Shown here: positions 1-64,000 of the stretch, one piece after another | How the letters are laid out: the number at the start of each line of letters is the position of its first letter | Position numbering within the stretch: position 1 is the stretch's first letter | Assembly (NCBI RefSeq): GCF_023276405.1 | Contig: NZ_JALRMO010000001.1 | Location: 310,001-374,000, forward strand | Length of the DNA stretch: 64,000 bases | Direction of reading: 5' to 3' | Source of the DNA: Paenibacillus hamazuiensis | GTDB lineage: Bacteria; Bacillota; Bacilli; Paenibacillales; NBRC-103111 | Translations under genes and position numbers: made by a program | The notes under the pieces: generated by a model | What the model saw: the letters and a program-made list of their open reading frames with translations, nothing else | Database searches by the model: none | What the model was told of the DNA's origin: nothing

Positions 1-483
1 ATCGGCACGGCTTCGCGGGAAGAGTCGTCCCGCTGGGCCCGGGAACACGGAGCGGATCACATCATCAATCACAGAGAAGCATTCGGTCCGCAGCTTGCGT
101 CGCTTGGCTTTGACGCCGTCGATTATATTGTCTGCCTGAACGATACGGTTTTGCATTGGGATAACATGGCCGAAGCGATAAGGCCACAGGGGAAAATTTG
201 CTCCATCGTTCCGGCGGGGAAGCCGGTTAATATGGACGCGATTTTTTTCAAAAGCGTTTCGTTCCATTGGGAGCTGATGTTTACCCGGCCGAAGTTTCAG
301 ACCGGCGATATGACGGAGCAGCATCGTGTGCTGAATGCGGCGGCCGATTTGATCGACGCCGGAAGGTTGAAAGAGACGATGACGCGGCGGCTTGAGCCGA
401 TCAACGCAGCGAACCTGAAATTGGCGCATGAAAAATTGCTCGCCGGCGACATGATCGGCAAGCTGGTTTTGGAAGGCTTTTAA
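1..483 (+). CDS. Zinc-type alcohol dehydrogenase-like protein, 3' part only
   Basis: The reading frame is open from base 1, so the gene begins before the window; 160 C-terminal residues are present. They match the C-terminal half of medium-chain (MDR) dehydrogenases: the end of the Rossmann domain with REHGADHIINH, then a strand reading CSIVPAGKPVNMD and the closing motif GDMIGKLVLEGF. The likely role is an NADPH-dependent reductase of the quinone oxidoreductase / zinc-type ADH-like group. Zinc ligands, if present, lie upstream and cannot be checked. An ATG at 151 is internal and is not the start. No strong terminator follows. Family is confident; substrate is unknown. Confidence 0.8.
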   Translation: MGTASREESSRWAREHGADHIINHREAFGPQLASLGFDAVDYIVCLNDTVLHWDNMAEAIRPQGKICSIVPAGKPVNMDAIFFKSVSFHWELMFTRPKFQTGDMTEQHRVLNAAADLIDAGRLKETMTRRLEPINAANLKLAHEKLLAGDMIGKLVLEGF

Positions 484-590
484 ACCGTGCTGCAAACGAA
501 TGGAGCTAACCCGAAGAGGGGGCTCCTTTTCGGCGTTTCCGCCTGCCTGGAGACAATTGGCTCGCATCGGCAGAATTCGGATAAGCGGCT

Positions 591-631
591 GAAATGAGTT
601 TATTGAGCTTGAAGCCCATCGCCGGTATAGT
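591..631 (+). promoter_or_regulatory. Candidate promoter with upstream box before the beta-helix gene
   Basis: GAAATGAGTTTATTG (591-605) is followed 20 bases later by TATAGT (626-631). TTGAGC (603-608) and TATAGT are 17 bases apart, as in a sigma-A promoter. The same arrangement with the same spacing is found at 7563-7603 in front of the ABC importer, which suggests one activator, possibly the AraC protein at 11287, serves both. The promoter assignment is inference. Confidence 0.55.
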
Positions 632-770
632 GGATTCGAATCAGTCCGCGTGCGGATATCGTGTCGCCCGGACCGGCACTTTCATAAGACTCGCTAAAGG
701 ATAGCAGCCGGACGAAGCTGCACTTTGCAGCGAGCGATTATGAAAGCGTAAACAATAAAAAGGAGGTAAG

Positions 771-3700
771 ATGATGATGAAATGCTGGGGAACGAGGTGG
801 ACTTCCGCATTCGTCGCAGCACTGCTTTTGCTGGGCGGCTGGCTTCAGGCAGCGGTCATTCCCGCTGAAGCGGCCGGTACGGGCTTGGAAGCTGCGGGGA
901 CGACCGGGACAGCAGGGACTGCAGGAACAACCTATTACGTCGATGCAACCGCAGGCAGCGACAACAATTCCGGCATAAGCGAGAGTTCGGCGTGGAAGAC
1001 GCTGGGGAAGGTCAACTCCACCGTATTTCAGCCGGGCGACCGCATACTGCTTAAGTCCGGGGAAAGCTGGGAAGGCCAGCTGTGGCCGAAGGGCTCAGGC
1101 AGCGCGGGCAGCCCGATCGTGATCGACCGTTACGGGACGGGAGACAAACCGAAAATCGGCGGTAATGGACTGGTGAACGATGCGGTGCGCCTGTTCAACC
1201 AGGAGTATTGGGAGATCCGCAATCTGGATATCTCCAATGCGAAGCCGGCCACCTCCACTCCGGGCGAAAATTTGGGCGATTACCGCGGGATTCATATTTC
1301 CGGAGACAACAGCCGGCAGCTCAGTTATTTCCGCATCAGCGGAGTCGACGTGCATGACGTGACCGGGGAAATCAACTGGATCAGCGGCACGCAGCCGGAT
1401 CCGCCGGAGCCGGGCATCCGTTTCAAAACCGGCTGGGACGGTTCGAAAAAAACGGGCGGCATCGTGTTCGATACGACCGTGCCAGACATTTTTAACCCGC
1501 CGAACCAGGCTACGGTGATCAATGACGTGGTCGTCGAGAAATCGACGATCCGCAATACTTCTTTTGCCGGCATTACATTTAAGCAGTATACCGGGGACGG
1601 TAAAAACGAAAATGGAGAAACCATTGCGACGGCGACCGGATGGGGCACCCGCGCGAATGCATCCGATCCGAAATTTACGCCGCATACGAATATCGTCATC
1701 CGCGACAATTTCATCACGCAGGAAGGCACCGCTTACGGCTGCAACGGGATGTATTTGACCAACATTCGCGGCGGCCTTGTGGAGCGAAATGTCGTCTACC
1801 GCGCCGGTACTTCCGGCATCGAAACGTATTACGCCGACGACATCGTCATCCAGCACAACGAAGTGTACGAAACGCAGCAGAAGGCGGGAGGCGCCGACTC
1901 GAACGGGATCGACCCGGATAAGGGGACAACGAAAATCCTGATCCAATACAACTACGTCCACGATAACGGGGACGGCATTCTCATCTGCCAGTTTTCCTTC
2001 GGCAATACGGTCATCCGCTATAACGTGATCAAGAGCAACACCCGCTACCCGATTTATTTGCATTCGGATGCGGCGGCGGTGGCGGAAGTGTACAACAATA
2101 CGATTTACAACGACAAAAGCAATTATTTGATCTACGGCTACGGCAGCTCGCTTAACGCCAAATACAACATCCGTAATAACAATATTTACTCGACGCAGGC
2201 CGGTGCCGTCTTAACGACAAGCAGTACGATTGTATACGAAAACAACAACTACTACGGCGCTGCGCTGCAAATACCGCCGGGCGATGCGCTCGCGCTCCAG
2301 GTCGACCCGAAATTCGCCGGGCCTTTGACAGGCCCTTCCGGCACGGCCGAATCCGGCCCGAGGCTCGACTCGGCGCTTGGCTTTCGCTCTCAATCGGGCG
2401 CGCTGACGGTGAATACGGGCAAGGCCGTGCCGGAGAACGGGGGCGTGGATTACGCGGGCCGCGCTTTATACAACGGCTTGCCGGATATCGGAGCGTTTGA
2501 ATATTATACGGCGGAGGGAAAGCTTACGGAATCCGTGAACGGACGGGTCAAAGACGGCACCGGCAGGCCGGTGCCGGGAGCCAAAGTGACTCTGATGTCC
2601 GGCGGCACATCCTACACGGCATTGAGCGATGCGAAAGGATACTATTCGATTGCAGATGTTCCTTTTGCCGAAAATGTGACGTTAACCGCGGAAAAAGCGG
2701 GTTATGACGCGGGAACGGCTGCTGTTTCCGTGCAGCCGCCGAACACGGTGACGCAGGACCTGACGATCACATCGAACAGTCCGTTCGGAAGCGTAACCGG
2801 CCAGATCCTCGACGAGCGCGCCGACCCGCTGGCGGGCGCATCGATCGCCGTCATGTACGGATCGGAAGCGGTCGCTTCGGGAACGTCCGACGGCAGCGGC
2901 ATCTTCAACCTGGCCCAAGTGCCGATCGGCGAAGGCTATACGGTAACAGCATCGAAGGAGGGATACCGGAACGCGGAGCGCGGCAATGTGACCGTTTCGC
3001 CCGGCGGCGTAACGGATCTGAAGCAGCTGGTTGTGGCAGGCCGCACGGCTGAAGTGGAATTTTTCCACCGGTTTAACTCGCTGGCAACAGGGGGAATAAG
3101 CTCAGGAGGCGGACTCACCGTAAGCTCCAGCGGGGGGAAAGTCGAGGTGGTCGAATTGCCGGGCGCGGAAGATAAAAGCGTGAAGCTCACCCGCTCGGCG
3201 AACAGCGGCAGCACGAGTTTGTCGCAAACATTCCCTGCCCCGCTCAAAGGGATAGTGACGATTGAAGCGGATATAATGAGAAACGATCCGTACGTTTCCG
3301 GCAACAACTGGTTCGGCGTACCGTACGTGTACGGCAGCGCAAATACGAGCCCCGGCGTCAGCGTGGCTTTCAGCAAAAACAAGATCAGAGCCTATAAAGG
3401 AACCGCCGACACGGAGCTTATGGATTATATGTTGGGCCGATGGTACAACCTGCGGATGGTTGTGAATACGGTAAACCAAACGTTCGATTTGTACATCGAC
3501 GGCGCGCTTATCATCGACGATGCCGCATTCCGCAGGGATATGCCGGATATCGGCAAAATCGACTTTTATGCGAACAGCTCGAACTACGGCAGCGTTCATG
3601 TCGACAACATCCGAATTACCCAAGGCATCGGGTACGGGAAAAACGACGCCTTGTTGATCGGCCTGACGAGCAGCGCCGGAGCGCTCAGCCGTCTGGACGA

Positions 3701-5261
3701 GACGCGTTTTGCGATCGATGTCCCCGGCGACCGGGAAAGCATTTCGCTTACGCCGACGGCGGGCAGCCCTTTCGTCAAGGCGATTCTTGTGAACGGAATC
3801 CCGACCGCAAGCGGAACGGCGTCGGCGGACGTCCGGTTGACAGGGGATCAAACGGTCATTCCCGTCGTCGTCACAGCGGAGGATGGGATAACGCAGCGAA
3901 CCTACACCGTAACGGTCAACCGGTTTTCTCCGGCGATGGATTCCTCGTTAAAGCAGCTGGCGATCAGCGTAGGGACGCTTATGCCCGAATTTAACAAGGA
4001 CATCACCTTGTATTCGGCGGCGGTTCCTTTTGATGTGCAAAATATAACGATCACCCCGACCGCCGGTTACGAGCTTGCGGACATCACGATCAGAGGCCGC
4101 ACGGTCGTCAGCGGCAAACCGTCCGCTCCAATCCCGCTCGCCGAAGGGGATAACCCGATTGAGATCTCGGTCGTTTCTGCGGACGGCACCGCAAACACGA
4201 CGTATACGGTGATCGTCAAGCGGGAAGCGGCGCCTTACGGGCAGATCGCCGGTATCGTCAAAGATACGGACGGCGGCCTGTTGGCCGAAGCGGAAGTCGT
4301 CTTGACCGCGGAAGGAAGCGGCGACCGCAAAACGGTTACAGACGCCAGCGGCGCCTATTCGTTTAAGGACGTAACACCCGGATCGAATTACACGGTCACG
4401 GCTTCCAAGGCCGGATATGACAGCGCGGCGGTTAGCGGCGTGACGGTGGCACGGGGGCAGACGACGAATGTGAGCGTGTTGTCGCTGGCCGGCCCGCCTC
4501 CGGTTTTGAAGGTTCACCAAACGGGCGGAACGATTCGTACGGCTTCGGTGGACATCACCGGACTGCTCGATAGGCCTGCCGTCGTTACGATCAACGGCAG
4601 TCCCATACCCGTAACGGCGGATTTGAAGTTTGCCAAGACGATTCAGCTGCAGCAGGGCAGCAACCGTATCGTCATCGAGGCGATTGCCGCCTCCGGCAAA
4701 AAGGCCGTTCCGGTAACGCTGGATTATTTCGTAGATTCGATCGCTCCTGTTATTAAGCTGAATCAGAGCGGCGGAACGGTGCGAGAGGCGGTCTACGTCC
4801 TTTCCGGCACTGTAAGCGAACCGGCCTCCGTTACGGTAAACGGTGCGCGGCTTCCGCTTGCGGACGGACTGAGCTTCAACGCCAGCGTTACGCTTAAGGA
4901 AGGGGATAATACGTTTGTGTTCCAAGCGGTCGACACTGCCGGCAACGATTCCGCACCGGCAACCATTCACTTGGTGCTGGACACGACGGCGCCCGTCATA
5001 AGATTAAACGAACCGGGGAGAAAAACGGGCAACCATTACAACGTCGATAAAACCGCATTAACGGTCACCGGCCGGTTGAGCGAACCGGGTGAGGTATATG
5101 TGAACGGTGTGAAGGCGGAAGTGCGGCCCGATCTGACGTTTACGGCCACCATCGAGCTGAGGCCGGGTATGAACCGGATCGAGGCCATGGCCCGCGATCT
5201 GGCAGGCAATGCGGCGGAGCCGGCCGGTTACAACGCAGTGCCTTCGGGCGCAAAGCCGTAA
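771..5261 (+). CDS. Secreted multidomain right-handed beta-helix protein (1496 aa)
   Basis: The start is ATG at 771 (three consecutive ATGs) after AAAGGAGGT. Residues about 1-35 form a signal peptide ending near AEAAG. Residues about 55-580 form a right-handed parallel beta-helix of the pectate-lyase-like type, opening with TYYVDATAGSDNNSG and ending GLPDIGAFEYY. Then come two carboxypeptidase-regulatory-like beta domains (about 585-665 and 667-750), a concanavalin/LamG-like sandwich (about 755-955), two cadherin-like beta-sandwich repeats (about 960-1055 and 1057-1152), a third carboxypeptidase-regulatory-like domain (about 1155-1240), and three Ig-like repeats built around APVIKLN and DxAGN motifs. 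No S-layer or sortase anchor is visible, so it is probably released. It is likely a polysaccharide lyase, hydrolase or binding protein working with the importer and GH115 enzyme downstream. Substrate and catalytic residues are not assigned. Confidence 0.85.
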   Translation: MMMKCWGTRWTSAFVAALLLLGGWLQAAVIPAEAAGTGLEAAGTTGTAGTAGTTYYVDATAGSDNNSGISESSAWKTLGKVNSTVFQPGDRILLKSGESWEGQLWPKGSGSAGSPIVIDRYGTGDKPKIGGNGLVNDAVRLFNQEYWEIRNLDISNAKPATSTPGENLGDYRGIHISGDNSRQLSYFRISGVDVHDVTGEINWISGTQPDPPEPGIRFKTGWDGSKKTGGIVFDTTVPDIFNPPNQATVINDVVVEKSTIRNTSFAGITFKQYTGDGKNENGETIATATGWGTRANASDPKFTPHTNIVIRDNFITQEGTAYGCNGMYLTNIRGGLVERNVVYRAGTSGIETYYADDIVIQHNEVYETQQKAGGADSNGIDPDKGTTKILIQYNYVHDNGDGILICQFSFGNTVIRYNVIKSNTRYPIYLHSDAAAVAEVYNNTIYNDKSNYLIYGYGSSLNAKYNIRNNNIYSTQAGAVLTTSSTIVYENNNYYGAALQIPPGDALALQVDPKFAGPLTGPSGTAESGPRLDSALGFRSQSGALTVNTGKAVPENGGVDYAGRALYNGLPDIGAFEYYTAEGKLTESVNGRVKDGTGRPVPGAKVTLMSGGTSYTALSDAKGYYSIADVPFAENVTLTAEKAGYDAGTAAVSVQPPNTVTQDLTITSNSPFGSVTGQILDERADPLAGASIAVMYGSEAVASGTSDGSGIFNLAQVPIGEGYTVTASKEGYRNAERGNVTVSPGGVTDLKQLVVAGRTAEVEFFHRFNSLATGGISSGGGLTVSSSGGKVEVVELPGAEDKSVKLTRSANSGSTSLSQTFPAPLKGIVTIEADIMRNDPYVSGNNWFGVPYVYGSANTSPGVSVAFSKNKIRAYKGTADTELMDYMLGRWYNLRMVVNTVNQTFDLYIDGALIIDDAAFRRDMPDIGKIDFYANSSNYGSVHVDNIRITQGIGYGKNDALLIGLTSSAGALSRLDETRFAIDVPGDRESISLTPTAGSPFVKAILVNGIPTASGTASADVRLTGDQTVIPVVVTAEDGITQRTYTVTVNRFSPAMDSSLKQLAISVGTLMPEFNKDITLYSAAVPFDVQNITITPTAGYELADITIRGRTVVSGKPSAPIPLAEGDNPIEISVVSADGTANTTYTVIVKREAAPYGQIAGIVKDTDGGLLAEAEVVLTAEGSGDRKTVTDASGAYSFKDVTPGSNYTVTASKAGYDSAAVSGVTVARGQTTNVSVLSLAGPPPVLKVHQTGGTIRTASVDITGLLDRPAVVTINGSPIPVTADLKFAKTIQLQQGSNRIVIEAIAASGKKAVPVTLDYFVDSIAPVIKLNQSGGTVREAVYVLSGTVSEPASVTVNGARLPLADGLSFNASVTLKEGDNTFVFQAVDTAGNDSAPATIHLVLDTTAPVIRLNEPGRKTGNHYNVDKTALTVTGRLSEPGEVYVNGVKAEVRPDLTFTATIELRPGMNRIEAMARDLAGNAAEPAGYNAVPSGAKP

Positions 5262-5270
5262 GTTAAAATG

Positions 5271-5304
5271 AAAAATGCCCGAGCCGGAGCTCGGGCATTT
5301 TTTC
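5271..5304 (+). terminator. Rho-independent terminator after the beta-helix gene
   Basis: The arms AATGCCCGAGC and GCTCGGGCATT pair around a CGGA loop and are followed by a T run. It lies 10 bases after the stop codon. Confidence 0.9.
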
Positions 5305-5404
5305 GTTGTATAGGAAATTATGCGAGGCCAATTTTTGTGGATAACCGGGGGCTCCCCCAGAAGTAATCGGAATAGGCTACAGAGGATTACTTCACTTCTG
5401 GGGG
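5305..5404. repeat. Terminator-associated intergenic repeat, copy A, with inverted repeat
   Basis: Directly after the T run comes GGAAATTATGCG, then AATTTTTGTGGATAACCGGGG. Related sequences follow the terminators at 55573 and 62137. Within copy A, CCCCCAGAAGT (about 5353) and ACTTCTGGGGG (about 5393) are inverted and could form a stem that also pairs GTAATC with GATTAC. The function is unknown. Confidence 0.6.
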
Positions 5405-5457
5405 ATTTGATCCGGTCATGCATGGCATCCTTTTTTGCCACCCGATTGCCTGCCGCT

Positions 5458-6858
5458 TTAAGCCGCGGTGCGCCTGCGCAGGCCAAAAGCCGTGACGGCC
5501 AGGCCGAGGACGGACGCGGCAATCGGCACGAGCAGAGCCGTACGGTAGCCGTCAAGCAGCGACTGCGTCGTTCCATCGGGAACGGTGGCGGCGATGTTTA
5601 CGGCGGTCACGACGGCAAGACCGAGCGCCGCGCCGAACTGGAAGGATGTGTTCAGAAGACCGCCGGCAAGCCCTTGCTCTTCTTCCGAAATTCCGTCCGT
5701 AGCGGCGATGGTGAGCGGACCGTAGGTCAGGGAAAAGGCGAGGCCGGTTAGAATCATGGTCGGAAACATAGCTGCGTAGGTCCAGTCGAGGCCGATCGGC
5801 AGGAACAGGGCATAAGCTGCGGCGGCAAGGCAAAAGCCGCCGAAAATAACCGGTATGTTGCCGAAGCGGTTCACGAGCCGCGGCGTCAGCGTCGGGGCAA
5901 GCACGGAATCTATGCCGACTGCGAGCAGCGCGAGACCGGTTTCGAGCGACGACCAGCCGCGCAGCTCCTGCAGGTACAAGACGGCTACGAATTGGAAACC
6001 GAAAAATGAGCCGGCAAACGCCATCGCGCCAAGGTTGGCCCGAACCAGCGAGCTTGTGGAAAGAATGCCGAGACGCATCAGCGGTGAGGCGGAACGCCGC
6101 TCGATCGCCGTGAAGGCCGCCAGAAGCACGATACTGCCGGCAAATATGGCGATCGTCCAGCCCCATCCCATGTTGGGCGCCTCAACCACGCCGTAGACAA
6201 GGAGAAGCATCGCTCCCGTCACAGTGATCGCTCCCGCAAGGTCGAAGCCTCGCGCGGAAGGCGCCGGCCGGCCCGAATTCGGAATGAGACGGATGGCGGC
6301 GAGGAAGATTACAAGCGCCAGAACAACCGGGCCGTAAAATACCCATCGCCAGCTGATTTCGCTTAACAGGCCTCCGACGACGAGTCCGAGGGAGAAACCG
6401 GCTGCCGCAGTCCCGGCATAAACGAGCAGAGCTTTGTTGCGGGCAGGACCTTCGGCGAAGCTTGTCGTGATGATGGATAAGCCGGCGGGTGTCATAAACG
6501 CCGCGCTTACGCCAGTAACGAACCTGGCAACGATCAGCATCCAGCCTTCGCTCGACAGCCCGCCCAAGCCGGAAAATACCAAAAATATGCCGAGCCAGGT
6601 CAGAAACATTTTCCTTCGTCCAAACAGATCCGCCGCCCTTCCTCCGAGCAGCATGAAGCCGCCGTAGCCGAGCACGTATGCGCTCACTACCCACTGCAGC
6701 GAGCCGGTGGACATGCCGAGTTCGGAGCGTATCGACGGCAGGGCTACGCCAATCATCGATACGTCGATCCCCTCCAGAAAAATGGCGCCGCACAGTACGA
6801 ATAATAAACCCCATGATACTTTGCTTGTATTTAAGTTGCTTTGAGTTTTTTCCCTCAT
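5458..6858 (-). CDS. MFS multidrug exporter, DHA2 (EmrB/QacA) type
   Basis: The 466-residue polytopic membrane protein has the DHA2 hallmarks near the N terminus: LEGIDVSMIGVALPSI in the first helix and the cytoplasmic loop motif A as GGRAADLFGRRK (about residues 72-83). Proteins of this type export hydrophobic drugs or metabolites by proton antiport. The ATG at 6858 has a GAGGGGG ribosome site upstream. It is a single gene on the minus strand. Its upstream region holds two near-palindromic sites (6996-7010, 7014-7029) that could bind a repressor, but no regulator gene is adjacent. Substrate unknown. Confidence 0.88.
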   Translation of the reverse strand: MREKTQSNLNTSKVSWGLLFVLCGAIFLEGIDVSMIGVALPSIRSELGMSTGSLQWVVSAYVLGYGGFMLLGGRAADLFGRRKMFLTWLGIFLVFSGLGGLSSEGWMLIVARFVTGVSAAFMTPAGLSIITTSFAEGPARNKALLVYAGTAAAGFSLGLVVGGLLSEISWRWVFYGPVVLALVIFLAAIRLIPNSGRPAPSARGFDLAGAITVTGAMLLLVYGVVEAPNMGWGWTIAIFAGSIVLLAAFTAIERRSASPLMRLGILSTSSLVRANLGAMAFAGSFFGFQFVAVLYLQELRGWSSLETGLALLAVGIDSVLAPTLTPRLVNRFGNIPVIFGGFCLAAAAYALFLPIGLDWTYAAMFPTMILTGLAFSLTYGPLTIAATDGISEEEQGLAGGLLNTSFQFGAALGLAVVTAVNIAATVPDGTTQSLLDGYRTALLVPIAASVLGLAVTAFGLRRRTAA

Positions 6859-6995
6859 TGGGTGTTCGCCCCCTCAGTAATGTAATCCGGCCGCCGGCGA
6901 AACGGTGAAATTGGAGCGCCGGTTGTCGTCCCGGCATAAGGAGATTATGCATCATATAGTCAATTTGGAGAAGTACGCACTTTATTGTGCCATTA

Positions 6996-7029
6996 ATACT
7001 AAATGGTGATATAGATACCAAAAGGTACC
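6996..7029 (-). promoter_or_regulatory. Tandem near-palindromes, candidate operator of the MFS gene
   Basis: GATACC-AAAA-GGTACC (7014-7029) is a 5-of-6 dyad. ATACT-AAAT-GGTGAT just upstream has the same layout with its centre about 19 bases away. Two helically phased sites in front of an exporter gene suggest repressor binding. This is inference from symmetry only. Confidence 0.35.
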
Positions 7030-7562
7030 GCCAAACTCTCCTGGCGAAGTAACTCGAAGATGCGCATTCGTGGTTATATTGAGGCGTTTGGTGCGAGCGG
7101 ACCAGTTGCTACGGAATTTGCTGCGAAGCTTATCTTCACTTTGCGTGGCGGAGCAGCGGTCGGTTCATCCTTGAGGGACATCGATTCAACATCCCCCCTG
7201 GCAGCACGGGGCCGGTCACCCGCCGTGCAATGCCGCAGCTCGCGAAAATTTTAACGGTTGCCACAGAGGTTATTGCAGGCAAATTGCGGATTTTAAAATG
7301 CTAACGGTTCTGGTTGAGGTTATTTGGGAAATAGGGTGATCTCTTAACGGATAATCCTTTAAATAAGCTCGCTGGAGACCGTTAGAAATTGAAAATGATC
7401 ATTTTGAGCCAAATAAGCTCCACCACAACCGTTACAGTTTACGAACGGCGTTCGGGCCGTGACTTAACCCTTCACTTTATCGCCAATAGCCGACGTTAAA
7501 GACCCGCCGAACGGTCGAAAACCCCCGCCGTATCAAGGAAACGGAAATCGGATAGGGCGGCG
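7030..7562. repeat. Intergenic region with TAACGG repeat units and 70 bp element copy 1
   Basis: No convincing gene is seen. TAACGG occurs at 7252, 7302 and 7345, and its complement in ACCGTTA at 7378 and AACCGTTAC at 7428. Two units carry GAGGTTATT and the inverted ones AATAAGCTC, so the units face each other. Bases 7401-7470 recur in opposite orientation at 51291-51360; the last 22 bases (7449-7470) are identical. Such clusters look like a miniature repeat family of this genome. Confidence 0.55.
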
Positions 7563-7603
7563 GAAATGAGTTTATTGCCGGACTCAAGGCCCCCGGATAT
7601 AGT
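7563..7603 (+). promoter_or_regulatory. Candidate promoter and activator box of the oligosaccharide importer
   Basis: GAAATGAGTTTATTG (7563-7577) is identical to 591-605 and lies 20 bases before TATAGT (7598-7603), the same distance as there. TTGCCG (7575-7580) could be the -35 with a 17-base spacer. About 90 bases separate it from the start codon. Confidence 0.55.
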
Positions 7604-7690
7604 GTAAATTGTTCAGCCCGGACCATAGGGCGAGAGGGAAGGAAGCTGCAGCGATCACCCGGGAAAGACACAGAGATACAGAAGGAAGGG

Positions 7691-8656
7691 ATGGCAATGG
7701 AGAAGCATCCGGCTCAAGTGACGATAAAGCCGTCGGTTCCCGTACTGACGGGGCGGCGCCGACGGGCCGTTTTTTTGCAGGATTACCAGCTGTATTTGCT
7801 GATCGGGCTGCCGATCGTTTATTTTCTGCTGTTCAAGTACGTTCCGATGTACGGAGCGGCGATTGCGTTTAAGGACTACAACATTTTTCAAGGCGTGCTC
7901 GGCAGCGAATGGGTCGGATTCGACAATTTCCGCCAGTTGTTTGCGATGAGCCAGTTTTACCAGGTCGTCCGCAATACGCTGCTGCTCAATGTGCTCGATT
8001 TGCTGTTTTCGTTTCCGGCGCCGATCGTGCTGGCGATACTGCTGAACGAGCTGCGGGTAGTGTGGTTCAAGAAAGCGGCGCAGACGATTTTGTACCTGCC
8101 GCATTTTATTTCGTGGGTCATCATCGGAGGGCTCGTTTACCAAATGTTCGCTAACAACGGCGGGCTTGTAAATAATCTGATTCAGGCGCTCGGCCTCCAG
8201 CCCATTCCGTTTCTGACGGACAAAAACAACTGGGTGCTCGTCTATCTCGGCACAGGCATCTGGCAGAGCGCCGGTTGGGGAACGATCATTTATTTGGCGG
8301 CGCTGACCGGCGTGAACAAGGAGCTGTACGAAGCGGCGGAGGTGGACGGAGCGGGCAGATTGAAAAAAATATGGCACATCACCTTGCCGGGCATCCGCTC
8401 GACCATCGTCGTCATGTTGATCATGCAGCTCGGCCATATCATGTCGATCGGCTTCGAGCGGCCTTACGTGATGAGCAACCCGCTGGTGATGGACTATGCG
8501 GAGGTCATCAGCACGTTTGTGTACAAAGCCGGTCTTCAGTCGGCACAGTTTTCGATCGCGACGGCGATGGGTCTGTTCCAGGCGTTCATCGGCATGATCT
8601 TTGTCATCAGCGCCAATGCGGTCGCCAAAAAGTTCGGGGAGCAAGGCATATGGTAA
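7691..8656 (+). CDS. Sugar ABC transporter permease, LplB type
   Basis: This 319-321 residue permease has six predicted membrane segments. Its cytoplasmic EAA loop, YEAAEVDGAGRLKKIWHITLPG, contacts the ATPase. It belongs to the LplB/YtcP branch that pairs with the second permease and the lipoprotein just downstream to import oligosaccharides. Two in-frame ATGs are possible: 7691, which abuts GAAGGAAGGG, and 7697, which has the better 7-8 base spacing and is my preferred start. No ATPase gene is in the cluster; such importers commonly use a shared MsmX-type ATPase encoded elsewhere. Confidence 0.92.
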   Translation: MAMEKHPAQVTIKPSVPVLTGRRRRAVFLQDYQLYLLIGLPIVYFLLFKYVPMYGAAIAFKDYNIFQGVLGSEWVGFDNFRQLFAMSQFYQVVRNTLLLNVLDLLFSFPAPIVLAILLNELRVVWFKKAAQTILYLPHFISWVIIGGLVYQMFANNGGLVNNLIQALGLQPIPFLTDKNNWVLVYLGTGIWQSAGWGTIIYLAALTGVNKELYEAAEVDGAGRLKKIWHITLPGIRSTIVVMLIMQLGHIMSIGFERPYVMSNPLVMDYAEVISTFVYKAGLQSAQFSIATAMGLFQAFIGMIFVISANAVAKKFGEQGIW

Positions 8657-8669
8657 GGGGGCGAATCAA

Positions 8670-9545
8670 ATGACCACAAAAATAGCGCCGCAGCGGATCG
8701 CCGACGCCGTCATCATGCTGATCGTAGGCATCGCCCTGATCGTATGCCTCGTGCCGTTTCTGCATATCCTGTCGATCTCGCTGAGTTCAAAACAAGCGGT
8801 ACTATCGAATATCGTGACGATTTTTCCCCGCGAATTCGATCCGGAGGCGTACCGCATCGTGTTCCGTGACGCCGCGATGCTGAGAGCGATGGGCGTCACC
8901 ATCTTCCTGACGGTTACGTTCACGGCGGTCAGCATGATCATGAGCATTTGCGCCGCCTATCCTTTGACGAAGGACCGGCTGAAAGGAAAATCCTTTTTCA
9001 TGCTGCTGATCGTATTTACGATGTTTTTTAGCGGCGGGCTGATCCCCGAATATTTGCTGGTGAAGGAGCTCGGGCTGCTCAACAGCCTGCTGGCGCTCAT
9101 CGTGCCCGGCATGATCAGCGCATTTAACCTGATTATCCTGAAAACGTTCTTTTCCTCCATTCCGGCGAGTCTGGAGGAATCGGCTTATCTGGACGGCTGC
9201 TCGCATATCGGCATTTTGACCCGCATCGTGCTGCCGTTGTCGCTGCCGGTGCTCGCAACGCTCAGCTTGTTTTACGCCGTCTCCCGTTGGAACGGATTTA
9301 TGGATGCGCTGTTTTACATCACGGATTCCCAATTGTTCCCGATCCAGCTCAAGCTGTATCAAATCATCATGAACAGCATGACCACGGATTTGACCGCGCA
9401 GGAAGGAGCCGCTCAGACGGAGGTTGTGCCCGAAGGACTGAAGGCGGCGAGCATCATGTTCGCGACGACGCCGATTCTGATCGTCTATCCGTGGCTGCAG
9501 CGGTATTTCGTGTCCGGCATCATGATCGGAGCCGTCAAAGGATGA
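8670..9545 (+). CDS. Carbohydrate ABC transporter permease, LplC/YtcP type
   Basis: The 291-residue permease has six predicted membrane helices and an EAA loop reading EESAYLDGCSHIGILTRIVLPL. The start ATG at 8670 follows AAGGGGG at the correct distance; reading the frame back to 8601 would run into the upstream gene. It lies 13 bases after the LplB-type permease and in the same operon, and forms the second half of the membrane channel. It ends 51 bases before the solute-binding lipoprotein. Confidence 0.92.
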   Translation: MTTKIAPQRIADAVIMLIVGIALIVCLVPFLHILSISLSSKQAVLSNIVTIFPREFDPEAYRIVFRDAAMLRAMGVTIFLTVTFTAVSMIMSICAAYPLTKDRLKGKSFFMLLIVFTMFFSGGLIPEYLLVKELGLLNSLLALIVPGMISAFNLIILKTFFSSIPASLEESAYLDGCSHIGILTRIVLPLSLPVLATLSLFYAVSRWNGFMDALFYITDSQLFPIQLKLYQIIMNSMTTDLTAQEGAAQTEVVPEGLKAASIMFATTPILIVYPWLQRYFVSGIMIGAVKG

Positions 9546-9596
9546 TAGCCGTTCTCCCCGGAGAACTATATAATAATACAAACAGGGGTGTTCCAG

Positions 9597-11186
9597 ATGA
9601 AAAATTACGCAAAAACGATCAACTTGTCGGCGGCCGCCTTGCTGCTGACCGGGTCGCTCGCCGCCTGCTCAAGCCCGGCGAAGGACGGTGCGCCGGCCGC
9701 GTCCGGCGGGAGCGGCGCTCCGAAGGAAACCGTAACGCTCAAGGTCGAAATGTTTGACAGAGGCAATACGCCGCCCGGAGCCGGGCCGGTCGACAACAAT
9801 TTTTGGACGCAGTGGATTCAGAAAAACTTCGGCGATCCGAACAACATCAAGCTGCAGTTTATTCCCGTGCCGCGCAACCAGGAGGTCGACAAGCTGAACG
9901 TGCTGATGTCGACCGGGGATGCGCCCGACATCGTGTTTACTTACGACATGAATACGATTTTCAACTATGTCAAAAGCGGCGGCTTGACCGACCTCGGCAA
10001 GCTGATCGACGAGCACGGCCCAAATTTGAAAAAGTTCCTCGGACCGGAAACGCTGGCCTACGGCGTATTCGGCGGCAAGCAGTATACGATTCCGGCCAAA
10101 CGCACGCTGCAGTACGCCCACGCCTCGATGATTCGCAAGGATTGGCTGGACAAGCTCGGACTGCCGGTGCCGAAAACGAAAGACGAATTTTACGCGGCGA
10201 TGAAAGCGTTTAAGGAAAAAGATCCGGGGAATACCGGCGGCAAGGTGATTCCTTACGGGTTTGCGGCTATGAACGGCAGCAACTATGTTTCCGCGAATAT
10301 GCTTATCAGCAGTTTCGTCAAGAAGACATCGGAGGAGGATTTCTACGCCTTGCCCGATTTCCTGAAGCCGGGCTACAAGGACGGCGTCCAGTTCCTGAAC
10401 AAAATGAATCAGGAAGGCCTCATCAGCCCCGATTTTGCACTGGATAAAGACATGAAGAAATTCGAAAGCGACGTAGCGAACGGATATGTCGGCGCCTTCA
10501 CCGCGATTGCCGCACATCAAAACCTGATGCTTCCCGGCAACGTGTTCGATACCATGAAGAAGAACGTTCCCGGTGCCGAATACGTGTCGATGGACGCTTT
10601 TACGAACGAGGAGGGCAAACGTCCGAAGGCCATTTACGAGCCGACCGGGCTCCACATGATGATCCCGAAATCGAGCAAGCGAGCGGTGGAAGCGATCAAA
10701 TATTTGGACTGGATGTCCAAAAACGATGTGCTGTTTACTCTCACCAACGGACTGGAGGGTCAGCATTATACGATGGAAAACGGCTTTCCGAAGCCGATCG
10801 CGACGGATGAGGCGAAGAAGACGTTTTACAACAACGCGGATATCGCGATCGTGATCAACGGCAAAGATTTCGGCAGCAAGGAGAAAAACATCGAAGGCGC
10901 GGCTATCACTTATCCGAATTACAAGGAGCTGGCGAAGCAAAACATCGTCAATGCGCTGACCGACGGCTACACGCCGCCGCGATTCGACCGGCCGATCGAT
11001 GCGGACATCAAATACGGCAAAATAACCGGCGAAAAGGCGCAGGAAACCGTCGTCAAGAGCATCCTTGCGAAGCCTGCGGATTTCAATAAAATTTTTGACG
11101 ACGGCGTGGCGGAGTATTTGAAAATCGGCGGACAAGCCGTAATCGATGAGAAAAGAGCCGCCTACAAGGATATGAAGAAAAAGTAA
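9597..11186 (+). CDS. Extracellular solute-binding lipoprotein, LplA type
   Basis: The 529-residue lipoprotein has a signal sequence ending in the lipobox LAAC, with Cys24 as the lipidated residue. The large size and motifs such as DAPDIVFTYD place it with the LplA/YtcQ-like oligosaccharide-binding proteins. It probably captures the oligosaccharide released outside the cell and hands it to the two permeases upstream. ATG at 9597 follows CAGGGGTG; an in-frame GTG at 9588 lies inside that ribosome site and is less likely. The specific sugar is unknown; the nearby GH115-type enzyme hints at a glucuronate-decorated glycan. Confidence 0.92.
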   Translation: MKNYAKTINLSAAALLLTGSLAACSSPAKDGAPAASGGSGAPKETVTLKVEMFDRGNTPPGAGPVDNNFWTQWIQKNFGDPNNIKLQFIPVPRNQEVDKLNVLMSTGDAPDIVFTYDMNTIFNYVKSGGLTDLGKLIDEHGPNLKKFLGPETLAYGVFGGKQYTIPAKRTLQYAHASMIRKDWLDKLGLPVPKTKDEFYAAMKAFKEKDPGNTGGKVIPYGFAAMNGSNYVSANMLISSFVKKTSEEDFYALPDFLKPGYKDGVQFLNKMNQEGLISPDFALDKDMKKFESDVANGYVGAFTAIAAHQNLMLPGNVFDTMKKNVPGAEYVSMDAFTNEEGKRPKAIYEPTGLHMMIPKSSKRAVEAIKYLDWMSKNDVLFTLTNGLEGQHYTMENGFPKPIATDEAKKTFYNNADIAIVINGKDFGSKEKNIEGAAITYPNYKELAKQNIVNALTDGYTPPRFDRPIDADIKYGKITGEKAQETVVKSILAKPADFNKIFDDGVAEYLKIGGQAVIDEKRAAYKDMKKK

Positions 11187-11199
11187 AAAAGCCGTAAGG

Positions 11200-11227
11200 C
11201 AAACCCCTTGGCGCGGCGAGGGGTTTG
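11200..11227 (+). terminator. Possible hairpin terminator or attenuator after the binding protein gene
   Basis: CAAACCCCT and AGGGGTTTG form a stem 13 bases after the stop codon. There is no long T run, so it may only stabilise the upstream mRNA or reduce read-through into the regulator gene. Confidence 0.4.
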
Positions 11228-11286
11228 TCTGCATGTTTCACATGTGAAATGTTTGGAGGACTTTCGGAGGCAGGAGATGAAGAAAC

Positions 11287-13545
11287 GTGAAGAAGACCAA
11301 TAATAACTACATCACCCGCATGCTGCTGTCGTATCTTCCGATCCTGTTTCTGACGGTCAGCGTTCTGGTTTTTATTTTTTTCGCGATCATCAATGAATTG
11401 AACGTGCGCAATGCGCTGCAGGCCAACAAGGTGACGACCGAATATACGGCCAATATGATCGACAGCTCGCTCAAGAGCATCGATATGGATTCGCGCAAAA
11501 TGATACAGAACAGCGCGGAGCTGCTGCATTTTCTCGACAGTGCGCCCGACCGGACGCTGGAATACGAGGTATCCAACGTGCTGAGCGGGCTTATGGTTCA
11601 ATACAGCTTTATCGATTCGGTCTACTTGTACCAGGCGAAAGACGGCAAGGTGCTCGATCAAAGCACGATCCGTCCGCTTGAAGAGTTTCCGGACCGTGGG
11701 TTCGTGCTGGAATCGCTGGAGAAACCGATCGCGGGCAACTGGACGGCTCCCCGCAGCAAAGGGGGAGAGCGGAACCCCGATGCCGAAGCGAAGGTGATTT
11801 CCCTCGTGCGGAAAATTCCGCTCGATTCCGGAAGTCTCGGCTGCATCATCATCAACGTTCGCGTATCCGCGCTCGATAAATTCATTGACCAGCTGATCGA
11901 CCGTAAAGTAACGCAGGCGCAAATTTACGATGCGGCGGGCCGGCCTTTTTTCCAGGAGGAGAAGCTTGAGCAGGGGATGAATGCGGACACCGTATCGGAT
12001 TATACGGGGTGGACGTACCGAACGGGCATCAAGGGAGGCCGGCTGTTCAGCTTTCTGCTTCAGGGGGGCGTCATGTGGGTGATGCTGGGGCTCGGCGCGA
12101 TTGCGTTCGCCATCGGCTCCACCTTCTATGTGACACGCCGCAGCTACAAGCCGATCGAAGCGATTTTGCACCGGATCGACCGGTTCTCGTCGGCGGTTAA
12201 AGCAAGCGACCTGAAGGAGAACAAAAACGAGTTCGCCTTCATCGATCAGGCGATCGAGAAGCTGATCACGAACAACATGGCGTTTCAGGAAAAGCAGCAG
12301 GAGCATATGGTCATACGCCGCCAGCAGTTTTTGCAAAGCCTGCTCAGCGGGGATTACGAAGCGGACGGCGGCATGTGGGAGCCGGAGCGGCAGCATTTCG
12401 GCCTCTCGGACGGGCATTTTATTGCGGCACTGCTGGAGATCGACCACTACGTGCAGTTTGCGCTGAAGTATAACCAGAAGGATCAGTCGCTGTTTAAGTT
12501 CGTCGTCAGCAGCGTGGCGTCGGAGATTGCCGAGCAGCGCCAAATGCGTGTGGTGGTCGAGTGGATTGCGAAAAATCAGCTCGTGCTGCTGCTCATTTCC
12601 GGCAGCGCGGTCGATCTGGAGCACCGGATGCTGCAGCTGTCCGAGCAGATCCGCTCCTGGATCGAAGAGCATCTGGAATTTACCGTGACGATCGGCATCG
12701 GCACGGCGTCGGACGATGCGGGCGATATTTGCCGCTCGTTCGAGGCTGCGGAGGAGGCGGTCGGCCACAAGGTGACGCTCGGCATCAACCAGATCATCGA
12801 CGCGGTGGAGGTCAAGGAAAAGCCGGCGGGCGAATGGTTTGTTTATTTGCAAATGATCCAGGCAGCCGTGCGTCATTTCCGCTTGTCGGAGCCGGAATGG
12901 ACGGGTGTTTTCGGGCGGCTGTTCCGGGAAATGGCCGTCCACCGGCTGCCGAAGGACGATGTGGAGCGGCTGCTGCATTATTTGATTTTTCAGACGGAGA
13001 GGGAGCTGGACGGGTGGCTGCCCGAAATCGTCAATGCCTGGGAGGCGCGGACGAAACCCGAGCTTCTGGAGGTGCTGGGGAAAAGGGATACGCTCGGCGA
13101 GCTGGAAAGCGGCTTCCGCAGCGCTTTTATGCAGCTGTCGGAGCTGATTGCCGAGCTCGGCCAGAGCCGCAAGCACAACAGCCTGATGAAGGAAATCCGG
13201 GATTACGTGGCCGAGCACTTCACCGATCCGAACCTTTCGCTGACGCTGCTCAGCGACCGTTTTCAAGTGAATCCGAAATATTTGAGTCAATTGTTTAAAG
13301 AGGAAATCGGGGAAAATTTCAGCGATTTCGTCATCGCGCTGCGCGTCGAGTTTGCGAAAAGGCTGCTCAGGGAAACAAGCGATACGGTGCAGGACATTTC
13401 TGCGAAAACCGGATACGCCACGGCGATTTCGTTCAACCGTATATTCAAAAAAGTGGTGGGCGTGTCGCCGGGCCAATACCGGGAGTCCGTTCAAACAACG
13501 GGGCAAATGGAAGAATATGGATCTGATGCGAAGGATGGGGGATAA
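11287..13545 (+). CDS. Membrane-anchored AraC-family transcriptional regulator
   Basis: The 752-residue protein begins with a membrane helix (about 13-38), continues with an extracytoplasmic sensor region to about residue 250, a second membrane helix (about 255-280), a long linker and a C-terminal AraC DNA-binding domain (about 640-740; NLSLTLLSDRFQVNPKYLSQLFKEE). This one-component architecture is common beside LplABC-type importers in Paenibacillus, where it senses sugar at the surface and activates the adjacent transporter. The start is GTG at 11287 after GGAGGCAGGAG. It probably acts on the box repeated at 591 and 7563, but this is inference. Confidence 0.9.
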   Translation: MKKTNNNYITRMLLSYLPILFLTVSVLVFIFFAIINELNVRNALQANKVTTEYTANMIDSSLKSIDMDSRKMIQNSAELLHFLDSAPDRTLEYEVSNVLSGLMVQYSFIDSVYLYQAKDGKVLDQSTIRPLEEFPDRGFVLESLEKPIAGNWTAPRSKGGERNPDAEAKVISLVRKIPLDSGSLGCIIINVRVSALDKFIDQLIDRKVTQAQIYDAAGRPFFQEEKLEQGMNADTVSDYTGWTYRTGIKGGRLFSFLLQGGVMWVMLGLGAIAFAIGSTFYVTRRSYKPIEAILHRIDRFSSAVKASDLKENKNEFAFIDQAIEKLITNNMAFQEKQQEHMVIRRQQFLQSLLSGDYEADGGMWEPERQHFGLSDGHFIAALLEIDHYVQFALKYNQKDQSLFKFVVSSVASEIAEQRQMRVVVEWIAKNQLVLLLISGSAVDLEHRMLQLSEQIRSWIEEHLEFTVTIGIGTASDDAGDICRSFEAAEEAVGHKVTLGINQIIDAVEVKEKPAGEWFVYLQMIQAAVRHFRLSEPEWTGVFGRLFREMAVHRLPKDDVERLLHYLIFQTERELDGWLPEIVNAWEARTKPELLEVLGKRDTLGELESGFRSAFMQLSELIAELGQSRKHNSLMKEIRDYVAEHFTDPNLSLTLLSDRFQVNPKYLSQLFKEEIGENFSDFVIALRVEFAKRLLRETSDTVQDISAKTGYATAISFNRIFKKVVGVSPGQYRESVQTTGQMEEYGSDAKDGG

Positions 13546-13546
13546 A

Positions 13547-15661
13547 ATGATTTTGACAGGGCAAAAGGAGCTGCGGTTTGGCGGCGCGATCCGCATCCGC
13601 ATTCCGGCATTGCCGGCTTCTCCGGTGGAGCACGCGCTGCGCATGCTGTCGAGAGATTGGCAGGCGGTGCTCGGAGAAGCGCCGGTGATGTCGGCGGAGC
13701 CGTACGAAGAAGCGGATCTGGGAATCCGTTATGCGGTCGATGAAGACGGGATTGCAGAGCGTCCGGAAGCGTTCGGCTTCCGGTTTGGCGCTGCGGCGGG
13801 ACAGCGTCCGCGTATGGAAATTGTGGGACGCGACGACCTGGGTCTCGTTTACGGCATATTGGAATTCAGCCGGAGGTTTTTGGGCATCGAACCGTTCTGG
13901 TTTTGGATGGACCAGCGCGTGGAGAGGCGGAGCGAGATCGCAGTTCCGTGCGTGCCCTATGATGCACCCGCGCCGAAAACCCGGTTTCGCGGATGGTTCG
14001 TCAACGACGAGGTATGCCTGATCGGCTGGAAGGAGCCGTATCCGCCGTCGCGGGAGGTTTGGCTGCCCGTGTTCGAAGCGCTGCTGCGCTGCGGCGGCAA
14101 CATGGTCATTCCCGGCACCGATCTGCCGAAAACCGGCGTTCATTTTGACGTCGCCTCCGAGATGGGGCTGTGGGTGACGCATCATCACGCCGAGCCGCTC
14201 GGAGCCGAGATGTTTCTCCGCGCCTATCCGGGGAAGGCGGCCAGCTACCGGGAAGAGCCGGAGCTGTTCGAGGCGCTGTGGCGGGAGGCGATCGAGAAGC
14301 AGAAGGGGCGCAGCGTGCTGTGGGTGCTTTCGTTCCGCGGGCAGGGCGACAAGCCGTTTTGGGAAAACGACCCTTCGTTTGATACGCCGGAAAAACGCGG
14401 CGCGATGATCGGCAAGGTCGTGCGCAGGCAATACGACATGGTCGCCGAGGCGGTGGAGCATCCGGTCTGCTGCGTCGCGCTGTACGGCGAAATCGCCGAG
14501 CTGTACAAGGGCGGTTACATCGACCTGCCGGACGACGTGATCAAAATATGGGCCGACAACGGATACGGCAAAATGGTGTCGCGCCGCCACGGCAGCACCA
14601 ACCTGCGCGTGCCGTCCCTGCCGGAGCCGGGCGATACGGGAAAACACGGTATCTATTACCACGTGACGTTTCACGATTTGCAGGCGTCGAATCATTTGAC
14701 GCTGTTTCCGGGTTCCGCCGATTTTATCCGGCGGGAGGTGGAGAGTGCGTTTGCGGCAGGTGCCGGGGAATACGTGCTCGTGAACTGCGGCAACATCCGT
14801 CCGCATGTATATACGCTCGATTTGCTGCGCGAATTGTGGAACGAGGGGATGGCGGACACGGGCAAACACTTGGACGAATTCGTCGATACGTATTATGGCG
14901 GCAGCGGCGATCTCCAATCGGAGATTGCCGGGCTGTACAGAACGTACTCCGAAGCGGCGATTCCTTATGGTCCTCATGAGGACGATTTGGCCGGCGACGA
15001 ATTTTACCACCACCCTGCCCGCAAAATCATCAGCCACTGGCTTCAGGGCAAGGGCGATCAGCCGCACCGCGGGCTGATCTGGGCGGCCGGCGACGTGCCG
15101 TTTGCGGAGCAGGTCCGCTACTTCGAGCAGCGGTGCGCCGAGGGGCTGGAGCGCTGGTCGGAGTGGCTGGAGCGCTGCGACAGGCTGATTGACAAGCTGA
15201 ACGATCCGCAGGACCGGCAGCGCGTCTCCGATCATCTGCGGTTTCACGGCGTCCTGCACCGTTCCGGCTGCGAAGGCTTTATGCGGCTGTGCCGCGCATA
15301 CAAAGCTTATACGGCCGGTCATTATCCGCAAGCGTTCGTGTTCGCCTCCCAGGCGTTATGGGGCTACCGGGAAGGGCTTCAAGCTTTGCGCGAGGCGGAG
15401 CACGGCAAGTGGGAGCGCTTCTACAGCGCGGACTGGCTGACCAACATCGAAAGCACCGTGAACAACGTGGATACGCTCAGGCGGTTTTTGCGGATGCACG
15501 GAGACAGCCCGGACTTTTTCCTCTGGTACAAGGAATACCTCATGCCGGAAACGGAGAAGCACATCTACCTGGAAAACACGCACCGCAAGCCGCTGTCGGA
15601 CGACGACCTGGCGGCCCGGTTAAAGATGAAGTTTGATTCCGCAGGGAGTTTGCTTCCCTAA
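13547..15661 (+). CDS. Glycosyl hydrolase family 115-like protein
   Basis: The 704-residue protein has features of GH115 (xylan alpha-1,2-glucuronidase): an N-terminal region with GRDDLGLVYGILEFSRR, then RGWFVNDEVCLIGW, and a catalytic-region stretch GIYYHVTFHDLQ. It lacks a signal peptide, so it would act on imported fragments. Characterised GH115 enzymes are usually longer, near 900 or more residues, so this one is short. ATG at 13547 follows GGATGGGGG, right after the AraC gene with one intervening base, so the two are co-transcribed. Its stop overlaps the stop of the convergent gene by 4 bases. Family assignment is by motif recall. Confidence 0.7.
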   Translation: MILTGQKELRFGGAIRIRIPALPASPVEHALRMLSRDWQAVLGEAPVMSAEPYEEADLGIRYAVDEDGIAERPEAFGFRFGAAAGQRPRMEIVGRDDLGLVYGILEFSRRFLGIEPFWFWMDQRVERRSEIAVPCVPYDAPAPKTRFRGWFVNDEVCLIGWKEPYPPSREVWLPVFEALLRCGGNMVIPGTDLPKTGVHFDVASEMGLWVTHHHAEPLGAEMFLRAYPGKAASYREEPELFEALWREAIEKQKGRSVLWVLSFRGQGDKPFWENDPSFDTPEKRGAMIGKVVRRQYDMVAEAVEHPVCCVALYGEIAELYKGGYIDLPDDVIKIWADNGYGKMVSRRHGSTNLRVPSLPEPGDTGKHGIYYHVTFHDLQASNHLTLFPGSADFIRREVESAFAAGAGEYVLVNCGNIRPHVYTLDLLRELWNEGMADTGKHLDEFVDTYYGGSGDLQSEIAGLYRTYSEAAIPYGPHEDDLAGDEFYHHPARKIISHWLQGKGDQPHRGLIWAAGDVPFAEQVRYFEQRCAEGLERWSEWLERCDRLIDKLNDPQDRQRVSDHLRFHGVLHRSGCEGFMRLCRAYKAYTAGHYPQAFVFASQALWGYREGLQALREAEHGKWERFYSADWLTNIESTVNNVDTLRRFLRMHGDSPDFFLWYKEYLMPETEKHIYLENTHRKPLSDDDLAARLKMKFDSAGSLLP

Positions 15662-16512
15662 GCCGGGCTTATTTCAACACGAACCCGATTTAACGTATAC
15701 TTTTCCAGCATGTAAATGATCAGTAGACTCGCCGCGCGAATGCAGACCAAGTAAATTAATTTCCAGCCGGCGTGGAAAATCAATATACCGGTGTTCAAGA
15801 GAATAACATCGGTGAATACGAGCAGAAAAAAGGGGACCACGTTCCAGATTTTATTCTTGGGCACGTACATAAAAAAGATGACGATAAAAGCCATCGCTAC
15901 GTGGTATAAAAATCCGCTGAACAACGTGCTGTCCCTGTAAATGTTCTCGACCCAATGCACGCGAAAAAACTGTTTGTCAAAGAGCATCAGCACGCTGGTC
16001 GGAGTTTGCAAAATGACCCATGCAATCGTCCAAAAAACGGTAATCCGCGGGGATGAACGCTTGGTTTCATGCAAAATGACGTACCACAGCCTCATGACAA
16101 CCAGGAAACCGAATGTAATGATGCCGGTCATGTAAGTCTGCCACCAATAGTGAGTGTAAACGCCGGTTTTGACAAACACCACCTCGGTCAACATGAACAA
16201 GACGGAAATCAGACCGAGCCAAAGGTAAGACGGCTGAACAACCATGACCAAAACGGCGGTCGAAGCCCATAATGCCGAATTGGCAATGATATGTCCGATA
16301 ATATTTTCTTGAAACGGATCGGGGTATAGTCCGGGTTTATAGGCGTAAGCGTTAAATACGAAGAGTACGACAGCTTCGCCTACCCACGTCCAGGCCGTCG
16401 TGAACAAAAAATAAGTGAACCAATCCGCCGCGTTGCCCATTCGATACACCGTGTAGCCGGAAATGATCGCTCCGATGATGATCAATCCGTAGTACCATAT
16501 CATATTCGGCAT
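15658..16512 (-). CDS. CBO0543-type multispanning membrane protein
   Basis: The 284-residue protein is very hydrophobic with about eight predicted membrane helices and ends in a short basic tail. The pattern, including an aromatic-rich DWFTYFLFTTAWTWVGE segment and YTHYWWQTYMTG, resembles the CBO0543 family of Bacillales and Clostridia, whose function is unknown. ATG at 16512 has AAGGGAAGGG upstream. It ends by a 4-base tail-to-tail overlap with the GH115-like gene. The cupin gene lies upstream on the same strand, 87 bases away. Confidence 0.65.
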   Translation of the reverse strand: MPNMIWYYGLIIIGAIISGYTVYRMGNAADWFTYFLFTTAWTWVGEAVVLFVFNAYAYKPGLYPDPFQENIIGHIIANSALWASTAVLVMVVQPSYLWLGLISVLFMLTEVVFVKTGVYTHYWWQTYMTGIITFGFLVVMRLWYVILHETKRSSPRITVFWTIAWVILQTPTSVLMLFDKQFFRVHWVENIYRDSTLFSGFLYHVAMAFIVIFFMYVPKNKIWNVVPFFLLVFTDVILLNTGILIFHAGWKLIYLVCIRAASLLIIYMLEKYTLNRVRVEISPA

Positions 16513-16589
16513 AAGTCCCTTCCCTTGGAAACGGCATATTTCCTATGATTTCCAAATTCCAGGGTTTTTCATACGCGGACATACAAGAT

Positions 16590-16611
16590 CAGGCCGCCCT
16601 TAGGGCGACCT
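16590..16611 (-). other. Hairpin overlapping the cupin stop codon
   Basis: AGGTCGCCC and GGGCGGCCT (minus-strand reading) pair around TAA, and the gene's stop codon sits in the loop. There is no T run. It could be a mild terminator or RNA-stability element. Confidence 0.3.
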
Positions 16612-17181
16612 GTTTGCTCCTATTCTCCATCGTATCTCTCCGGGATCGGGCGGACCTATGATAACGGTCTGATCGACCGGCTTGACCGCCTCGGTCCACT
16701 GAGGGGCATGGATGCCGTATACGATCTGTAATACCTCGGGAGGCGTTTTCCTCAGGACGTCGGACCCGTAAATGATCTGAAAGTCTTTATTGTCGAAGCT
16801 GACCACGAAGCGGGTTTGATCCGTGACCGCAATCGTCCAGTGCCACCAGCCCGTCGGAATATACACCGACTGCAGCGGCCCGACGCGGTAGCTCAGCACT
16901 TGAAGGGTAAAAGGATTCAGAATGGATTCGACGATCTCTCCTTGTATCATATAGAGGAGTTCGTTTGCATTGGGGTGCCAGTGAGGTTCGATGCTGTGTC
17001 CCTTGCTCAAAAACACGTCGACCAAACTTAAGCCTTGTATGACGGGCAGCTGTTTCGCGGTTTGGTAAAGAATAAAGTTTCGGTCGTCCTTCACGAAGTA
17101 GGGGGAAGACCTTAAGTCGAAGGACAAATTTAATGAAGACGAGCTGTAGGAGGTTTGATCGTTAGCGGTGGTCATTCTCAT
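16600..17181 (-). CDS. Cupin-domain protein
   Basis: The 193-residue protein has a single cupin barrel: the first metal motif is HWHPNANELLYMIQGE (about 66-81) and the second lies around VYIPTGWWHWT (about 108-118). The spacing resembles oxalate decarboxylase/germin-like bicupins, but only one domain is present. It probably binds a divalent metal through the histidines and glutamate. No signal peptide. The substrate cannot be told. It is on its own or in a two-gene unit with the membrane protein downstream. Confidence 0.75.
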   Translation of the reverse strand: MRMTTANDQTSYSSSSLNLSFDLRSSPYFVKDDRNFILYQTAKQLPVIQGLSLVDVFLSKGHSIEPHWHPNANELLYMIQGEIVESILNPFTLQVLSYRVGPLQSVYIPTGWWHWTIAVTDQTRFVVSFDNKDFQIIYGSDVLRKTPPEVLQIVYGIHAPQWTEAVKPVDQTVIIGPPDPGEIRWRIGANRSP

Positions 17182-17486
17182 GATTCACGCCTTTCCTAAC
17201 AGGATGATCAGGAATGAAACATCAGGCACACAAGAGTATATTCGGGGAATCGTAAATCATGATTATATAGATGTCAATGACGAATCCGACGAACTGCGGG
17301 AACCGCAGGGATCGCTTGGCGAACTTCGTTTTGCCCGGAGGCGGTCGTTCTGCCGCTCGGGACGATTGCTTCTGCAAGCGCGTGCACTTGCTAAACTTGA
17401 AGAGGCAGTTCCCTCAGCCATCATCATGGCTGGGGGACTGCCCCTTTGCGCACTGCTCGCCGTAAATTTTGTCGCGAAGGCTGCCG
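17182..17486. other. Intergenic region with a strong inverted repeat
   Basis: No gene is supported. A long inverted repeat (17404-17442) has arms starting GGCAGTTCCCTCAGCCAT and ending ATGGCTGGGGGACTGCC. It lies downstream of the bcrC-like gene's end and has no clear T run on either strand. It may terminate or insulate transcription. Confidence 0.5.
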
Positions 17487-18092
17487 TTATTTTCGCGACG
17501 TTTTCGGCTTCCAGAATTTATGTTCCAGTTTTTCATACTGTTCAATAAAAAAGTTCATTACATGGCTTGTTTTTCCATCGTGACAGATGAGTTTGTAGAC
17601 GGCTATGGCAGAGAAGGTTCCTATCGTCATTCCGGTTACCACATCGGATGGGTAATGGACACCTGTCCAAATTCTCGAGAAGGCAATACCCGCGGCAAGT
17701 AAGATCAGCGGTAAACCGGCTTTTTTCCTCCAAAGCCAAACGGATACCGCGATGGCAAAAGCACCCGCCGCATGATCGCTCGGAAAAGAGGCATTCGCCG
17801 CATGTGGTATAAGTTGAACGACATGATGCGTTACAAACGGTCTGTCTCTGTAAAGAAACGTACCCAGCAAAACGTTAGTCCCCAATGCCAGACAAGCCGA
17901 TAACAAGGCGTGGCCAACCATGCGTCTGTTTTGAGGCGTCCTTATGAACCAATATAGAATCACGGCCATGTAAAAAACGTATTCCCCGCCCTCGGCAAGA
18001 AAATCCATCAAGGGGTTTAAGAAGGACTTCGAAATCGCCAAATCGTTAATGCTTTTAAACCATTCGTAGTCAAATTGTGCCAATAAGTTCAT
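17487..18092 (-). CDS. bcrC: Undecaprenyl-diphosphate phosphatase, BcrC/PAP2 type
   Basis: The 201-residue PAP2-superfamily membrane protein shows the three-part phosphatase signature: a basic motif YRDRPF (about 80-85), PSDHAAG (about 102-108) and SRIWTGVHYPSDV (about 138-150). Enzymes of this type dephosphorylate undecaprenyl diphosphate at the outer membrane face to recycle the peptidoglycan carrier lipid and give bacitracin tolerance. ATG at 18092 follows AAGGGAAG. A separate bacitracin-type Bce module is encoded at 55.8-60.3 kb, but not adjacent. The exact substrate is inferred from similarity. Confidence 0.82.
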   Translation of the reverse strand: MNLLAQFDYEWFKSINDLAISKSFLNPLMDFLAEGGEYVFYMAVILYWFIRTPQNRRMVGHALLSACLALGTNVLLGTFLYRDRPFVTHHVVQLIPHAANASFPSDHAAGAFAIAVSVWLWRKKAGLPLILLAAGIAFSRIWTGVHYPSDVVTGMTIGTFSAIAVYKLICHDGKTSHVMNFFIEQYEKLEHKFWKPKTSRK

Positions 18093-18308
18093 CTGTTCAG
18101 CTTCCCTTCGTCGTACTTGGCAGTCAATGAAGGAAATTATAATAGGTTTAGCTGAAAATTACATTAAAAAAGGGCCACTCCATGCGGTTAACTGGAGCGG
18201 AGGCGCACGGGTGCATATGCCGCGTTACTATAGAGGGGCTCGGATTGCCTATTCTATCGTTCATTTTTTTTGTACGGCCCGTCGCTGCGATTTGCGGCGG
18301 GCCGATTC

Positions 18309-19166
18309 TCAGCGGGTCAGGCTTGTCTTAAAGCCTTCCCGCCATGTCGGGTGCAGCGGCTCCCAGCCGCAGCTTTTGCGGGCTTTCGCATTGGAGGCTC
18401 CGCGCTCGCCGCGGCCCGCAGCGGCCCTTTGCTCCGGCGCGGGCGCTCCGACGGCGGCGGCGAAGGCCGGGAGCCAGTCGGTCCCTGCCGCCGGCTCATC
18501 GTCGGTCACGTTCACGATCCCCGTCGGCCACTCCAGCGCAAGCAGCGCGGCTCTGGCCGCATCCTCGACATGGAGAAACGAGGCGATTCCTTCACCGGCC
18601 GGCAGTTCCTTGCGGCGCGCCTTCTCCGCGATCAGACCCTCGGCGTGATACCAGGTCCCCGGGCCGTAAAACAGGCCGTAGCGGAGAATAACATGCTCCG
18701 GCATTTCGGCCGCGGCTTTCTCAAGCGAGACAACACCGTCAATCGTCGTTTTGCGCGGCATCGGGGCGTCCGTATCGAGCGGAACCTCCTCCGCAGCGGG
18801 CGAGTCCCCCGGCTCATACGCCCACGAGATGCTTTGCGCGATCATGCGTCTCACCCCGGCCCTAAGAGAGGCGTCGACCAGATTGCGCGTGCCTTCGGTC
18901 CTTATTTTTGCATTTTCGGCCAAATCCCAGGCGCTCAGCGAAGTAAGCTGATGGATGACCGCATCGGGCCGCGCCTCCAGAAGCGCGGCGGCGACAGCGT
19001 CTTTGTCGAAGGCATCCGCCACTACGGGCTTCGCCCCCAGAGCTTGTATGATGCTTTTGCGCGAAGCGTTCCCGGTCATACCGACGACCTCGTGACCGGC
19101 TTGTACCAACAAAGGCAGCAGCAAGCGTCCGACGACGCCGGTTGCTCCCGCGACGAATATTTTCAT
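18309..19166 (-). CDS. NAD(P)-dependent epimerase/dehydratase-like protein (extended SDR)
   Basis: The 285-residue protein has an N-terminal nucleotide-binding motif GATGVVG (residues 7-13) and the SDR-like core. The usual YxxxK catalytic motif is not obvious after QSISWAYEPG, so it may be an atypical SDR. LRYGLFYGPG resembles the substrate-domain start of UDP-sugar epimerase relatives. ATG at 19166 follows AGAGGAGG. A GC-rich hairpin (about 18275-18305) lies just past the stop. It heads a minus-strand run but is separated by 100 bases from its upstream neighbour. Substrate unknown. Confidence 0.8.
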   Translation of the reverse strand: MKIFVAGATGVVGRLLLPLLVQAGHEVVGMTGNASRKSIIQALGAKPVVADAFDKDAVAAALLEARPDAVIHQLTSLSAWDLAENAKIRTEGTRNLVDASLRAGVRRMIAQSISWAYEPGDSPAAEEVPLDTDAPMPRKTTIDGVVSLEKAAAEMPEHVILRYGLFYGPGTWYHAEGLIAEKARRKELPAGEGIASFLHVEDAARAALLALEWPTGIVNVTDDEPAAGTDWLPAFAAAVGAPAPEQRAAAGRGERGASNAKARKSCGWEPLHPTWREGFKTSLTR

Positions 19167-19266
19167 CGTTGTTCCTCCTCTTCAGATGCGGAAATGGCAG
19201 GCAGTGGAGCCTGCTCTCTATTAAGACAGGAAACAACGCAAATTTGTGACGTCTTCCGAAGCCGGA

Positions 19267-19632
19267 TCATCTCATGAACATGAGCAGCGTTTCGCGGTCC
19301 GCCTTCGGCAGCTTGGCGACGACAAGCCGGTACGACTCTTCGAGCATGACGGCGACGACCTCGTCCGGCACAGCGCCGCTTAGCAGCACGGTGTTCCAGT
19401 GCCGTTTGTTCATATGGTAGCCGGGCAGTACGGCGCCGGGATAAGTTTCGCGCTGCAGCCACGCTTCGTCCGGCGACGTCTTCAGGTTGACGCTTTCGAC
19501 GCCATGCCGATGGCTCAGCAAGGCGAACATTTTGTCGCGAACGAACAGCACCGGCATGGCGGGATCGAACGGATACCGCAGGCTGGTGCCTCTGTAGTTC
19601 AAGCCTAATTCGATAATTTGCTGATGGTTCAT
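19267..19632 (-). CDS. MmcQ/YjbR family protein
   Basis: The 121-residue protein matches the MmcQ/YjbR fold: RYPFDPAMPVLFVRDKMFALL near residues 19-39, then LKTSPDEAWLQRE, GYHMNKRHWNTV (about 72-83) and a C-terminal helix with ESYRLVVAKLP. The family is sometimes described as DNA-binding with a double-wing fold, but its role is not established. ATG at 19632 has GGGGGC upstream. Likely monocistronic. Confidence 0.85.
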   Translation of the reverse strand: MNHQQIIELGLNYRGTSLRYPFDPAMPVLFVRDKMFALLSHRHGVESVNLKTSPDEAWLQRETYPGAVLPGYHMNKRHWNTVLLSGAVPDEVVAVMLEESYRLVVAKLPKADRETLLMFMR

Positions 19633-19718
19633 GGCCGATGTTTCGCCCCCGTTTGATTTTGCAGGATAACATTATCATACCGTCAAACGGGGAAGATGCC
19701 AACTTCCTTTGCGCAGCC

Positions 19719-20531
19719 TTACTTGAGGAAACCGAGCAAAGCGGCATTGAACGTATCCATCTCGTCATAAAACAGCCCGTGGCCGCTGTCCGCGAAAGGG
19801 AACAGGCGCGATCCGGCAATTCCCTGCTGAAGAGCCTGACCGGACGGAAAAGGGACGACCCGATCATGCACCCCGTGAAAAATAACCGTCGGCACGCGGA
19901 TTTGTTCCAGATCTCCGCGCAAATCTTCATCCCTCAGCGAAATCAGACCTTGTATGATCCCATGGGAGGACGCTTCGAACCCAAGACCCTGAAACCAATT
20001 GAAAAAATCGCGGCTGACGCTCCGGTGAAAAAACATTTCGCCGAAGCCGGCCAGCATCTTCGGCCGATCCCGGTACGTTTGGCGGATCAGGTCATCGACC
20101 TGTGAGGCGGGCAGCCCGTAAGGATAATCGGGACGGCTTGTAAAAACGGGGGCCGCCGCTGCCGCCAGCGCGAGCTTTGCGACCCGGCTGCCGCCATAGC
20201 GGGCCATATACCGGATGGCGACAGCCCCGCCGATGGAAAAGCCGACCAACGCCGCATTCTCCACCTGCAGCGACTCGAGGACCGCGTGCACGTCATCGGC
20301 CAGCCGGTCGTACGAATAGCCGTGCCAAGGTTTGTCGGACCGGCCGAAACCGCGAAGATCGAGAGCGATGCAGCGGAGCCCGTAATGCGGCAGCACGTTC
20401 AATTGATACTCAAACATGCGGTGATTGACCGGCCAACCGTGAATGAACACGGCCGGATGGCTGCCCGCGCCGGGGTTCAGATCGTGCACGAAGATGCGCA
20501 CTCCTTTTTCGACCGCAATATACATTTGCAT
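19719..20531 (-). CDS. Alpha/beta hydrolase
   Basis: The 270-residue protein has the alpha/beta hydrolase plan: oxyanion-hole motif HGWPVNHRM (about 31-39), nucleophile elbow GFSIGG (serine near residue 98), an acid in HGVHDRVVP and the catalytic His in DSGHGLFYDE. It is close to the non-haem chloroperoxidase / esterase branch. No signal peptide. Two in-frame ATGs exist at 20531 and 20525; GGAAGGCGGG is better spaced from the second. It diverges from the GntR promoter region. Substrate unknown. Confidence 0.88.
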   Translation of the reverse strand: MQMYIAVEKGVRIFVHDLNPGAGSHPAVFIHGWPVNHRMFEYQLNVLPHYGLRCIALDLRGFGRSDKPWHGYSYDRLADDVHAVLESLQVENAALVGFSIGGAVAIRYMARYGGSRVAKLALAAAAAPVFTSRPDYPYGLPASQVDDLIRQTYRDRPKMLAGFGEMFFHRSVSRDFFNWFQGLGFEASSHGIIQGLISLRDEDLRGDLEQIRVPTVIFHGVHDRVVPFPSGQALQQGIAGSRLFPFADSGHGLFYDEMDTFNAALLGFLK

Positions 20532-20628
20532 CCCGCCTTCCGTAACCGTATTGCCATGCTATTTGCAGCATATTCGCCGGATAAAGTTTCAGAACCGAAA
20601 TACATCTTTACGTTCAAGGGATAATTTG

Positions 20629-20657
20629 TTGACGCTTTCAATCTGCGGACATATAAT
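20629..20657 (+). promoter_or_regulatory. Sigma-A promoter upstream of the GntR gene
   Basis: TTGACG (20629-20634) and TATAAT (20652-20657) are separated by 17 bases, a near-consensus promoter. The tandem TTATAGGACA-type elements start 4 bases after the -10, where a bound repressor would block transcription. Confidence 0.65.
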
Positions 20658-20660
20658 TAG

Positions 20661-20740
20661 GATTAGTACATTATAGGACATATATGGAGAGTTTAGGGGT
20701 TCGAAGCTTGCCGATCGGCTTTATAGGACAAAATAGGCAC
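20661..20740 (+). promoter_or_regulatory. Tandem 10-base operator elements (TTATAGGACA type)
   Basis: GATTAGTACA and TTATAGGACA are adjacent at 20661-20680. A second pair, TTATAGGACA and AAATAGGCAC, lies at 20721-20740. The same tandem pair occurs at 36238-36257 just after the frlB-like promoter. The natural candidate protein is the GntR/HutC regulator encoded downstream at 20952. The protein-site link is inference. Confidence 0.55.
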
Positions 20741-20809
20741 GATTGAAAACGGTATCACAAATAACGTTCTATGATGGAACATTATAATTCAATTAAAGCC
20801 AAATGAATA

Positions 20810-20881
20810 TTGACATTATTTGTATTGAATTATAACATGAATGTAATATAATTTCGTTTATGTTATTATTTATAACATAAA
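20810..20881 (+). promoter_or_regulatory. Second promoter region with a perfect inverted repeat
   Basis: TTGACA (20810) lies upstream of TATAAC and TAATAT candidates. A perfect inverted repeat, TTTATGTTAT-N5-ATAACATAAA, occupies 20857-20881, about 70 bases before the GntR start. A half-site ATAACAT occurs again at 20832. It may be an autoregulatory operator distinct from the TTATAGGACA elements. Confidence 0.5.
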
Positions 20882-20951
20882 CATTACACATCCTTCGTCT
20901 TCGCGATGAAGCGTAGTTTTTGAAGGGGGATTTTCTTTGGGGGGTGAGCGG

Positions 20952-21683
20952 ATGGATAACCATCAATCGATTGATCAGGATACGGAAACCCCGCTTTATG
21001 TGCAGCTGATCGAAAAGTTCCGGAACATGATCGAAACCGGGGAGATGCAGTCGGGAGAACGTTTTCCCGCCGAGCTGGAGCTGGCGAAGCGGTACGGCGT
21101 GGCCCGGATTACGGTCCGAAGCGCGATCGCGGAGCTTGTGCAGGACGGGCTGCTCGTGCGGCATCAAGGCAAGGGCACCTTCGTGGCGGAGCAAAAAATC
21201 GACCGCGAGCTCGTCAGCGTGGCGAGCTTCACCGACCGCATGAACTCGCGGGGCATTCGCGCCGGCTCGCGCCTGGTCAGCGTAAGAACCGTCAAGGCGA
21301 CAGGCAAGCAGGCGAGGCTGCTCGGTGTGGAGGAAGGGGCGGCGATCGTCGAAATCGTACGGCTCCGCTTGAGCGACGGCGTACCGGTCGCTCTGGAAAC
21401 GTCGTGCCTGTCTGCGGAGCGCTGTCCCGGCGTCGAGAAGGAAGATTTGGTGGAGCAATCGCTGTACCATTTGCTTGACAGCAAATATGGCATTCGCCCA
21501 GCACATTCAAGCAAGACGTTGGAGCTCGCCCGTGCGATGACGAAGGAAGCCAAGCTGCTCGGCGTCAAAACCGGTACTCCGCTGTTTTTGTTGACCGCCG
21601 TCGTTTATTCGGAGGACAATCAGGTGATGGAGTACGTCAAAACGTTGTTCCGCGGAGACCGGTTTCGTTTTCAGGTTCATTAA
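20952..21683 (+). CDS. GntR-family (HutC type) transcriptional regulator, FrlR-like
   Basis: The 243-residue protein has an N-terminal winged helix (about 10-75; PLYVQLIEKFRNMIE, RYGVARITVRSAIAELVQDGLL, GKGTFV) and a C-terminal UTRA effector domain (about 90-235). HutC-type regulators sense sugars or sugar phosphates; in Bacillus the fructosamine locus is controlled by such a protein. ATG at 20952 follows GGGGTGAG; reading back to a TTG at 20937 is less likely. It is 51 bases ahead of a YesN-like response regulator on the same strand and probably co-transcribed. It is the best candidate to bind the TTATAGGACA elements. Confidence 0.9.
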   Translation: MDNHQSIDQDTETPLYVQLIEKFRNMIETGEMQSGERFPAELELAKRYGVARITVRSAIAELVQDGLLVRHQGKGTFVAEQKIDRELVSVASFTDRMNSRGIRAGSRLVSVRTVKATGKQARLLGVEEGAAIVEIVRLRLSDGVPVALETSCLSAERCPGVEKEDLVEQSLYHLLDSKYGIRPAHSSKTLELARAMTKEAKLLGVKTGTPLFLLTAVVYSEDNQVMEYVKTLFRGDRFRFQVH

Positions 21684-21734
21684 AGGGGAAGTGTGAATCT
21701 TCATTAATATGACACGATGAGAGGAGCCCGGAAT

Positions 21735-23252
21735 ATGGAGATTCTTATTGTCGAAGACGAAACGTTGATTCGGAAAGGTTTGGAACGGATGATCGGGGAG
21801 CTCGGCTACCGGGTCGCGGGGACGGCGGATGACGGAGAGACTGCGATGCAGTGGCTCGAAGGCCGCTCCGCGCCACCCGACCTGATCATCACCGATATTT
21901 TCATGAAATACGTGGACGGCCTGGAGTTGGTCGGGAAAGTCAATGCGTCTTATCCGGGCGTCAAATGCGCCCTGCTGTCCGGACATGACGATTTCCGGCT
22001 TGCCCAGCAGGCGATCAGCCTGAAGGTATGCCGCTATTTGACCAAGCCGATCAACCGGGATGAGCTGGGTGCCGCTTTGGGCGAAATCCGGGTCGAAGTC
22101 GAGCGGGACAAGCTGCGCAGGATGGATTTGCTCAAGTGGGAGCAGCGCAGCGCCAGCAGCGCTCTGTACATCAGGGACAAGCTGCTGTCCGATTTGCTTG
22201 AGGCGCGCCTTGTTTCGCCCCGGGACATTTTGCATCATGCCGATTGCTTCGATTTCGATCTGGAGGCGACTTTGCTCTCCGGCGGCGTCATCCGCCTGCA
22301 ATCGTCCGGCAGTCCCGTGTCGCAGAGGGATTCCTTGCTTTATTCCGTGGCAGTCAAGCATTTGTTCACCGAGACGATGCTCTCCGACTATCACGGCTTC
22401 GTGCTGCTCAAAGATTCGTGTACGCTCGTTTTCGGCGTGGATGAGCCGGAGCCGGAGCGGGTGCATGAAGCGGCCGCCCGGTTCGCGGATATGTCCGCAA
22501 GCATGCTGGGCGTGCCGGTCGTATTTGGCGTCAGCTCCCGGCCGGCCACTTTGCTGCAGTTTCGCCGGGCGGTCGCCGAAGCTAACGAACATATGGAGCG
22601 CTCCCGCGAGGAGCAGCGTTACTACCCTTCGGAGCTGGAGCAGAAGCTGCGCGTTTCCGTTCGCGCAGGGGATCGCGAAGGTGCGCTGGCCGATGCGCGC
22701 GCCGTCGTCGATGCGATTGCCTCAAGCGATGCGAATTCCGATTTTGTTTTGCGTTCCTTTTACAAGCTGGCCGAATCGCTGGAAGCGCTGTTCCGCGAGC
22801 TGGATCGACAGGTGGCGCCTCCCCGGCTCGCCGGGCTCACTCGAACCGAACTCGCCGAAACGATGCTCGAATGGCTGCACGCCGGCATCGCCGGGATCGG
22901 ACCGCATAGGCAAGGCCAGCATAACGACATTGTGGCCAGAGTGATTGCGCACATGCAGGAGCATTACGCCGACGGCGGCTTGAATTTGCAGCGTTTGGCC
23001 GATCTCGTGTATGTGCATCCCAACTATTTGACGCAAATTTTTCGCAAAATGACCGGCTTGTCGTGCATGCAATATTTGGCGAAGCTCCGCATGGAGCAGG
23101 CGAAAAAGCTTTTGCACGAATCCGATTTGAAAATCTCCGAAATTGCCGAAAAGGTCGGCTACGACAACCACTTGTATTTCAGCAGCTATTTCAAAAAGTG
23201 GATCGGCAAAAGTCCGTCCGGCTACAAGGAAGGACTTTCCTCCCATGATTGA
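21735..23252 (+). CDS. Response regulator, YesN type (receiver plus AraC domain)
   Basis: The 505-residue protein has an N-terminal receiver domain with acidic pocket VEDE and phospho-acceptor Asp in LIITDIFM (about residue 55), Ser/Thr switch LLSGHDD and Lys in YLTKP. A middle region of unknown fold follows, then a C-terminal AraC domain (about 405-500; GGLNLQRLADLVYVHPNYLTQIFRK). ATG at 21735 follows GAGAGGAG; an ATG at 21717 lies upstream of that site. It overlaps the histidine kinase start by 8 bases, so the pair is translationally coupled. Confidence 0.93.
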   Translation: MEILIVEDETLIRKGLERMIGELGYRVAGTADDGETAMQWLEGRSAPPDLIITDIFMKYVDGLELVGKVNASYPGVKCALLSGHDDFRLAQQAISLKVCRYLTKPINRDELGAALGEIRVEVERDKLRRMDLLKWEQRSASSALYIRDKLLSDLLEARLVSPRDILHHADCFDFDLEATLLSGGVIRLQSSGSPVSQRDSLLYSVAVKHLFTETMLSDYHGFVLLKDSCTLVFGVDEPEPERVHEAAARFADMSASMLGVPVVFGVSSRPATLLQFRRAVAEANEHMERSREEQRYYPSELEQKLRVSVRAGDREGALADARAVVDAIASSDANSDFVLRSFYKLAESLEALFRELDRQVAPPRLAGLTRTELAETMLEWLHAGIAGIGPHRQGQHNDIVARVIAHMQEHYADGGLNLQRLADLVYVHPNYLTQIFRKMTGLSCMQYLAKLRMEQAKKLLHESDLKISEIAEKVGYDNHLYFSSYFKKWIGKSPSGYKEGLSSHD

Positions 23253-25101
23253 ACGCCTCCGCCATTTTCTGAACCGCTCGTATAATACGCTGTCGCGAAC
23301 GATTTTTGTCAAACTGCTTCTGCTGCTGCTTATTCCGAACCTGCTTCTCGTCTTCGTCATTCAGCAGTTGACCGACAGGCAGGTCGAGCAAAAAGCGAGT
23401 GAAATTCAAAACACGCTGGTCGGTCTGGAGCACGCCGTAAACCGCGAGGTCAGCTCGCTTTTCGGCGTCGTCACCACGCTGACCAACCAACTGATCATCG
23501 AACCCGAGGTGCAGCGAATTTTGCTGTACAGCTGGCGGGAGGGCAGAGGGAGCCATCCGGGCGCAACCCCTACTCCGGACGCCGAGCTGAGGAAGCTGCA
23601 AATGCTCTACGACAACCAGGCGGCGATGCTGTCGCTGCTGTCCCGGTACCGCCTCGTCTGGACGAACATTTATTCGCTGGCGATCGTCGACACCCAAGGC
23701 AACATTTATTTAAGCACGGCGCAAAACTATCAAATTTATCCGCAGGATCTCGCAGCCTCCCGATTGCTGAAGGCGGCTTCGAACGACCCGCTGCCGTGGA
23801 GCATCGACGACGCCCTGACCAAAAACGAAAACATGATCACCATCTCCCGGAAAATATACGGGACGACGATGCCGCAGCAGGTGATCGGGCACGTTATCAT
23901 CAATCTTTCGTTAAACGAGATTCAAAATTCGTTCGATACGTACAACTATTTTGGAAAAATGGTATTCGGCATGTATAACGCGTCCGGCAACGGCAGGATG
24001 GTTTACGACGGCCGCCGGTTTTCCGCGGAGGAGGAGAACGTGCCTCTTTTCGCCGAAAGCGGGGAGATACAGCAGGGCGTGCCGTTTCGAAACGCCTCCT
24101 GGAATATGATCGTTAGGCAGATGGAAGGGCCGTCCGCGCTCGGGGCCCGCAACTATTTGTTCGTCGGGCTGGACGACCGGTATATACGGGAGCAGACGAA
24201 AGCGATCAGCGACAGCCTCAAATACGGCTATGCGGTTTTCCTCGCGATGGCGCTCGGCATTTCCTTGTGGGGAGCGACGGTCATGTCGCGCCGGATCGGG
24301 CGCGTGCTCAAAGCGATGCGGCAATTCGGCCAGGAACAGTGGGGGACGCGAATTGTGCTCAAGGGCTCCGATGAAATCAGCATCATGGGCAACACGTTTA
24401 ATTCGATGGCCTCCCATATCGAAGAGCTGCTGCGCGACGTGGCCGCCGAGCAAAACCTGAAGCGGCTGTTCGAGCTGAGGGTGCTGGAGTATCAGATCAA
24501 CCCGCATTTTCTTTACAACACGCTGGACACGATCCATTGGCTCGCCCTGGACAGCGAGCGGCCGCAAATCAGCCGGATGGTCGAAGGGCTGTCCAAGCTG
24601 TTCAGGATCATTTTGAGCAAGGGGAACGAAACGATCGCGCTGCGCGAGGAGTTCGAGATGGTGCGGATTTATTTGGACATCCATAAAATCCGCCTGGAGG
24701 ACCGCTTCGATTACGAGCTGCGCCTTCAGCCCGAAGCGCAGGAGCACAAGATCAGCAAGATCGTGCTTCAGCCGCTTGTCGAAAATGCGCTGCTGCACGG
24801 CATCCGCAGACTGCGTACGAAAGGGCTGATCACCGTCTCGGGCGAAATGGACGGGGATTACATCGTGCTGACGGTGGCCGATAACGGAATGGGCATGCCG
24901 GAGGAAAAGCTCGACAGGCAGCGGCGTTTGATCGACTCGGACGTGTGGAGCGAGGAGGCGATGGGCGGCTCGGGCTACGGCATGAAAAACGTCGACTCCC
25001 GGCTGAAGCTGATGTTCGGCGAGCGCTACCGGATGGACATCGAGTCCGGCGGCGAAGTTCCGGGAACGCGCGTGACGATCCGCATTCGCGTGGACGGATG
25101 A
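23245..25101 (+). CDS. Sensor histidine kinase, YesM type
   Basis: The 618-residue protein has a membrane helix (about 20-42), a large extracytoplasmic sensor (about 43-320), a second helix (about 325-345), a HAMP linker, a His_kinase domain with the acceptor in LEYQINPHFLYNTLD (about 420-434) and an HATPase domain with LQPLVENALLHGIRR, VADNGMGMP and GSGYGMKNVDSRL. YesM kinases sense extracellular carbohydrate and activate the partner YesN, usually turning on a nearby ABC importer. Here that is the transporter starting at 25600. ATG at 23245 is preceded by AAGGAAGG. Confidence 0.93.
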   Translation: MIERLRHFLNRSYNTLSRTIFVKLLLLLLIPNLLLVFVIQQLTDRQVEQKASEIQNTLVGLEHAVNREVSSLFGVVTTLTNQLIIEPEVQRILLYSWREGRGSHPGATPTPDAELRKLQMLYDNQAAMLSLLSRYRLVWTNIYSLAIVDTQGNIYLSTAQNYQIYPQDLAASRLLKAASNDPLPWSIDDALTKNENMITISRKIYGTTMPQQVIGHVIINLSLNEIQNSFDTYNYFGKMVFGMYNASGNGRMVYDGRRFSAEEENVPLFAESGEIQQGVPFRNASWNMIVRQMEGPSALGARNYLFVGLDDRYIREQTKAISDSLKYGYAVFLAMALGISLWGATVMSRRIGRVLKAMRQFGQEQWGTRIVLKGSDEISIMGNTFNSMASHIEELLRDVAAEQNLKRLFELRVLEYQINPHFLYNTLDTIHWLALDSERPQISRMVEGLSKLFRIILSKGNETIALREEFEMVRIYLDIHKIRLEDRFDYELRLQPEAQEHKISKIVLQPLVENALLHGIRRLRTKGLITVSGEMDGDYIVLTVADNGMGMPEEKLDRQRRLIDSDVWSEEAMGGSGYGMKNVDSRLKLMFGERYRMDIESGGEVPGTRVTIRIRVDG

Positions 25102-25144
25102 GGGCGTGCGGGGGCGGTTTGAGAGGATCCCGAGAATGGAAAAA

Positions 25145-25440
25145 GCCGCTCTCAGCCTCACGTCCCGGCAATGCCGGGGTCTGAGAGCGGCAAAATCCGC
25201 TCTCGGCCCATCTTGGGGGCTATTTCGGGCGGGAAAGGTCGGCGGAGAGCCGGAAAAACCGCCTCTCAGCCTCACGTCCCGGCAATGCCGAGGTCTGAGA
25301 GCGGCAAAATCCGCTCTCAGCCCATCTTGGGGGACATTTCGGGCGGCAAAGGAGGCGGAGAGCCGGAAAAACCGCCTCTCAGCCTCACGTCCCGGCAATG
25401 CCGGGGTCTGAGAGCGGCAAAATCCGCTCTCAGCCCATCC
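25145..25440 (+). repeat. Tandem repeat of about 113 bp with embedded hairpins
   Basis: A unit starting CTCAGCCTCACGTCCCGGCA begins at 25151, 25265 and 25378 (periods 114 and 113); the third copy is partial. Each contains CTGAGAGCGG-CAAAAT-CCGCTCTCAG, a 10-base perfect stem, and the smaller inverted repeat CCCGGCAATGCCGGGG. The spacer parts differ by a few substitutions. It lies between kinase and importer genes and could act as a terminator array or an insulating or mobile hairpin element. Confidence 0.85.
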
Positions 25441-25599
25441 TGCGTGCCTCACCCCAACCACATTAATTTTCTGCATATCATCCTCTTAAGATTGTTAATA
25501 TTTCGTGAAGGCGGCCTGCCTTATAATGAAGCCAAGAGGGAAAAGCCAGTACATCCTCATCCCAAACGGTGAATATCCACAAAGGAGGCAAGTCGAACA
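25441..25599 (+). promoter_or_regulatory. Promoter region of the family-1 sugar importer
   Basis: TATAAT lies at 25522-25527 without a good -35 hexamer at 17 bases, as is usual for promoters needing an activator such as YesN. AAAGGAGG follows near 25580. No TTATAGGACA element is present here. Confidence 0.4.
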
Positions 25600-26856
25600 A
25601 TGAACAAAAAATGGTTGCTCGCTTCACTTACTCTGGTTTTCGCTTTCGCCACCGCCTGTTCGTCCCAAACGGGCAGCACGCCGGCTCCGAAAGAAGGTGC
25701 AGGAACGCCGGCGAACAAATCAAATGAGCAGATCAAGATCACATGGTGGGATTTTCAGCCGAACCAGGCGATGATCGATGCTCTGAACACTTTGATTGCC
25801 GCCTACGAGAAAGAGCATCCGAACGTGAAAATCGAAAGAACGTTCGTTCCCTTCGCCGATATCAAAAACAAGCTGCTGCTCGGCTCGGCGGCCGGACAGC
25901 TTCCCGACATCGTCATGATCGACGGTCCGGATCATCAGGCGTTTGCTTCCGCCGGAGTGCTCGCCGACATTACGGAGCAGGTTAAAGCATGGGGCGAGGC
26001 GGATAAATATTTCGAAGCTCCGTGGAACGCAACGATGTACAAAGGCAAAAACTACGGAGTTCCGGTCAGCAACAACAACCTCGGATTGTTTTACAATGCC
26101 GATATGCTGAAGGAAGCCGGAGTCGAGCCGCCCAAAACGTGGGACGAGCTGAAGACGGTGGCCAAGAAGCTGAGCAAAAACGGCGTCTATGGCCTCGCGA
26201 TAGCGGCACCGAAAAGCGAGCAGCTCACGTTCCAATACCTTCCGTTCCTCTGGCAGGCAGGCTCGGACCTCACGAAGATCGACAATCCGGGAACGGTGGA
26301 CACGCTCAAGCTGTATAAGGAGCTGGTGGACAGCGGCTCGATGTCGAAGGAGGTTTTGACGCAGGATCAGCAAGCGACGTTCCTCCAGTTCATGGCGGGA
26401 AAAGTGGCGATGGTATTAAGCGGTCCGTGGCAGCTGCCGGCCTTGAAAGACGCGAAGTTCAACTGGGGACTCGTCGATCTGCCGTCCGGCAAGGAAAAAG
26501 CGACGATTCTCGGCGGCGACGACTGGGCGATCACGGCCACTTCGAAGTATAAGGACGTCGCCTGGGACATCATCAAATTTTCGCAAAAGCCGGAATATTT
26601 GAAGCCGCTGCTGATCGGCGGCGCGAGAATTCCGAGCCGCAAAGATTTGATCAACGACCCTTACTGGCAGACGGATAAATATATGAAAATTTTCGCCGAT
26701 CAGCATCAATATGCCAAAGCGCGCGCCTACGGCCCGAACTACCCGAAAATTTCCGAGGCCGTTCAAGATATGGTGCAGCAAACCGTCACCGGCGTGAAAT
26801 CTCCGGAGGATGCGGTGAAGGAAGCGACGGAAAAAATCAAGCCGTTGCTGCAATGA
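25600..26856 (+). CDS. Extracellular sugar-binding lipoprotein (family 1), FrlO-like position
   Basis: The 418-residue lipoprotein has a signal peptide ending in FATAC with Cys20 lipidated, followed by a family-1 substrate-binding fold (TWWDFQPNQAMIDAL, KLLLGSAAGQLPDIVMIDGPD, GKNYGVPVSNNNLGLFYN). ATG at 25600 follows AAAGGAGGCAAGTCGAACA. It feeds the two permeases downstream. In Bacillus the equivalent gene of the fructosamine locus is frlO; the shared FrlB, FrlC and FrlD-like genes here make an Amadori-type ligand plausible, but specificity is inferred. Confidence 0.92.
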   Translation: MNKKWLLASLTLVFAFATACSSQTGSTPAPKEGAGTPANKSNEQIKITWWDFQPNQAMIDALNTLIAAYEKEHPNVKIERTFVPFADIKNKLLLGSAAGQLPDIVMIDGPDHQAFASAGVLADITEQVKAWGEADKYFEAPWNATMYKGKNYGVPVSNNNLGLFYNADMLKEAGVEPPKTWDELKTVAKKLSKNGVYGLAIAAPKSEQLTFQYLPFLWQAGSDLTKIDNPGTVDTLKLYKELVDSGSMSKEVLTQDQQATFLQFMAGKVAMVLSGPWQLPALKDAKFNWGLVDLPSGKEKATILGGDDWAITATSKYKDVAWDIIKFSQKPEYLKPLLIGGARIPSRKDLINDPYWQTDKYMKIFADQHQYAKARAYGPNYPKISEAVQDMVQQTVTGVKSPEDAVKEATEKIKPLLQ

Positions 26857-26869
26857 GGCGGCATAAAAA

Positions 26870-26888
26870 GGGGAGGAGCCTCCTCCCC
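26870..26888 (+). terminator. Intercistronic hairpin between binding protein and permease genes
   Basis: GGGGAGGAG-C-CTCCTCCCC is a perfect inverted repeat 14 bases after the stop codon and 27 bases before the permease start. Without a T run it is more likely an mRNA stabiliser or attenuator that keeps the binding protein in excess over the permeases. Confidence 0.5.
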
Positions 26889-26915
26889 GATCGAAACATG
26901 GGAGGGAGAAGCTCC

Positions 26916-27851
26916 ATGACGGATCAGGCGTTGCCCAAAGCGGAGAGAGCTGTCTCCAAATCGGCTCCTCGGCGGATGCGGACGGGCTGGACCAACTATA
27001 TGTTCGTTCTGCCCGGAGGTCTTTTTGTACTTGTATTCCTTATATTCCCTATATTGTATAACATATGGATCAGTTTTCAGGATGTCACCTTAATGAATTT
27101 GAAAGGCGGGCACCGGTTTGTCGGATGGCAAAATTACTCGAAGGTGTTTGCCGATCCGCTCTTTAAAAGCTCGGTAAGCAACTCGCTGTATTTTACCGCC
27201 GGCAGCCTCGTATTCCAGTTCGGGCTCGGCTTCGCGCTGGCGCTCTTTTTCCACCGCCGGTTTCCGGGCAGAGACCTGATGCGTTCGCTGATCCTGCTTG
27301 GCTGGATGATGCCGATCGTCATTACCGGCACGCTGTTCAAATGGATTTTATCGGGCGACTCCGGCGTGTTCAACCATTTGCTGACGGTGCTCGGATTGAT
27401 CGACAAGCCGGTGTTTTGGCTGACGAATCAGAGCACGGCGCTGACGGCGACGACGATCGCCAACATCTGGATCGGCATCCCGTTTAACATGCTCATCCTG
27501 CTGGCAGGGCTGCAGGCGCTTCCGGAGCAGCTGTACGAGGCGGCGAAAATCGACGGCGCCGGCCGGCTGCGGCAGTTCACGCAAATCACGATCCCGCTGA
27601 TGCGGCCGACCATCTTCATCGTGCTGATGCTCGTGCTCATTTACACGTTCAAGGTGTTCGATCTGATTTACGTCATGACCGGCGGAGGGCCGGTGAACGT
27701 GACAACGGTGCTGCCGCTTTTTGCCTACAAGCTCGCTTTTAACAACTACGAAATCAGCATGGGCTCGACCGTTGCAAGCCTCATGTTCGTGTTCCTGATC
27801 GCTCTCGCATCGGTGTACTTATGGATGTCCAGGAAGGAGGAGAAGCTGTGA
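26916..27851 (+). CDS. Sugar ABC transporter permease (MalF/UgpA type)
   Basis: The 311-residue permease has six predicted membrane helices and the EAA loop YEAAKIDGAGRLRQFTQITIPL. ATG at 26916 follows GGGAGGGAG; in-frame ATGs at 26853 and 26898 would lie in the hairpin or ribosome site. It ends with a GTGA 4-base overlap with the next permease, so the two are co-translated. No ATPase is encoded nearby, so a shared MsmX-like ATPase is likely. Confidence 0.93.
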   Translation: MTDQALPKAERAVSKSAPRRMRTGWTNYMFVLPGGLFVLVFLIFPILYNIWISFQDVTLMNLKGGHRFVGWQNYSKVFADPLFKSSVSNSLYFTAGSLVFQFGLGFALALFFHRRFPGRDLMRSLILLGWMMPIVITGTLFKWILSGDSGVFNHLLTVLGLIDKPVFWLTNQSTALTATTIANIWIGIPFNMLILLAGLQALPEQLYEAAKIDGAGRLRQFTQITIPLMRPTIFIVLMLVLIYTFKVFDLIYVMTGGGPVNVTTVLPLFAYKLAFNNYEISMGSTVASLMFVFLIALASVYLWMSRKEEKL

Positions 27852-28690
27852 TCGCTCCCGGCAAATACAGCGCCCGCAGTTACATTACGGCCATCATTGC
27901 CGCTGCGGCCACGCTCGTCTACCTGTTTCCGATCTATTGGCTGTTCGTTACGTCCATCAAACCGATGAACGAGCTGTTCGCTTATCCTCCGCATTACATT
28001 CCGGTGGCGCCGACGCTGGAGGCGTATGTCCACAACTTCGTGACGAATACGGGCATTTTCCGCTACATCGGCAACAGCTTCGTCATCGCTGCCGGCACGA
28101 TGCTGCTTACGCTGCTGCTGGCAGCGCCGGCCGCTTACGGACTCGCCAGGCTGCCGATCCGCGGAAAGGGCGCCGTGCTGATCGTGCTGCTCGCCACGCA
28201 GATGCTGCCCAATATTATGGTGGCGATGCCGCTGTTTATCATGTTCTCCAAGGTGCAGCTGGTTAACAGCTACACGGCGCTTATTATCGCCAATACGACG
28301 CATACGCTGCCGTTTGCGGTGCTGGTGCTTCGCCCTTACTTTCTGGGCATCCCCGGCGGGGTGGAAGAGGCCGCAATGATCGACGGGTGCAACAAAGCGG
28401 GTGCGTTTTGGAAAATCGTGCTTCCGCTCGTTACGCCGGGTCTGCTTACGGTCGGCGCGATCAGCTTCCTGTGGGGCTGGGGCGACTTCATCTTCGCGCT
28501 GACGCTCACTTCCGATGAGACCGTGCGGCCGCTCACGATGGGGCTGAGCAAGTTTACCGGCGAATTCGGCACGCAGTGGAACTACCTGATGGCTGTTGCC
28601 GCCATAGCCGCCCTGCCGATCATCGTCATTTTCGCCTCGCTGCAAAAATATATCGTCAGCGGCTTGGCCAGCGGTTCTATGAAAGATTAA
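27848..28690 (+). CDS. Carbohydrate ABC transporter permease (MalG/UgpE type)
   Basis: The 280-residue protein has six predicted helices and an EAA loop EEAAMIDGCNKAGAFWKIVLPL. The probable start is GTG at 27848, preceded by AGGAAGGAGG and sharing GTGA with the previous stop; an ATG at 27821 is too deep in the neighbour. It completes the membrane part of the importer. It is followed within 30 bases by the hydantoinase A gene in the same direction. Confidence 0.93.
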   Translation: MIAPGKYSARSYITAIIAAAATLVYLFPIYWLFVTSIKPMNELFAYPPHYIPVAPTLEAYVHNFVTNTGIFRYIGNSFVIAAGTMLLTLLLAAPAAYGLARLPIRGKGAVLIVLLATQMLPNIMVAMPLFIMFSKVQLVNSYTALIIANTTHTLPFAVLVLRPYFLGIPGGVEEAAMIDGCNKAGAFWKIVLPLVTPGLLTVGAISFLWGWGDFIFALTLTSDETVRPLTMGLSKFTGEFGTQWNYLMAVAAIAALPIIVIFASLQKYIVSGLASGSMKD

Positions 28691-28717
28691 TTCCAACCAT
28701 ATAAAGAGGTGTTCAAC

Positions 28718-30763
28718 ATGAGTTATCGCCTTGGTGTCGATACCGGCGGAACGTTTACCGATATTGCTCTCATTCACGAACAAACAGGCAAGGTGCATGT
28801 GGCCAAGGTGCCATCGACTCCTCACGATCCGTCCGAGGCCGTCATTAACGGCGTGCATGAAATCGTAAATCAAACCGGGATCGACGTGGAAAGCATTTCG
28901 TTTTTCATCCACGGCTCGACCGTAGCGACGAATGCGCTGCTGGAGCGAAAAGGCGCCAAAACGGCGCTGCTGACGACCAAAGGCTTCCGCGACGTGCTGG
29001 AGATCGGCCGGCAGTCCCGGCCGAAGCTGTACGACTTCAAAGCGCGAAAAAAGCCGCCGTTTGTCCCGCGCGACCTGCGCATCGAAGTGAGCGAGCGGAT
29101 CAGGGCGAACGGAGAGGTGCTGGAGCCTCTCGATACGGAGGAAATCCGCGGGATCGCCCGCAGGCTGAAAAGCGAAGGCGTGCAGTCGATCGCCGTCTGC
29201 CTGATCAATTCCTACATCAACGATACGCATGAAAAAATGATCCGGCAAACGCTGCAGGAAGAGTACCCGGAAGCTTACACCACCTTATCGAGCGAGGTGC
29301 TGCCCGAATTCAAGGAATACGAGCGCACGAGCACGGTGGCGGCAAACGCTTACGTGCTGCCGAAAATGAAGGGCTACCTGAACCGCCTCGTCGGCAGCCT
29401 GAAGGAAACCGGCGTCTCGTCGGAGCTGTACATCATGCAGTCGAACGGCGGCATCATTACCACCGACAGCGCGATGCATACGCCGGCAAGAACGGTGCTG
29501 TCGGGGCCTGCCGGGGGGATTTTGGCCGGATTGTTCATTGTGGAAACGACGCCATACAAAGATCTGATCACCATTGACATGGGAGGCACGAGCCTCGACA
29601 CCGCTTTGATTGAAAAAGGCAAGCCGCAGTACACGACGATGAGCGAAGTGGAAGGCAGCCCGATCAAGCTGCCGATGATCGAAATGCACACGATCGGCTC
29701 CGGGGGCGGCAGCATCGCCTGGATCGATGCAGGCGGCGCGCTGCGCGTCGGGCCGCAGAGCGCCGGCGCGATGCCCGGGCCGGTATGCTACAACAAAGGC
29801 GGCATGGAGCCGACCGTCACCGATGCGAACGTCATTTTGGGGCGGATCAATCCGGGATATATTTTGAACGGCAAAATGAAAATGAATCTCGAGCTTGCCC
29901 GCCAAATGATGAAGGAAAAAATCGCCGACCCGCTCGGCATCACGATAGAAGAGGCGGCCGAAGGCATTCTGCGGGTCGTCAACGCCAACATGATTCGCGG
30001 CATCCGCGTCATTTCGATTGAAAAAGGCCATGATCCGCGCAACTTCTCGCTCGTCGCCTTCGGCGGAGCGGGGCCGGTTCATGCCGTCGACATCGGCAAG
30101 GAGCTCGGCTGCCAGGAAATCATCATCCCGCCGAACCCGGGCATCACGTGTGCGATGGGCATGCTGATGGCCGACGTGCGCCACGATTATGTGCAGACGG
30201 TGCTGTCCAGCGTCGCGCAGCTGAAGCTGGACGAAGCCAACGCCGTCATCGCTCATCTCGCGGAAGAGGCGCGCGGACAGCTGCGCAAGGAAGGCTTTGC
30301 GGATGCGGAAATTCATCTGCACGCCGCCCTTGACCTGCGTTATTTGCGCCAGGCGTACGAGATCGACGTGCCGGTGGCGGGCCTCACTTTGAATGCGGCG
30401 CTGCTGGAGCAGGCGGTGCGCGACTTCCACGCGCTGCATCATAAAATGTACGGCTTCAGCCGGGAAGGCGAAACCGTCGAGCTGATCAACATCCGCCTCA
30501 CCGCCATCGGCGCGATTCCGAAAATCCAGTTCGACAAAAAAGCTGAGGCATCCGGTGAGCTGGAGGCAGCGCCTTCGCGCAAGGTGTTTTTTGACGGTCA
30601 ATTTGTGGATACGCCGGTGTACAACCGTTCCGCTCTGCGAGCAGGCGCCGCCGTGGAAGGGCCGGCCATTTTGGAGCAGCTCGATTCCACGATCGTCATT
30701 CATCCGGGGCAGCGAGCGGTCACCGACGATTTCGGCAATCTGATCATTCATTTGCAAAACTAG
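28718..30763 (+). CDS. hyuA: Hydantoinase/oxoprolinase family protein, subunit A
   Basis: The 681-residue protein has the actin-like ATPase fold of HyuA/oxoprolinase: GVDTGGTFTDIAL near the N terminus, then TIDMGGTSLDTALI and a metal-containing core with GSGGGSIAWID. HyuA and HyuB form an ATP-dependent enzyme that opens cyclic amides (hydantoins, 5-oxoproline, or carboxylates such as acetone in related enzymes). ATG at 28718 follows AAAGAGGTG. It is 17 bases from HyuB. The substrate is not given by sequence; its place inside a fructosamine-type locus is unusual. Confidence 0.93.
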   Translation: MSYRLGVDTGGTFTDIALIHEQTGKVHVAKVPSTPHDPSEAVINGVHEIVNQTGIDVESISFFIHGSTVATNALLERKGAKTALLTTKGFRDVLEIGRQSRPKLYDFKARKKPPFVPRDLRIEVSERIRANGEVLEPLDTEEIRGIARRLKSEGVQSIAVCLINSYINDTHEKMIRQTLQEEYPEAYTTLSSEVLPEFKEYERTSTVAANAYVLPKMKGYLNRLVGSLKETGVSSELYIMQSNGGIITTDSAMHTPARTVLSGPAGGILAGLFIVETTPYKDLITIDMGGTSLDTALIEKGKPQYTTMSEVEGSPIKLPMIEMHTIGSGGGSIAWIDAGGALRVGPQSAGAMPGPVCYNKGGMEPTVTDANVILGRINPGYILNGKMKMNLELARQMMKEKIADPLGITIEEAAEGILRVVNANMIRGIRVISIEKGHDPRNFSLVAFGGAGPVHAVDIGKELGCQEIIIPPNPGITCAMGMLMADVRHDYVQTVLSSVAQLKLDEANAVIAHLAEEARGQLRKEGFADAEIHLHAALDLRYLRQAYEIDVPVAGLTLNAALLEQAVRDFHALHHKMYGFSREGETVELINIRLTAIGAIPKIQFDKKAEASGELEAAPSRKVFFDGQFVDTPVYNRSALRAGAAVEGPAILEQLDSTIVIHPGQRAVTDDFGNLIIHLQN

Positions 30764-30780
30764 GACGAGGAGGACGGACC

Positions 30781-32508
30781 ATGAGTGGAAAAGTAGATGC
30801 CATCACGATAGAAGTTATGAAAAACGCGTTTCATACGATTGCCGAAGAAATGGGCGTTGCTCTGATCAAGACGGCGTTGTCCACGAACATCAAGGACCGG
30901 ATGGACTGCTCGACGGCGATTTATACGAAAGAAGGCAAGCTGGTGGCCCAGGCGGAGCATATTCCGCTGCACCTCGGGCTCATGCCTTCCGTCGTCAGCG
31001 AGGTGCTGAAAATATACAAACCGGGCGAGCTTAAGGAAGGCGACGCGATTTTAATCAACGACCCGTATATCAGTGGCTCGCATCTTCCGGATATTTTTAT
31101 GATCTCCCCGGTGTTTCACGAGGGGCGGCTTGTCGCATTGACCGCGAACATCGCGCACCATATCGACGTCGGCGGCATGACTCCCGGCAGCTGCTCGGTG
31201 AAAACGACGGAGATTTTCCAGGAAGGACTCCGGCTGCCGGGCATCCGCGTCCGCAAAGCCGGCGTGATGGACGAGGAGGTGCTGCGCCTCTTGACGAAAA
31301 ACTCGCGGACCGGCAAGGAGATGCTTGGCGACATTTACGCCCAGCTCGCCGCCAACAAAATCGGCGAAACGCGCCTGAAGGAGCTGTTCGAGCGGTATTC
31401 GGCCGATTTTACGGAAACGTGCATGAACGAGCTGATGAATTACTCGGAACGGCGGCTGCGTGCGGCGATCCGCAAAGTTCCGGACGGCATTTACACGTTC
31501 GAGGATTATTTGGAAGGCGACGGGCTTACGCAGGATTTGATCAAAATCGCGGTGCAGGTATGCGTCAAGGACGACGAAATCCACGTTTCGTTCGACGGCA
31601 CTTCCCCGCAGGCGAAGGGCTCGATCAACTCGACGATCGGCGTGACGAGCGCATGTGCTTATTATGCGGTCAAAGCGATGCTCGATCCGGAGGTGCCGCC
31701 GAACGACGGCGCGTATCGGCCGGTTCACGTGCATGCCGAGGAGGGTACCGTCGTCAACGCGAAGTTCCCGGCAGCCGTCTCCAACGCCAACGGCAACACA
31801 TCGCAGCGCATCACCGATGCGATTCTCGGCGCACTCGCGCCGGTGCTGCCTGAGGAAGCGATCGCCGCCTGCTCCGGCTCGATGAACGGCCTCAACTTCG
31901 GCGGCTTTAACGAAGAGACGGGCGAATATTTCAGCTACATCGAAACGTGCGGCGGCGGGCAGGGTGCTGTGCTCGGCCTCGACGGCATGAACGGCGTGCA
32001 CACGCATATGACCAACACGCGCAACACTCCGACCGAAGTCATCGAACAATCTTATCCGCTGCTCGTCAAAAAATACTCGTTCGTCGAAAACGGCGGCGGT
32101 TACGGCAAATTCCGCGGTGGAGTGGGAATCACTCGGGAAATCGTTTCCGAGACCGACGACGTCATCGTCACGATCACGTCCGAACGGCAGCGGACGAGAC
32201 CGTGGGGGCTGTTCGGCGGTAAGGAAGGCGCAGCATCGGAATGCATTCATATCACGGCTGCGGGCGAAGTGAACCACCTGCCGCCCAAGGCGACGCTGAC
32301 GATTCAAAAAGGCGATACCGTCATCATCCGTACGCCGGGCGGAGGCGGTTATATGGACCCGCTCGAACGGGATCCCGAGCTCGTACGGCAGGACGCGCGC
32401 TTCGGCTACGTCAAGCCGGACGAAGCGGCCCGCGAATACGGCGTCGCTTTCATCCCGGGCACGCTGGAGATTGACGCGGAGCGGACGGCGGAGCTGCGCC
32501 GGAGATGA
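30781..32508 (+). CDS. hyuB: Hydantoinase/oxoprolinase family protein, subunit B
   Basis: The 575-residue protein shows the HyuB family features: an N-terminal DAITIEVMKNAFHTIAEEMG, GSHLPDIFMISPVF with conserved polar residues, AHHIDVGGMTPGS, and a GGGQGAVLGLDGMNGVHTHM region followed by FRGGVGITREI. It is the partner of the preceding HyuA, and together they make the heteromeric ATP-hydrolysing enzyme. ATG at 30781 follows GACGAGGAGG. Length fits the family. Downstream, 38 bases lead to the FrlD-like kinase. Confidence 0.93.
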   Translation: MSGKVDAITIEVMKNAFHTIAEEMGVALIKTALSTNIKDRMDCSTAIYTKEGKLVAQAEHIPLHLGLMPSVVSEVLKIYKPGELKEGDAILINDPYISGSHLPDIFMISPVFHEGRLVALTANIAHHIDVGGMTPGSCSVKTTEIFQEGLRLPGIRVRKAGVMDEEVLRLLTKNSRTGKEMLGDIYAQLAANKIGETRLKELFERYSADFTETCMNELMNYSERRLRAAIRKVPDGIYTFEDYLEGDGLTQDLIKIAVQVCVKDDEIHVSFDGTSPQAKGSINSTIGVTSACAYYAVKAMLDPEVPPNDGAYRPVHVHAEEGTVVNAKFPAAVSNANGNTSQRITDAILGALAPVLPEEAIAACSGSMNGLNFGGFNEETGEYFSYIETCGGGQGAVLGLDGMNGVHTHMTNTRNTPTEVIEQSYPLLVKKYSFVENGGGYGKFRGGVGITREIVSETDDVIVTITSERQRTRPWGLFGGKEGAASECIHITAAGEVNHLPPKATLTIQKGDTVIIRTPGGGGYMDPLERDPELVRQDARFGYVKPDEAAREYGVAFIPGTLEIDAERTAELRRR

Positions 32509-32546
32509 TCCGCGCATGCGTGAATATGTAATCGGGAGGTTGGGCC

Positions 32547-33326
32547 ATGCGGGTAGCAGGCGTAGGCTTAAGCTGCATTGATTTGTACGAGAACCTGAAC
32601 CGGTCGTATCCTACGGGCAACAGCGTCGATTTCGTCATCCATTTGAGCCGGCTCGGCGTGGAAACGTCCATGGTAAGCGTCGTCGGCACCGACGATTACG
32701 GCAGGCAGATGGCCGACGTTTTGCGCAGGGAAGGCGTCGACGTCTCTCATCTGCGTGTAGCCGAAGGCAGGACGGCGATGTTTCGGATGGATCTGAACGG
32801 AAACGACCGGGTTCACAAGGAAAAAATCGAAGGCGTCATGGCGCGCTTCGCCTTGACCGAGGAAGATATCGAGTTTATCGCCGGTCACGACTGCGTGCAT
32901 ACGAACTTTTCCGGGCGAGTGACCGGCTCCCTTCCGGTGTTTAAACAGCGGGGCCTGATGACGGCGTTCGACTTTTCGACGCGCGTCTATAAGGAGGTCG
33001 AGTCCGCGCTGCCGCATATCGATTACGCGTTTTTCTCCTACGAGAAAGAGGACGATTTCATCAAAGAATACGTAGCCTGGGCGCAGCGACTCGGCCCCCG
33101 CGTGGTGATCGCAACGTTGGGCGAAAACGGCAGCCTCGCCTACGACGGCAGCCGGTTCTACCGCGAGGGTATCGTCCCCGCCGAAGTGGTGAACACCGTC
33201 GGGGCGGGCGACTCCTTCTGCGCCGGCTTCATGTACGGCATCTTCCAAGGCCGGTCCATCCAGGACTGCCTCCTCGGCGGTGCCGAGGTAGCCTCGAAAG
33301 TCGTAGCCAAGTTCGAGCCTTATTAA
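32547..33326 (+). CDS. frlD: PfkB-family sugar kinase, fructoselysine 6-kinase-like
   Basis: The 259-residue protein is a ribokinase-fold enzyme with TIxLG-type motif VIATLGENGS and the catalytic loop VNTVGAGDSFCAGF. Its N-terminal SCIDLYENLNRSYPTGNSVDF resembles Escherichia coli FrlD, as do RLGVETSMVSVVGTDDYG and GVMARFALTEEDIEFI. FrlD phosphorylates the C6 of fructosamines such as fructoselysine. The enzyme here would make the substrate for the FrlB-like deglycase encoded at 36284. ATG at 32547 follows CGGGAGG. Specific amine part unknown. Confidence 0.85.
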   Translation: MRVAGVGLSCIDLYENLNRSYPTGNSVDFVIHLSRLGVETSMVSVVGTDDYGRQMADVLRREGVDVSHLRVAEGRTAMFRMDLNGNDRVHKEKIEGVMARFALTEEDIEFIAGHDCVHTNFSGRVTGSLPVFKQRGLMTAFDFSTRVYKEVESALPHIDYAFFSYEKEDDFIKEYVAWAQRLGPRVVIATLGENGSLAYDGSRFYREGIVPAEVVNTVGAGDSFCAGFMYGIFQGRSIQDCLLGGAEVASKVVAKFEPY

Positions 33327-33974
33327 ATCAGAACGATCAAAAATTTCTGTTCGTATCGCTAACGGACCTAAGCAGCCTTTATTTGACGAAAATAGGTTGC
33401 TCTAAAAATGTAACGGACCCAGAAGACGCTAATGACGGCAAAATGCGTAAACGGCCGGTATTTTCGCCAAATAACGGCACTGATGTCCGTTACATTCGCG
33501 ATCCGTGCATATGACGGGCGATAGCGGCGCTGGTGTCCGTTACAGTGAATCAGTCGTATTCGCTGCTTAGCTAACGACCCCGCAGCTCCGGATAGTAGCT
33601 TTAATCCAGGATCGTCTGCCGGGGAGATGTATCGCAACACCCGATAGTAGACAGGGGTATCGCTCTAACACAAAAATAGAGGTGTATCGTTAGACCCAAA
33701 CGTAAAGCGTGTCCGGCTCCAGTTTTGCGTCAGCAAAACCGAGACGGACAACCGCGAGCCCGAGGCACACACCTCCTCCCCCGGCACCGCTCCAAAGGTG
33801 AAGCGTGCCCGGCATAGGTTTTTTTGCCTGAAAGCAAAAAAATCCATGCCGGGCAGACGCGACCTAGCAGCGAGCAGCCCCACAAACCGGGCGGGTCCAG
33901 GGCGCCCGAGCGCCTGGGGTCCACCTAGAGGGGGATTTAGGGGGTGATTACTCCCGAAAGGAAAGGACAAAACT
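33327..33974. repeat. Intergenic repeat region: TAACGGAC units and paired long hairpins
   Basis: No gene is supported in these 648 bases. TAACGGACC occurs at 33360 and 33411 and its complement GTCCGTTAC at 33485 and 33535, as facing pairs. Two hairpin units follow: 33710-33752 (GTCCGGCTCC... with GCAAAACCGAGACGGAC) and 33806-33855, where 22-base arms match at 20 positions around a CTGAAA loop. Both units are preceded by related AAGCGTG sequence. They resemble repetitive extragenic hairpins and split the operon in two. Confidence 0.6.
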
Positions 33975-34826
33975 ATGATCATAGACGTACACTCGCATCC
34001 GATTTTTTACAAAGACATATGCGACGACAAGGAAAAGCTGAATTTCCGCAAAGAGCAGTTCGGCATCTTCAAGCAGTCTCCATACCCGCTGGAATCGGCG
34101 CTTATCGAGATGGATTACATGAACGTCGCCAAGACGGTGCTGCTTCCCGAGGACATCTCGACGCTGTACGGGGGCAGCATCATCACCAACGAAGAGATCA
34201 AAACAATCGTCGATCTCGCTCCGGAACGCTTCATCGGCTTCGCCAGCGTCGATCCCCGCCGCAAAGATGCGGTGGAGGTGCTGGAGCGCGCTTTTACCGA
34301 GCTTGGCCTGATGGGGCTGAAGCTGCATCCGTCGAAGCAGCAGTTTTATCCGTACGAGGAGATGCTGAAGCCGATTTATGAGGTTTGTCTCAAATACAAC
34401 AAACCGGTCATGTTCCACGCCGGGATGAGCTGGCAGCCGAACGCTCCGGCGAAATTTTCCCATCCGCTGCACTTCGAAGACGTGGCCATCGCTTATCCGG
34501 AGCTGCGCATGTGCCTGGCCCATTTCGGCTGGCCATGGGTTCACGAGACGGTCATGCTGCTGCTGAAATATCCGAACGTGTACACGGACACGTCCTTGCT
34601 GCACATGGACAACGCCAAAGATTTTTACGAGCAGGTGTTTACGCGCAATATGGGGCCGCTCTGGATCGAGCGCAATCTCGGCGATAAAGTCATGTTCGGC
34701 ACGAACGCGCCCCGTTTCCGGGCCAAGAGGCTGCTGCCTGCGCTCGAAGGGCTGAATTTCAGAGAGAAGACGCTGCAAAAAATTCTCGGCTTGAATGCGC
34801 TGAAATTTATCGGGCTGGAAGATTAG
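33975..34826 (+). CDS. Amidohydrolase family 2 protein
   Basis: The 283-residue TIM-barrel protein has the metal-binding start DVHSHP, then LKLHPSK, FHAGMSWQPN and LAHFGWPWVHE. In most relatives a Asp follows in a FGSDxP-type motif; here the corresponding place reads FGTNAPR, so the expected Asp is Asn. It may be a decarboxylase or hydrolase, or a catalytically altered member. The start ATG at 33975 lies after GAAAGGAAAGGA. It is the first gene after the repeat region and is followed at 10 bases by the YjbQ-like gene. Function in the locus unknown. Confidence 0.85.
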   Translation: MIIDVHSHPIFYKDICDDKEKLNFRKEQFGIFKQSPYPLESALIEMDYMNVAKTVLLPEDISTLYGGSIITNEEIKTIVDLAPERFIGFASVDPRRKDAVEVLERAFTELGLMGLKLHPSKQQFYPYEEMLKPIYEVCLKYNKPVMFHAGMSWQPNAPAKFSHPLHFEDVAIAYPELRMCLAHFGWPWVHETVMLLLKYPNVYTDTSLLHMDNAKDFYEQVFTRNMGPLWIERNLGDKVMFGTNAPRFRAKRLLPALEGLNFREKTLQKILGLNALKFIGLED

Positions 34827-34836
34827 GAGGGGGACT

Positions 34837-35265
34837 ATGGTCAAGCTGAAGAGCATTGTGATCCGCACGCGGGCCGAATTTCAAATGATCAAAATCACCG
34901 AGGAAGTCCGGGCGTTCGTAGCGGAATCGGGCGTGACAAACGGGCTTGCAGCCGTCATTACGGCCCATACGACGACCGGCATCATGGTCAACGAAGGGCT
35001 CGAATGCGTGGAAACGGATATCGAGGAAACGCTGGAGCGCCTCATTCCGAAGGACGCTCCTTATGCGCATGCACATTTTTTGCCCTCGTACGGGGCGACC
35101 GGCAGCAACTCGCCTTCGCATTTGAAGTCGATGCTGTCGGGCAACAGCTGTTTATTCGTCGTGCAGGACGGCAAAATGGTGACGGGCGACGCCCAGGACG
35201 TCTATTTGGCCGAATTCGACGGCCCGAAAGCCCGCAAGGTGTATATCCAGGTTATCGGGGAATAG
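34837..35265 (+). CDS. YjbQ family protein (secondary thiamine-phosphate synthase-like)
   Basis: The 142-residue protein carries the UPF0047/YjbQ signature: TAHTTTGIMVNEG (about 46-58), LKSMLSGNS, then TGDAQDVYLAEFDGPKARKVYIQVIGE at the C terminus. The family has been reported to replace ThiE activity weakly in Escherichia coli and its physiological role is unclear. Its position between an amidohydrolase and an FrlC-like epimerase suggests a task in the sugar-amine pathway rather than in thiamine synthesis, which is inference. ATG at 34837 follows TTAGGAGGGGG. Confidence 0.9.
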   Translation: MVKLKSIVIRTRAEFQMIKITEEVRAFVAESGVTNGLAAVITAHTTTGIMVNEGLECVETDIEETLERLIPKDAPYAHAHFLPSYGATGSNSPSHLKSMLSGNSCLFVVQDGKMVTGDAQDVYLAEFDGPKARKVYIQVIGE

Positions 35266-35277
35266 GAGGACATCCGC

Positions 35278-36102
35278 ATGATGAAGCTCGCCAATATGAA
35301 TCAAAATTACCATCGGTATCCGCTCGACTATTTTCTCGACTCGACGGTTCGCTGCGGTCTTGAGGCAATCGAGCTGTGGGCCGGCACCCCGCATCTGTAT
35401 GTCGATGACGCTTCCGCTTTGGAAGTGGCGGGAGTGCTGAAAATGATCAGGCAAAGAAACCTGGAGATCGTCTGTTTTACGCCGGAGCAGGCGATTTACC
35501 CGATCAATCTGTCCGCGAAGGACGATACGTGCCGGAAGAGAAGCGTCGAATATTTTCAAAAATGCATCCGGGTGACAAACGCGCTCGAGTGTTCGAAAAT
35601 GCTGGTCATCGTCGGATTCGGTTTTTACAACGAGCCGGCGGAGGAAGCGTGGAAGCGGGCAGCGGAGTCGCTGCATATTCTTGCCAAAGATGCGGAAAAG
35701 GCAGGCATTACGCTTGTGCTTGAGGCGATGTCGAACATCGGCTCCAACGTCATTTACAACCTGGACACGCTCCGCCGAATGCATGGCGAAGTGGGCTCTC
35801 CGGCGATGAAGGTGATGCTTGATACGATTTCGATGGCGCTGGCGGGCGAAACGATCGAAGATTACGGGGCCGCCTTCGGCGAAGACCTCGTCCATGTTCA
35901 TTTCCTGGACGGCGACGGGAAGACGACCGCCCATTTGGCGTGGGGGGAAGGGATTTTTTCGCTGGATGCGTTTGTGGACGGCCTGAAAAAAATCAGCTAC
36001 GGCGGGTATTTGACGCTCGAGCACATTGCCCCCAAGTACAACTGGGACCCGGAGGCTGCCGTACGTCAAAGCCTGGCAACCATCGGCTCGAAATTGCTGT
36101 AA
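35278..36102 (+). CDS. frlC: Sugar phosphate isomerase/epimerase, FrlC-like
   Basis: The 274-residue xylose isomerase-like TIM barrel protein resembles Escherichia coli FrlC (fructoselysine 3-epimerase): LEAIELWAGTPHLYVDD, CFTPEQAIYPINL, then LVLEAMSNIGSNVIYN, HVHFLDGDG and WGEGIFSLDAFV. The metal ligands would be the Glu of VLEAM, an Asp of MLDTI, the His of VHVHF and the late Glu of TLEHI. FrlC converts psicoselysine to fructoselysine. Two ATGs (35278, 35281) follow AGGAGGACATCCGC. It probably gives the cell access to C3-epimeric Amadori compounds; exact substrate not proved. Confidence 0.78.
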   Translation: MMKLANMNQNYHRYPLDYFLDSTVRCGLEAIELWAGTPHLYVDDASALEVAGVLKMIRQRNLEIVCFTPEQAIYPINLSAKDDTCRKRSVEYFQKCIRVTNALECSKMLVIVGFGFYNEPAEEAWKRAAESLHILAKDAEKAGITLVLEAMSNIGSNVIYNLDTLRRMHGEVGSPAMKVMLDTISMALAGETIEDYGAAFGEDLVHVHFLDGDGKTTAHLAWGEGIFSLDAFVDGLKKISYGGYLTLEHIAPKYNWDPEAAVRQSLATIGSKLL

Positions 36103-36206
36103 TGCTGTGCGTCTCTTTGTCGGATCGGCGGAATCCGCGGGTTCCGTGCCGGCAAAGAGGCGCGTTTTTTTCCCGGGTCGAACGGTTTTGGAAGCAGAAA
36201 AACATG

Positions 36207-36257
36207 TTGACAGCAGCGGAAAATATGATATAAATTATTATAGGACATTATAGTACA
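36207..36257 (+). promoter_or_regulatory. FrlB-like gene promoter with tandem TTATAGGACA operator
   Basis: TTGACA at about 36207 and TATAAA about 16 bases further form a promoter. TTATAGGACA (36238-36247) and TTATAGTACA (36248-36257) are adjacent direct repeats just downstream of the -10. They match the pair at 20661-20680. A repressor at this place would block initiation, so the frlB-like gene probably answers to the GntR regulator independently of the main operon. Confidence 0.6.
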
Positions 36258-36283
36258 ACATAATTTGACAGGAGGTAATTTCA

Positions 36284-37288
36284 TTGACTGAAACATTGGC
36301 TTATCAAAAGGCGCCGGCTCAATTGGAGAGCATTTTCGAGGCTTTTAAAAGCAGAACGATCCGCCGGGTGTTTTTCGTCGCCTGCGGCGGTTCCTCCGCA
36401 TTGATGTATCCGAGCAAATACTTTTTGGACCGCGAATCGAAAACGATCACCTCGGAAATATTCAGCTCGAACGAATTCATCCACCGCAACCCGCAATCGC
36501 TGAACGAAGAATCGCTCGTCATTCTCATGTCGCACAAAGGCAAGACGCCGGAGACGACGGAAGCGGCCAAATTCGCCAAAAGCAAAGGGGCGCTGACCGT
36601 ATCCCTCATGTACGTGGAGACGGCGCCGCTGGCCGATGCTTCGGATTTCATCGTCAATTACAGCTGGATTTCCGCAGGCAATATGGAGCCTCATCCGGAG
36701 ATTATGAACTACGCGATTTTGTACCGGTTGTCGATGGGGCTTTTGTACGTGAAGGAAGGCAACAAGAAATACGAGAAGCTGCTCAGCAGCCTGGAGAACC
36801 TCGGGGCGGTATTCGAAAGGGTGATGAAGCAAGTGTCGGAGCCGGCCAAGGCGTACGCCGAATCGGTTAAGGACGAGAAAATCATCTACACGATGGCGAG
36901 CGGTTCCAATTACGGCGTAGCTTACTCGTTTGCGATTTGCATTCTGATGGAAATGCAGTGGAAGCATTCGCACGCGATTCATGCCGGGGAGTTTTTCCAC
37001 GGGCCGTTTGAAATTCTCGACAAGGACGTTCCGTTCATCCTGCTGATGGGTCTCGACGAAACTAGACCGTTGGAGGAACGGGCACTGACCTTCCTCGAGC
37101 AGTATGGCGAGAAGCTGCTTGTCATCGACGCGAAGCACTTCGACTTGACCGGCATCGACGACGAAGTGAAGGGCTACCTGGCTCCGATCGTGATCAACTT
37201 CGCGCTCCGCATTTACGCTTTGGCGCTTTCCAAAGCAACCGGCCACCCGCTGGAAACGAGACGGTATATGTTCAAAGTTCCTTATTAA
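36284..37288 (+). CDS. frlB: SIS-domain protein, fructosamine/fructoselysine 6-phosphate deglycase-like
   Basis: The 334-residue protein has the SIS-domain sugar isomerase fold: RVFFVACGGSSALMYPSK, then LVILMSHKGKTPETTEAAK, and a second half with IYTMASGSNYGVAYSF, HAGEFFHGPFEILDKDVPF and DETRPLEER. It resembles FrlB of Escherichia coli and Bacillus, which splits fructosamine 6-phosphate into glucose 6-phosphate and free amine or amino acid. The start is TTG at 36284, 8 bases after GACAGGAGG. It has its own promoter and operator and ends at a strong terminator, closing the locus. Confidence 0.88.
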   Translation: MTETLAYQKAPAQLESIFEAFKSRTIRRVFFVACGGSSALMYPSKYFLDRESKTITSEIFSSNEFIHRNPQSLNEESLVILMSHKGKTPETTEAAKFAKSKGALTVSLMYVETAPLADASDFIVNYSWISAGNMEPHPEIMNYAILYRLSMGLLYVKEGNKKYEKLLSSLENLGAVFERVMKQVSEPAKAYAESVKDEKIIYTMASGSNYGVAYSFAICILMEMQWKHSHAIHAGEFFHGPFEILDKDVPFILLMGLDETRPLEERALTFLEQYGEKLLVIDAKHFDLTGIDDEVKGYLAPIVINFALRIYALALSKATGHPLETRRYMFKVPY

Positions 37289-37301
37289 GCCGAAAATAAA
37301 G

Positions 37302-37348
37302 AAATAGCCTCTCATACCGGGTCATTCGGGAATGGGAGGCTATTTTTT
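37302..37348 (+). terminator. Rho-independent terminator after the frlB-like gene
   Basis: AAATAGCCTC and GAGGCTATTT form the base of a stem-loop with a CCGGG/TTCGGG upper part, followed by a T run at 37342-37348. Confidence 0.85.
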
Positions 37349-37434
37349 GTGCACACGGTGCAGCCGAAAGGGGGGGGGCCGGAAACGCTCCGCGGGGGCC
37401 GCCCGGCTGCCCGGCAATGCCGCCGTTTCCCCGG

Positions 37435-38166
37435 TTACATCGCGCTTTCGTGCCGGTCAGCGCATGCTCCGACAAATTCCTCGAAAAGTCTAAAGTTATG
37501 CCGGTCCGTCGTGTAGCTGAATTCCGGATGCCATTGTACGGCAAGGATAAACCTCTTTTGCGGCATAACAACCGCTTCGATCAGACCGTCTTCCGCTTGC
37601 GCAACGGCAAGCAGCTGCTCCGACAATTTCTTTATACCTTGATGGTGATAGCTGTTCACTTCCAATGATTCGGCGTTCACGATACGGTAAAGGGCGTTTT
37701 CCTTGTCTATGTATACTTTATGAGCCGGTTTATTATAAGGCGGCTGCTGCTTGTGAGCGACTGTTGTCTCCGTCCGCAGCTGAGTCGGCAAATCCTGATA
37801 CAGCGTTCCTCCGAGTAAAGCATTAAACAACTGCAAGCCCCGGCAAATTCCGAACGCCGGTTTATCCAGTTCAACCGCTTGTCTAAAAAGGATTTCCTCC
37901 ATAACATCTCTTTCATGGCACAGCTCGCCGCAAACATCCTCCGCCTTTTCGCCATACATTTCCGGATTCACATCATGACCGCCTGTAAACAGAAAACCGT
38001 CAAACGTATTGGCGATGGTCAAAATAATTTCTTTATTCGAGGTCAGCGGCAGCATAACCGGAATTCCGCCGGCATCCTCGATTCCTTTCATATATCCCGG
38101 CAGCATCCAATAGCTTTCTTTCTCGTTGTCATATAAAGGTAAAACTCCTATCATAGGCTTCTTCAT
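37435..38166 (-). CDS. Gamma-glutamyl-gamma-aminobutyrate hydrolase family (peptidase C26)
   Basis: The 243-residue class I glutamine amidotransferase-like protein has the catalytic Cys in AFGICRGLQLFN (about residue 107), His-Glu in VQWHPE near the C terminus, and the GGHDVNPEMYG motif typical of PuuD-like enzymes. PuuD hydrolyses gamma-glutamyl-GABA in putrescine breakdown; others cut different gamma-glutamyl amides. ATG at 38166 follows GGGGAGGAA. It points toward the frlB-like gene. A link with glutamine-type Amadori products is possible but only from position. Confidence 0.88.
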   Translation of the reverse strand: MKKPMIGVLPLYDNEKESYWMLPGYMKGIEDAGGIPVMLPLTSNKEIILTIANTFDGFLFTGGHDVNPEMYGEKAEDVCGELCHERDVMEEILFRQAVELDKPAFGICRGLQLFNALLGGTLYQDLPTQLRTETTVAHKQQPPYNKPAHKVYIDKENALYRIVNAESLEVNSYHHQGIKKLSEQLLAVAQAEDGLIEAVVMPQKRFILAVQWHPEFSYTTDRHNFRLFEEFVGACADRHESAM

Positions 38167-38347
38167 TTCCAGTTCCTCCCCGGCAAATGGTTTGTCTATT
38201 GTCTAATTATCATTATAATTCAAACGGGAAAAGGTACTACAAAAAAATAGTACTACCTTTTTTTGTAAATCCGGCTACAATCAAAATTAAGATAAGGTAC
38301 TAAGACGTGGGCATAAGCCACGAATTACCAATAACCGGAAAGGGTGC

Positions 38348-38797
38348 ATGATCATGATGAAAACGAAACGCAATACCGCCGCTTTTACATTTCTCGCTTG
38401 GGGTTCCTTCGCCGCCGCGTTTCTCGGGATGTTTATCGGCATTTACACGCTGGAAGAGACGCTGTCCGTCAAAGGTTATTACGCGGTGACCGCCTTGTAT
38501 ATGACGATGGCCTCCTTCGTGCTGCAGAAGGTCGTTCGCGACAATCACGAGGATGCTTTCACCGGGCAAAAGCGGAACACATCGGCTTTCACCTTTATGG
38601 CCTGGGCTTCGTTCGCGCTGTCGCTGCTCGCGATGTTCATCGGCATCATCAATTTGGAGCAGCCGCTTTCGGTGAAAGGGTACTACGCGATGACCGGCTT
38701 GTTTCTCACGATGTCGGCGTTCGTCCTGCAAAAAACGATTCGCGACAACAAAGAAGACGAGGAGCCGGAAACGCCGGCACATGACCACGAGCAATGA
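38348..38797 (+). CDS. YiaA/YiaB family membrane protein with duplicated domain
   Basis: The protein of about 149 residues has two copies of the two-helix YiaA/B unit: NTAAFTFLAWGSFAAAFLGM and NTSAFTFMAWASFALSLLAM, each followed by SVKGYYA and an F-V-L-Q-K segment. Four membrane helices result. The tail is acidic and His-rich (ETPAHDHEQ). The function is unknown. AAAGGG lies too close to the first ATG, so ATG at 38354 or 38357 may be used. Its 3' end is part of a duplicated segment also found near 40535. Confidence 0.8.
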   Translation: MIMMKTKRNTAAFTFLAWGSFAAAFLGMFIGIYTLEETLSVKGYYAVTALYMTMASFVLQKVVRDNHEDAFTGQKRNTSAFTFMAWASFALSLLAMFIGIINLEQPLSVKGYYAMTGLFLTMSAFVLQKTIRDNKEDEEPETPAHDHEQ

Positions 38798-38921
38798 CGG
38801 TACGGGAAGCTCCTCCGGAGATGCTCACCTTTACGACAGTACCTGATCTAAAAGTGCGTACTTACAAATGCACAGTTCCAATTACGAAAGGAAATTATAG
38901 CGCGGCAGGGAGATACCGGTC
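38782..38921 (+). repeat. Duplicated segment copy 1 with oxidoreductase fragment
   Basis: Bases 38782-38875 match 40533-40626, covering the 3' end of the yiaA-like gene (GACCACGAGCAATGA) and a promoter with an HxlR-like operator (38838-38863). Then 38880-38919 matches an internal part of the oxidoreductase gene (about 41008-41046; GAATTATAGCGCGGCAGGGA type). The interval between these parts, about 380 bases in copy 2, is missing here. It is therefore a remnant of a second oxidoreductase locus. Confidence 0.7.
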
Positions 38922-39118
38922 AGATGAACATGATTCGCTTATAAAAAGGTTGCTTTGCCCCCTATTCCTAAGCCTTGGTAATTCATTATTCTTGAATAAG
39001 TGACCGGAGGCCACGCATATCGGTTACGAAGATGACCGGTAGTTCAGACTGATTTTCACAGAGGTTGGATTCAACCGGCGTCGGGGTCACGAATTTATTT
39101 AGTAGGTGGTGTACAAGC
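38922..39118. other. Intergenic region before the solute-binding lipoprotein
   Basis: No gene or clear promoter is recognised between the duplicated segment and the ribosome site (TAGGTGGTG) of the lipoprotein. Short possible reading frames here lack ribosome sites. Confidence 0.4.
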
Positions 39119-40435
39119 ATGAATTTGAAAAAAAGCGCTTTCACCCTATTAATGACACTTATGACCGTTTCAACCGCAGCTTGCAGAACAGACAATGTGA
39201 ATGCCCCGCAAGTTTCTGCGGACGAAATGAACAAAAAGCTGGAAGAACCGGCGGAGTTGACGGTATTTTCGCTGGAAAGTCCCGACGGATGGAACCAGAA
39301 ATACGGCGAGTATTTAAAAAAGAAGCTGCCGCAATATAAAATCACTCATATCTCGCAAACCGAAACTTCCCGGTTGGAGCACTTGTTAACCTCGGGAACC
39401 GACATTGATTTGTATATAACCAACGCACGCGATGTGAAACAAAAGTTCCTTCCCGCGAATGCGGCATTCGACATGTCCGATCTCGTGAAAACGCATAAGA
39501 TCGATTTAAGTGGATTCGAGCCCGAAGGGATCAACCAGATGAAATCGCCGGAAGGGGCCGGAGGCCTGTATGGTTTGCCGGTATCCAATTACACCATGGT
39601 CATGTATTACAATAAGGATATTTTCGATAAATTCGCGGTTCCTTATCCGAAGGACGGCATGACGTGGGATGAAACGTATGAGTTGGCCAAAAAACTGACC
39701 GTGAATGATGGAGGGAAGCAGTACCTGGGCTTTTGGATCTCCCCCAAGCATTATCTGCGGACGAATCAGCTATCGCTTGCCTTGGTCGATCCCAAGACGA
39801 ACAAGGCTTCGGTCACGAGCGAAGAATGGAAATTGGTGTTCAGCACCATTTTTCAACGTTTTTCCGATAACGCGGCATTCAGGGACAGAGTCAATACACG
39901 GTGGTTAAGCCACGATGCGTTTAGCGGCAGCCAGGAACTGGCCATGTATGTGATGCAGTCCAGTTGGTTATTCTCCGCTCAAGAGGCGCTTAGCAAACTG
40001 AATTTTGATATAGTCGCCATGCCGACTTTTAAAGAAAAGCCCAATGTGGGGGTTCAGGCTTCGTACACATATATGGGGATTACTTCCATGAGCAAGAAGA
40101 AAGATCAGGCGATGGAAGTGATCAAGCAGTTGACTTCCGAAGAATACCAGACGGAGATGTCCAAGCTGGGGATTATGACCTCGCTTCAAAGCGAGGCCGT
40201 GAAGAAGGCTTATGCCACCAGCACGATGTACAAGGACAAGAAGCTGAACATGAATGCGGTGTTTTACAATAAAATCGCTCCGACCGCTCCGATCACCCTT
40301 TACGACGAAGTTGTAGTGGAAGACGGGCTGGAGAAAACCGAGCTAAGAGATATAGCCAAAGGGTTGATTGACGTCAATTCCGGACTCAGGAAGGCCGAAG
40401 AAATTGCCAATCAGGTTATATCGGCAGCGAATTAA
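39119..40435 (+). CDS. Extracellular solute-binding lipoprotein (family 1)
   Basis: The 438-residue lipoprotein has a signal peptide ending STAAC with Cys22, then a family-1 binding fold (FSLESPDGWNQKYGEYLKKKLPQ, LYGLPVSNYTMVMYYNKDIFDKF). ATG at 39119 follows TAGGTGGTG; reading back to 39065 is not supported. No permease or ATPase is adjacent, so it is an orphan binding protein. It lies between the two copies of a duplicated segment and may have moved with it. Substrate unknown. Confidence 0.88.
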   Translation: MNLKKSAFTLLMTLMTVSTAACRTDNVNAPQVSADEMNKKLEEPAELTVFSLESPDGWNQKYGEYLKKKLPQYKITHISQTETSRLEHLLTSGTDIDLYITNARDVKQKFLPANAAFDMSDLVKTHKIDLSGFEPEGINQMKSPEGAGGLYGLPVSNYTMVMYYNKDIFDKFAVPYPKDGMTWDETYELAKKLTVNDGGKQYLGFWISPKHYLRTNQLSLALVDPKTNKASVTSEEWKLVFSTIFQRFSDNAAFRDRVNTRWLSHDAFSGSQELAMYVMQSSWLFSAQEALSKLNFDIVAMPTFKEKPNVGVQASYTYMGITSMSKKKDQAMEVIKQLTSEEYQTEMSKLGIMTSLQSEAVKKAYATSTMYKDKKLNMNAVFYNKIAPTAPITLYDEVVVEDGLEKTELRDIAKGLIDVNSGLRKAEEIANQVISAAN

Positions 40436-40534
40436 GGATTCATTGCTGGCAGCCGGCGGATCATGTCCGGCAGTGCGGCAAGAAGCCTCCCCATCGTAAT
40501 CGGGTCGTCGAAGTTCCATTTCGCCTCCGTGACA
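40436..40534 (-). pseudogene. Possible coding remnant on the minus strand
   Basis: On the minus strand the run TEAKWNFDDP followed by GRLLAALPDMIRRLPAM is open for about 32 codons with no start or ribosome site. It looks like the tail of a longer protein and is not recognised. It lies between the lipoprotein and copy 2 of the duplication. Confidence 0.25.
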
Positions 40535-40626
40535 CGACCACGAGCAATGACGGTACGAAAACTCCGGCGGAGATACTTACCTTTACGACAGTACCTGATC
40601 TAAAAGTGCGTACTTACAAATGTACA
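40535..40626 (+). repeat. Duplicated segment copy 2 with HxlR-like operator
   Basis: It repeats 38784-38875 with few differences, including the last codons of the yiaA-like gene, here without the gene body. AGTACCTGATCTAAAAG...GTACTT (40590-40615) resembles AGTACATGATATAAACG...TACTT (41713-41737) in front of the HxlR gene. Confidence 0.7.
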
Positions 40627-40678
40627 GCGCCTCCTTTATACTCGAGAAAAATCAACAAAGTTAAAGGAGGACCACTCT

Positions 40679-41242
40679 TTGAAAACTCTCGTTATCGTAA
40701 CGCACCCAAGCATGGAAACATCCGTCATAAACAAACGGTGGGCGGAAGAACTCCGAAAATATCCGGAAAAATATACGGTTCACGAATTGCACAAGGTTTA
40801 CCCTGATGGAATCATTGATGTGGAAAAAGAACAAAAATTGATCGAAGCGCACGGCAATCTTGTTCTGCAGTTCCCTATATTTTGGTTTAATTGTCCGCCT
40901 CTTCTGAAAAAATGGCTTGACGAAGTTTTTACGTACGGCTGGGCTTACGGATCGAATGGAGGCGACAAATTAAAGAACCGCAAAGTTGCGCTTGGCGTTT
41001 CCGCCGGAATTACAAAAGGGAATTATAGCGCGGCAGGGAGGTACCGTTACACGCTCGAACAAATATTGGTTCCGTTTGAAACGACCTTCCTTTACTGCAA
41101 AGCGGATTATCGTTCGTTCTTTGCCTTTTACGGCACGGAAAACGAGCCGGGCGAAAATGTACCCGGTGCGGAAAACGAGGCGCCCGCAAGCCAGTTGGAA
41201 CAAAGCGCACTCAATTACTTGAAATTTATTGATAACCTGTAA
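40679..41242 (+). CDS. NAD(P)H dehydrogenase (quinone) / flavodoxin-fold oxidoreductase
   Basis: The 187-residue protein fits the flavodoxin-like NAD(P)H oxidoreductase family (KefF/MdaB/YwrO type): VIVTHPSMETSVINKRW at the start, LVLQFPIFWFNCPPLLKKWLDEV for FMN binding and a conserved GYAYG-like WAYGSNGGDKL region. It reduces quinones or electrophiles with NAD(P)H. The start is TTG at 40679 after AAAGGAGG. The convergent HxlR gene and matching operator sequences suggest repression by that regulator and induction by electrophiles. Confidence 0.88.
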   Translation: MKTLVIVTHPSMETSVINKRWAEELRKYPEKYTVHELHKVYPDGIIDVEKEQKLIEAHGNLVLQFPIFWFNCPPLLKKWLDEVFTYGWAYGSNGGDKLKNRKVALGVSAGITKGNYSAAGRYRYTLEQILVPFETTFLYCKADYRSFFAFYGTENEPGENVPGAENEAPASQLEQSALNYLKFIDNL

Positions 41243-41270
41243 AAGACAACTGCATAACGCCATAAGAAAA

Positions 41271-41305
41271 AAGAAGTATTTCCTTGTCGGGAGATACTTC
41301 TTTTT
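41271..41305. terminator. Bidirectional terminator between oxidoreductase and HxlR genes
   Basis: AAGAAGTATTTCC and GGGAGATACTTCTT form a stem with a TTGTC loop, with T runs on both strands. It serves both convergent genes. Confidence 0.85.
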
Positions 41306-41324
41306 AAATTTGAAACAAAGCCGG

Positions 41325-41690
41325 CTATGCTTCTCGCTGTACCGCCTCCACAGCCGGTGCTTTGTTTTTCTCCCCCCACTCGCACATCATATTTAACAGG
41401 GGAAGGAGAGAAAGTCCGCGTTCGGATAATGAATATTCAACCTTTGGAGGTACTTGGGGAAATTCTTTGCGCAAGATCAGGCCGTCTGTCTCCAGCTCTT
41501 TTAACATGACGCTTAACGTTTTAAAAGAAATGGAACCGATACTTCGCTGCAGTTCATTAAACCGCATCACCTTATTTTCAGACAACCAGTATATAATGAT
41601 CATTTTATATTTGCCGTCTATTAAGGACAGCGTGTATCCAAAGCCGGTGTCTTTTAATTTCACGCCGGACGGAACGCAGGTTTCGCGCAC
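41325..41690 (-). CDS. HxlR-family winged-helix transcriptional regulator
   Basis: The 121-residue regulator has the HxlR layout: GYTLSLIDGKYKMIIIYWL, RFNELQRSIGSISFKTLSVMLKELETDGLI and the wing in VPPKVEYSLSERGLSLLPLL. Members often sense electrophiles or formaldehyde and control nearby oxidoreductases. GTG at 41690 has AAAGGAG at the right distance; a GTG at 41699 abuts that site. It is convergent with the oxidoreductase gene. The AGTACxTGATxTAAA-type operator before both genes supports control of both. Confidence 0.9.
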   Translation of the reverse strand: MRETCVPSGVKLKDTGFGYTLSLIDGKYKMIIIYWLSENKVMRFNELQRSIGSISFKTLSVMLKELETDGLILRKEFPQVPPKVEYSLSERGLSLLPLLNMMCEWGEKNKAPAVEAVQREA

Positions 41691-41712
41691 AAGCTGCACT
41701 CTCCTTTAGGTA

Positions 41713-41737
41713 AGTACATGATATAAACGATATACTT
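41713..41737 (-). promoter_or_regulatory. HxlR-type operator in the HxlR gene's own promoter
   Basis: AGTACATGATATAAACG followed by ATATACTT is nearly the same as the element at 40590-40615. It lies 23-47 bases from the GTG start, so autoregulation is likely. Confidence 0.5.
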
Positions 41738-41778
41738 CCTAATTGGACATTATGCAATCTTATTGGAAAAAAGTAAAG

Positions 41779-42498
41779 TCAGATCACTGAGTCAAGTTTT
41801 AATAAACTGTCGCATCTAACTTGCCGCGATCCGTGGGGGCGTACATGATATAATTTCTTCGGATTTACGACCATATACAAATGCCGAATGCGTCTGCAAT
41901 CGGAAGTCAATTCGAAACAAAGCACGCTTTTTACTTTGTCGTTATGCGTAAAGACGATATTCGTTTCCCCGTTTACCCCGGTAATTTCGGTTTTCCACGA
42001 ACGAACGCTTTGAAAAGAACGCGATGTTAATAAAGCTGCGACACGGCTGCTGCTCAGAATCGGGTTAATGGCCGCATGAACTTCCCCTCCGCCATCGGTA
42101 ACCAGAATCGCATCCTCTGCGAGCAGCTCGAGCAGTTGTTGGATATCGCAGTGCAAAAATGCCGAAACAAACCTCTCCGCCAACGTTTTACGCACATGTA
42201 AAACGTCTTCAGCTGGCGGCGGGCTTGCGTTCATGCTCATCTTGGCGCAGCTGAATATTTTGCGGCAATTCGCTTCGGACTTGCCGATGAACTCGGAAAT
42301 CGTTCCGTAATAGGCCTTTATGTTTTTGATTCCCGGGATGTGTGCAGTCTGAATTTCCGTAAACAATTCCTGGACTGCGTCCTCCGCTTCGGCAGCCGAA
42401 CCAAGCATTCGGTAAGCGATCGAGAATGCGAGCGGCTTATATGTCCGGTACAGATGTTCCATCGTCATTGTATCATCATCGTTTTCGGCGGCACTCAA
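41779..42498 (-). pseudogene. ECF sigma factor (SigJ/ECF41-like) with an internal deletion
   Basis: The 239-codon frame starts as a sigma region 2 (MEHLYRTYKPLAFSIAYRMLGSAAEAEDAVQE), reads on to GIKNIKAYY, then jumps directly to EFIGKSEANCRKIF, the end of region 4. The normal intervening part, about 80-90 residues with the rest of region 2 and the region 4 helix-turn-helix, is missing in frame. The SnoaL-like C-terminal domain (about 110-210) is intact. The start would be TTG at 42498 or an ATG 11 codons later. It is unlikely to work as a sigma factor; it could have a partial role. Confidence 0.6.
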
Positions 42499-42588
42499 TC
42501 TTGTCCCTGGAGCCTCCTCTTGTTTGGGGAATATTTCGGAGGAGAGTTTATAAATGGTCTATTTTATAGTTGGTGCTTATATGGATAA
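42499..42588. other. AT-rich intergenic start of the decayed island
   Basis: This stretch is AT-rich compared with the flanking genes. A short possible frame (42554-42634) has no ribosome site. No function seen. Confidence 0.3.
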
Positions 42589-42882
42589 AGCCAAAAACAT
42601 AGTTTTAAATTCCACTGCCACCTTGGTGAGTTAATTTCACAAGCATTTAAAGTATGTCGAGAAGAACCAAATTGGCATAAGAACATAGCTGGAAATGTTT
42701 CTGATTTACTGGGATTTAAAAATCGTACGAGGTTCAATAAAGAATACTTGCATGTAATAGTCGAAATGATACTGGAGAAAGGAATATATCAGTTTAGTCC
42801 TACGAAAGTTGAAGGTGGTGGGTATAGCGGTAATAGTAGAAGAAATACCTCAGAATCAAGGCGGTATAGGATATTTCATTAA
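42589..42882 (+). pseudogene. Unrecognised gene remnant (98 codons open)
   Basis: The plus frame is open from just after a stop to TAA at 42880-42882 with protein-like composition, for example GELISQAFKVCREEPNWHKN and GNVSDLLGFKNRTRFNKEYL. No start codon with a ribosome site is present, so it looks like the C-terminal remnant of a lost gene. I do not recognise the family. Codon use is AT-rich, unlike flanking operons. Confidence 0.3.
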
Positions 42883-42960
42883 TCATAGTAGTAATAAAAA
42901 TTCAATAGAAGGGGCGTAAGCCAATCTCTGTGAATATGAGACGACATACGCCAACCGATG

Positions 42961-43500
42961 TTAGTATACGAGATAACCCATCTTGGCAGCCAGGTAAGTT
43001 CCGGGATGCAAGCAATTGAAAGTGATGCTGGAATTCTTGTATCTCTCTGCCAACTCAAAAGTGAATGCAACAAGAGCAAGCTTGCTTTGTTTATATGCCG
43101 TTATGGGCGAATAATTTCGTTCCAACAGGAATGGAGCCAAATAATTGACGGCAAGACGAAGCTCATACCCATCTTTGCTTAAGGCAGGTGTCGTATCTTG
43201 AAGAATTCCAAATCCTATACCTGCATTATTGATGAGTATATCCAAACCAGGATAGTCAGCTTGTATATTAGCGGCTAACCCCCGAACTTCGGCAAGCTAT
43301 GAAAAGTCTGCTTTGTAAAATTTGACTTTTGCGTTGCCGATTGAACTGCTAATGTCTACCATCGAAGCTTTTCCTCGTTCATCGCTTCTTCCATGCAGGA
43401 GTACAGTCGCTCCTCGTACTGCCAAGTCGATTGCCGTTTGTTTTCCAATACCATCTGTGGCTCCAGTTATAAGAATAACTTGTTGATGAATCGGCTTCAT
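42961..43500 (-). pseudogene. Broken short-chain dehydrogenase (SDR) gene
   Basis: The N-terminal part (from ATG 43500) has LITGATDGIGKQTAIDLAVRG and stops at an in-frame TAG (43297-43299) right after KADFS. The frame then continues: LAEVRGLAANIQADYPG, LDILINNAGIGFG. After LAPFLLERN the sequence jumps to YSPITAYKQSKLALVAFTFELAER, missing about 50 residues including the segment with the catalytic Ser. The C terminus ends early after LHPGTYLAAK. At least three lesions make function very unlikely. It lies next to an intact dehydrogenase gene. Confidence 0.85.
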
Positions 43501-43518
43501 TCACGTCCTGCTTTTTGG

Positions 43519-44580
43519 TTATGGTTTCAGGACAACGTATTCCAATCCGCGTGATTTAGAGGCTGCAGCAATGGCGTCGTTAATTTGGTTCAAGGAATAA
43601 GCCTTAGGTTCAAACGCTTTTAGATTCAATAAGCCCGCCTCAATCATTTTGGCGATGTCCCGAGGCGCCGAGTCGGGGTACATGGAAGAACCCTTGATGT
43701 TCAGCTCCTTCACAAGCGCTGTTAAATACGACACCGGAACATTCGTTATAACGCCGCCGAGGAAAACGGCAGTTCCATGTGGTCGAAGTACGGATAGTCC
43801 GGCCTCGACGAGAGCGGAATTGTCGATAACGCCAACTGCGTCCACAAGAAGATCCGCTTCACCGACTTGTATGGAAAATAGGGAGCTGTAATCCTCAATT
43901 TGATCTGGAAGAGAAACTGTTGTAATACGTTTTGGGTCCAATGCCTCTAATTCGTGCAGTACAGATATGTTTCGTCCGACTGCATAAATTTTGGAGGCAC
44001 CCATAGCGAGAGCGACAAGAACGGAAGCCGTACCTAAATTGCCTGTTGCGCCATTGATCACGACGGACTGCCCTGTTTTGAATTCGCCGCGAAGAAAAGC
44101 TCCGTAGGCAATGCAAAGATAATACATGCATGCCAACTGAGCAGGGTCATTTTCTCCGATGAAATCAATTGGAGTCACGCATTCAACCGGATAAACGGCG
44201 TTTTGCGCAAATGCCCCGTCCTTCCATTGATTCAACAAGTTTTCACAATTCGGTGTCAGCCCAAACCAACCCTTTAAAATACGTTCCGGAGATGCCGAAT
44301 TGTTTCTTGAAGCGATAAGCGGGCTGCAAAAAACTTTCTGCCCAACTTGTATGCCGGTAACATCGTCAGCAATTTCCTCGACGATCCCGATTGCACTTAA
44401 TCCGGGTATGTAAGGAGTCGGGAGCGGAAACGGAAACTGGCCTCCTACAACCAGGTTTGTAAACGATAAGATATGCGTCGATAAGACGCGAACTCGAACA
44501 CTCGCAGCATGCAGTTTGGGCGCTGGGACTTCCTTCACCTCCAGCAGCGATCCTGCTTGATTTAAAATAGCAGCTTGCAC
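43519..44580 (-). CDS. MDR/zinc-type alcohol dehydrogenase family protein (quinone oxidoreductase-like)
   Basis: The 353-residue protein has a GroES-like N-terminal domain and a Rossmann domain with the glycine motif VVINGATGNLGTASVLVALAMGASKIYAVGRN (roughly residues 173-204). The usual catalytic zinc ligands are not evident, so it may be zinc-free. The start is GTG at 44580 after AAGGAGG. It is divergent from the XRE regulator at 44716, with about 135 bases between, and is probably its target. The broken SDR gene follows on the same strand. Confidence 0.85.
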   Translation of the reverse strand: MQAAILNQAGSLLEVKEVPAPKLHAASVRVRVLSTHILSFTNLVVGGQFPFPLPTPYIPGLSAIGIVEEIADDVTGIQVGQKVFCSPLIASRNNSASPERILKGWFGLTPNCENLLNQWKDGAFAQNAVYPVECVTPIDFIGENDPAQLACMYYLCIAYGAFLRGEFKTGQSVVINGATGNLGTASVLVALAMGASKIYAVGRNISVLHELEALDPKRITTVSLPDQIEDYSSLFSIQVGEADLLVDAVGVIDNSALVEAGLSVLRPHGTAVFLGGVITNVPVSYLTALVKELNIKGSSMYPDSAPRDIAKMIEAGLLNLKAFEPKAYSLNQINDAIAAASKSRGLEYVVLKP

Positions 44581-44715
44581 TCGTATTCCTCCTTCGATTT
44601 AGGTTACAATGCTATGGTAAACGATGTTTTTTGCGAGAAGAAGGAGAGCGTTTGTAACAATACAGTCAATAGTGGTATTGGTAGTACCAGTTTTTTTGTT
44701 GGAGGAGGAGAAGCA

Positions 44716-45549
44716 ATGAGTGAGTCCCAAAGACACAAGGAGCTTGCGGATTTTCTAAAAACACGACGTCTACGACTAACTCCGCAAGCTGCAGGATTGC
44801 CGTTTCGAGCTGGAAGTCGACGTACAAAAGGATTGCGCAGAGAAGAGGTTGCCGCATTATCCGGCGTTTCCTTGGCTTGGTACACCTATTTGGAACAAGG
44901 ACGTCCGATTCGCGTATCCGAACAAGTTTTGGAAAGCATAGCAAGAACTTTGCAGCTTGATGTCGAAGAGCGAAACTATATGTTTGTATTGGCCAATCAG
45001 CTGCTGACCGCCACGGCTGTCCCGGAAGAGAACAGGGTTCCTCCTTCATTGCAATTTATGATGGATGAAATGGAGTCCTGCCCTGCTTACCTCATTGATA
45101 ACAGGTGCAATATAATCGCTTGGAATCGATTGGCATGCGAAATTTTCGGGAACTTCCCTGAGATGAATGATCTCGAAAGAAACCTGGTATGGCGGACCTT
45201 TATGGTCCCTGAATATCGTCGTTTATTTGGGGATTGGGAAACGATTGCGAAGAGGCTGCTGGCTCAGTTCCGGATTTATTTTGCTAAAAATATGAACGAC
45301 CAATGGTATAACGAAATGGTGGGAAAATTAAAGCAAAATAGTCCGGAGTTTGCGGAATGGTGGCAACAACATGAAGTATTCGGTATACCTGCAGGAAAGA
45401 AAGAAATTTTTCATTCAAAAGCAGGCCTGCTTTCCTTTATATATCATAGTTTTTCATTAGTTGAACAACAGGAATGGATTCTCACCACATTTATTCCAGA
45501 TCCTAAGACAGATACCGGAGAAAAGTTAAAAAAATTCATAGTGAGCTAA
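44716..45549 (+). CDS. Helix-turn-helix regulator with MmyB-like ligand domain
   Basis: The 277-residue protein has an XRE-type helix-turn-helix (about 10-75; LADFLKTRRLRLTP, GLRREEVAALSGVSLAWYTYLEQGR) and an MmyB-like C-terminal domain (about 105-270) with DNRCNIIAWNRLACEIFGNF and RTFMVPEYRRLFGDWE. Family members often control an adjacent divergent dehydrogenase gene, here the one at 44580. ATG at 44716 follows GGAGGAGGAG. A dyad TGGTA-N7-TACCA (44673-44689) lies just upstream and may be its operator. Confidence 0.9.
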   Translation: MSESQRHKELADFLKTRRLRLTPQAAGLPFRAGSRRTKGLRREEVAALSGVSLAWYTYLEQGRPIRVSEQVLESIARTLQLDVEERNYMFVLANQLLTATAVPEENRVPPSLQFMMDEMESCPAYLIDNRCNIIAWNRLACEIFGNFPEMNDLERNLVWRTFMVPEYRRLFGDWETIAKRLLAQFRIYFAKNMNDQWYNEMVGKLKQNSPEFAEWWQQHEVFGIPAGKKEIFHSKAGLLSFIYHSFSLVEQQEWILTTFIPDPKTDTGEKLKKFIVS

Positions 45550-45624
45550 GCATTAGGGATGTACTTAATAATCAAATCATGCATTAATTTATTTATCAGT
45601 TGAACTCGGAGACGACCTTGGCAA

Positions 45625-45662
45625 GAAAAAACCGCTCGTTTCCCGACAGGGAAACTAAGCGG
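45625..45662 (-). terminator. Rho-independent terminator after the GlxA-like gene
   Basis: On the minus strand CCGCT-TA-GTTTCCC pairs with GGGAAAC-GA-GCGG and is followed by TTTTTTC. It lies about 100 bases beyond the stop. Confidence 0.8.
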
Positions 45663-45760
45663 CAACAAAATACGTTTTTTCAGCCGAGATGTCTGCTTTT
45701 TTCAATTGGTCCAGATTATCACATAATATTGGCCCTTCAAAATTATGACGAACCCCGTTT

Positions 45761-46360
45761 TTAAAACTCAATGTCGTATTCCATATGTTTCGCCGTGGCT
45801 TGGGCAACTTCCGTTCCGAGCAGCCTGCGCACCACGTGAAACGCCATGTGGATGCCGGCCGAAATGCCCGCCGAGCTGATGATGTTCCCCTGATCGACGT
45901 ATTTCACGTTGTCCAGCATCGTGACCGCCTGAAAGTTTTCCCTCATCCAAGGGATGCTTGCCCAGTGCGTCGTTGCTTGCTTGCCGTCCAGCAGCCCGGC
46001 CTTCGCCAGCAGGAACGCTCCCGTGCAGACGGATGTCATCAGCTCCACCTGCTCCATCCGGCCGCGGATCCAGGAGATGACCTTGTCGTTATGCAGCTCC
46101 CTACGCGTGCCCTGGCCGCCGGGGATAACAAGAATGTCGTAGTCCGGCGCGTTTTCCAGGCTGTAATCGGGAATGACTTTCAGACCGTTTCTTGCCGTAA
46201 TCACCTGTCCGGACTCGGAAAAGGTAGTGACCTTAAAAGGCTGGAATTGTTCCGGCTTGCCGCGGTGCAGTACCGTAACCGCAAACACCTCGAACGGACC
46301 GGCAAAGTCCAATACCTCCACATCATCGAACAAAAAAATGCCCACTTTCCGCTGATGCAT
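45761..46360 (-). CDS. DJ-1/PfpI family protein (GlxA/isonitrile hydratase-like)
   Basis: The 199-residue protein has the DJ-1/PfpI fold: GIFLFDDVEVLDFAGPFEVF at the N terminus, ILVIPGGQGTR in the middle and a nucleophile elbow SVCTGAFLLAKAGLLDG with Cys near residue 111. This layout is found in isonitrile hydratases and in the N-terminal halves of GlxA regulators, but the AraC domain is absent. ATG at 46360 follows GGGAGG. It is followed by a terminator at 45625, so it is probably monocistronic. Substrate unknown. Confidence 0.85.
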   Translation of the reverse strand: MHQRKVGIFLFDDVEVLDFAGPFEVFAVTVLHRGKPEQFQPFKVTTFSESGQVITARNGLKVIPDYSLENAPDYDILVIPGGQGTRRELHNDKVISWIRGRMEQVELMTSVCTGAFLLAKAGLLDGKQATTHWASIPWMRENFQAVTMLDNVKYVDQGNIISSAGISAGIHMAFHVVRRLLGTEVAQATAKHMEYDIEF

Positions 46361-46389
46361 TCAAGTTTCCTCCCAATCGATTCGTTATG

Positions 46390-46725
46390 TTACCAGCTCC
46401 AGTAGCCGTCTTTCCAGCCGAAGTATTCGAATAAGGCGACGATCGCCGATTTCTTGACTCCGCTTAGCGACCGCTCGGTGCAAGGGGAATCCGGCTTGAA
46501 ACCGAGCTTCCTCGCGGTCTGCAAGGTCGATTCCGTCAAGTTGTTCGTAATGTCCGCTTGATTGAAGCAGGGCGGGGAAATATACGCCTGCAAGGAACGA
46601 TCCAAAATGAGCCGGGTATTGTTCGGCGGTTTGACCTCGACCTGTACGGCGAACATGGCGATAAGAACGATAAAGAGCGCTATAGCGGTGCCCAAGAGAA
46701 TACGGAGTTGTACGGTGTTCGTCAT
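46390..46725 (-). CDS. Small membrane-anchored hypothetical protein
   Basis: The 111-residue protein has one N-terminal membrane helix (about 8-27; LLGTAIALFIVLIAMFAV) and an outside-facing polar domain with two Cys (PPCFNQAD and SPCTERSL), which could form a disulfide. RBS GGCAGGAAG precedes ATG 46725. I do not recognise a family. It starts 30 bases upstream of the GlxA-like gene on the same strand and may be co-transcribed with it. Confidence 0.65.
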   Translation of the reverse strand: MTNTVQLRILLGTAIALFIVLIAMFAVQVEVKPPNNTRLILDRSLQAYISPPCFNQADITNNLTESTLQTARKLGFKPDSPCTERSLSGVKKSAIVALFEYFGWKDGYWSW

Positions 46726-46916
46726 TAAGCTTCCTGCCTGTTCCTATTTACGAATATTCCAAATGTCGTTTGCCGACTGCTTTTCTTATCTAAACATAAT
46801 TTGCGGCGAAAAGCTATGACTCCGAAGAGCTATTTCGAGAGAAGCCGTATTGAAGGCAACCGGACGAGTGCCGCACCGTATGAATACATAACAAATCAAC
46901 GGATGGAGGGAAGCGG

Positions 46917-47759
46917 ATGCTCCGATTTTTGCAAAAAACGTACGAAGCCTGGATCGATTACCCGCAAAGGGAAGGGGCGCTTATAGCCGGAACGTATGTC
47001 GTCGAACATGTTTTGGGCGAAGGCAGCTACGGGATTACGTATTTGTGCCGGGATGTGCGGTCGGGCATCCGGGTGGCGGTCAAGATGGCCCGTCCCAGCA
47101 AAGGCGCCCTCGGAGAGCGGCTGCTGGCGCGGGAAGCGGAGGTACTGGGTAGCCTGCGGTATCCGGGAATTCCCCATTTCATCGAGATGATCCGCTCCGG
47201 CAAGAAACGGTATTTGGTTTCGGAGTATGTCGAGGGGCTGACGATGGAACAGTTGATTTTCGAACAAGGTAAGGTGTTTGACGAATCGGACGTTCTTGAG
47301 TGGACGCTCCGCTTGCTGGAGCTTGTTCGGCACGTTCATGAGAAAGGTTATGCGCACCTGGACATTCGGATTCCGAATGTGATCGTAAGGGGAGAACGGC
47401 TTGCATTGATCGATTTCGGGCTGGCGAGGAGGATGGGCGAAGAGATCGGGCCTGAGCTGTGCCGGTTTTGGCAGGAAGGCTTGCGGATAACGGCGGATGC
47501 GGAGAAAGATTTGTACGATATCGGCCATTTTATGCTGTTTATGCTGTATTCGTCGTATGACGGGCCTTGTGAGCGGAGTGGATGGAGCGGACGGCATAAC
47601 GCCGGCAAGCGGGAGTCCGGGTGGCAGGACGAGCTTACGCTTACACCCGGGGTAAGGCGAATCCTGCGAAAGCTGCTGCAGATCGATCCGCCTTACGGGG
47701 AAGTCCGGCAGCTCACCGCCGACTTGCGGAACGTGCTCGCAGGCAATCAGCTGGAGTAG
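46917..47759 (+). CDS. Serine/threonine protein kinase-like protein
   Basis: The 280-residue protein has a kinase-fold N-terminal lobe with glycine loop LGEGSYGITYL and VAVKMARP, and a C-lobe with HLDIRIPNVIV where typical kinases have HRDLKPxN, followed by DFGLARR. The catalytic Asp and the DFG are kept, so activity is possible. No membrane segment or sensor domain is present. ATG at 46917 follows GGAGGGAAG. It overlaps the convergent small gene at 47747 by 13 bases. Target unknown. Confidence 0.8.
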   Translation: MLRFLQKTYEAWIDYPQREGALIAGTYVVEHVLGEGSYGITYLCRDVRSGIRVAVKMARPSKGALGERLLAREAEVLGSLRYPGIPHFIEMIRSGKKRYLVSEYVEGLTMEQLIFEQGKVFDESDVLEWTLRLLELVRHVHEKGYAHLDIRIPNVIVRGERLALIDFGLARRMGEEIGPELCRFWQEGLRITADAEKDLYDIGHFMLFMLYSSYDGPCERSGWSGRHNAGKRESGWQDELTLTPGVRRILRKLLQIDPPYGEVRQLTADLRNVLAGNQLE

Positions 47760-47929
47760 CTGTGCCGCTTGTTTTTATAGTAGGAATGTCCGTGGTGATT
47801 GTGCCTGTAACCGGCGTCGGAAGAATGCTTCGGATACATGGGCCGGTGGCCCGAGCTGCTGCGGCGATACGAAGAGTGTTTGGAGTGCTGGATGGAATGA
47901 AGGAATTTCTTTAGGAAATGCCTGAACAT
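47747..47929 (-). CDS. Small basic His/Ser-rich protein
   Basis: The 60-residue protein is rich in His, Ser, Tyr and basic residues (HSIQHSKHSSYRRSSSGH, then YRHNHHGHSYYKNKRHSYSS). GGGAGG is placed 7 bases before ATG 47929, which favours a real gene. It faces and overlaps the kinase gene's end. No family is recognised with certainty. It may be a spore or coat-type or nucleic-acid-binding small protein, which is only a guess. Confidence 0.5.
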   Translation of the reverse strand: MFRHFLKKFLHSIQHSKHSSYRRSSSGHRPMYPKHSSDAGYRHNHHGHSYYKNKRHSYSS

Positions 47930-48292
47930 ATACGATCCCTCCCAAATAAAACGTTAGTATTTTCTACGGATGAAAAGCTTTGCGGTTTCGCTGGAGGGAA
48001 GTATGCAAGCGGTTATTTCAATTTGCGCCATATTCCAGTGGGGCTAGCGGCTTTACTGAGCTCTGTCCTCGTTAGCTTAGGGAACATCTTGTACTTGGAG
48101 TTAAGCCGCCCCCGCTCGGGTACCATCGATTTCATTATATTGCACCTGCATCTCTTGCCGAATAGAACGATGGGTAAATCGGTCGATAACGGGACATCAC
48201 TCAAGAACCGTGACGATCACAGATACTCATTGGATGTTAAAAAAGATGACCCTGTACAATGCAGGAATCATCTCCTAAGTGGTTTTGAGTTA
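47930..48292. other. Intergenic region with no supported gene
   Basis: Short frames exist in several directions but none has a ribosome site or a recognisable family. It may hold remnants of a decayed gene, since the adjacent lipoprotein fragment is also broken. Confidence 0.35.
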
Positions 48293-48525
48293 TTAAAATT
48301 TGATTTTGTTTTTGATTTTGCTCCCACAGCCGCAAATGATCGTATGTTTCAAATTTTTTATCGGCTGGTGGCACATAAGGCATACACTTTGATGAAGCGA
48401 ATCGTTCAGCTTCATCGTTTCCTCCTTACTCGACGCCGCTCCGCCTGGAGTATTGGATGTCCCTGCTCCGTCGCTGCATGCGGACATCAAAGCAAGCACG
48501 CATCCCAAAACCAACATTTTTTCAT
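48293..48525 (-). pseudogene. Frameshifted short lipoprotein gene
   Basis: An ATG at 48525 follows GGAGAAGATGG and would read MKK, but the run of six A's puts the following lipoprotein signal LVLGCVLALMSAC out of frame; one more A would restore it. The downstream frame (ATG 48517) has no ribosome site at a good distance. After EETMKLNDSLHQ the sequence no longer looks like a typical lipoprotein. A sequencing error or a real pseudogene are both possible. Confidence 0.4.
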
Positions 48526-48558
48526 ACCATCTTCTCCTATGACCCCAAACGGCTTGGG

Positions 48559-49092
48559 TTACTTGATTTCCCCTGTTGCCATGAGAACGGCTCTCCCCAG
48601 CGTATGGCTCAGCATGGTGAATCCCAAGAGAGCCGGCGTGGCGTTAGGGTCGACGCCGATATTCTCGACATCCAGCGCATGAACGACAAAATAATACCGA
48701 TGAGGACCGTGCCCCGCCGGAGGCGCCGCACCGATAAACCGTCCGAGCCGCAAATCGTTCGGCAGCTGCAAGGCGCCTTGCGGCAAGCCGCTGCCATGCT
48801 CGTCGCCTGCACCGGTCGGCAGTTCGGTGACGCCCGCAGGGATGTTGATGACGGCCCAGTGCCACAAGCCCGATCCGGTCGGGGCATCCGGGTCATAAGC
48901 GGTTACGGCGAAACTCTTCGTCCCTTCGGGCGCACCCGACCATTTCAAATGGGGCGAAAGATCTTTGCCCCCCTCCACTCCTGACATCCCCGAGTATTGC
49001 TGGGGCGGTAGAGGAAGTCCCTCCGCAATGTCATTACTCGTCACCTGAAAGGCTGCGACTTCCGGCAATTTGGCAAATGGATTGTTGCTCAC
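48559..49092 (-). CDS. YbhB/YbcL family Raf kinase inhibitor-like protein
   Basis: The 177-residue protein has the PEBP fold signatures: LSPHLKWSGAPEGTKSFAV, then YDPDAPTGSGLWHWAVINIP (about 66-85) and GPHRYYFVVHALD (about 128-140). These proteins bind small ligands; their role in bacteria is poorly defined. The start is GTG at 49092 after AAAGGAGGT. It diverges from a FadR-type regulator gene; an inverted repeat CGATTAT-N7-ATAATCG (49124-49144) sits just upstream of it and could bind the regulator. Confidence 0.92.
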   Translation of the reverse strand: MSNNPFAKLPEVAAFQVTSNDIAEGLPLPPQQYSGMSGVEGGKDLSPHLKWSGAPEGTKSFAVTAYDPDAPTGSGLWHWAVINIPAGVTELPTGAGDEHGSGLPQGALQLPNDLRLGRFIGAAPPAGHGPHRYYFVVHALDVENIGVDPNATPALLGFTMLSHTLGRAVLMATGEIK

Positions 49093-49123
49093 TGTAAATT
49101 ACCTCCTTTTTTCTGATACAATT

Positions 49124-49144
49124 CGATTATATTCATAATAATCG
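49124..49144 (-). promoter_or_regulatory. Inverted repeat in the divergent YbhB-GntR intergenic region
   Basis: CGATTAT and ATAATCG are perfectly inverted with a 7-base spacer, 32 bases from the GTG of the YbhB-like gene. The neighbouring GntR-family protein is the obvious candidate to bind it, which is inference. A TATAAT at 49233 could serve the regulator gene. Confidence 0.4.
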
Positions 49145-49269
49145 ATTTTGTAAATACAAAACGTTTATTTGACTTATTATCGAATTATCTCCTTGTTTTT
49201 TTATAGATTTCGGTGTACATTATTTAAACGTGTATAATCCCGATGTGCATGAAGGATGGTGTCGGCTTC

Positions 49270-49935
49270 ATGGCCAAAAGAAACGGTTCGTCCACATTAA
49301 GCGAAAATGTCACAAAGAAACTGCAGTCCGATATTCTGGCAGGACAATATGAACCGGGCTCTCCATTAATCGTTTCGGAATTAGCCAAAGGGTTCGATGT
49401 CTCGGTTGCCGTCGTACGGGAAGCACTGACCCGGCTCGCGACCCATGGCCTCGTTTTACAAAATCCGAATCACGGATTTTCAGTGAAGACGGCGTCGGAA
49501 GAAGAACTGAATAGCATCGTCGAGGCGCGGTTGATCAACGAATCCGCAGCATTACGCCTGTCCATCGCCCATGGCGATCTCACGTGGGAATCCCATGTAA
49601 TCGCCGTTCACCACAAATTATCGCAAACGGCCGAGTACGAGGAAGTGAATCAAAAGCTTGCCGTTCGCGAAGAGTGGTCCGACATCCACCGTCAATTCCA
49701 TTACCAACTTATCGCCGCTTGTCCAAATCCGGTTCTCCTCGATATCTGCAGACGCCTTTGGGATTTGAGCGAATTTTATCGACATTGGTCATTCCAGCAG
49801 CAGCCGACTCGCGATGGCCGCGCCGAACATAAGGCATTGACAGATGCCGTTCTTAGCCGCGACAGTGTTCGCGCCGTCGAGATTTTTAGAACGCACATCA
49901 AACTCACCGCGGATAACCTGTTTGATAACCGGTAA
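49270..49935 (+). CDS. GntR-family regulator, FadR (FCD) type
   Basis: The protein of about 221 residues has a winged helix (about 5-70; LQSDILAGQYEPGSPLIVSELAKGFDVSVAVVREALTRLATHGLV) and an all-helical FCD ligand domain (about 80-215) with metal-ligand residues expected in WSDIHRQFHYQLIAACPN and ALTDAVLSRD. ATG at 49270 follows AAGGATGG; ATGs at 49243 and 49249 are alternatives. It is divergent from the YbhB-like gene. Ligand unknown. Confidence 0.88.
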   Translation: MAKRNGSSTLSENVTKKLQSDILAGQYEPGSPLIVSELAKGFDVSVAVVREALTRLATHGLVLQNPNHGFSVKTASEEELNSIVEARLINESAALRLSIAHGDLTWESHVIAVHHKLSQTAEYEEVNQKLAVREEWSDIHRQFHYQLIAACPNPVLLDICRRLWDLSEFYRHWSFQQQPTRDGRAEHKALTDAVLSRDSVRAVEIFRTHIKLTADNLFDNR

Positions 49936-50003
49936 GCGGACTATGTTTGCAAACCCCCGCCTTTAGCCGAAACAATGACAGGCAAGCGGCAAATAAAAAA
50001 AAG

Positions 50004-50037
50004 AAGCAGTTTGCGCTATGGCAACTGCTTTTTTTTT
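50004..50037 (+). terminator. Rho-independent terminator after the GntR/FadR gene
   Basis: AAGCAGTTTGC and GCAACTGCTT form the stem, followed by nine T's. Confidence 0.85.
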
Positions 50038-50080
50038 ACTCAGGTTTCTTAACTGAAATTCAAAACAGTTTAAAAACAAG

Positions 50081-50123
50081 AAAAATCCCCCTGCAGCAGC
50101 CTCATAGCGTTGCTGCGGGGGGG
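50081..50123 (-). terminator. Rho-independent terminator of greA
   Basis: On the minus strand CCCCCGCAGCA pairs with TGCTGCAGGGGG across the loop ACGCTATGAGGC, followed by ATTTTT. It lies 36 bases after the greA stop. Confidence 0.85.
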
Positions 50124-50158
50124 ACTAAATAAAATTTCGGGATTTCCGGGGATTGCTT

Positions 50159-50638
50159 CTATAGGGCTTTGATCTCGAGCAGCTCGTATTGAATGACTCC
50201 CATGGGAGCGTCCACGCGGATGATGTCTCCCGCTTTTTTACCAAGAAGCTCTTTGCCGAGGGGACTTTCATAGGAAATTTTGTTCTCGTTAACGTTGGCT
50301 TCCGCGGGGCCGACGATCTGGTATTCGATTTTCTCCGCGAATTCCACGTCGTTCAAAACGACGACGGATCCGACGCTCACTTCGTTCGAACTCACGCTGC
50401 CGGCTTCGACGACGCGTGCGTTTTTCAGCATGCGTTCCAACGTCTGGATTCGCGTCTCCATGAACGCCTGATCTTCTTTGGCCGAGTGATATTCGCTGTT
50501 CTCTTTCAAATCTCCGTAGCTGATCGCGACCTTGAGCCTCTCTGCCAGCTCTCTGCGCTTCACGGTTTTCAGCTCCTGCAGCTCTTCCTCAATTTTCTTC
50601 AAGCCTTCCGGCGTCAAAATCGTTTGTTCATTTTTCAC
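50159..50638 (-). CDS. greA: Transcription elongation factor GreA
   Basis: The 159-residue protein has an N-terminal coiled coil (about 8-75; GLKKIEEELQELKTVKRRELAERLK, AISYGDLKENSEYHSAKEDQ) with the acidic tip motif YGDLKENSEY, and a C-terminal FKBP-like domain (SYESPLGKELLGKKAGD). GreA enters the RNA polymerase secondary channel and triggers cleavage of backtracked RNA. The start is GTG at 50638 after AGGAGTGG; extending to 50716 would add unrelated residues. Confidence 0.95.
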   Translation of the reverse strand: MKNEQTILTPEGLKKIEEELQELKTVKRRELAERLKVAISYGDLKENSEYHSAKEDQAFMETRIQTLERMLKNARVVEAGSVSSNEVSVGSVVVLNDVEFAEKIEYQIVGPAEANVNENKISYESPLGKELLGKKAGDIIRVDAPMGVIQYELLEIKAL

Positions 50639-50890
50639 GACGTTACCACTCCTAGTTTTGGACCTATATATACATTTTACCCAATATCGGCCGCGTTGCA
50701 ACCGGGATTCGCGCATTCATAATTTCAGGCTGGGCCCATCCTCCATATGAATCGTTTTTATTTCAACAAAAAAATGTGTGTCAAAAAATTGATCAAAAGT
50801 TGAAAATTTTATGAACGAAAACGCTTTATTTGTGGTATACTGAATATACTAAGAAGCAGGTTAATTATTTTGCGGGGAAGTGAATCATTT

Positions 50891-51148
50891 ATGGCAACCA
50901 AGACGACAGCCAAACTGCAAACCGAACGGGAAGGAAAATCGCTGTTCTCGGCGATGAAGATCGGCGCATGGGCGGCCCTGTGCATTGGCGTGGCGTTGTG
51001 CCTCGTTAATATCAACGACTTCAGCGACCATAATGCATCGCTCATGTCCGGTATCGGCTTTATGGTGGGCAGCGTATTCATCTATACGATCGGCACCGCG
51101 ATAGATCTGGTGCATAAGCGGAACGCGGGTTCATCCGAAACGGAGTAA
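50891..51148 (+). CDS. Small two-helix membrane protein
   Basis: The 85-residue protein has two predicted membrane helices (about 28-45 and 55-75; IGAWAALCIGVALCLVNI and MSGIGFMVGSVFIYTIGTAI). ATG at 50891 follows GCGGGGAAGTGA; a start at 50870 is less supported. A TATACT lies near 50838. It ends at a strong terminator and is probably a single-gene unit. Family not recognised. Confidence 0.7.
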   Translation: MATKTTAKLQTEREGKSLFSAMKIGAWAALCIGVALCLVNINDFSDHNASLMSGIGFMVGSVFIYTIGTAIDLVHKRNAGSSETE

Positions 51149-51178
51149 CGCCCATACGCCAAGGCGGCACGATCAACA

Positions 51179-51215
51179 GGAAGCTGTTTCCAACAGGAAA
51201 CGGCTTCTTTTTTTT
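51179..51215 (+). terminator. Rho-independent terminator after the small membrane protein gene
   Basis: GGAAGCTGTTTCC-AACA-GGAAACGGCTTC forms the stem-loop, followed by eight T's. Confidence 0.9.
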
Positions 51216-51597
51216 GTTGAAGCCTCGTCATAGGCTTTGTCAACAGGTAAGTCAACAATTTACCATCCCCCTGGCTGTTCCAGGAGACTCGGGTTAAGTC
51301 ACGGCCCGAACGCTGATCTTAAGCTGTAACGGTTGTGACAGAGCATATTTAGCTCAAAATACCGTATTCAGATTCTAAACGGTTGCCAGGCATATATCCC
51401 TCTTTTTGTCCAATTGCGTCGAAACGTTGAACAAATTTTTACGGAAATAAGGCATTATAATGAGCAATTTGTTAACACACCCCACAACGGAAGCCGAACA
51501 TGATATAGTCTTTCCCAAAGGCATAGAACACTGTGATAAATATCATATGCAAACGGAAAAGAGATTTAGCATAGTGTACTTGGGAGATGAGATTCAT
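51216..51597. repeat. Intergenic region with 70 bp repeat copy 2
   Basis: Bases 51291-51360 are the reverse complement of 7401-7470, with 22 identical bases (51291-51312, GGGTTAAGTCACGGCCCGAACG, given here only by position and key part) and matching spacing through the CTGTAACGG segment. AAACGG at 51378 resembles the TAACGG units. The rest is the qox leader. Although an open frame runs from 51460, it has no ribosome site until 51598. Confidence 0.6.
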
Positions 51598-52611
51598 ATG
51601 ACAATTGCGAAGATCATGCAACGTCTTACCGCGTTCGGCATGCTGGCGGGCATCTCCTTGCTCGCCTCCGGATGCGAATCGATGGTCGTCCTCGATCCGA
51701 AAGGACCCATCGGCGCTCAGCAGCGCGACCTGATTTATTTTACGATGCTGCTTTGCCTTATAGTTCTTGTTCCGGTGCTGCTGCTCACGGCATGGATTGT
51801 GTGGCGGTTCCGCGACAAAAAGGACAACAAGGCGCCGTACCAGCCGAAATGGGCGCACAGCACCAAGCTGGAGCTCGTCTGGTGGGGGATTCCCATCATC
51901 ATCATTCTTGTGCTTGCCGTCACAACGGCGCGCTACACCCATGCGCTCGATCCGGCCAAGCCGATCCAATCCAGCGCCAAACCGGTTACGATTCAGGTGA
52001 CGTCGCTCGATTGGAAATGGTTGTTCCAGTATCCCGATCAGGGCATTGCCACCGTCAACTATTTGGTGATTCCGGAAGACACGCCGATCCGCTTCGAGCT
52101 TACTTCGGACGGTCCGATGAATTCCTTCTGGATTCCTCAGCTCGGCGGCATGATTTACACGATGTCCGGCATGTCGACCACGCTGTACCTGCAGGCCGAT
52201 GAGCAGGGAGAGTATATGGGAAGCGGGGCCAATTTTACAGGCCGCGATTTCGCGAAAATGGGCTTTACCGCCAAGGCTGTTGCCCAAGGGGATTTTGAGA
52301 AGTGGGTGAAAGAAGCCAAGACAAGCGGAAAGCAATTAACCGAAGAAGGCTACCTGAAGCTTGCATTGCCCGGCACGTCGGAGCAGATGACGTACGCTTC
52401 GATTCCGGACGGATTGTTCAAGCGGATCGTGCACGAATATTCCATGAGCCGCGGCGCACTGGCCGGCATCGGCCAGAAGGCCAAAACGCTCAGCGAGCAG
52501 CATGCCAAAGAGGACGGGGAAACCGGGTCTGCACCGGCTGAGCTTCCACCGAAGACAGCCCCAAGCAGCGGAGGCCATTCCGGCCACAACATGAAAGAGA
52601 TGAATCATTAG
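51598..52611 (+). CDS. qoxA: Cytochrome aa3 quinol oxidase subunit II
   Basis: The 337-residue subunit has a lipoprotein-type signal (LLASGC, Cys26), two membrane helices (about 45-70 and 90-110) and an outer cupredoxin domain (SLDWKWLFQYPDQG, LTSDGPMNSFWIPQLGGMIYTM). The CuA ligands of cytochrome c oxidases are absent, as in quinol oxidases. The tail is His-rich. ATG at 51598 follows GGGAGATGAG; upstream codons from 51460 are not part of the protein. It opens qoxABCD, which takes electrons from menaquinol and pumps protons. Confidence 0.93.
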   Translation: MTIAKIMQRLTAFGMLAGISLLASGCESMVVLDPKGPIGAQQRDLIYFTMLLCLIVLVPVLLLTAWIVWRFRDKKDNKAPYQPKWAHSTKLELVWWGIPIIIILVLAVTTARYTHALDPAKPIQSSAKPVTIQVTSLDWKWLFQYPDQGIATVNYLVIPEDTPIRFELTSDGPMNSFWIPQLGGMIYTMSGMSTTLYLQADEQGEYMGSGANFTGRDFAKMGFTAKAVAQGDFEKWVKEAKTSGKQLTEEGYLKLALPGTSEQMTYASIPDGLFKRIVHEYSMSRGALAGIGQKAKTLSEQHAKEDGETGSAPAELPPKTAPSSGGHSGHNMKEMNH

Positions 52612-52633
52612 TAGCGAGAGGGGGGAGCTTCCC

Positions 52634-54604
52634 ATGCTGGATAAAATCAAAGAGTTCGCTTCGTGGTTTTTCGTTACCGGCGACCCGCTCATTTACGGCG
52701 CGGATATCGCCATCGCCCTGACAACGGCAGCCATTATCTTTGTTTTAACGTATTTCAAAAAGTGGAAATGGCTCTGGCGGGAATGGCTCACCACGGTCGA
52801 TCATAAACGCGTCGGGATCATGTACATCATCGCATCCCTGCTCATGCTGTTCCGCGGAGGGGTCGATGCGCTGCTCATGCGGACGCAGCTGGCGTTTCCG
52901 GATATGCAATTTTTGTCACCGGAGCACTATAACCAGGTATTCACCACACACGGCGTCATCATGATCCTGTTCATGGCGATGCCGCTCATGTTCGGCTTGT
53001 TCAACATCGCCGTACCGCTGCAAATCGGCGCGCGCGACGTCGCGTTTCCGTTTCTGAACTCACTCAGCTTCTGGCTGTTTTTCATGGGCGCGATGTTATT
53101 CAACATGTCGTTTGTCATCGGCGGTTCAGCGGATGCCGGTTGGCTGTCGTACCCGCCGCTGTCGGAAATGACGGGCAGTCCCGGCGTAGGGCAGGATTTC
53201 TATATTTGGGGCATTCAAATATCCGGTATCGGCTCCTTGATGACGGGCATCAACTTTATCGTCACGATCGTCAAAATGCGGGCTCCCGGCATGACCTGGT
53301 CGAAGATACCGATGTTCACCTGGTCGGTGCTGTCGAGCTGTATCACGATTATCATTGCGTTCCCGGTGCTGACGGTTACGCTGGCGCTGCTGTTCCTCGA
53401 CCGCTATCTCGGGGCGCATTTCTTCACGATGGACGGCGGCGGCAACGCCATGATGTACGTCAACCTGATCTGGATGTGGGGCCACCCCGAAGTGTATATC
53501 GTCGTGCTGCCGGCATTCGGCATTTATTCCGAAATCGTATCGACGTTTTCGAAAAAACGGCTGTTCGGGTACGGCTCCATGGTGTTTGCGATGATGAGCA
53601 TCAGCCTCATGTCGTATTTCACCTGGCTCCATCACTTCTTTACGATGGGCTCGGGAGCGAACGTCAACACGTTCTTCGCCATAACGACGATGATCATTGC
53701 GATCCCGACGGGCGTGAAAATTTTCAACTGGCTGTTCACCATGTACCGCGGCCGCCTTACGTTCAGCACGCCGATGCTTTGGTCGATCGCGTTCATTCCG
53801 TGTTTCGTCGTCGGCGGCATGACGGGAGTTATGCTTTCGGTAGCGCCGGCGGACTTCCAGTTCCATAACAGCTACTTCCTGATCGCGCACTTCCACCAGG
53901 TGCTGATCGGCGGCGTCGCCTTCGGTTATTTCGCGGGACTGTATTACTGGTGGCCGAAAATGTTCGGCTTCAAGCTGAACGAAACGCTCGGCAAATGGGC
54001 GTTCTGGATTTGGAACATCGGGTTCTATGTCTGCTTCATGCCGCAATATTTCGTCGGCCTTGACGGCATGACCCGCCGCGTCAGCACGTACAGCTGGGAC
54101 ACCGGCTGGTGGGGGCTCAACTTCACCTCGACGATCGGCGGCTTCCTGATGGGGATCGGCTTCTTGTTCCAGGTATGGCAGATCGCACACAGCATCAAGT
54201 TTATGGAAAAAGATACGACGGGCGATCCGTGGAACGGCCGCACGCTCGAATGGTCGATTCCTTCCCCGGCGCCGCTGTACAACTTCGCAACGACACCGCA
54301 GGTCACGGAGCGCGACGATTGGTGGGAAGAGAAGGAGCGCATCGCCGCAGGCAAAGCGCCGAAACCGCAGCCGGTTTTGGAGCCGATTCATATGCCGAAA
54401 AACTCGGCGATCCCGTTCATTCAGTCGGTTTGCTGGTTTGCGGTCGGCTTCGGCCTTGTATTTCACTGGCTGTGGATCGCGATTCCCGGATTGCTCGGGG
54501 TGGGCATAACGATGCTGGCGCATTCGTTTAATTACGATACGGACTATTATATCCCTGTGGATGAAATTATACGCACCGAAGAAGCGGCAAGGAGGTCTGT
54601 CTGA
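52634..54604 (+). CDS. qoxB: Cytochrome aa3 quinol oxidase subunit I
   Basis: The 656-residue subunit I has 14-15 helices and the haem-copper ligands: FTTHGVIMI (low-spin haem His), WGHPEVYIVVLPAFGI with the His-Tyr pair, WLHHFFTMG (two CuB His) and LIAHFHQVLIGG. It holds haem a and the haem a3-CuB site where O2 is reduced. ATG at 52634 follows GAGGGGGGAG. It overlaps qoxC by one base (TGATG). Confidence 0.96.
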   Translation: MLDKIKEFASWFFVTGDPLIYGADIAIALTTAAIIFVLTYFKKWKWLWREWLTTVDHKRVGIMYIIASLLMLFRGGVDALLMRTQLAFPDMQFLSPEHYNQVFTTHGVIMILFMAMPLMFGLFNIAVPLQIGARDVAFPFLNSLSFWLFFMGAMLFNMSFVIGGSADAGWLSYPPLSEMTGSPGVGQDFYIWGIQISGIGSLMTGINFIVTIVKMRAPGMTWSKIPMFTWSVLSSCITIIIAFPVLTVTLALLFLDRYLGAHFFTMDGGGNAMMYVNLIWMWGHPEVYIVVLPAFGIYSEIVSTFSKKRLFGYGSMVFAMMSISLMSYFTWLHHFFTMGSGANVNTFFAITTMIIAIPTGVKIFNWLFTMYRGRLTFSTPMLWSIAFIPCFVVGGMTGVMLSVAPADFQFHNSYFLIAHFHQVLIGGVAFGYFAGLYYWWPKMFGFKLNETLGKWAFWIWNIGFYVCFMPQYFVGLDGMTRRVSTYSWDTGWWGLNFTSTIGGFLMGIGFLFQVWQIAHSIKFMEKDTTGDPWNGRTLEWSIPSPAPLYNFATTPQVTERDDWWEEKERIAAGKAPKPQPVLEPIHMPKNSAIPFIQSVCWFAVGFGLVFHWLWIAIPGLLGVGITMLAHSFNYDTDYYIPVDEIIRTEEAARRSV

Positions 54605-55224
54605 TGGCACATGCAAGTCATATGCATTCGAATGCTGCCCATGAAGCCGGCCATGACGGCCATCATGACCTGGAGGAGCTTCGCAAATTCGGCTTTTGGA
54701 TTTTTCTGATCACCGACTGTATTTTGTTTTCCGCGCTGTTCGCCACGTATCTCGTCCTTAAGGACAGCACGGCCGGAGGGCCCACGGGGAAAGAGATTTT
54801 TGAGATGCCCGGCGTCATCGCGGAAACGTTCATCCTGCTGACGAGCAGCTTCACCAGCGGTTTGGCGGTTCTCGCCATGAACGCAGGAAGCCGCAAGGGA
54901 CTTATGGGATGGCTCGCCGTCACCGTTTTGCTCGGCGCCTGCTTTATCGGGCTGGAGATCACCGAATTCGTAAAGCTGGTGGAGGAAGGTCATAATATTT
55001 CGTCCAGCGCGTTTCTTTCGGCTTTCTTTACTCTTGTAGGCACCCACGGGCTTCACGTTACGCTCGGTTTGTTCTGGATCACGGCGCTGATCATCCAGCT
55101 TTCCCGCCACGGCATCACGCCGGTTACCCAACGCAAGGTGCATATTACGAGCTTGTACTGGCACTTTCTGGACGCGGTCTGGATTTTCGTGTTCACGATC
55201 GTCTATCTGATGGGGGTGATGTGA
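54604..55224 (+). CDS. qoxC: Cytochrome aa3 quinol oxidase subunit III
   Basis: The 206-residue subunit III has five predicted membrane helices, a His-rich N terminus and the usual EITEFVKLVEEGHNISSSAFLSAFFTLVGTHGLHVTLGLFW segment (about 117-157). It stabilises subunits I and II. ATG at 54604 shares bases with the qoxB stop; AAGGAGG lies in the qoxB end. Ends two bases before qoxD. Confidence 0.95.
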   Translation: MAHASHMHSNAAHEAGHDGHHDLEELRKFGFWIFLITDCILFSALFATYLVLKDSTAGGPTGKEIFEMPGVIAETFILLTSSFTSGLAVLAMNAGSRKGLMGWLAVTVLLGACFIGLEITEFVKLVEEGHNISSSAFLSAFFTLVGTHGLHVTLGLFWITALIIQLSRHGITPVTQRKVHITSLYWHFLDAVWIFVFTIVYLMGVM

Positions 55225-55225
55225 G

Positions 55226-55561
55226 ATGGCGCAGCACGGCAGCACGCACGGCAGCCATTCCGGCCATGGCGGCGGGCATGGTTCGCTGAAGGAATATGTC
55301 ATAGGGTTCGCCCTCTCCATTATTTTGACGATTATCCCGCTTCTGGTCGTCATGAACGGCTGGCTGCACGGAACGGCGGCGATCATCGTGTTACTCGGCA
55401 CGGCGGCGCTCCAGTTCGCCGTCCAGCTCCTGTTTTTCATGCATCTGCGGGAAGAAAAGGGACCGCGTTACAACCTGATGACGCTCATTCTCGGATTGAT
55501 CGTCGTCATCACGGTCGTCATCGGCTCCTTATGGATCATGGCGAACAATCCGATGTATTAA
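55226..55561 (+). CDS. qoxD: Cytochrome aa3 quinol oxidase subunit IV
   Basis: The 111-residue subunit IV has three predicted membrane helices after a His/Gly-rich N terminus (STHGSHSGHGGGHGSLKEY). It is an accessory subunit of the oxidase. The gene begins one base after the qoxC stop (TGAGATG). It ends at the terminator at 55573. Confidence 0.94.
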   Translation: MAQHGSTHGSHSGHGGGHGSLKEYVIGFALSIILTIIPLLVVMNGWLHGTAAIIVLLGTAALQFAVQLLFFMHLREEKGPRYNLMTLILGLIVVITVVIGSLWIMANNPMY

Positions 55562-55572
55562 ACGGGCGATAT

Positions 55573-55608
55573 AGCCGGCTTCCGGAATTACCGGGGGTCG
55601 GCTTTTTT
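55573..55608 (+). terminator. Rho-independent terminator of qoxABCD
   Basis: AGCCGGC-TTCCGG and CCGGGGGTCGGCT form a stem-loop followed by six T's. Confidence 0.85.
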
Positions 55609-55652
55609 GTTGCTCAGGAAATGCATGACTAATTTTTGCGGATAATCGGGGG
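55609..55652. repeat. Terminator-associated intergenic repeat, copy B
   Basis: Just past the T run, GGAAATGCATGACTAATTTTTGCGGATAATCGGGGG resembles copy A at 5312-5350. Only this first half is conserved. Confidence 0.5.
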
Positions 55653-55776
55653 ATTTGTTCCTTCGGGCCGATACCGGCGGATACGGACGGTCTCGCGGGC
55701 TGCCCCGCAGTAGCTTGTCTGTATATTTTCCATTACAATAATGGGATACAGATGCTCAAAGTGTGGTGAACTCATC

Positions 55777-56475
55777 TTGTTTAAGCTGCTTTTGATCGAA
55801 GACGACGCGACTCTGTTTCACGAGATCAAGGAACGTTTGTCCCAGTGGGCTTACGAGGTTCACGGGGTAACGGACTTTGCCAAGGTGCTCGAGCAGTTCA
55901 TCTCGACGAAGCCGGATTTGGTCATTATCGATATTCAGCTGCCCAAATTCGACGGATTTCACTGGTGCCGCCAAATCCGCGCTCATTCCAACGTGCCGAT
56001 CTTGTTTCTCTCCTCGCGCGACCACCCTTCGGATATGGTCATGTCCATGCAGCTCGGAGCCGACGATTTCATCCAGAAGCCGTTTCACTTCGATGTGCTG
56101 ATCGCCAAAATCCAGGCCATTCTGCGGCGGGTCTATAACTACGGCGCCGAGCCGGTCAAGCTGAAGACATGGTGCGGGGCCGCGGTCGATTTTGAGAAAA
56201 ATACGGTAACAAACGAAGCCGGATCGGTGGAGCTGACGAAAAACGAGCTTCATATTTTACGAATTTTGATCGAAAATAAAAACCGGATCGTCAGCCGGGA
56301 GGACATCATTACGAGCTTGTGGGACGATCAGCGTTTTGTCAGCGACAACACGCTGACGGTCAACGTAAACCGGCTGCGGAAGAAGCTGGACGAGCTTGGT
56401 CTCGGACGGTTTATCGAAACGAAGGTCGGACAAGGATACATAGCGGCGGAAGAGGCAGGGGATTCACATGATTAG
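55777..56475 (+). CDS. bceR: Response regulator BceR
   Basis: The 232-residue OmpR-type regulator has a receiver domain (IEDD acidic pocket, Asp in LVIIDIQLPKFDGFHWCR, FLSSRD, Lys in FIQKPFHF) and a winged-helix DNA-binding domain (NTLTVNVNRLRKKLDELGL). It is very like Bacillus BceR, which starts MFKLLLIEDD; that fixes TTG at 55777 as the start, after GTGGTGAA. An ATG at 55741 would add 12 unrelated residues. It overlaps bceS by 8 bases. It activates the bceAB promoter on bacitracin-type peptide stress. Confidence 0.93.
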   Translation: MFKLLLIEDDATLFHEIKERLSQWAYEVHGVTDFAKVLEQFISTKPDLVIIDIQLPKFDGFHWCRQIRAHSNVPILFLSSRDHPSDMVMSMQLGADDFIQKPFHFDVLIAKIQAILRRVYNYGAEPVKLKTWCGAAVDFEKNTVTNEAGSVELTKNELHILRILIENKNRIVSREDIITSLWDDQRFVSDNTLTVNVNRLRKKLDELGLGRFIETKVGQGYIAAEEAGDSHD

Positions 56476-57472
56476 AAAATATATCGCGGAGAGGCGCAGC
56501 TGGCTGCTGTTTTTCGCGTTTCTTCAGCTGCTCCTTTTGTTTATCGGTTATGTGGACGCCGCCCTTCCGTTCGAATCGATGCTTTATATCGTTTTTCTGT
56601 CGACGCTTGTCTTTCTGGGCTTTGCCGTCGCACGTTACCACCGGGAGACCCGATTTTACAAACTGCTGGAAAATGAAGAGCCGCCGGGCAGCGAAAGCGA
56701 AGTCGCCGCGCGCAGTCCCTTTGAACGCGTCGTGGCAGCCTGTCTGGAAGGCCAGGCGCAACGGCTCGGGCTGGCTGCCTCGCACAGCGAGACGCTGCTC
56801 GAACAGGAGAAGGATGAGCTGCTGTCGTGGATTCATGAGGTGAAGACGCCGCTGACGGCCATGCGTTTAATGATCGACAGGCTGGAAAACGAACCGCTCA
56901 AAGGACCGCTCACCTACGAATGGCTGCGCATCCATTTGCTTCTGGACCGGCAGCTACATCAGAGGCGTCTCCCTTTTTTGGAGAATGACTTGTACATGGA
57001 GCAGGTCGATTTGGCGCAATTGCTGCACATGGAGCTCAAGACGCTGCAGATCTGGTGCATTCAAAAAGGGATCGGCTTCGACGTGGAGCTCGAAGTGAAG
57101 GAAGTGCTCAGCGATGCGAAGTGGCTGGCGTTCATTTTGCGGCAGCTTCTGACGAACGCCGTGAAATACAGCGACGCTTCCTCGGATATTGCCGTAAGCA
57201 GCTGCGTTCAGGACGGGCATATGAAACTAGAGATAAAAGATTGCGGCCGCGGCATCGATCCGAAGGATTTGCCGCGTATTTTCGACAAAGGATTTACTTC
57301 CACGAATCATCATGCCGACGGGGCGGCGACCGGCATGGGGCTGTATTTGGCCAGGAAGGCTGCGGACAAGCTGCATATCCGAATCTCCGTCCGATCGGAG
57401 CCGGGAGCGGGGGCTGCTTTCACCCTTACGTTCCCAAAGCGCAACGATTTCGTGCAAATGACAGGCATGTGA
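56468..57472 (+). CDS. bceS: Intramembrane-sensing histidine kinase BceS
   Basis: The 334-residue kinase has two membrane helices (about 12-30 and 34-55) with almost no extracytoplasmic loop, an H-box WIHEVKTPLTAMRLM (His near residue 124) and an ATPase domain with LRQLLTNAVKYS, DCGRGIDPKDLPRIFDKGF and GMGLYLARKAA. Such kinases sense through the BceAB transporter rather than a ligand-binding loop. ATG at 56468. An inverted repeat overlaps its stop codon. Confidence 0.94.
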   Translation: MIRKYIAERRSWLLFFAFLQLLLLFIGYVDAALPFESMLYIVFLSTLVFLGFAVARYHRETRFYKLLENEEPPGSESEVAARSPFERVVAACLEGQAQRLGLAASHSETLLEQEKDELLSWIHEVKTPLTAMRLMIDRLENEPLKGPLTYEWLRIHLLLDRQLHQRRLPFLENDLYMEQVDLAQLLHMELKTLQIWCIQKGIGFDVELEVKEVLSDAKWLAFILRQLLTNAVKYSDASSDIAVSSCVQDGHMKLEIKDCGRGIDPKDLPRIFDKGFTSTNHHADGAATGMGLYLARKAADKLHIRISVRSEPGAGAAFTLTFPKRNDFVQMTGM

Positions 57473-57489
57473 CGTTTTTGTCACATGCC
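57464..57489 (+). promoter_or_regulatory. Perfect inverted repeat upstream of bceA, probable BceR site
   Basis: GGCATGTGAC-GTTTTT-GTCACATGCC has 10-base perfect arms. The bceS stop (TGA) lies in the left arm. A TATAAT at 57538-57543 follows about 50 bases later. The TGAC...GTCA core is typical of binding sites for Bce-type regulators. It could also form an RNA hairpin. Confidence 0.6.
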
Positions 57490-57574
57490 CTTCTCGTTTT
57501 GTTAGGCCGATCGCAGGAAAAGATCGTCTGCCTTGCTTATAATAAACCCGACTAGAGAAAAAGGAGTGGACGAG

Positions 57575-58339
57575 ATGCCGGGCATACTGGAGGCAGTCAA
57601 AATTCATAAAAGCTATGGAAATAAATTTAACAAGCAAGAGGTGCTGAAAGGTATCGACTTGACGATAACCGAAGGGGAATTCGTCAGCATTATGGGCGCA
57701 TCGGGCTCGGGGAAAACGACCTTGCTGAATGTGCTTTCTTCCATCGACACCGTCAGCGGAGGGTCCATCCAAATTCGGGGAAACGAGATTACCGGACTGA
57801 AAGAAAAACAGCTGGCCGAATTTCGCAAAAGGCATTTGGGGTTTATTTTTCAGGAGTATCATTTGCTTGACACGTTAACGGTAAAGGAAAACGTCATGCT
57901 GCCGCTTTCCGTAGCCAAAGTGTCCAGGCAGGAAGCGGAGCGGAAATTCGAAACGGTGGCAACCGAGCTTGGCATTTATGAGGTGCGGGACAAATATCCG
58001 AACGAGATTTCCGGCGGCCAGAAGCAGCGCGCTTCCGCCGCCCGTGCATTCATCCATGAGCCCAGCATCATCTTCGCCGACGAGCCGACCGGTGCGCTCG
58101 ATTCCAAGTCGGCGTCCGATTTGCTGAACAAGCTGAGCGGCCTGAATCAGCAGCGGAGAGCGACAATCGTCATGGTGACGCACGATCCGGTCGCCGCAAG
58201 CTACAGCGGCAGGGTCGTTTTTATCAAGGACGGGCAAATCTACACGCAGCTGTACCGGGGGCAGGAAACGCGGCGAACGTTTTTTCAGGATATTATGAAA
58301 ACGCAGGGCGTTTTGGGCGGGGTGCAGGATGAGCATTAA
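57575..58339 (+). CDS. bceA: Bacitracin-type ABC transporter ATP-binding protein BceA
   Basis: The 254-residue ATPase has Walker [10 protein letters not shown] (about 40-48), Q-loop FQEYHLLDT, signature [15 protein letters not shown] and Walker [13 protein letters not shown]. It pairs with BceB to free the membrane-target lipid from peptide antibiotics and to signal to BceS. ATG at 57575 follows AAGGAGTGGACGAG; reading back to 57533 would pass through the promoter. It overlaps bceB by 11 bases. Confidence 0.95.
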
Positions 58340-60281
58340 GCAGCTGATTTTTCAAAATATAAGATCCAATCTGAAGCATTATTATTTATACGCATTTGCT
58401 CTCATCTTCAGCGCCGCGCTGTACTTCGCTTTCGTCACGCTGCAGTACGACCCGGCATTGGACGAGACGAAGGGGAGCGTCAAAGGCGGGGCCTCCGTCC
58501 GGGCCGCATCCGTTCTGCTTGTGGCGATCGTGGCGGTTTTCAATCTGTACGCTAGCCGCATTTTCATCAAGCGGCGAAGCAAGGAAATCGGCCTGCTGCA
58601 GCTTATAGGGATGACCAAACATACGATCTTCCGCATTTTAGGAGCCGAAAATTTCGTGCTTTATTTCGGTTCGCTTGCGGTCGGAACGTTCATCGGTTTT
58701 TCCGCATCCAAGCTGATCCTGATGATATTATTCAAAATTACCGGTGTGGGTGCCATAGCTACCCTGCATTTCTCATCCCGGGCGTTTATTCAAACGGTGC
58801 TTGTGTTTACGGCCATCTACCTGCTCGTCATGCTGGTAAATTACGCCTTCATCAAGCGGCAGAGCATTTTGGCGCTGTTTCAATTCCGTGCAAAAACGGA
58901 GGACAAGGTAAGCCGGATGTCGTTTCCCGAAGCGATGATGGGAGTGGCCGGGCTGGCGATGATCTTGCTTGGCTACTATGTATCCTCAAGGCTGTTCGGC
59001 GGCGATTTTACGACGATGACGGAGCTTTTCGGCGCAATGGTATTTATATTGGCTTTTGTCATCATCGGTACTTATTTGTTTTATAAAGGATCGGTCCGCC
59101 TCATCTTCCATCTGATCCGCAAAAGGAAAAACGGCTATTTAAACGTGCGGGAGGTGCTTTCGCTCTCCTCGGTCATGTTCCGGATGAAGTCGAACGCGCT
59201 GCTGCTGACCGTCATTACGACCGTATCCGCACTGGCCATCGGCCTGCTGTCGCTCAGCTACATCGCGTATTATTCCGCGGAAAAAACCGCCGAGCAGTCG
59301 GTGCCCGCCGATTTCTCCATAAACGACTCCGCGGATGCGGAAAGGTTTGCCGCGGCGTTGGATGCCCGGCATATAGGGCATCGTGAAACCCGGATCGAGG
59401 TGCTGCAGGCACACGCCGATTTGAGCGATATTATCGATGTGGATTTCGAGGGAGATAAGCTGGATCCGGGCACAATGACGCTTTCCGTGGTCGCCGATAC
59501 GTCGACGAATGTCGGGGATTTGAACGAAGGCGAGGCTTATCTCTCCGGATATAACGATCTTATGCAGAAATTCATGCCGCTGAAGCCTTCCGGAAACATC
59601 AAGCTGGCCGGACAACATGAAACGATGGCGTTCACCTATTTGGAACTGAAAAAGGATTATATTCTTTCCGCGTACTTTACGAACGGCGGGCTCCCGGTGG
59701 CGGTTGTGGACGCGAACGTATTCGAGCGGCTGAAGCGGGATGCCGACGCCTCCCTGCAAAAGAAGTCGTCCGAATATATCGGGATCGACATCGACGATGA
59801 AACGAAAATCGGCCAGGCTAACGACGTTTTCCACGAATTGAATTTGGCAGCCGGCAAATTTTTCGCTTCCCGCCTGGACGTGAGCAGCCAACAGAAAAAG
59901 ATGATGGGACTGATCATGTTTATCGTCGGGTTCCTCGGTCTAACCTTCCTGATCACGTCCGGCTGTATTTTATATTTCAAGCAGATGGATGAAAGTGGGG
60001 ACGAAAAGCCGTCTTATACGATCTTAAGAAAGCTGGGCTTTACCCAAAGCGATTTGATCCAAGGAATTCAGGCCAAGCAGCTGCTGAGCTTCGGCATCCC
60101 TTTGGCGGTCGGCCTCGTTCACAGCTACTTTGCGGTTCAATCGGGCTGGTTTTTGTTCGGAACGGAGCTGTGGACGCCGATGACCGTGATTATGGCGCTT
60201 TACACGGCACTGTACTCGATCTTCGGCATCTTGTCCGTGCTGCATTACAAGAAGGTGATTCGGGAATCGCTGCTGACGTAA
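58329..60281 (+). CDS. bceB: Bacitracin-type ABC transporter permease BceB
   Basis: The 650-residue FtsX-type permease has ten predicted helices and a large outside domain of about 200 residues (about 330-520) between helices seven and eight, the region thought to recognise the antibiotic-lipid complex. ATG at 58329 lies inside bceA. With BceA it gives resistance and works as the signal input for BceS. The exact antibiotic is unknown. Confidence 0.94.
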
Positions 60282-60405
60282 TTGTAAAGATAGCTATCCA
60301 AATATAATGATAAGTCCGCGCTATTGCCAGCACCGGTGAAGCTCCGTTACAATAGAGCTGTGAATGGAACTATTTGGCGATTATTCCGTTTGGGAGGATG
60401 AGGCT

Positions 60406-61020
60406 GTGTTTAAAAAGCTGGCGGCAGATGCGTTGGGATTAAGCGATATCGGTAAAGTCATCGAGAGGAAAGACTTCGACAAAGTCGATGCCGACGATTA
60501 TGTCATGCATGAAGACGGGGAGAAAATTTACTTCATCATCAAATCGAAGAAAGACGAGTATTGCTTTACCAATCTGGCTTTCATCCATCTTGACGGGGAG
60601 AGCGCCATCAGCAGCAAGCGCATCCTGAAGCGTTACAGCTACTCCTCCCATGAAATTTCGAAGGTCTACCTGGAAACCGCAGGGACGGTTGATTTGGACG
60701 TTGAGATTAAGTTTCATATTGGCGACGTAAGCTTCTCCATAGACGTGAATAAAAGGCAAATTGAGCAGATTAAAGATTTGTATAAAGCATTAATCAAGAT
60801 TTCGGAAATTGTTGCGACTAACGACCGCCTTTACGAATATGCCATCGAAAGCGTACAAATAGCCAAGGAGAGCATCGGCCGTACTTCCGCCCAGGGCGCT
60901 TCCGCCGCGGAGCAATTCAACGCTATCAACGAAGCCGCATACAATTGGATGAAGGCCAAACACGCCGAGCATAAGATTAAAGACTTTGGTTTCGTATTCG
61001 ACAAATATATCAATCTGTAA
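60406..61020 (+). CDS. PH-domain protein, YvbH-like
   Basis: The 204-residue protein has an N-terminal bacterial PH domain (about 1-118; FKKLAADALGLSDIGKVIE, DADDYVMHEDGEKIYFIIK) and a C-terminal helical part (about 120-204) similar to the YvbH oligomerisation region, ending KIKDFGFVFDKYINL. The start is GTG at 60406, 8 bases after GGGAGG; an ATG at 60364 has no ribosome site. Role unknown; likely cytosolic. A hairpin (61050-61088) without T run follows. Confidence 0.8.
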   Translation: MFKKLAADALGLSDIGKVIERKDFDKVDADDYVMHEDGEKIYFIIKSKKDEYCFTNLAFIHLDGESAISSKRILKRYSYSSHEISKVYLETAGTVDLDVEIKFHIGDVSFSIDVNKRQIEQIKDLYKALIKISEIVATNDRLYEYAIESVQIAKESIGRTSAQGASAAEQFNAINEAAYNWMKAKHAEHKIKDFGFVFDKYINL

Positions 61021-61203
61021 GGAGCAAGATAAACTCCCTGAGAAAATGGGAGAGCAACCGCAGGCTGCCGGCTATTCGGCGGCCTGTTGCTGTATTTGGC
61101 AGAAAATATAATGATCATAGCAATCGAAAAGAAACGTAAAATCAATCCTTTTGATAAAATGAAAATAAATGAGTCACCTTATAAGCAAAAGGAGGAAACG
61201 TTT

Positions 61204-62118
61204 ATGAAGCCGCTGATCCAACAAATTACCCCGCACCTGTGGTTCGACAAGGAGGCCAAAGAAGCAGCGGAGTATTATTGCTCCGTGTTCCCGGATTCCC
61301 GAATCTCGAGCGCGACGACTTTGCACGAAACGCCATCGGGGGATTGCGACGTTGTTTCGTTCACTGTCTTCGGACATCCTTTTATGTCCATCTCCGCCGG
61401 GCCGCTTTTTAAGTTCAATCCTTCCGTATCGTTTATGGTAAATTTCGACCCGTCCCGGGAACAGGACGCGAGAGCCAAATTGGACGAGGTGTGGAATAAG
61501 TTGTCCGATGGCGGAACCCCTCTTATGCCGCTGGACAAGTACCCGTTCAGCGAACGGTTTGGCTGGATCCAGGACAAGTATGGAGTCTCATGGCAGCTCA
61601 TGCTGACGAATCCGGAGGGAGAGCGGCGGCCTGCAATTGTACCTTTCCTGATGTTCGTGGGTAATAACTGCGGCAAGGCGGAGGAAGCCCGCGAATTTTA
61701 TCTTTCGGTTTTCCGAAATTCCAAGCCTGGCACTCTCTTCCGGTATGGGTCCGGTCAAGAGCCGGACAAAGAGGGAACGGTTATGTTCACCGACTTCATG
61801 CTGGAGAATACATGGTTTGCGGCAATGGACAGCGCGCATGAACACTTGTTTAACTTCAACGAGGCGATTTCTCTCATGGTCGTTTGCGAGACGCAGGAGG
61901 AGATTGACCATTACTGGGAAAAGCTCTCCGCTGTACCCGAAGCCGAACAGTGCGGCTGGCTCAAGGACCGGTACGGACTCTCGTGGCAGATCGTTCCTGC
62001 CGCAATGGACGAGATGATGGCCAAAGGCACGCCGGAACAGCGCGATCGCGTCACGAAGGCGTTCTTGGAGATGAAGAAGTTTAACATTGCGGAATTGCAA
62101 AAAGCATACGAAGGATAA
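61204..62118 (+). CDS. VOC-superfamily protein with two PhnB-like domains
   Basis: The 304-residue protein has two VOC (glyoxalase/PhnB-like) units: the first about 1-140 (QQITPHLWFDKEAKEAAEYYCSVF, VSFMVNFDP, RFGWIQDKYGVSWQLML) and the second about 150-290 (FVGNNCGKAEEAREFYLSVF, ISLMVVCETQ, WLKDRYGLSWQIVP). ATG at 61204 follows AAAAGGAGGAAACGTTT. Function unknown; annotated members are often called 3-demethylubiquinone methyltransferase-like, which is misleading. It ends at a terminator. Confidence 0.9.
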   Translation: MKPLIQQITPHLWFDKEAKEAAEYYCSVFPDSRISSATTLHETPSGDCDVVSFTVFGHPFMSISAGPLFKFNPSVSFMVNFDPSREQDARAKLDEVWNKLSDGGTPLMPLDKYPFSERFGWIQDKYGVSWQLMLTNPEGERRPAIVPFLMFVGNNCGKAEEAREFYLSVFRNSKPGTLFRYGSGQEPDKEGTVMFTDFMLENTWFAAMDSAHEHLFNFNEAISLMVVCETQEEIDHYWEKLSAVPEAEQCGWLKDRYGLSWQIVPAAMDEMMAKGTPEQRDRVTKAFLEMKKFNIAELQKAYEG

Positions 62119-62136
62119 GAGTCTTATATAATGGCG

Positions 62137-62171
62137 AAAATAGAGCTTCTGATTAGAGGCTCTATTTTTTT
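62137..62171 (+). terminator. Rho-independent terminator after the VOC-domain gene
   Basis: AAAATAGAGC and GCTCTATTTT form the stem, followed by a T run. Confidence 0.85.
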
Positions 62172-62268
62172 GCCGTATATGAAATTATGCGCAGCTCATT
62201 TTTGGGGGTACCGGGTGCTCTCCAAAGGTACCAGGAATAAGCCAGAAAGTTTCACTTCACTTTTGTTC
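62172..62268. repeat. Terminator-associated intergenic repeat, copy C
   Basis: After the T run come GTATATGAAATTATGCG, CATTTTTGGGGGTACCGGG and, further on, TTTCACTTCACTTTTG, which resembles copy A (GTATAGGAAATTATGCG, ATTACTTCACTTCTG). It is about 97 bases long like copy A. Confidence 0.6.
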
Positions 62269-62271
62269 CGC

Positions 62272-63297
62272 TTATTGCCGGACTTGCCATTCGCTGGATT
62301 GCCGAAAAATCGGCTCGAACGGAAGCAAAATCTTGACCGGCAGAGGAAACGGAGATTGAATGCACTGCAGCATCGTTTTCGCCGCGACAATGCCGATCTC
62401 GAACGTGGGAATATGAATTGTCGACAAAGGCGGCACGGTGTAACGGGAAGGCTCGTTGTCGTCAAAACCGACGACGGCGAAGTCCTGCGGCATGCGGTAA
62501 CCTTTCTCTGCGATGGCACGCATGGCGGCCATCGCCATAATATCGCTTGCGGCGAATACGGCGGTCGGCAGCCGGCCGGAATGATCGTCCAAATATTTAA
62601 GCATGAGCCGGTATGCGTTATCCGGTTCCCATTCCGCATTCAGGACATGCTTCGGATTCACGGACAATCCGGCCTGCTCCAGCGCCGTTTTGTAGCCGCG
62701 ATATCTTTTCTCACGGTCGAAATCGCCGGACAAGCCTGTGCCTCCAATAAACAGGATATCGCGATGCCCTTGGTCAAGGAGGTGCTTCACCGCGATGCGC
62801 GCAGCCTCGACACGGTCGTAAGAAATCGTAGAGATGCCGGGGTCCGATACGTCAATGCCGACGATGAGTTTGATATGTTTTTTTAGATGACTATAAATCT
62901 TCGCATCGATACCCTCGATCACAATCATGCCTTCAATATTGTTTTCTTCTGTAATTTGACGCAAAATTTCCGGATTTTTCAAATTTTCTTGTGTATAAGT
63001 GAAAGCAAGTTTGTATCCGTTGTGCGACAGTTCTTTCTCGATTCCATCGAGTATGACGGAAAAGTACGGGTGATAGTGCCGGTTCTGCATCGTCGAGACG
63101 ATACATCCGACCTCTTTGGCAGCCGTTTGGGATTCATGGGCGACCGGCTTAATATGGTAGCCCAAGTCGCGCGCGGTGTCCCAAATCTTTTGCTTGGTCT
63201 CGCTGTTGACGGCACGGTTGGACTCGTTTGCAAGCACGCGGGACACGGTGGAGATGGAGACGCCGACACGTTCGGCGATATCTTTCAATGTGGGCAT
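62272..63297 (-). CDS. LacI-family transcriptional regulator
   Basis: The 341-residue protein has an N-terminal LacI helix-turn-helix (MPTLKDIAERVGVSISTVSRVLA, residues 1-23) followed by a periplasmic-binding-like sensor (VGCIVSTMQNRHYHPYFSVILDGIE, FIGGTGLSGDFDREKRYRGYKTAL, PTAVFAASDIMAMAAM, VVGFDD). ATG at 63297 follows GGCAGGTCATGAT; an upstream ATG at 63381 would add an unrelated leader. It is divergent from the sugar-binding lipoprotein at 63510 and probably represses it in the absence of sugar. Confidence 0.93.
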   Translation of the reverse strand: MPTLKDIAERVGVSISTVSRVLANESNRAVNSETKQKIWDTARDLGYHIKPVAHESQTAAKEVGCIVSTMQNRHYHPYFSVILDGIEKELSHNGYKLAFTYTQENLKNPEILRQITEENNIEGMIVIEGIDAKIYSHLKKHIKLIVGIDVSDPGISTISYDRVEAARIAVKHLLDQGHRDILFIGGTGLSGDFDREKRYRGYKTALEQAGLSVNPKHVLNAEWEPDNAYRLMLKYLDDHSGRLPTAVFAASDIMAMAAMRAIAEKGYRMPQDFAVVGFDDNEPSRYTVPPLSTIHIPTFEIGIVAAKTMLQCIQSPFPLPVKILLPFEPIFRQSSEWQVRQ

Positions 63298-63432
63298 ATC
63301 ATGACCTGCCTTTTTTAGAGTTACGTTTTTTTGCGGCAAATTCTCATTCTCTATGTTATGTAAAAATAGCGCCGAGGTCAATGATCGGAAAAACTTGCAT
63401 TAATTTTGTTGAAATTTGCGGCAAAAAATCAG

Positions 63433-63461
63433 TTGACTGATACGTATGTATGCGTTATATT
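63433..63461 (+). promoter_or_regulatory. Promoter of the sugar importer, with LacI-type dyad
   Basis: TTGACT (63433-63438) and TATATT (63456-63461) are 17 bases apart. ATACGTAT (63440-63447), a CG-centred palindrome of the LacI type, is inside the spacer, where a LacI-family repressor would block the polymerase. Confidence 0.5.
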
Positions 63462-63509
63462 TTTTGTAAATAAAGGGAAAATGTCCTCGCTATAAAAGCG
63501 AAAGGGGAA

Positions 63510-64000
63510 ATGTCCATGCGATTTTCGAGATGTTTTTCAGTTTTTTCACTTTTTTGCATTGTTTTTGCAACAAGCGGGTGTTCAGGCGGCTCCGATCCTG
63601 CTTCGACGGATCCGGGCAAAGTCAAGCTTGTCTTCTGGAGTCATCAGGAGGATTCCTTTATTGGCGCTTATAAGAAAATGATTGAAGATTACCAGTCTTC
63701 TCACCCCAACGTTCAGATCGAATATCAGTCTTTTCCTTATGAAGTGTATAACCAGAAGTTGAAGGCCTCCTTCTCCGCGCAAACACCTCCCGATATTGCC
63801 GAGATGTTCGGAACCTGGGTTCCCGAATACGCCAAAAACGGCTTGCTCGCAGAACTGCCGGACGACGAAGCGCTGCGCAAAGAGTATTATGATGCTCCGC
63901 TGGGCGGGTATACGCTGAACAACAAGCTGTTCGGCTTGCCGTTGGAGTACAATATTGAGAACGGTGGGATGCTGATTCATCCGCAGATGCTGAAGGATAA
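63510..64000 (+). CDS. Extracellular solute-binding lipoprotein, 5' part only
   Basis: The gene is cut by the window end, leaving about 163 residues. A signal sequence rich in Phe and Ser ends in ATSGC with Cys22 (counting from ATG 63516) as the lipidation site. Then follows a family-1 sugar-binding fold (KLVFWSHQEDSFIGAYKKM, QTPPDIAEMFGTWVPEYAKNGLL). AAAGGGG lies 9 bases before ATG 63516 and 3 bases before ATG 63510, so 63516 is the better start. It is divergent from the LacI regulator gene, so a sugar importer likely continues beyond the window. Confidence 0.9.
   Translation, partial: MSMRFSRCFSVFSLFCIVFATSGCSGGSDPASTDPGKVKLVFWSHQEDSFIGAYKKMIEDYQSSHPNVQIEYQSFPYEVYNQKLKASFSAQTPPDIAEMFGTWVPEYAKNGLLAELPDDEALRKEYYDAPLGGYTLNNKLFGLPLEYNIENGGMLIHPQMLKD

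Follow-up and report, generated by a model that had tools for sequence, protein, structure and literature searches.

A candidate tandem operator, probably read by an AraC-type regulator, at a beta-helix gene and an LplBC-type importer unit

The window analysed here (the whole stretch of 64,000 nucleotides presented above) carries two promoters preceded by an identical 15-mer. Comparison with relatives indicates that this sequence belongs to a tandem operator which, at both sites, is very probably read by the AraC-type regulator encoded at 11287-13545 (hereafter 11287), so that the two units would be co-induced as one glycan-use system. In the proposed mechanism, 11287 would be anchored in the membrane, sense a glycan-derived signal through its dCache-like region, bind both half-sites in the same orientation and touch RNA polymerase at a weak sigma-A -35 element (class II activation). 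The co-induced genes would be the beta-helix unit (771-5261) and the run lplB-lplC-SBP-araC-GH115 (7691-15661; SBP, solute-binding protein); the latter presumably forms an operon and, as it includes the araC gene, a positive loop would result. A beta-helix gene at a distance of 7 kb, with an unrelated MFS gene in between, would thereby join the same glycan system. Soil bacteria carry many related regulators whose targets are still to assign; for one of their glycan systems, the analysis would supply a specific operator together with a likely regulator and its set of targets.

Two promoter sites and the units behind them

As claimed in the initial annotation, GAAATGAGTTTATTG occurs in identical form at 591-605 and 7563-7577 on the forward strand, and TATAGT follows exactly 20 bases past each copy. 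In a promoter scan, both sites display a sigma-A-like layout, TTGAGC-17-TATAGT at 591 and TTGCCG-17-TATAGT at 7563, the scan being unspecific in the window (14 promoters found against 8.5 expected). GCGGC(T/G) ahead of the box and a G behind TATAGT are also common to both sites. The 20-base spacers and the flanks are mostly unlike each other, which, for the spacers, argues against a recent duplication of the two sites. The elements identified are as follows.

573-586, forward strand: distal half-site of the beta-helix operator, GAATTCGGATAAGC, 18 bp upstream of the proximal half; aligned to profile R1 (see below)
591-605, forward strand: proximal half-site of the beta-helix promoter (the 15-mer); its terminal TTG opens the -35 TTGAGC (603-608)
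626-631, forward strand: -10 TATAGT of the beta-helix promoter, 17 bases from the -35
7531-7538, forward strand: conserved stretch farther upstream, TATCAAGG, from comparison with the relatives' sites
7544-7557, forward strand: distal half-site of the importer operator, GAAATCGGATAGGG, 19 bp upstream of the proximal half; from profile alignment and half-site scan
7563-7577, forward strand: proximal half-site of the importer operon (the 15-mer); its terminal TTG opens the -35 TTGCCG (7575-7580)
7598-7603, forward strand: -10 TATAGT of the importer operon promoter, 17 bases from the -35

An alignment of 27 sites, none of them from the window, was converted into a sequence-only profile of 90 positions (R1). 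The consensus of the aligned sites shows a second, similar stretch upstream of the box (CGGAATTnGGTTAATnnnCnGAAATnAGTnTATTGTG). The half-site is about 14 bp long, approximately GAAWTNRGTTWAT, and forms a tandem direct repeat with a period of 18-19 bp; farther upstream, TATCAAGGG is common in the relatives' sites. Scanning with a matrix of the proximal half, from which the tested site was left out each time, placed the best upstream match at 18 bp (19 sites) or 19 bp (8 sites) in 27 of 29 cases, with distal halves reaching p<0.05 singly, in shuffles of the upstream stretch, in only 16 of 27. The exceptions are the window site at 591 and L135:7580, where the distal half is visible by alignment only.

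Fifty sites were read for their -10 and spacing. The -10 is TATAGT in 46, TATATT in three and GATAGT in one; the box is separated from it by 20 bases in 20 sites, by 21 in 29 and by 22 in a single one. Outside this set, two more complete sites show, on inspection by eye, TTTAGT at 19 bases (G025) and TATTCT at 21 bases (L068:267). The TTG of the box is present in all 48 sites counted. The arrangement is that of an AraC/XylS operator, a direct repeat that overlaps the -35, with the proximal half ending in the -35 TTG. The 15-mer singled out initially is real, but it covers just one half of a tandem operator, the one nearer the promoter, and its last three bases are those of the -35; the name "activator box" given to it denotes a presumed function.

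The initial annotation had named a genome-wide repeat without promoter association as the finding that would speak against its reading. In the 8.8-Mb genome (two contigs) the exact 15-mer has two copies, both at promoter-like sites. Copies with one or two mismatches number 24, against 18 for the reversed pattern, so that inexact copies are at about chance level, and none of these 24 has TATAGT 20 bases farther on. Within the window, allowing up to three mismatches yielded just the two exact copies, where shuffling leads one to expect 1.87, and several other exact 15-mer repeats are present among the matches listed for the 64 kb. For these reasons the bare repeat was rejected as sufficient proof; it is weak evidence, and the case for a shared operator rests on comparison across species. 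Other repeats of the window are a 23-base intergenic sequence, GCGTTCGGGCCGTGACTTAACCC, at 7448-7470, upstream of the importer promoter, which has an inverted copy 44 kb off at 51291-51313, and a direct repeat at about 25149-25411, whose copies begin at 25149, 25263 and 25376, 113-114 bases apart.

The genes lying behind and between the two promoters are listed below.

771-5261, forward strand: multidomain beta-helix protein, 1496 aa (Beta_helix, CarboxypepD_reg and cadherin-like domains)
5271-5302, listed on the minus strand: hairpin resembling a terminator, behind the beta-helix gene, with a 14-pair stem flanked by A and T runs (the scan is unspecific overall, with 20 found against 20.9 expected in shuffles)
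5458-6858, minus strand: MFS transporter between the two units; scores highest, though below the cut-offs, with NCBIfam models of drug-efflux transporters
7691-8656, forward strand: LplB-type permease of a CUT1-like ABC importer (Pfam BPD_transp_1)
8601-9545, forward strand: LplC-type permease (BPD_transp_1); the listed start overlaps lplB
9588-11186, forward strand: solute-binding protein (SBP_bac_1); best solved matches are AlgQ1 and others
11287-13545, forward strand: AraC-type regulator with a dCache-like region, a GGDEF_2-like domain and a C-terminal HTH_18 (residues 655-733)
13547-15661, forward strand: GH115 glycoside hydrolase (Pfam Glyco_hydro_115, 204.9 bits against a cut-off of 27)

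Judging from its N-terminal sequence, the beta-helix protein is presumably secreted. It comprises several beta-sandwich domains; similarity to solved lacto-N-biosidases is only local, and the score with the model of the lacto-N-biosidase LnbX (NCBIfam NF047897) is below the cut-off (73.9 bits against 2500). An orthologue of about 73% identity lies behind the same element in G053. We see no reason to count the MFS gene into the system. The second unit has the components of an LplBC/CUT1-type importer, with BPD_transp_1 found twice and SBP_bac_1 once; an ATPase gene beside the importer was not found among the nine window proteins scanned with Pfam. The true start of lplC is probably farther in than listed. 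In relatives, the lplB orthologues behind the element are 74-84% identical, broken copies excluded. Membership of the last gene product in GH115 agrees with solved GH115 relatives detected down to E 1.6e-28; its reading frame is listed from 13352, and the probable start, read by eye, is the ATG at 13547, one base past the araC stop. Between the SBP and araC genes, at about 11200-11230, a G+C-rich hairpin-like sequence with no clear T run can be discerned by eye; on account of it, araC and the GH115 gene may be expressed less.

Occurrence of the element across genomes

The window 15-mer followed by 20 bases and TATA was sought in 104 genomes of the family. At up to one mismatch it was found in five, twice each in the genome of the window (G000), G040 and G053. 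An orthologue of 11287 is present in 14 of the 104 (54-100% identity, the next best match being 38%; ten candidates were scored per genome), and all five genomes with the pattern belong to these 14. With G000 omitted, the pattern occurs in 4 of 13 genomes with the orthologue against 0 of 90 others (Fisher p 1.6e-4). Allowing two mismatches made the search uninformative: 18 of the 104 genomes matched, nine of them lacking the orthologue, and the reversed control matched 16.

Profile R1 recovered both sites of the window, at 7526-7610 (E 3.8e-13) and 572-634 (E 2.1e-11), the next match having an E-value of 0.31. In the whole genome the same two sites came out at 5.3e-11 and 2.8e-9, followed by a match at 0.058. 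At E<=1e-5 the profile matched 15 of the 104 genomes, namely the 14 with the AraC orthologue and G072. This split (14/14 against 1/90) is largely by construction and its Fisher value unusable, as 12 of the 15 had supplied sites to the profile; those held out are G000, G025 and G072. A profile over 40 genomes is subject to stricter scoring filters, and its E-values are rough. In G072, a full-length orthologue was not found among the ten candidates scored, and about 0.8 kb behind one of its sites there is an incomplete AraC relative, with 41% identity over residues 1-367. The AraC relative and the SBP behind the element in this genome are in pieces (L233:10909-12937); the cluster looks as if it were decaying, or the assembly faulty. 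The sole other genome of the same genus among those searched (G001) lacks both orthologue and element, its best AraC match being 34% and its best profile E-value 0.16.

Seen from the regulator, 20 of 21 aligned AraC orthologues have the element in the stretch covered, often with a 21-base spacer; the exception, L067, has no site in a stretch that begins beside araC. Orthologue and element are also found together in G324 and G139, which database labels assign to another family of the same order. A pattern loosened to GAAATNRGTTTATTG...TATAGT matched, at up to one mismatch, 8 of the 14 orthologue genomes against 0 of the 90 others, a result that is not independent since the loosening was made after the relatives had been seen. 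In the same form it matched three of 288 other genomes of the order (G324, G139 and G390); at up to two mismatches it matched 72 of 392 genomes, in many cases at other promoters.

A further sample comprised 80 GH115 loci taken from named records; the AraC orthologue is present in 11. With a matrix made from 12 sites, a score above 20 was reached in 7 of these 11 against 0 of the 69 without orthologue; five of the seven had supplied the matrix, and L052 and L071 are independent. Looser searches later gave sites in L065, L068 and L085. In L082 and L117, two GH115 loci without the orthologue, the profile search gave no match to the element.

The profile was also run on 34 stretches from 25 genomes or records, where it produced 55 matches at E<=0.01. 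After three fragments were dropped, 52 sites from 22 genomes were examined for downstream genes, which were sorted by hand, several sites sharing one operon. The gene behind the site encodes an importer component in 24 cases, an SBP in five, the AraC orthologue in six, GH115 in two, a beta-helix protein in two (the window and G053), another hydrolase in eight, a cupin-AraC protein in one and a response regulator in one; at three sites no gene was called. The assignment of beta-helix gene, importer, AraC and GH115 to one glycan-use system, made initially from the window, holds up in that the association with the box recurs in relatives: for AraC orthologue and importer in many species, for GH115 in several, for the beta-helix gene only in G053 apart from the window. 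A second AraC regulator, of cupin type, lies behind the element in G040 (L131:9681-9766), which might amount to a cascade.

The likely reader of the element

The C-terminal HTH region places 11287 in the AraC/XylS family (HTH_18, 77.9 bits against a cut-off of 33.6; HTH_AraC, 30.9 against 26.6). Hydropathy peaks at about residues 9-40 and 256-280 flank the dCache-like region (dCache_1, E 1.6e-6, 28.3 bits, below the Pfam cut-off of 45), and the protein is probably membrane-bound.

Among the 21 aligned orthologues, the HTH2 helix reads ISF(S/N)R in eight, NSFNR in one (G031) and TSFI(R/K) in twelve. At position 10 of the box, 26 of the 27 sites belonging to the (I/N)SF(S/N)R group have T, the one deviating site being in G031; the TSFI(R/K) group has C there in 19 of its 21 sites, and one A and one T in the other two. 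The count omits 7 of 55 rows (three of G072, one of G201 and three fragments), and the groups were drawn only after box and helix had both been seen, with G031 departing from the helix pattern. As the groups correspond to a single split on a tree of the sensor half of AraC, they amount to one event. G096 is a second event of parallel change: its AraC is the only one of the 21 in which a conserved R is replaced by K, and at four of the five sites of this genome both halves have AAC at half-site positions 8-10, where other sites have GTT; the fifth (9989) has GTC. Shared ancestry could yield such a parallel between box and helix without causation. The HTH2 residues presumably align with the DNA-contacting positions of MarA helix 6. 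Altogether, the parallel change and the presence of sites before araC itself (6 of 52) make 11287 the likely reader of the box.

The identity of the two boxes had been taken from the outset as best explained by one activator. Identity alone is no proof of this; the comparison across species does support a common activator, and we infer binding and activation by 11287 from it. One alternative is that another activator, an AraC paralogue or a response regulator, reads the box and that 11287 merely sits in the cluster. Genomes that share the AraC gene share the whole cluster with it, and another factor travelling along might account for the pattern; many genomes hold AraC paralogues 30-38% identical to 11287, and in G201 a box-like promoter (34.5 bits, L217:9308-9366) precedes an AraC-type response regulator, no 11287 orthologue having been found in the 20 kb covered. 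Yet the element accompanies the 11287 orthologue in different genera and even in a second family (G324 and G139), the box changes together with the HTH2 helix in this very protein (two events), and six sites lie directly before its gene. A different reader thus appears improbable.

The remaining explanations dispense with an activator. It might be argued that the near-fixed distance to TATAGT (a -10 found in 46 of 50 sites) and the invariant TTG mark the conserved sequence as the recognition element of an alternative sigma factor. But TTGNNN-17-TATAGT is a sigma-A layout, the distance does vary between 20, 21 and 22 bases, and neither a tandem half-site upstream nor a parallel with the helix of an AraC protein would be expected of a sigma factor, which leaves this explanation a very small probability. 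Smaller still, to the point of being negligible, is that of an incidental repeat or an old promoter duplication devoid of regulatory meaning. The other 15-mer repeats of the window and the near-expected number of copies at up to three mismatches are in its favour; against it, box and -10 are identical even though spacers and flanks have diverged, a profile made without the window sites finds both of them and no third at E<0.05 in 8.8 Mb, and in other species the element is found again, ahead of a variety of genes.

If 11287 is the reader, the pairing of recognition helix and box bases might extend to its paralogues. Eleven of 108 weak profile matches, among the matches listed, lie within 1.5 kb of one of 136 listed AraC paralogues (30-38% identical to 11287), all 11 on the same strand, against a rough expectation of 0.13; four listed rows inside known clusters and 14 orthologues were omitted from this test. 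From this, and from the two parallel box and helix changes among the orthologues, we envisage, tentatively and with slightly more doubt than conviction, that dCache-AraC sensors beside LplBC importers in Paenibacillaceae share one operator architecture, in which tandem half-sites run up to the -35 TTG, with paralogues distinguished by a few bases at half-site positions 8-10 that the HTH2 helix would recognise. If true, this would be a readable code, from which many unknown glycan systems could be assigned to regulators by sequence alone.

Targets, substrate and known systems

Five of the eight other hydrolases behind the box were scanned and belong to GH53 (twice), GH39, GH43 and a GH106-like type; three were placed by eye. 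Solved relatives of the GH43 protein include exo-beta-1,3-galactanases. The GH106-like protein scores above the cut-off of Pfam (51.5 against 29) and stays below that of a full-length rhamnosidase model (97.4 against 1300). For the GH115 protein of the window, the best solved match is BtGH115A (5BY3), to which only residues 75-500 of the window protein align, and xylan-active GH115 enzymes are the next-scoring. An excerpt of PMC13059095 presents BtGH115A as the single GH115 enzyme active on arabinogalactan. Glucuronoxylan, which GH115 alone would suggest, was set aside as the first choice of substrate, since the GH53, GH39, GH43 and GH106-like enzymes behind the box fit arabinogalactan better; xylan keeps some probability. 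The gene content suggests a (4-O-methyl)glucuronate-decorated arabinogalactan as the substrate, an assignment that we favour over xylan as the more likely one and that is less certain than the regulation.

The AraC, XylS and RhaS activators resemble 11287 in having HTH_18 and two direct-repeat half-sites touching the -35. The latter differs from them in being longer, in its dCache-like sensor region, and in the half-site sequence and its period of 18-19 bp; the period of the AraC operator is longer, 21 bp. Large AraC-type proteins beside LplBC-like (Lpl/Ytc) importers of pectic glycans, of the YesS/YtdP type in Bacillus subtilis, are among its nearer counterparts in arrangement; we know of no operator for YesS/YtdP-type regulators.

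Among published sites, XylS binds two 15-bp direct repeats, as cited in an excerpt of PMC9722767. For Caldicellulosiruptor bescii, excerpts of PMC8579813 report "tandem repeats with large spacers" that belong to AraC regulators, inferred to be activators, and lie ahead of promoter elements at the mapped starts of carbohydrate-use genes. These regulators are alike in being single-component AraC proteins, and differ as proteins and in their substrates; "arabinogalactan" is absent from the main text of that article. An operator of the present type was not seen in the excerpts of PMC4765114 and PMC10766802, and no paper on this regulon was found among the matches listed in the open-licence literature (titles and abstract starts). 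In conclusion, the regulon would be a case of conventional gene control of the AraC-family tandem-operator type, in which the protein group, the operator sequence and perhaps the substrate differ from those of C. bescii.

Follow-up and report, generated by a model that had tools for sequence, protein, structure and literature searches.

The window analysed here is a stretch of 64,000 nucleotides from Paenibacillus hamazuiensis and contains a Frl-like locus in which the GntR/HutC protein encoded at 20952 very probably has its operators in the tandem elements at 20661 and 36238. As predicted from sequence comparison, this protein would repress the promoters P1 and P3, with the response regulator YesN activating the importer promoter P2. 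The features of the locus are collected in Table 1.

Table 1. Features of the Frl-like locus, with positions in the window
Feature	Position	Strand	Remarks
Promoter P1 of gntR-yesN-yesM	20629..20657	+	TTGACG, 17 bp, TATAAT; 11/12 matches
Operator O1 (predicted)	20661..20680	+	Tandem boxes GATTAGTACA-TTATAGGACA; conserved in G091 and G081
Extra single box TTATAGGACA	20721..20730	+	50 bp downstream of second O1 box
gntR, GntR/HutC-subfamily (UTRA) regulator, presumed repressor	20952..21683	+	Pfam GntR 1.2e-18, UTRA 2.2e-41
yesN-like response regulator, AraC-type DNA-binding domain	21717..23252	+	
yesM-like histidine kinase (Cache-like, HAMP, His_kinase, HATPase)	23236..25101	+	
Presumed YesN site	25463..25500	+	15-bp direct repeats TTAATTTTCTGCATA (25463-25477) and TTAAGATTGTTAATA (25486-25500), 23 bp apart
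-10 TATAAT of importer-operon promoter P2	25522..25527	+	No good -35
ABC sugar importer: binding protein and two permeases	25600..28690	+	
hyuA and hyuB, hydantoinase/oxoprolinase-type (caprolactamase-like) subunits	28709..32508	+	
frlD-like fructoselysine 6-kinase	32547..33326	+	NCBIfam NF007321, 310.8 bits vs cut-off 247
Amidohydrolase_2, UPF0047 (YjbQ-like) and FrlC-like epimerase genes	33975..36102	+	
Terminator-like hairpin with T run	36145..36171	+	Between importer operon and sis
Promoter P3 of sis	36207..36234	+	TTGACA, 16 bp, TATAAA; promoter search gives same -35, overlapping -10
Operator O3 (predicted)	36238..36257	+	Tandem boxes TTATAGGACA-TTATAGTACA
sis, FrlB-like SIS-domain deglycase, presumed repressor target	36284..37288	+	NF008481 137 bits, below cut-off 430; Pfam SIS

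Among the Frl proteins of the locus, FrlD was identified above its cut-off; the SIS protein and FrlC are homologous to their Frl counterparts and score below the equivalog cut-offs. Being Frl-like with a HyuA/HyuB pair in addition, the locus probably serves a substrate other than plain fructoselysine, and the pair itself suggests a compound with a lactam or hydantoin ring, such as cyclised glycated glutamine. The same pair is kept inside the Frl-type operon of genomes G091, G081 and G089, and more distant homologs were identified in G093, G098 and G078.

The box consensus of the tandem elements is WTATAGNACA, arranged as two head-to-tail 10-bp units. Both predicted operators start 3 bp past the -10 hexamer and likely cover the transcription start. 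The earlier note described three equal direct-repeat pairs, each placed after a -10; the description holds for 20661 and 36238 and fails for 20721, where a single exact TTATAGGACA is followed by AAATAGGCAC, with only 5 of 10 bases in common between the two. This third box lies in the leader, 64 bp downstream of the P1 -10 and with no -10 of its own before it, and is a possible auxiliary half-site. The leader of G091 contains a single CTATAGGACA, at a distance other than that of the 20721 box.

The arrangement is a direct repeat, the two boxes agreeing at 6 to 10 of 10 positions in the eight best sites. The cores of the window sites, G[GT]AC-ATTATA-G[GT]AC, could also be read as an ordinary HutC palindrome GTAC-N6-GTAC that looks like a direct repeat only since GTAC is its own complement. 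This is very improbable, however: the sites of G078 (GAAC/GAAC) and G091 (GAAC/AAAC) are non-palindromic, the best inverted identity among the eight sites is 0.57-0.71, and most HutC operators are palindromes of another kind, with GT and AC 4 nt apart (PMC4494728), a configuration that the window sites do not present.

Two head-to-tail boxes are rare in the genome. In the window, TTATAGKACA with at most one mismatch was found seven times versus 2.2 in shuffles, none of 100 shuffles reaching seven. Genome-wide counts were obtained by pattern searches, where the joined 18-mer TWRGKACATTATAGKACA with up to two mismatches has three matches in 8.8 Mb (O1, O3 and one inside a coding frame) and its reversed control pattern has none. 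The third match (L003, 758980) was rejected as an operator for its position inside an open reading frame. Of eight genomic copies of the 10-mer TTATAGGACA, three are in the locus. Relaxing the search of the same genome to three mismatches gave 24 matches versus 26 for the reversed control, so that single relaxed matches mean nothing alone; two of the 24 flank a second Frl locus of the same genome and prompted the comparison of paralogs described below. A search of 104 family genomes with the exact class pattern gave 13 matches, 5 of them in loci with a clade-1 GntR; the eight off-locus matches were discarded, all being within open frames and none near a frl-type gene.

The genome scan for paired sites that the earlier note proposed leaves O1 and O3 as the only good copies, and the motif is not one that is common throughout the genome with no relation to sugar genes. 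The regulon that the note had put forward is real but small, comprising two promoters of one locus in this genome. Chance similarity in AT-rich promoter DNA, to which the AT-rich motif and the TATA common to motif and -10 hexamers would lend themselves, is extremely improbable against the genome counts, the shuffles, and the conservation and SIS-promoter statistics presented below.

Five further genomes of the family encode a GntR at least 58% identical to that of the window. In two of these, G091 and G081, the part of the locus running from gntR via the importer, hyuAB and frlD up to frlC is preserved, and the TTGACG/TATAAT pair is also found there ahead of gntR. A weight matrix built from the two window sites alone and applied to 19.5-kb stretches has its top match, in both genomes, after the -10 ahead of gntR, with 20.2 bits in G091 and 22.4 bits in G081 (shuffle maxima of 15.3 and 15.1 bits, 0 of 60 shuffles reaching the site score). 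Site identity is 75-80% versus 17-42% in flanking blocks compared ungapped, and the intergenic DNA beside the sites is otherwise diverged. The sis gene is directly after frlC with no box between in G091, and elsewhere in the genome in G081; as the predicted target of O3, sis is not conserved in G091.

Other members of the family differ in how clear their sites are. In G078 (GntR 59% identical) good sites were identified ahead of sis, an importer gene (sbp) and a kinase-like gene. Those of sis and sbp directly follow a -10, and the sis site, ATATAGAACA-ATATAGAACA, is a perfect direct repeat. This genome presents no orthologous YesN within the retrieved stretch. In G093 and G098 (GntR 58-59% identical) the best matches are weak, equalled by 7 and 14 of 60 shuffles, respectively, and the promoters contain several ACA boxes with no clean pair. 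A matrix match on the opposite strand upstream of sbp in G089 and G091 was rejected, being the -10 TATAAT itself. A scan of genome contigs for relatives of the regulator gave matches of at most 42% identity, with no orthologs among them.

The protein encoded at 20952 is assigned to GntR/HutC by PF00392 (N-terminal winged helix) and PF07702 (UTRA, C-terminal), both above cut-off. This membership stands despite the non-palindromic sites because it rests on the domains, and because direct-repeat exceptions, FarR (TGTATTAWTT repeats) and NagQ, are on record in the subfamily (PMC4494728). For assigning the boxes, G089 offers a natural exchange of regulators: it has the same locus and orthologous YesN/YesM (53-58%), but its GntR is 31% identical to that of the window. 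At 67-68% identity this protein is closer to GntRs belonging to a second type of Frl locus, one of them in the window's own genome. No TATAGNACA pair was found in the sis and yesN promoters of G089, which contain other boxes (TATAACATTATAATACA and TTATATAACA), and the second locus (5.09-5.10 Mb) has ATATAACATTATATAACG-type repeats past its -10s. The boxes therefore change with GntR and not with YesN. The earlier assignment of the operator to the GntR/HutC protein gains comparative support in this way, from the two domains and from boxes that appear to follow GntR across genomes.

Binding of the tandem boxes by YesN is very unlikely. AraC-type proteins often bind direct repeats, and yesN adjoins gntR in the window, G091, G081 and G089; against this, G089 keeps an orthologous YesN yet its boxes differ, G078 has the boxes and no orthologous YesN in the retrieved stretch, a position downstream of the -10 is a place for repression rather than activation, and a better candidate site for YesN is found at P2.

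The second Frl-type locus of the same genome (L151, G000:C1:5090531-5102239) comprises homologs of sis (81%), yjbQ (91%), the amidohydrolase gene and frlD, together with its own GntR (36%) and distinct but related tandem boxes after three promoters. In the window, the gntR leader (20810-20882) contains a possible second promoter (TTGACA, TAACAT/TATAAT) and a perfect 11-bp inverted repeat, GTTTATGTTAT-TATTT-ATAACATAAAC, absent in G091 and G081. The ATAACA/TGTTAT ends of this repeat resemble the boxes of the second GntR, which makes cross-regulation possible.

The importer promoter P2 contains no tandem 10-mer pair. It has instead the pair of longer direct repeats listed in Table 1, the end of which coincides with the expected place of a -35. 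AraC-type activators typically use direct repeats that end at the -35 position and are spaced by about two helical turns, and the YesN kind of AraC-type response regulator agrees with P2 in repeat spacing and position, the YesN site of the window being a predicted one. The repeat is the sole copy in its own genome and is conserved in four genomes (that of the window, G091, G081 and G089), each of which encodes an orthologous YesN. Conserved with the regulator, this AraC-type repeat supports a putative control of the importer promoter by YesN, as had been suggested earlier for a promoter near 25522 without the tandem box. The gap between yesM and the importer also contains, at 25138-25439, 2.7 copies of a GC-rich 114-bp tandem repeat, 94% alike, which is absent from the same gap of G091, G081 and G089.

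The shape of the site was compared across promoters of SIS genes. Among 15 such promoters, the ACA pairs are sharply concentrated at offset 10 (17 versus an expected 0.8); a lesser peak, at offset 5, is mostly due to related promoters of a single clade. When the window was left out and one representative of the offset-5 clade was kept, nine promoters remained, not fully independent as some have related GntR partners, and the 10-bp ACA pair was identified in six of them (null 0.49; 0 of 400 shuffles reach this). The AC[AG] version is present in eight of the nine, versus 1.6 in shuffles, and no 10-bp enrichment was found for the complementary TGT in the same nine. The GntRs paired with the other SIS-deglycase promoters that have ACA boxes 10 bp apart are about 30-36% identical. 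The 10-bp periodicity is thus confined to the coding strand, appearing with ACA but not with TGT, and the tandem site seems fixed in orientation to transcription.

The same strand preference, along with boxes that cover the likely transcription start, would also be expected if the boxes acted in RNA, as part of the 5' leader, and not as DNA operators. Such a role is highly improbable, since in the FrlR-proper clade the first box (TTATAATACA) overlaps the -10 itself and would not be transcribed, no Rfam match was found in 15000-45000, and the locus encodes a DNA-binding regulator. With the boxes read as DNA operators, the balance tips slightly towards a general rule: Frl-type GntR/HutC repressors about 30-46% alike would all read head-to-tail boxes spaced by 10 bp and oriented with transcription, as a distinct operator class in a mostly palindromic subfamily, and paralogs would be told apart by bases within the box (TATAGNACA versus TATATAACA).

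Frl loci L152-L163 and L167, whose GntRs form a third clade with 46% identity to E. coli FrlR, contain a nearly invariant TATAATACAARACATAACA with ACA every 5 bp, in most cases ahead of both frlC and sis. In L183 three successive boxes, TTACA-ATACGGTACA-ATATGATACA, are located upstream of sis between the arms CATCACGTTA and TAACGTGATG.

Three known HutC systems were compared with the window. FarR/MngR of E. coli has similar head-to-tail 10-mers with TGT...TAT / ATA...ACA ends (PMC4494728), and the predicted sites of the window have the same layout of boxes of about 10 bp ahead of the target genes. The reverse complement of the FarR box, AAWTAATACA, agrees in 8 of 10 bases with TTATAATACA, the box of related FrlR-type loci. 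Differences are the GntR of the window, only 25% identical to MngR, the box, TATAGNACA, and the metabolism served by MngR, that of mannosylglycerate. FrlR, the repressor of the fructosamine operon in E. coli and B. subtilis, regulates a FrlB/FrlD/FrlC-type locus like that of the window, and upstream of E. coli frlA there is a ACATTACATAACA that resembles the ACAAAACATAACA found in FrlR-proper loci. The locus of the window differs from FrlR loci by its ABC importer, its YesN/YesM pair and HyuA/HyuB, and its GntR is not a close relative of E. coli FrlR, with 29% identity to it versus 46% for another clade in the family. NagR/YvoA is the best match among solved structures (4u0v, 4u0w and 4wwc; E 1.7e-47) and serves as a model of release by a phosphorylated sugar effector. 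The NagR site is an inverted repeat, in contrast to the direct repeats of the window. As predicted, the operator of the window is one more of the known HutC direct-repeat kind; the generality of a 10-bp direct-repeat architecture among Frl-type regulators may be new, as no statement of it was found in the literature covered, a scope outside which were the subscription papers on FrlR and RegPrecise.

In the proposed wiring, GntR would sit on the boxes, either as a dimer or as two subunits separated by one helical turn, and block RNA polymerase at the promoters of gntR-yesN-yesM (P1) and of the sis deglycase (P3), the role of repressor being suggested by the position of the boxes. For FrlR of B. 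subtilis, it is contested whether the protein represses or activates, both having been reported (PMC7475707, PMC12632257). By analogy with FrlR and NagR, a phosphorylated sugar-amine intermediate would release GntR (PMC12632257). The importer and catabolic promoter P2 would not be a direct target of GntR. YesN and YesM would be made after the release of GntR and would sense a signal outside the cell, and YesN phosphorylated by YesM would most likely bind the P2 repeat and activate the importer and catabolic operon. The control of the importer by GntR would in this manner be indirect, via the amount of YesN and YesM.

These predictions provide a testable wiring for a glycated-amine utilisation locus, from repressor to two-component system to importer. 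The overall regulation is sensible and fairly ordinary; the head-to-tail operator is less usual. Many diverged examples would be added to the thinly documented class of HutC direct-repeat operators, which opens the question of how a family usually dimerising symmetrically on palindromes binds head-to-tail boxes.
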